From Janthinobacterium lividum (GTDB lineage Bacteria > Pseudomonadota > Gammaproteobacteria > Steroidobacterales > Steroidobacteraceae): DNA of 12,689 bases. The position numbers and the translations under genes are program-made. This document shows positions 1 to 12,689 of the stretch, piece by piece; positions within the stretch are counted from its first letter, which is position 1; the number at the start of each line of letters is the position of its first letter. The stretch lies in contig CALPVO020000031.1 of assembly GCA_943327025.2 (NCBI GenBank), positions 1 through 12,689 on the forward strand, read 5' to 3'. The notes under the pieces are model-generated. The model did not search any database. It was not told where the DNA came from and saw only the letters and a list, made by a program, of their open reading frames with translations.

Positions 1-381
1 CCCGGGAAACAAGCGGCGCGACAACTTCACCGTACACAGCACCGGCACTTGCAAGCGCAGGCCCACCCGACGGAATTCGGCACGAAGAAAACCATAGTCG
101 AAGCGCGCGTTGTGGGCCACGAACAAGCGGCCCTGCAACCACGCCATCACTTCATTGGCTATCTGCTCGAACGGCGGCGCATCTACCACCGCTTCGTTCG
201 TGATGCCGGTGAACGATTCGATGTGCGACGGAATGCGGCAACCCGGGTTGACCAGCGAACTGAAGGTCTCGGTGCGCCCATCAGGCGCCACCGCCACCAA
301 GCCGACTTCGATGATGCGGCTGTACAGCGCATTGCCGCCCGTCGTCTCCAGGTCGACGCAAACATAGCCTTGGTCAAGCAT
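1..381 (-). CDS. DnaQ-like (DEDDh) 3'-5' exonuclease, partial (3' end beyond window)
   Basis: The first 127 codons of a gene leaving the left edge of the window, read on the minus strand from ATG at 381. The exonuclease I motif VDLETTG (Asp10, Glu12) and the exonuclease II motif AHNARFDYGFL (Asp95) belong to the DEDDh family of DNA polymerase III epsilon-type 3'-5' exonucleases. The GIT triplet after a PSHIESFTG stretch is also typical. The third motif with the catalytic His lies outside the window. Relatives may be stand-alone proofreading nucleases or fusions to a GIY-YIG (UvrC/Cho-like) nuclease, and which applies here cannot be decided. The gene begins 23 bases after the aguB stop on the same strand, so it may be co-transcribed. 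An AGGAGG lies 19 bases before the ATG, which is long; an in-frame CTG 7 bases after it is a less usual alternative start. Confidence 0.88.
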   Translation of the reverse strand, partial: MLDQGYVCVDLETTGGNALYSRIIEVGLVAVAPDGRTETFSSLVNPGCRIPSHIESFTGITNEAVVDAPPFEQIANEVMAWLQGRLFVAHNARFDYGFLRAEFRRVGLRLQVPVLCTVKLSRRLFPG

Positions 382-404
382 GGATATCGGCAGCGAGCTG
401 CCTC

Positions 405-1292
405 CTACCCCTGCACCGGCCGGGTGTGTCCGTCCAGCGTAGTGAGCGCGGTATAGAGCTCCGGGCGGCGGTCGCGGTAGACGCCCCAGTTGCGGCGGTA
501 GTCGCGCGTGGCGTCGAGGTCGAAGGTGTGCACCAGCACGCCTTCGCTGACGCGGTCCGCCACTTGCACCAGCGCCCCGGTGTGGTCCGCAATAAAACTG
601 GAGCCGTAGAAGGTAATACCGTTCTGCTGACCGTCTTCGCGGCCGATGCGGTTGCTGGCGACCAACGGCACCATGTTGGCCGCAGCATGGCCCTGCATCG
701 TGCGCGTCCAGTGGTCCTTGCTGTCGAGCGTTGGGTCTTGTGGCTCACTACCGATGGCCGTGGGGTACAGCAGCAGTTCGGCACCGTGCAAGGCCATGAC
801 GCGCGCCGGCTCCGGGAACCATTGGTCCCAGCACACCGCGGCGCCAATGCGCGCGAAGCGCGTGTCCCACACCTTGAAGCCCGTGTCGCCAGGAGCGAAG
901 TAGAACTTCTCGTGGTAACCCGGGCTCTCGGGAATGTGCGCCTTGCGGTAGTGCCCCAACACGGCGCCACCGGCATCCACCATCACCAGCGTGTTGTAGA
1001 GGCTGTTGCCGTCGCGCTCGTAAACCGACACCGGCAGCACCACCTGCAACTCCGCCGCCAGCCGGCACAGCAGGGCTAGCGCCGGGTTCTCCGCCAGCGG
1101 CACCGCCAGAGCGTGGTAGTCGTAGCGGTGGTCCACGCAGAAATACGGCGTCTCGAACAGTTCCTGCACCAGAATGACCTGCGCACCCTGCGCGGCAGCA
1201 GCACGAACGACGCGTTCGGCAGCCGCCAGATTGGCAGCACGGTCCCAGGAACAGGCGAACTGTGTGGCGGCGACAGTAAGGTGACGGGGCAT
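405..1292 (-). CDS. aguB: N-carbamoylputrescine amidase (nitrilase superfamily)
   Basis: This 295-residue cytoplasmic enzyme would hydrolyse N-carbamoylputrescine to putrescine, CO2 and ammonia, the last step of the agmatine route. The nitrilase triad is visible: Glu44 in VQELFE, Lys117 in HYRKAHIP and Cys154 in AVCWDQWFPE. The segments PTAIGSEPQDPTLDSKDHW and GHAAANMVPLVASNRIG are hallmarks of AguB rather than of beta-ureidopropionase or generic nitrilases. Length is usual for the family. I start at the ATG at 1292 because TGAGG lies 8 bases upstream and the protein then begins at the family N-terminus (PRHLTVAATQ). An in-frame ATG at 1322 has no ribosome site. The gene follows the regulator by 114 bases and precedes the exonuclease. 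The usual partner, agmatine deiminase (aguA), is not in the window. Beta-alanine synthase activity is a less likely alternative. Confidence 0.93.
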   Translation of the reverse strand: MPRHLTVAATQFACSWDRAANLAAAERVVRAAAAQGAQVILVQELFETPYFCVDHRYDYHALAVPLAENPALALLCRLAAELQVVLPVSVYERDGNSLYNTLVMVDAGGAVLGHYRKAHIPESPGYHEKFYFAPGDTGFKVWDTRFARIGAAVCWDQWFPEPARVMALHGAELLLYPTAIGSEPQDPTLDSKDHWTRTMQGHAAANMVPLVASNRIGREDGQQNGITFYGSSFIADHTGALVQVADRVSEGVLVHTFDLDATRDYRRNWGVYRDRRPELYTALTTLDGHTRPVQG

Positions 1293-1300
1293 GACAGGGG

Positions 1301-1305
1301 CCTCA
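1301..1305 (-). promoter_or_regulatory. Shine-Dalgarno deciding the aguB start
   Basis: TGAGG on the minus strand, 8 bases before the ATG at 1292. It favours this start over the in-frame ATG at 1322, which has no purine-rich site. Confidence 0.6.
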
Positions 1306-1376
1306 GGAAAAACTGGCGCCATGGTAACGGCTAGGGGCCACTAACGGAAAACCGACGTGCCAAAAGCGTTGGCGAC

Positions 1377-1402
1377 GTTGGCGGGTGCGCCCAAGTGCCA
1401 AC
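1377..1402 (-). other. Hairpin between regulator and aguB
   Basis: GTTGGC (1377-1382) pairs with GCCAAC (1397-1402), with an inner GGG/CCC pairing and a TGCG loop. It lies just past the regulator stop. It has no T-run, so it is not a convincing intrinsic terminator. It could attenuate or stabilise a regulator-aguB transcript. Confidence 0.3.
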
Positions 1403-1406
1403 CCAC

Positions 1407-1955
1407 CTAGAACGTAGGCGGTGTGCTCGCCGAGATGATCTCGCACTCTTCGCGCCCCGGGTTCCGGAAGCGGTGCGGCACGGAACTGGAAAAGTAGTAA
1501 GCCTCGCCGGGTTGCAGCACGCGACTGCTGCCGCCCACGGTCAGTTCCATGGTGCCGCGTACCACCACGCCGCCCTCCTCGCCCTTGTGGGTGAGCATTT
1601 CCTCGCCGGTATCGGCGCCGGGCGCATAGCACTCGTGCAGGATGGACATGGCTCGGTTAGGCCGCCGCGCTGCCACGAGGCGCAGCGATACGTCGTCGCT
1701 GCCGAGGTTCGTCAGTTCGTCGCTACCGAAGAACACCTGCGGCGCCTGCGCCAAGTCCAGCGTGAAAAACTCGGACAGCGACATGGGGATGCCATCCAGT
1801 ACCTTTTTCAAGGAACTGACGGAAGGGCTGACCCGGTTCTGCTCGATGAGCGAAATCATGCCGTTGGTCACCCCGGCGCGTTTGGCCAGTTCCCGTTGGG
1901 AAAGGCCATACATCTGGCGGACTGCCCGCAGATGGGCTCCCACATCAATGCTCAT
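1407..1955 (-). CDS. XRE-family transcriptional regulator with C-terminal cupin domain (PuuR-like)
   Basis: A 182-residue protein with an XRE-type helix-turn-helix at about residues 6-61 (VRQMYGLSQRELAKRAGVTN, then GMISLIEQN) and a small cupin barrel at about 110-178 (HKGEEGGVVVRG, LQPGEAYYFSSSVPHRF). The length and arrangement match E. coli PuuR (185 residues), a repressor of putrescine catabolism that responds to putrescine, and related Pseudomonas regulators. I start at ATG 1955 because the N-terminus then matches the family. An upstream in-frame ATG at 2051 would add 32 unrelated residues and overlap the promoter. No strong Shine-Dalgarno precedes 1955. It is divergent from the aminotransferase and upstream of aguB, so a polyamine or omega-amino-acid ligand is likely. 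This is inferred from context; the symbol puuR is not assigned because the ligand is unproven. Confidence 0.9.
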   Translation of the reverse strand: MSIDVGAHLRAVRQMYGLSQRELAKRAGVTNGMISLIEQNRVSPSVSSLKKVLDGIPMSLSEFFTLDLAQAPQVFFGSDELTNLGSDDVSLRLVAARRPNRAMSILHECYAPGADTGEEMLTHKGEEGGVVVRGTMELTVGGSSRVLQPGEAYYFSSSVPHRFRNPGREECEIISASTPPTF

Positions 1956-1985
1956 GAATGAATGCCCACGGCCAAACCTCGCGCC

Positions 1986-2000
1986 AGAAAAATTTGAACA
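1986..2000 (+). promoter_or_regulatory. Possible operator resembling a PuuR box
   Basis: AGAAAAATTTGAACA matches 10 of 15 bases, including TGAACA, of the E. coli PuuR box as I remember it (AAAATATAATGAACA). It lies between the proposed -10 of the regulator promoter and its start codon, a position that would suit autorepression. This is a candidate only. Confidence 0.3.
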
Positions 2001-2011
2001 AACCGTTGATG

Positions 2012-2041
2012 ATTTTAAACACCGAACGCCTTTTTTGTCAG
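2012..2041 (-). promoter_or_regulatory. Predicted sigma70 promoter for the cupin regulator
   Basis: On the minus strand, CTGACA (2041-2036) and TAAAAT (2017-2012) are separated by 18 bases; each hexamer matches consensus at 5 of 6 positions. Transcription would start near 2005, giving a leader of about 50 bases. For the divergent aminotransferase I see only a weak -10-like TATCAT at 2069-2074 with no good -35. Confidence 0.45.
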
Positions 2042-2133
2042 AAAGTCGCACTGGGTGTCAATTTTTCTTATCATTCACCCCATAGCCTTCCCTCTCACCG
2101 GCCCCCAGCGCCCCGCTTTCCAAGGACTCCGCC

Positions 2134-3477
2134 ATGAGCGCCAATCCCATCGAACTTGCCAAGCAGCCTCTGTCCCGTCAGGACATGGAGGCGCTGTGGA
2201 TGCCCTTCACCGCCAACCGCCAGTACAAGGCCGCCCCGCGCCTGCTGGCCAAAAGCAGCGGCATGCACTACTGGACCCAGGACGGCCGCGAGATTCTCGA
2301 CGGCGTCGCTGGCCTGTGGTGCGTGAATGCCGGGCATGGCCGGAAGGAAATCAGCGAAGCCGTCGCCGCGCAGATTGCCGAGATGGACTACGCGCCGCCG
2401 TTCCAGATGGGCCACCCACTCGGCTTCCAGGCCGCCAATGCGCTGGTGAAGCTCGCGCCGGAAGGCATGAACCACGCGTTCTTTGTGAACTCCGGCAGCG
2501 AGGCCGTGGACACGGCACTGAAGATTGCGCTGGCCTACCACCGCGTGCGCGGTGAAGGCACGCGTACCCGCCTCATCGGGCGCGAACGCGGCTACCACGG
2601 CGTGGGCTTCGGCGGCATCTCCGTCGGCGGCATGGTGAACAACCGCAAGTTCTATGGCGCGCAGTTACCTGGTGTGGACCACCTCCCACACACCTTCAAT
2701 CTGTCGGAAGCCGCGTTCAGCCGTGGCCTGCCGAAGTGGGGCGCGCATCTGGCGGATGAACTCGACCGCCTCGTCGCCCTGCACGATGCTTCAAACATCG
2801 CCGCCGTCATCGTCGAGCCCATTGCCGGCAGCACCGGCGTGGTGTTGCCGCCCGAGGGCTACCTGAAGCGTCTGCGCGAGGCCTGCGACCGTCACGGCAT
2901 CCTGCTCATTTTCGACGAAGTCATCACCGGCTTCGGTCGCACCGGCTCGCCGTTCGCTGCGCAGGAATTCGGCGTCACGCCGGACATCATCGTCTGTGCC
3001 AAGGGCCTTACGAACGGCGCGCTGCCCATGGGCGCGGTGATCGTGAAGCAGGGCATCTACGACGCCTTCATGCAGGGTCCGGAAGCGGCCATCGACCTGT
3101 TTCACGGCTACACCTACTCGGCGCACCCGGTAGCCTGCGCCGCGGCACTCGCCACGCTGCACATCTACGAGCGTGACGGCCTGCTGACGCGCGCCAAGGA
3201 AATGGCCCAGTACTGGGAAGACGGCGCGCATTCACTCAAGGGCCTGCCGGCAGTCATCGACATTCGCAACTACGGCCTCATCTGCGGCATCGAGCTGGCC
3301 CCCATCCCGGGCAAGCCCACGGCGCGGGCCTACGACGCCTTCCTCAAGTGCTTCGCGAAGGGCCAACTGGTGCGCACCACGGGCGACATCATCGCCATGT
3401 CGCCGCCGCTCATCATCGAGAAGTCGCACATCGACCAGCTGTTCGGCACGCTGCGCGAAGTGCTGCAGACGGTGTAA
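2134..3477 (+). CDS. Omega-amino acid (beta-alanine/putrescine):pyruvate aminotransferase, class III PLP enzyme
   Basis: A 447-residue fold-type I, class III aminotransferase transferring an omega-amino group to pyruvate. It is very similar along its length to Pseudomonas omega-amino acid:pyruvate aminotransferase (about 449 residues). Shared features include ALWMPFTANR near the N-terminus, GRERGYHGV, HDASNIAAVIVEP, the PLP-ring Asp261 in LIFDEVITGFGR, the Schiff-base Lys290 in CAKGLTNGALPMGAV, and HGYTYSAHPVACAA. AAGGA lies 7 bases before the ATG. Divergent from a PuuR-like regulator and near aguB, it could deaminate putrescine to 4-aminobutanal (SpuC-like role) or beta-alanine to malonate semialdehyde. 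The sequence alone does not decide between them, so no symbol is given. A terminator follows 72 bases after the stop. Confidence 0.93.
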   Translation: MSANPIELAKQPLSRQDMEALWMPFTANRQYKAAPRLLAKSSGMHYWTQDGREILDGVAGLWCVNAGHGRKEISEAVAAQIAEMDYAPPFQMGHPLGFQAANALVKLAPEGMNHAFFVNSGSEAVDTALKIALAYHRVRGEGTRTRLIGRERGYHGVGFGGISVGGMVNNRKFYGAQLPGVDHLPHTFNLSEAAFSRGLPKWGAHLADELDRLVALHDASNIAAVIVEPIAGSTGVVLPPEGYLKRLREACDRHGILLIFDEVITGFGRTGSPFAAQEFGVTPDIIVCAKGLTNGALPMGAVIVKQGIYDAFMQGPEAAIDLFHGYTYSAHPVACAAALATLHIYERDGLLTRAKEMAQYWEDGAHSLKGLPAVIDIRNYGLICGIELAPIPGKPTARAYDAFLKCFAKGQLVRTTGDIIAMSPPLIIEKSHIDQLFGTLREVLQTV

Positions 3478-3490
3478 GGCAACGCCGGCT

Positions 3491-3512
3491 CCGCTTCCCG
3501 CAGGGGAAGCGG
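3491..3512 (+). other. Stem-loop downstream of the aminotransferase
   Basis: A perfect 9-base-pair stem, CCGCTTCCC (3491-3499) with GGGAAGCGG (3504-3512), and a 4-base loop, 14 bases after the stop codon. No T-run follows. A second, weaker stem GGCGC/GCGCC lies at 3523-3539. They may protect the mRNA 3' end before the true terminator. Confidence 0.5.
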
Positions 3513-3549
3513 CTAGCGGCCAGGCGCTTTGTTGGCGCCCAATAAAATA

Positions 3550-3576
3550 GGCGGAGGGTTGCCCCTCCGCCTTTTT
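3550..3576 (+). terminator. Rho-independent terminator, probably bidirectional
   Basis: GGCGGAGGG (3550-3558) and CCCTCCGCC (3563-3571) form a perfect 9-base-pair stem with a TTGC loop, followed by five T (3572-3576). On the minus strand the same stem is followed by TATTTTATT, so it can also end the convergent TorF-type gene. A further 7-base-pair stem GCCCGGC/GCCGGGC lies at 3586-3603. Confidence 0.88.
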
Positions 3577-3636
3577 ACTTTCAGTGCCCGGCCGGAGCCG
3601 GGCCGAGAACGGAGCCGAAACCCCGTTCGCTGAAGG

Positions 3637-4371
3637 TCAGTCCTTGGACCACGGGAACGTGGTGGCCAGCTGGAACAGGATGCGGTTTTCGTTGTTGAAC
3701 ACGCGGTCGTGGGTACGGGCAGCGGCATCCGTGCTCACCACCGAGTACTTCAACGAGGCAGTGACCGGACCAAACGCACGCGACACACCGAGGGTGTAGT
3801 CGTCGTATTCGCTGTTCACACCTTCCACGGCGTTCTTCCAGTAATCGCCACGCGAAAAGCCAACGTGCGCCGTGAGCGTGAAGCCGGCCGGCAGCTCATG
3901 GGCGTAGGCAGCCTCGAGGTAGTAGGCGGAGTCCCCGCTCTTGGCGTAGGTATCGCTATACCAGAGCTTGGTGCTCAGGCCCTTGTAGTTCAAGCCAACG
4001 TTGTACTCGGGGTAGTCGAAATCGCCGTCACCGTAGTAGGTGTAGTAAACGGCGTTGACCGTGAACGACAAATCGTCGTTGATGGCCTTCGTATAACCGG
4101 CATAGAGATCCACTTCGCGGTCTTCGCTCGCGTCCGGGCCATAGTCGATATTGGAGCCCCAGATACCACCGCTGAAGCCACTCTCCGTGACAAAGTCGAG
4201 CGACAACTGGATGGCGGGATCTTTGGCGGACTGCGAGATGCCACGGAAATCGTATTCGTTGGCAGCCGTGAGCGTGGCGGTGAGGTCCGAGGCAGCAGCC
4301 TGACCGGTAGCACCCAGCAGGGCGAACGCGACAGCGCCGGCAATGGCCGACTTACGAAGGGAAATCGACAT
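3637..4371 (-). CDS. TorF-family putative outer-membrane porin
   Basis: A 244-residue exported protein. Residues 1-27 are a signal peptide (Arg and Lys near the start, hydrophobic core AIAGAVAFALLGA, probable cleavage at QAAA-SD). The mature part opens with LTATLTAANEYDFRGISQS and ends with LATTFPWSKD, which matches the TorF/conserved hypothetical family TIGR02001 (PF09694), small beta-barrel proteins of the proteobacterial outer membrane. Alternating aromatic strands such as VNAVYYTYYGDG and YLEAAYAHELP support a barrel. The transported substrate is not established for the family. AGGAG lies 7 bases before the ATG and an extended -10 promoter sits just upstream, so the gene appears monocistronic. 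It converges on the aminotransferase and shares its terminator. Confidence 0.9.
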   Translation of the reverse strand: MSISLRKSAIAGAVAFALLGATGQAAASDLTATLTAANEYDFRGISQSAKDPAIQLSLDFVTESGFSGGIWGSNIDYGPDASEDREVDLYAGYTKAINDDLSFTVNAVYYTYYGDGDFDYPEYNVGLNYKGLSTKLWYSDTYAKSGDSAYYLEAAYAHELPAGFTLTAHVGFSRGDYWKNAVEGVNSEYDDYTLGVSRAFGPVTASLKYSVVSTDAAARTHDRVFNNENRILFQLATTFPWSKD

Positions 4372-4405
4372 GGAAAAACTCCTGCATAAAAGACTTGTGG
4401 ATTAA

Positions 4406-4414
4406 ATTGTAGCA
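4406..4414 (-). promoter_or_regulatory. Extended -10 promoter for the TorF-family gene
   Basis: The minus strand reads TGCTACAAT, an extended -10 (TGN plus a 5-of-6 match to TATAAT). No good -35 lies at 16-18 bases, as is usual for extended -10 promoters. Transcription would start near 4399, giving a leader of about 28 bases that holds the AGGAG site. Confidence 0.55.
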
Positions 4415-4556
4415 AGAAGACCACGCCAACACCGCCTCTTCTCCTTAGAAACAGCGGAAAAATGGCGCCTTGTGGCAAAAAAGCATCAGGCGGCAGACGT
4501 TTTCAGCGCGGCACGGTAGCCGCTCGTTGGCTGGAAAGCGCAGACCGTCTGCGTTC

Positions 4557-4643
4557 CTGCTGTTTTGCAATGCATCCAGCGTGCCAACCCGTGGTTTTCG
4601 CGAAAAACCCGGCGAAACCGGCCACGCCTCGCTGAAACAGCAG
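4557..4643. other. Potential structured RNA element
   Basis: CTGCTGTTT (4557-4565) and AAACAGCAG (4635-4643) are perfect complements enclosing 69 bases. Inside are a hairpin around TTTTCGCGAAAA (4595-4606), a CCGG-CGAAA-CCGG hairpin, and complementary GCGTG/CACGC segments that could close over it. The transcribed strand is unknown, no clear promoter or terminator flanks it, and I recognise no RNA family. It may equally be protein-binding DNA. Confidence 0.25.
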
Positions 4644-4778
4644 CGAATCACGCACCCACAAGCACCACCGTAGCGCACCCGAAAAGCGCTGGCGCACCAA
4701 GGCGGAGCACCCAAAACTGCCGACTACCCGACACAAATGCCAAGTGTTTACGCTCGTTTTGGGTCTAAACCGATGGGG

Positions 4779-4807
4779 TTGAGCACTGCTGCACGTTTCG
4801 ACATAAG
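4779..4807 (+). promoter_or_regulatory. Candidate promoter for the barrel-kinase operon
   Basis: TTGAGC (4779-4784), 17 bases, then CATAAG (4802-4807); each hexamer matches sigma70 consensus at 4 of 6. It is flanked by a 7-base inverted repeat TTGGGTC (4759-4765) and GACCCAA (4807-4813), which could be an operator. A second -10-like TACACT at 4818-4823 has no good -35. Confidence 0.3.
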
Positions 4808-4896
4808 ACCCAACCACTACACTGCGCGCCATGAAACTCTGCCCCCACACAGGACCCGGCACCCCCGCGCAGTCCACCTCGGCAACCGGCCCACTG

Positions 4897-6078
4897 ATGC
4901 CCAAGGCCCGTCACTCCGCCTGGCCAGTGCTCTTGGCTGCTTGGCTCGCCTTCCCCATGGCAGCGCTCGGGGAAGACGCCGCCTCCATCCTGCCGCCGAC
5001 CGCCACCGCGACGGGCGAGCAGCAGCCCAATGAAGGCCCTAACGATGAGCCACCCCACCACAACCACAGCCAGGTGGACCCAGGGCTGAATCTGTTCGGT
5101 TTCCTCACCGCGAACTACGACCAACTTGGCAGCGCCGCCACGGGGGAAAACCTTGGCAAGGCCGGCAAGTTGGAAGGCGCGTTGCTCGCGACTTATGGGC
5201 ATGGGCCCTTCCGCTTTCTGACAGAGGCGGTAGTCGGCGCCGACCATGCCGAAGTCGAACGGTTCCAGTTCGGCCTCCAACTCCGTCCAGGCACAGTCAT
5301 CTGGGTCGGACGGGTGCACCAGCCGAGCAGTTACTGGAATACCGAATTCCACCACGGCCAATATCTGCAAAACAGCATTACCCGCCCAGCCATCGAAAAC
5401 TGGGAAGACGAGGGTGGCGTTCTCACCCAGCATGTCGGTGGCATCTTGCTGGAAACAGAGCGTAGCTTGGCGAATGGCACGACCGTGCGCCTAGCCACCA
5501 GTGCCGGCTACGCACCCGCCATCGAATCCGGAACACTAGAGCCCTTCGACGTCATCCACTGGCATAACGGCGTGCGGCACCCTGCCTTCGCTCTGCGCAT
5601 CGATGTGCTGCCGGATGGTATCGGCGAGCAAGCCTTCGGCGTCATGAGTGGATTCAGCGGACTGCAGGCACGCGGGTCCGGCATAGAGAGCCTCGACCAT
5701 GTCGACCTGACCACCATCGGCCTCTACGGCGACGTCCGTGTAGGCGAGGCGCGCTGGCTCGGCTCCGTTTATCGCATACGAACCCGCTTCGACTACGACC
5801 AACATGTGGATGCCGAGTACGCTACTTCCTGGTTCTTGCACGGTGAATACCGCTTGCGCGAAGACTGGATGGGCTATGTGCGGCACGAGTCGACCCTAGG
5901 GACGGATGACAGCCGCTATTTCGCCACCTTCCCCGACTTCGTCAATGGACGAAGCGTGGTGGGCCTGCGGTATGAATCCGGCAGCAACCATGCTCTTAGC
6001 CTAGAAACCGGCAGCGCCACGTCCAACGGCGAACGCTACATGGAACTGCGCCTGCAATGGAGCGCGGTGTTTCACTGA
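4897..6078 (+). CDS. Predicted outer-membrane beta-barrel protein, unrecognised family
   Basis: A 393-residue exported protein I do not recognise. From ATG 4897 it has a good signal peptide: basic KARH, hydrophobic core WPVLLAAWLAFPMAA, likely cleavage after ALG. A Pro/Asn/His-rich linker with HHNHS follows, then LNLFGFLTANYD and many alternating strands (YGHGPFRFLTEAVVG, FQFGLQLRPGTVIWVGRV, YMELRLQWSAVFH), as in porin-like barrels. An in-frame ATG at 4831 gives a 415-residue form but puts 22 non-signal-like residues in front; neither start has a Shine-Dalgarno. It is first in an operon with a periplasmic binding domain, a sensor kinase and a receiver, and its stop overlaps the next start (TGATG). 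A role in ligand entry or capture for sensing is inferred from context. It contains HQPSSYWNTEFHHGQ, rich in His and aromatic residues. Confidence 0.75.
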   Translation: MPKARHSAWPVLLAAWLAFPMAALGEDAASILPPTATATGEQQPNEGPNDEPPHHNHSQVDPGLNLFGFLTANYDQLGSAATGENLGKAGKLEGALLATYGHGPFRFLTEAVVGADHAEVERFQFGLQLRPGTVIWVGRVHQPSSYWNTEFHHGQYLQNSITRPAIENWEDEGGVLTQHVGGILLETERSLANGTTVRLATSAGYAPAIESGTLEPFDVIHWHNGVRHPAFALRIDVLPDGIGEQAFGVMSGFSGLQARGSGIESLDHVDLTTIGLYGDVRVGEARWLGSVYRIRTRFDYDQHVDAEYATSWFLHGEYRLREDWMGYVRHESTLGTDDSRYFATFPDFVNGRSVVGLRYESGSNHALSLETGSATSNGERYMELRLQWSAVFH

Positions 6079-6503
6079 TGCGTCGGCTGCTTGCCCTCCT
6101 GCTTCTGCTGACCACGGTTACCGCCGACGCGCGGGACTTGGTGCTGGTCGTGCGCAGCGACAGTCCGGTGACGGAGATGGACTCTCTCACCGTACGCAAA
6201 CTATTCATGGGCTTCACCGTCACCGCCGGGAGCCAGCAACTCTATGCCGTTCGTCTGGTGGGCGACGACACTCTCGAAAGTGCCTTCCTGCAAAGCGTCA
6301 TCGGGATGTCGGCGGCGCAGTACGAGCGCCGCCTACTCCTCATGGCGGTCAAGCAGGGACGCGCACCCCCCACCGTCACCGACAGCCCTGCCCAAGTCAT
6401 CGGCACCATCCGTGAGGACCGCCGGGCGGTCGGCTGCTTATGGGCCGACCAGATGGCCGGGCGCAGCGACTTGCGTATCGTGAGGTTGTTATGGCGCGGC
6501 TGA
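6078..6503 (+). CDS. Small periplasmic phosphate-binding-protein-like domain protein
   Basis: A 141-residue protein. MRRLLALLLLLTTVTADA is a signal peptide, leaving about 123 mature residues. The pattern LVLVVRSDSPVTEMDSLTVR, then KLFMGFT, a central SAFLQSVIGMSAAQYERR and a late AVGCLWADQM resembles the short PstS-like (PBP-like) proteins annotated as phosphate ABC transporter substrate-binding in Vibrio and Shewanella. These are about half the length of true PstS and have no transporter nearby. I start at ATG 6078, which overlaps the previous stop as TGATG; an in-frame ATG 21 bases upstream lacks a ribosome site and spoils the signal peptide. It overlaps the kinase gene by 13 bases, so it is likely a periplasmic ligand sensor or partner of the kinase. 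The actual ligand is unknown. Confidence 0.78.
   Translation: MRRLLALLLLLTTVTADARDLVLVVRSDSPVTEMDSLTVRKLFMGFTVTAGSQQLYAVRLVGDDTLESAFLQSVIGMSAAQYERRLLLMAVKQGRAPPTVTDSPAQVIGTIREDRRAVGCLWADQMAGRSDLRIVRLLWRG
6481..6485 (+). promoter_or_regulatory. Shine-Dalgarno deciding the kinase start
   Basis: TGAGG 5 bases before the ATG at 6491. It supports that start over the in-frame ATG at 6440, which would extend 64 bases into the preceding gene and place polar residues before the first membrane segment. Confidence 0.6.
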
Positions 6504-7981
6504 CTGACACCCTCGGTGGACGCGTTTTGGTCGGCGTCCTCGCCGTCCACTTCCTACTCCTGCCGCCCCTGTTTTTCGGCCTGCTGAAGATCGTCGAAGA
6601 GGGCGAAGGCCGCGTCTTCATCAACGAAGTGGGTTCCTACGCCAACTTCATTGGCGATCAACTCGAGCGGGAAGGCGACAAGATGGACGCCAACGAACGC
6701 CAGAACGTACTGGATGGCATCGTGCTTTCCGGCCACGCCCTCTATGCGGAAATCGAGGGCGAGACCAAAACCGTCAGCCGTGCCGTCGAGAACGATGGTC
6801 TGAGCTTTCATGGCGATGACTTCGCTATCCGTTCCGGCAACGACGAGGTCTACTACCTGTCGAAATCGCTACGCATCGGTGGGCGCACCGAAACGCTACG
6901 CCTTGGTTTCGACGAACGTTCAGTTCTGGAAGCGGGAGAAAATGCCCGTATCCGCATCTGGTACGTACTAGCGGCCTATCTATTGGTTTCCACACTCGGC
7001 GCCGTGCTACTCGTCCGCCGCTTGACCCGTCCTTTGAACGAGCTACGCGAAGCGTCGCGAAGGGTATCCGGGGGAGCTTTCGACCAGCCTTTGGCGACCA
7101 GCAGTACCCTGCATGAAGTCCGTGAACTGGCGCAGGACCTCGAGTTGATGCGTGACCGCCTGGCCACTGCGAATATCCAACTACTGCGCGAGATTGCCGA
7201 ACGCGAATCCAGCGAACAAACGCGCTTGAAACTGGAGCAACAACTGCGCCAACAGCAAAAGCTGCGCGAACTAGGCACTTTGGCAGGTGGTATCGCCCAC
7301 GAATTCAACAACGTACTAGTGCCCATCCTCCTCTACACGGAATCGGCCATCGACGAGCTACCCGAAGACAGTCCCATCCGCGAGGATCTGCAGGCGGCAT
7401 ACCAGTCCGCGCAGCGGGCGCGAGCGGTGGTGCGGCAAATTCTCATGTTCGCCAGACATATGGATGATGGCGAACGCGAAACCATCGACCTGAGAACTGC
7501 CGTAGGCGATACCGTCGGCCTGTTACGGGCCCTGATGCCTGCGCAACTAGAGGTCGTTGAAGATTATGGCAGTTCGCCGCTCCCCATCGTGGGCAACGCA
7601 GCCTTGTTGGGACAGGTCATCATGAACCTCTGCACCAATGCCCGTCAGGCCATGCGCGAACGTGGCGGCACCCTGCTGGTACGCACTTGGGTAGGCCCAG
7701 GTCCCAACGGGCTCGAGCGGGCGAATCTCTCGGTCTCCGATGAAGGCCATGGCATGACTGCCGAGGTGGCGGCACGTATTTTTGAACCTTTCTTCACCAC
7801 GCGCCCGGTCGGTGAGGGAACAGGTCTCGGTTTACCCGTAGTTCACGGTATCATTGAGTCGTTACGGGGTACCATTACGGTGGAAAGCACCGCCGGGGTC
7901 GGCAGCACGTTCATCGTGCGCTTCCCCTTGGCAGAAGATTCTGCAGCGGCACCCCCGTCGCAGCAAGGAGCAGGAATATGA
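6491..7981 (+). CDS. Membrane-bound sensor histidine kinase (HAMP, HisKA, HATPase_c)
   Basis: A 496-residue inner-membrane kinase. Segment one (about 9-31) contains LVGVLAVHFLLLPPLFF. A periplasmic domain of about 120 residues (32-153) follows, which I do not recognise. Segment two (about 156-178) contains YVLAAYLLVSTLGAVLLV. A HAMP linker comes next (RRLTRPLNELREASRRVSGG), then a Gln/Glu/Arg-rich coiled coil. The phosphoacceptor is His270 in GGIAHEFNNVL. The ATPase domain shows the N box NLCTNARQAM (Asn383), G1 SDEGHGM, F box FEPFFTT and G2 GEGTGLGLPVVHG, so it looks catalytically complete. It overlaps the binding-protein gene by 13 bases and the receiver gene by 4 (ATGA). The likely partner is the adjacent receiver, and the stimulus may be relayed by the periplasmic and outer-membrane proteins upstream. 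Confidence 0.92.
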   Translation: MARLTDTLGGRVLVGVLAVHFLLLPPLFFGLLKIVEEGEGRVFINEVGSYANFIGDQLEREGDKMDANERQNVLDGIVLSGHALYAEIEGETKTVSRAVENDGLSFHGDDFAIRSGNDEVYYLSKSLRIGGRTETLRLGFDERSVLEAGENARIRIWYVLAAYLLVSTLGAVLLVRRLTRPLNELREASRRVSGGAFDQPLATSSTLHEVRELAQDLELMRDRLATANIQLLREIAERESSEQTRLKLEQQLRQQQKLRELGTLAGGIAHEFNNVLVPILLYTESAIDELPEDSPIREDLQAAYQSAQRARAVVRQILMFARHMDDGERETIDLRTAVGDTVGLLRALMPAQLEVVEDYGSSPLPIVGNAALLGQVIMNLCTNARQAMRERGGTLLVRTWVGPGPNGLERANLSVSDEGHGMTAEVAARIFEPFFTTRPVGEGTGLGLPVVHGIIESLRGTITVESTAGVGSTFIVRFPLAEDSAAAPPSQQGAGI

Positions 7982-8382
7982 GCCGCATTCTCATCATCGA
8001 CGACGAACCCAGCGTGCGCCGCGCCCTGCGACGCATCCTCGAGAAGTTCGGCCACGAGATTACGGAAGCCGGCGACGGAGCGGCAGGTGTGGCTGCCTGC
8101 GCCTTGAACGTACCCGATCTCATCATCACGGACATCATCATGCCGAAGATGAACGGCATCGATGCAGTGACCGCCATTCGGCAAGCCAATCCCGGAGTGC
8201 GTATTCTCGCCATTTCGGGTGGTGGCAATTTCGAGCCACAGGCCTATAAGCCGGAAGCGATCACCACCAGCGCGTATTTGGCAGCAGCCGAACGCTCTGG
8301 AGCAGACGCGGTCATGACCAAGCCCTTCGACCGCTCGCAGCTCATGGAAAAAGTCGACGCATTGCTGGCACGCAGCGCCTAA
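7978..8382 (+). CDS. Stand-alone response regulator (receiver domain only)
   Basis: A 134-residue CheY-like receiver with no output domain. The acidic pocket is Asp8-Asp9, the phosphoacceptor is Asp52 (LIITDIIMPKMNG), the switch Ser80 is in ILAISGGG, and Lys115 is in MTKPF. The loop and helix after Ser80 (NFEPQAYKPEAITTSAYLAA) is longer than in CheY, which may shape partner binding. AAGGAG lies 7 bases before the ATG, and ATGA overlaps the kinase stop, so kinase and receiver are almost certainly a pair. Without a DNA-binding or enzymatic domain it must act by protein contact or pass phosphate to another protein. The last codons fall inside a 23-base tandem duplication that covers the stop codon. 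Confidence 0.92.
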   Translation: MSRILIIDDEPSVRRALRRILEKFGHEITEAGDGAAGVAACALNVPDLIITDIIMPKMNGIDAVTAIRQANPGVRILAISGGGNFEPQAYKPEAITTSAYLAAAERSGADAVMTKPFDRSQLMEKVDALLARSA

Positions 8383-8414
8383 TCGGCTCAGGGTAAAGCG
8401 CCTAATCGGCTCAG
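8374..8414 (+). repeat. Tandem duplication, 18-base identical units, period 23
   Basis: AGCGCCTAATCGGCTCAG occurs at 8374-8391 and again at 8397-8414, separated by GGTAA. The first copy contains the last codons and the TAA stop of the receiver gene; the second is non-coding. This looks like a recent slippage duplication at the convergent junction of two operons. Confidence 0.9.
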
Positions 8415-8424
8415 CGCCGGGCCT

Positions 8425-8444
8425 GCGGACCTTCCGGTCTCCGC
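8425..8444. other. Imperfect hairpin between convergent operons
   Basis: GCGGACC (8425-8431) pairs with GG plus TCCGC (8436-8444) across a TTCC loop with a two-base bulge. It is the only terminator-like structure in the 64-base gap, but neither strand has a T-run after it, so termination here is uncertain. Confidence 0.3.
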
Positions 8445-8446
8445 CC

Positions 8447-9037
8447 TTATTCGCGGCGCCCCAACTGCAATACCGCCGGCTTGGCCGGCGCGGCAACTCT
8501 GCCCGGAGCTTGCTGCATCTCGGAGACGAACACGAAGCGCCAATCGCAATAGCAGTCAGCATCCTCGAAGGCGAGGTTCGCATCACTGAAGCCCTTCTGC
8601 TTCATCGGCTGCCCTTTGGCTTTGCTAGCCACCCCCGTGAGGCCGCCATCGCTGCCGCGAATGAGTTCCCACTCACCATCGGGAGTCATCGGGTCTCGGT
8701 AAGCCCGGCGCAGATGACGGACCACGACTGGACCGCGATTGTCATCTGTCAGGTCTTGCAGTGAGCGCGGGTAAGCGTGCAAGCCACCTGGAGCGCTGTG
8801 GTAGTAATGGCCGATAGCACGACGAATCTCGGCGCCCGTCCAGAGTAGTTGCTGCTCGCGGTCGCGTTGCCGCACTACCGACCACACGGTGCCAGCCGCA
8901 CCTAATGCCAGACCCAGCAAGGCCAAGGCGAACAGCAATCCTAGATAGGTAAACCCACGTTGCGCCCGCCGACCAACCAGCGGTTCCGGGCCCGGAAAGT
9001 GAGCCGCCGGGGCGAGCGGCGTTTCAGAGCTCGGCAT
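8447..9037 (-). CDS. Type II secretion/type IV pilus-like pseudopilin lacking Glu+5
   Basis: A 196-residue protein with a prepilin-type N-terminus. A long leader of 28 residues ends in RRAQRG, then FTYLGLLFALALLGLALG forms the hydrophobic helix. Position +5 after the predicted cut is Gly, not the Glu of most pilins, as in GspK-type tip subunits. The rest (IRRAIGHYYHSAPGG, PRSLQDLTDDNR, RHLRRAYRDPMT) resembles a beta/gammaproteobacterial family annotated simply as type II secretion system protein. I start at ATG 9037, which overlaps the previous gene by 14 bases. Upstream in-frame starts lie deep inside that gene. There is no strong ribosome site, so coupling to upstream translation is likely. 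It is the last gene of the operon and converges on the receiver gene. It may be a minor, tip-located pseudopilin. Confidence 0.82.
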   Translation of the reverse strand: MPSSETPLAPAAHFPGPEPLVGRRAQRGFTYLGLLFALALLGLALGAAGTVWSVVRQRDREQQLLWTGAEIRRAIGHYYHSAPGGLHAYPRSLQDLTDDNRGPVVVRHLRRAYRDPMTPDGEWELIRGSDGGLTGVASKAKGQPMKQKGFSDANLAFEDADCYCDWRFVFVSEMQQAPGRVAAPAKPAVLQLGRRE

Positions 9038-9431
9038 AAGGACGGCCGTCCGTCGCATTGCCTTCGGCACCACTATGGACATCGGTAATTCCCGGCGCAT
9101 CCGCGTCACCGCTCGCCGTGGTGGTCCAAGTGTCCACCGACTTGGTAATGGGGTCCTCGGGCAAGGCACGAAGGTAACGCTTCTCAACCAATTCGGGGAG
9201 GGCAGCAGGAAAATGACCCGTGTCGCCGGAATACTTGTCTATGGCGTCCCGCATCACAGCCAAATCCTGTCGCAACGTGGCCTCTTTTGCTCGCTCCAGA
9301 CTCAGGAAATAACGCGGCACCGCGATAGCCAACAGCGTCGCGATGATGGCCATGACGACCAGCAGTTCGATGAGCGTGAAACCTGAGGCGGAGAAACGGC
9401 GACTGGCAGGAATTTTCACGAAACTTACCAT
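9024..9431 (-). CDS. GspG-like major pseudopilin
   Basis: A 135-residue type II secretion pseudopilin. The leader ends in SASG at residue 17 and is followed by FTLIELLVVMAIIATLLAIAVP, with Glu at +5. Next come RQDLAVMRDAIDKYSGDTGHFP and the segment ELVEKRYLRALPEDPIT typical of GspG. The C-terminal half is Asp- and Gly-rich (DADAPGITDVHSG, then GNATDGRPY), as in the calcium-binding loop of GspG. It would be processed by a PilD-type peptidase and assembled into a periplasmic pseudopilus under the secretin. The ATG overlaps the previous stop as ATGGTAA; a GTG at 9419 is a possible alternative start. The cluster lacks a dedicated peptidase within the window. Confidence 0.9.
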   Translation of the reverse strand: MVSFVKIPASRRFSASGFTLIELLVVMAIIATLLAIAVPRYFLSLERAKEATLRQDLAVMRDAIDKYSGDTGHFPAALPELVEKRYLRALPEDPITKSVDTWTTTASGDADAPGITDVHSGAEGNATDGRPYAEL

Positions 9432-9907
9432 TGCGAGTAAGCCACACCATTCAGGCCAGTGCCCCGGTGCAGCGAATGAATGTCGTAGACGTCATCGCCA
9501 GGAACTGGCGCCGAGGCCGGGCTTGCATAGCTACGCAGACCCCACGTCTGGTCGGCAGGTGCAGAGTTATCTGGGAATAAAGGATCGCGCGGCAAACTGC
9601 GCAAGAAATAGATACGCTTGCCTTCCGGGTCCTTCGCGTCGGGCACACCGTCCACCAACACTTTCAGGTCTGGTGGATAACCGGAACTACCCGCCTCCAT
9701 CAGCACACGGCCAGCAACAGACGCATCATGATAGGCATCAATGGCGCCACGAATCTGCCGTAGAGCGAGCGTCAAGTCTTGCTCGCGCGTACGCTTGAAA
9801 GCCAGTTGGGCTACCGGCATCGCCGCTGTCGCCAACAGGGCCACGATGGCCACCGTAACGATGAGCTCGATGAGCGTGAAACCGCGGCTGGCGCGAGCCA
9901 TCTTCAC
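9425..9907 (-). CDS. Second GspG-like pseudopilin
   Basis: A 160-residue pseudopilin with a very short leader (MKMARASRG), then FTLIELIVTVAIVALLATAA with Glu at +5. It continues with EQDLTLALRQIRGAIDAYHD, a segment GYPPDLKVLVDGVPDAKDPE, then KRIYFLRSLPRDPLF and a C-terminus TGLNGVAYSQW, a layout shared with GspG-like proteins of beta- and gammaproteobacterial non-canonical secretion clusters. The GTG at 9907 overlaps the secretin stop as GTGA, repeating the junction style of the gene before; ATG at 9901 is a near-equal alternative. Compared with the next gene it has an extra segment before the conserved RDP motif, so the two are not simple duplicates and may play major and minor roles. Confidence 0.9.
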   Translation of the reverse strand: MKMARASRGFTLIELIVTVAIVALLATAAMPVAQLAFKRTREQDLTLALRQIRGAIDAYHDASVAGRVLMEAGSSGYPPDLKVLVDGVPDAKDPEGKRIYFLRSLPRDPLFPDNSAPADQTWGLRSYASPASAPVPGDDVYDIHSLHRGTGLNGVAYSQW

Positions 9908-12246
9908 TGACTGACAACCAACGTGATGGGACGCGGCGCGGCTACTGGCATCGGAACACCGTCCGCCCCGGCCAAGGCGAATTGCTGAACGGCAATCATG
10001 GTCGTCGGGCGGGCCGACAAGGCACGGAAATGCAGCGTCACCAAAGTGCCGTCGCCTTGGATACCCGTACTAGGGACATCGAATTGCGCACGGCCGGCGC
10101 GTTGGTTGATGACCGGGCGAAGACTGGCACGAGCGGCCTCCGGAACCATGGTCCCGGCATCCGCACTTGAAAGCTCGAGCACCGCCGGGTCGAAACGAAC
10201 CGCCGAACGAATATTCGCTACAGCGTCCTTGCTGGAGAGCAACAACGAGACGTCGAAGCTCTCACCCATCCTCACATTGCTCGGCGCTTCCCAACTCAGC
10301 GTTGGGCGTACCACCGCCGCAGCCTCTGCGCTCATCTCCGGCGCAGCTTCAGTCGTCGCAGCGGCCTCAGTGGACGGCGCAGCCGACTCCGCCGGAGGCG
10401 CAACAGGCGTCGTCGTTACCACGGCACCAGCCGCACTCACCGGAGCCGCGTAGCTACTTGAAGCAATGGGCGCGCTACGGACAGAACTTTCCGTGCCGTA
10501 CCAGAACTCTGCGTTTTCCGAGGAAGCACGGGGCTGTGCGCGGATGATGCGTGGCGTAATGGAGAGGACAATTTCCGTCTTCTCACCATCGTTCTTTTTG
10601 CTGCCGAACAGTCGCCCAATAATCGGCATGTCACCTAGGCCAGGAATACGGTCGGCCGTCGTACGTTCCGCAGAGTTAATCAGGCCTGCCAGAATTTGCG
10701 TCTCGCCATCTTTCAGGCGCAGTAGCGTCGAGGCGTTGCGGGTACCAATCTGGTAAGCCAACGTGCCGGACTGGCCCGCCGTGACTTCCTTGATGATGGT
10801 GCTGACTTCGAGGTTGACCTTGATGGCCACATCGTTGTCCATGTACACCGTAGGTTCCACGTCGAGGCTCAGGCCAACGTCCACGTACTGCACGCTACCC
10901 GTTACCACCGGCTGCGAAGTGGTCGGGGTGACCGTATTCGTGATGACCGGGACGCGTTGACCGATGAGAATTTTGGCCTTTTCATGGTTGCGGGCGCGAA
11001 TGCGCGGGCTCGCCAGAATATTGCCGCTGGTCAGCGTGCGCTTCATGTCGAGCGTCAGCGAGGTATTGCTCACCTTGAGCGTATTCTCGTTCTGGCCCTT
11101 GAAGTCACCCAGCACCATGCTGGTGGCATCAGCGCCCAGTGCAGTCGGCGAGATGCTCACCTGTTCCGGGTAACGCAGGCCTAACTGCTGCAGGCGGCTA
11201 CGGGTAATTTCCAGCACCTCCACTTCCATCATCACTTCCGCTTCCGGCACGTCTACAGAAGCGATAAGCCGTTCGGCCATGCGCAGCACCTCAGGGGTGT
11301 CACGCATCACTACGGCCGAAGCACGCTCGTCAACAAAGAGGGTCTTGGCATTCAAAACCGTCTTCAGCATCTCGCTGGCTTTCTTCGGGTCGGTGTTGGT
11401 CAGGTAGAAAGTGCGGACTAGCTGATCTTGGTATTCGCGCTGCTTAACGGCACTATTCGGGTAGATGAGAACCATGTTCTCCGCAAGCACCTGGCGAGCG
11501 AGCTGGTTCTGCCCGAGCACGAGATCGATAGCGGATTCCACCGGCACGTTCTGGACGAAGATAGTCGTGCGGCCGTCGTTCTTCACTTCGCGGTCGAAGA
11601 TGAAGTTGATGCCGGTCTGACGGGCGAGTACCTCGAATACCATCTTGGTATTCGCCTCACGGAACTGCAGGGACACCGGACGGTTGTCACGGGTTTTCAG
11701 GCGCGGCGTCACCGTACGCGGGCCGCGGTCGGTGTCGATACGGGCACGTAGCGCGTTCGCGTCGCTGTTACCCGGGTTTTCGGACAGCACACGCCCCAGA
11801 CGGGTTTCTGCCTCCTCGACACGGCCCTGCTGCATTTCACGCTTGGCCTGATCGACAGCTTCGGCATGGCGCTGGTCGCGAGCCACCAGCTCTATGCCAC
11901 GCTGTGCGCGGTCGTTGCCCGGAGAGATGGAAAGCACGCGCTTGTAGGTGGCTTCAGCATCGGCGTAGGCCGCGGCCGCCCGCAAACGGTCTGCCTGGGC
12001 AACCAGCAACTGCGTGGCTTCTTCCTTGCGCCCCTGCAATTCGAGTCGGTAGGTGGTATTGGCAGGCTCTGCCTTGACGGCCTGCTCGAGCTTGCGAATG
12101 CCGGACTCGTACTGGCCGGCCTCTACTTCGCGCAGGCCCTCATTGTGGAGGCGACTGCTGGCGCAAGCGGCTAGCAAGAAGGCTGTACCAGCGACCACCG
12201 TCAGGCGACGCAGGACTGGGAGGGAAAGAGGAATGCGAACGTTCAC
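9904..12246 (-). CDS. Lipoprotein secretin (GspD/PilQ-like) with TPR and cohesin-like domains
   Basis: A 780-residue outer-membrane secretin. The signal peptide ends in a lipobox LLAAC (Cys28), and Ala at +2 fits outer-membrane sorting. TPR-like helices span about 35-170. A secretin N0-type region (about 188-260, VSLQFREANTKMVFEVLARQ) and an N1-type domain (about 275-335) follow. The secretin core spans about 335-570, with VPVITNTVTPT and the signature IPGLGDMPIIGRLFG. A low-complexity Ala/Pro/Thr linker (about 585-650) leads to a C-terminal cohesin-like domain (about 650-780, VRMGESFDVSLLLSS, VRFDPAVLELS). The GTG start at 12246 is chosen because it overlaps the previous stop as GTGA and has GGGAG 6 bases upstream; an ATG at 12270 would add 8 residues. 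It should form the export channel of the system encoded here. Confidence 0.93.
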   Translation of the reverse strand: MNVRIPLSLPVLRRLTVVAGTAFLLAACASSRLHNEGLREVEAGQYESGIRKLEQAVKAEPANTTYRLELQGRKEEATQLLVAQADRLRAAAAYADAEATYKRVLSISPGNDRAQRGIELVARDQRHAEAVDQAKREMQQGRVEEAETRLGRVLSENPGNSDANALRARIDTDRGPRTVTPRLKTRDNRPVSLQFREANTKMVFEVLARQTGINFIFDREVKNDGRTTIFVQNVPVESAIDLVLGQNQLARQVLAENMVLIYPNSAVKQREYQDQLVRTFYLTNTDPKKASEMLKTVLNAKTLFVDERASAVVMRDTPEVLRMAERLIASVDVPEAEVMMEVEVLEITRSRLQQLGLRYPEQVSISPTALGADATSMVLGDFKGQNENTLKVSNTSLTLDMKRTLTSGNILASPRIRARNHEKAKILIGQRVPVITNTVTPTTSQPVVTGSVQYVDVGLSLDVEPTVYMDNDVAIKVNLEVSTIIKEVTAGQSGTLAYQIGTRNASTLLRLKDGETQILAGLINSAERTTADRIPGLGDMPIIGRLFGSKKNDGEKTEIVLSITPRIIRAQPRASSENAEFWYGTESSVRSAPIASSSYAAPVSAAGAVVTTTPVAPPAESAAPSTEAAATTEAAPEMSAEAAAVVRPTLSWEAPSNVRMGESFDVSLLLSSKDAVANIRSAVRFDPAVLELSSADAGTMVPEAARASLRPVINQRAGRAQFDVPSTGIQGDGTLVTLHFRALSARPTTMIAVQQFALAGADGVPMPVAAPRPITLVVSQ

Positions 12247-12689
12247 TGGGGGCTCCCGACAGACAGCCATTGGTCCTGCTGCAGCGGCAGGTAGGTCAGT
12301 TGCAACTGGCCGCGCGACGCATTGCCGACGGCATAAGTATTTTCAAGCGTGTCGCCAGGGCGAACGTCAAAGACGCGGTCGCCACGGACGAGAAAATAAA
12401 CCGGCTTGTCCCCGGACTTTACATAACTTCCAAGGAAGGTGTACGGCAAAGGTGGTGCCGTCGGCACCACCGCTGCTGGTGGCGGTGGCGGTGGTGGCGG
12501 TGGCGGCGCGACATACCAGGAGTGACTGGAGAAGAGGTCGTTGCCGACTTTGGCCGCCGCACGGGTAGCGAAGTTCACTCCCTCTCGGCTGGCAAGAGGA
12601 GCACTACCGGCCTTGGCAAACGGACGGCCGACGGGTTCAACCACCGCCGACTCTTGGGGCGCCGCAAACCAGAGAACCGAAAACAACAG
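12243..12689 (-). CDS. GspC/PilP-like inner-membrane assembly protein, 5' end beyond window
   Basis: The last 148 codons of a gene entering from the right edge. The frame stays open to the edge and begins inside a hydrophobic stretch (LLFSVLWFAA), so the true start and most of an N-terminal membrane anchor are missing; the TTG at 12686 is not a credible start. A periplasmic linker with ten consecutive prolines follows, then a compact domain of about 70 residues (PYTFLGSYV, KPVYFLVRGDRVFDVRPGD, TYAVGNASRGQLQLTYLPL) resembling the homology region of GspC or PilP. These proteins link the inner-membrane platform to the secretin, which fits the next gene. Its stop overlaps the secretin start by 2 bases (GTGA). 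Family assignment rests on domain layout and context. Confidence 0.78.
   Translation of the reverse strand: MLFSVLWFAAPQESAVVEPVGRPFAKAGSAPLASREGVNFATRAAAKVGNDLFSSHSWYVAPPPPPPPPPPAAVVPTAPPLPYTFLGSYVKSGDKPVYFLVRGDRVFDVRPGDTLENTYAVGNASRGQLQLTYLPLQQDQWLSVGSPQ
12253..12257 (-). promoter_or_regulatory. Shine-Dalgarno deciding the secretin GTG start
   Basis: GGGAG on the minus strand, 6 bases before GTG 12246. The start then overlaps the upstream TGA as GTGA, and the lipoprotein signal peptide has a normal length of 27 residues. It is preferred to ATG at 12270. Confidence 0.6.
12477..12506 (-). repeat. Proline-codon repeat (ten CCN codons)
   Basis: Thirty bases of alternating CCA and CCG codons encode ten prolines in the periplasmic linker of the GspC/PilP-like protein. 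Such a run would form a stiff extended spacer and is the kind of sequence that needs elongation factor P for efficient translation. The GGTGGC-like repetition is also prone to length change by slippage. Confidence 0.85.

Follow-up and report, generated by a model that had tools for sequence, protein, structure and literature searches.

Does the gene set between positions 4897 and 8382 carry a signal from the outer membrane to the cytoplasm? The set lies on the forward strand of a 12,689-nucleotide stretch from Janthinobacterium lividum (contig CALPVO020000031.1), hereafter the window. An earlier note made from the sequence alone had proposed a relay in which a barrel admits or captures a ligand, a PBP-like protein presents it to a histidine kinase, and a lone receiver acts by protein contact. 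Our reading of the open reading frames gave the order barrel, half-size PstS-type protein (mini-PBP), kinase and receiver, with successive overlaps of 1, 13 and 4 bases, exactly as the note had them (Table 1). The computed features are this order and these overlaps, the predicted folds, the kinase and receiver motifs, and a sensor domain common to differing outputs. We give about an even chance to the best reading, a porin-fed sensing module that spans the envelope. In it, a particular small solute would cross the porin by way of an inward loop bearing histidines, and the single-lobe mini-PBP would act as a periplasmic adaptor that reports the solute, or the state of the porin, to the periplasmic sensor domain of the kinase. 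The kinase would phosphorylate the lone receiver, which would in turn contact another protein or serve as one step of a phosphorelay. We infer the presentation of the ligand and the action of the receiver, and the contact between mini-PBP and sensor, the role of the solute as the signal, the direction of control and the target of the receiver are likewise presumptive.

Table 1. Features of the gene set and their positions in the window
Feature	Position	Strand	Basis
16-stranded outer-membrane porin, signal peptide	4897..6078	+	predicted structure
Stretch between strands 5 and 6, codons for residues 141-179	5317..5433	+	alignment and predicted strand limits
Mini-PBP: periplasmic, PstS-type, about one lobe, signal peptide	6078..6503	+	structure model
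Sensor histidine kinase: TM, periplasmic sensor domain, TM, HAMP, HisKA, HATPase_c	6491..7981	+	Pfam and motifs
Periplasmic sensor domain common to GGDEF proteins and hybrid kinases	6599..6955	+	alignments A4, A5
Lone receiver of 134 aa without an output domain	7978..8382	+	Pfam and motifs

The predicted outer-membrane barrel of the earlier note is supported by the model, which has 16 strands and matches porin folds, with OprO/OprP closest and general porins nearly level. Despite this likeness to OprO/OprP, the window barrel had no sequence match to PF07396 (Porin_O_P) at E <= 1, no Pfam family at cut-off, no NCBIfam result and no match among PDB sequence profiles; two distant relatives (L019, L020) gave weak PF07396 matches below cut-off. 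Translation could also begin at an in-frame ATG at 4831, and in the close relative L014 the barrel ORF opens with a similar MKLCP... stretch. From its position between strands 5 and 6, the stretch of residues 142-178 probably folds into the barrel. Histidines 141, 152, 153 and 179, R163-P164 and E170 were each invariant in 42/42 barrel sequences (alignment A3), which suggests a specific site and not a general pore. The sequences in this alignment came from searches other than our contig scan, which started from a pattern containing W..HHG and kept sequences similar to the window barrel; loci from that scan were therefore selected for that stretch.

The mini-PBP was modelled with a pLDDT of 91.0, and a fold search superposed it on PstS-type chains at 2.1-2.2 A across 109-110 residues. 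PstS chains have about 240-320 residues, whereas the mini-PBP has 141 with its signal peptide and lacks roughly one lobe. The label PBP-like therefore calls for correction, since the model spans roughly a single lobe of PstS and falls short of a binding protein with two lobes. For this reason the classic clamshell capture and presentation of a ligand is doubtful, and the single lobe may not bind a ligand. The sequence matched no Pfam family at E <= 1, including PF12849 (PBP_like_2) and the YfiR-like models, and gave no NCBIfam result and only two weak matches to PDB sequence profiles (best E 0.091). The likenesses to PstS and OprP concern the fold only, and we make no claim for phosphate as the ligand. 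The mini-PBP region of L161, searched against plasmids, had no match. The host genome encodes a separate full-length PstS elsewhere, followed by a BPD_transp_1 permease gene, and hence the mini-PBP is not that genome's uptake protein. In keeping with the earlier note, which saw no transporter genes beside the binding protein, scans of window proteins (10 with Pfam, 8 with NCBIfam) recognised no component of an ABC transporter, and the SGGQ motif is absent from the window. An ABC letter motif occurred in 1 of 63 relatives' stretches, in an insensitive scan that missed an ABC ATPase with ABC_tran_Xtn encoded downstream in L025.

By their motifs, the kinase and receiver are a two-component pair, with the phospho-acceptor histidine in the former and the acidic pocket, phospho-acceptor aspartate and lysine in the latter. 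Pfam recognised HAMP, HisKA and HATPase_c in the kinase and Response_reg in the receiver, and the motifs on which the earlier note had relied are intact in the kinase (AHEFNN at 269, NLCTNA at 379, DEGHGM at 417) and present in the receiver (DDE at 8, TDI at 51, ISGGG at 79, TKPF at 114). Two hydrophobic stretches of the kinase start near 6 and 154. The NCBIfam model closest to its catalytic half was VirA-like, with 232.7 of the 647 bits needed, far below the cut-off. The sensor domain of the window had no match in Pfam or among PDB sequence profiles; when 43 members of the domain were scanned against Pfam, two matched dCache_1 and two sCache_3_2, the best at E 0.0045, and none of these four was the window's own domain. 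In alignments, the N-terminal sensor domain encoded behind the mini-PBP is fused to kinase, hybrid-kinase or GGDEF outputs, and the GGDEF-type proteins carry GGDEF in 25/25 and EAL in 22/25 cases (Pfam). The kinase-receiver pair of the earlier note is only one among several output types behind the mini-PBP. Frequent swapping of outputs inside the near family was not found, with 3 changes among 60 rows where the minimum possible is 2. This count left out L028, whose output is cut off, and L121, L122 and L134, which have no barrel match; the duplicates L052, L058, L126, L127, L128 and L131 were left out of the output-change, distance, overlap and motif counts.

The earlier note had asked for the order to be followed across genera, and we found it kept across genera, families and orders. 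Besides the window, barrel, mini-PBP and kinase follow one another in 27 related kinase loci, with the receiver next in 24; L042 and L047 end at a contig end, and L051 has its receiver upstream instead. The barrel is present by selection in 26 of the 27, which were found via the barrel search, while L118 was found via the mini-PBP. A search of 369 genomes of the class gave 20 strong barrel matches (E < 1e-60); by their coordinates, every one adjoins a same-strand mini-PBP match and 18 of them have a sensor match too; these searches scored the best few candidates per genome (5 barrel, 10 mini-PBP, 12 sensor), and the counts are therefore lower bounds. Against the module, about 15 of 25 weaker barrel rows had no adjoining mini-PBP match. 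In 57 of 61 loci, the window included, a possible in-frame start of the mini-PBP (ATG, GTG or TTG) shares 1 or 4 bases with the barrel stop. By our own estimate, such an overlap is expected from a TGA stop in a fitting frame about 1 time in 7, and since the loci are related the count gives no probability. In relatives, barrel and mini-PBP seemed to overlap by 22 bases, but this was dismissed: the codons for Q-W-S-A at the barrel's C-terminus happen to make ATG/GTG in the other frame. Judged from the sequences, the conserved order and the recurrent overlap mean that the arrangement is not due to chance. Lone receivers and kinases are common and the genes flanking the set differ between genera, as would be expected if an ordinary two-component pair lay beside a porin by chance or by merely local clustering, but order is kept across families and orders, and barrel and mini-PBP also stand side by side in some loci of other phyla (L075, L078, L087). 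This very improbable explanation is already contradicted by the conservation counts.

How firmly the pair is tied to a transducer is a separate matter. In a sample of 78 mini-PBP loci (best match per genome), the barrel adjoins the mini-PBP in 68 (60 by a strict rule and 8 by profile; control with other genes, 3/27), more often than a same-strand transducer is in reach (44); 14 loci have one on the opposite strand only and 20 have none. Transducers were sought within about 3.5 kb, GGDEF by letter motif and the kinase and chemoreceptor domains by their similarity to a single query apiece, so the counts of none are upper bounds and 'in reach' is not the same as adjacent. Porin and mini-PBP could accordingly form an uptake or pore-gating pair, with the mini-PBP as periplasmic lid or accessory and the kinase sensing directly, co-transcribed as the pair's regulator. 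Tandem porin/mini-PBP pairs without a transducer (L138, L139), sensors without the pair (L219, L222, L226) and a partial correlation higher for mini-PBP and barrel (0.33) than for mini-PBP and sensor (0.13) also favour this explanation. We nevertheless consider it less likely than the sensing module: the window's barrel type has a same-strand transducer in 18 of 19 sampled loci and none in reach in one, sensor, mini-PBP and barrel stay linked across differing outputs (kinase, hybrid kinase, GGDEF), and L121 and L122 have mini-PBP and sensor without any porin-like gene upstream. The earlier note had held that its idea would fail if barrel and binding protein were widespread without the kinase pair, which is partly so in the wider family, where 20 of 78 sampled loci have no transducer in reach, though only 1 of 19 among those with the window's barrel type.

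Other observations speak against a fixed relay. Sensor matches in the class search adjoin a mini-PBP match in 23 of 42 cases and do not in 19; one of these 19 lies where a contig begins, nine more are stronger than 1e-13 and the rest are weaker. Loci with mini-PBP and sensor lack a barrel match in 3 of 64 cases. Nor do distances give a signal, and no special co-evolution of mini-PBP and sensor was found, the partial correlation of 0.13 being that left across 25 loci after kinase, receiver and barrel distances were removed.

YfiBNR of Pseudomonas aeruginosa is described as a tripartite outer-membrane, periplasmic and inner-membrane signal system acting on c-di-GMP (PMC4655355, PMC4887326). It resembles the present set in having an outer-membrane part, a small periplasmic part and an inner-membrane transducer, and c-di-GMP is also the output of the GGDEF relatives found here. 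However, YfiB is a lipoprotein and not a 16-strand porin, and the mini-PBP, with no Pfam match, has a PstS-like fold. The likeness of parts, together with the close pairing and overlapping genes of porin and mini-PBP, would suit a ligand-free conformational relay. An occupied or plugged porin would pull on the mini-PBP or let it go, much as YfiR is sequestered by YfiB, and the sensor would be inhibited or activated by the mini-PBP. We judge this improbable, as Pfam recognised no extra domain on the porin, the model before strand 1 is of low confidence, and L121 and L122 have no porin.

Binding-protein signalling offers a further comparison. In NspS-MbaA of Vibrio cholerae, the signal of a periplasmic binding protein is relayed by a membrane protein controlling c-di-GMP, much as the mini-PBP would feed a membrane transducer, and the descriptions consulted name no porin partner. 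The mini-PBP, by contrast, is about one PstS lobe and not a recognised polyamine binder. LuxP-LuxQ, TorT-TorS and ChvE-VirA likewise combine a binding protein with a sensor kinase; their binding proteins are full-size, and we know of no dedicated porin for them. The parts of the literature available to us contained no description of the present gene set.

Porins are usually regarded as passive pores. We tentatively propose, at clearly less than an even chance, that the porin with its histidine eyelet and the single-lobe PstS-like adaptor form a phylum-spanning receptor front end, possibly for a transition metal or oxyanion, in which the porin would itself help to receive the signal instead of serving as a mere passage. 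This front end would serve most main kinds of output, namely kinase-receiver pairs, phosphorelays with a sigma-54 regulator, c-di-GMP enzymes, chemoreceptors and a nucleotide cyclase. If so, many bacterial sensors would gain a defined outer-membrane entry point, among them c-di-GMP and chemotaxis proteins of unknown input, the four invariant histidines would be a testable candidate ligand site, and a use would be shown for a lone binding-protein lobe. More distant barrel/mini-PBP pairs adjoin chemoreceptors and a nucleotide cyclase.

The open reading frames in the window bear out the four-gene order and the three overlaps that an earlier note had read there, and the kinase and receiver motifs it reported are intact. 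The operon encodes a predicted 16-strand porin (the barrel), a predicted PstS-type periplasmic protein of about one lobe (the mini-PBP), a kinase with an N-terminal periplasmic domain (the sensor), and a lone receiver. The source genome is a 2.38-Mb draft in 351 contigs, 75% complete. Aligned barrels are 23-77% identical to the window barrel, and in 57 of 61 loci (window included) a possible mini-PBP start codon shares 1 or 4 bases with the end of the barrel gene; this suggests that synthesis of the two proteins may be coupled.

Features of the window
Feature	Position	Strand	Remarks
N-carbamoylputrescine amidase gene	405-1322	-	upstream of operon
Omega-aminotransferase AptA-like gene	2134-3477	+	upstream of operon
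TorF-family putative porin	3637-4371	-	gcw_chp, TIGR02001; divergent from operon
Barrel	4897-6078	+	no Pfam match over cut-off
Mini-PBP	6078-6503	+	overlaps barrel by 1 base; no Pfam match over cut-off
Kinase	6491-7981	+	overlaps mini-PBP by 13 bases; Pfam HAMP, HisKA, HATPase_c
Receiver	7978-8382	+	overlaps kinase by 4 bases; Pfam Response_reg
17-base direct repeat (8375 and 8398)	8375-8414		at/after receiver stop codon
Secretin with TPR and cohesin-like domains, three pseudopilin-like genes	8447-12270	-	convergent to operon

The barrel is present in 10 of 98 related genomes, including the window's own. Conservation of the four-gene order across genera held in five of the other nine (two of the window genus, two from further genera of the family, and one from another family). 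Barrel and mini-PBP are also present in the remaining four (loci L019-L022); next comes a hybrid kinase in L019, a chemoreceptor in L020 and L021, and the contig end in L022. A SCO1/SenC-like gene lies directly upstream in L019, L020, and L022, and L021 ends at the barrel. L021 also carries a full-length PBP_like_2 (PstS-type) gene nearby (2209-3237). In L016, one of the five with the full order, the kinase is seemingly split over two frames, and the mini-PBP (7519-7959) begins with SRRQFFG, which resembles a twin-arginine export signal and differs from the other aligned mini-PBPs.

Scanning the genome_contigs collection gave 66 loci. The output is a kinase in 27 distinct sensor-domain loci besides the window, with the receiver next in 24 (L042 and L047 are cut short, and L051 instead carries a receiver upstream), and a GGDEF protein in 25 (Pfam GGDEF in 25, EAL in 22). 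The hybrid-kinase class has 10 such loci, nine from Methylomonas or Methylocaldum and the tenth (L119) broken; one further locus (L028) is cut off. In L059, Pfam identified a hybrid kinase with Hpt, together with a receiver-PAS-sigma-54 regulator; in the distant locus L078 it identified a nucleotide cyclase. Kinases, GGDEF proteins, and hybrid kinases share the N-terminal sensor region, which had no good Pfam match and weak Cache matches in a few members. The tree of barrel plus mini-PBP unites all 28 kinase loci, the window's among them, in a single clade (99), with three changes of output class among 60 rows. In L222 and L226, the sensor protein occurs without the barrel/mini-PBP pair and the gene next upstream is the GTP cyclohydrolase folE2 (Pfam); L063 has the same neighbor, but the pair sits between, so the pair seems to have been gained or lost there as a unit. 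Locus L023 is labelled Candidatus Planktophila lacus, an actinomycete, yet has the porin operon, on a contig with the length and gene order of L014 (G001:C32, same genus as the window); the bin is probably misnamed.

We then considered a class sample of 369 genomes, in which a few best candidates per genome were scored and counts are therefore lower bounds. The mini-PBP profile matched at least 80 genomes, the sensor 36 (42 hits), and the barrel 34 (45 rows). All 20 barrel rows with E < 1e-60 directly adjoin a same-strand mini-PBP match by coordinates, and 18 also have a sensor match; about 10 of the 25 weaker rows (some being pieces of one gene) and 23 of the 42 sensor hits adjoin a mini-PBP match. 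Taking the best mini-PBP stretch for 78 of the 80 genomes (the other two being the window genome and G002), we found an adjacent barrel-like ORF in 60 by a strict rule and in 8 more by profile, compared with 3 of 27 control genes. Of these 60, Pfam matched 17 to Porin_4, 4 to OMP_b-brl, and 1 to BBP2. A transducer, such as a kinase, GGDEF protein, or chemoreceptor, was in reach on the same strand in 44 of the 78 and on the opposite strand only in 14; at most 20 had none in reach. With the window's barrel type, 18 of 19 sampled loci had a same-strand transducer. Porin and mini-PBP are therefore the most constant unit; the transducer is usual, near-universal in the window's branch, and not obligatory in the wider family. 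The genome's own PstS is encoded elsewhere, with a BPD_transp_1 permease gene after it, hence the mini-PBP is not its uptake protein.

The reading we find most likely, at roughly even chances, is that the porin would supply a solute, the mini-PBP would act as adaptor towards the sensor, and phosphate would pass from the kinase to the lone receiver. The main rival explanation, which we consider less likely, is that porin and mini-PBP serve transport or gating and that their regulator is only co-transcribed with them. Partial correlations of distances across 25 loci were 0.33 for mini-PBP/barrel, 0.49 for sensor/kinase, and only 0.13 for mini-PBP/sensor, so co-evolution does not single out the last contact.

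Likeness to PstS and OprP hints at an oxyanion as candidate ligand; invariant histidines and SCO1-like genes near some loci hint at copper or another metal. Of the 27 kinase loci, 5 have a SCO1-like gene within their stretch, as does 1 of the 25 GGDEF loci; such genes also adjoin three of the four more distant loci L019-L022. Histidines are only mildly frequent before barrel strand 1 (mean 2.3 per 40 residues versus ∼1.6 from their overall share), and 22 of 42 sequences have at least two there. In L025, L027, and L029, the SCO1-like gene is near the barrel; in the first two, the gene after it shows a cytochrome c match and, in L025, a weak binding-protein match as well.

The component parts are of known kinds. 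Judging from titles and the beginnings of abstracts, YfiBNR is the nearest known whole system, and binding-protein sensors such as NspS-MbaA are also near. None of the papers listed in the literature searches, judged by the same parts, describes a porin and single-lobe PstS-like unit tied to transducers; within this limit, the arrangement of known parts would be new.

Several loci vary the gene set. No porin gene was found upstream of mini-PBP and sensor-GGDEF in L121 and L122, and L134 had no barrel match. L138 and L139 have mini-PBP and porin genes in tandem arrays with no transducer found nearby, and genome G107 has nine mini-PBP matches. The porin/mini-PBP pairs of L183, L184, L187, and L192-L195 share an opposite-strand kinase ∼2.6-3.5 kb upstream, which in L187 adjoins a sigma-54 response regulator (Pfam). 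Among the 27 related kinase loci, 6 have a pilin-like motif within their stretch. Between the amidase and aminotransferase genes of the window, which possibly serve polyamine metabolism, there is an ORF whose sequence resembles an HTH-cupin regulator.
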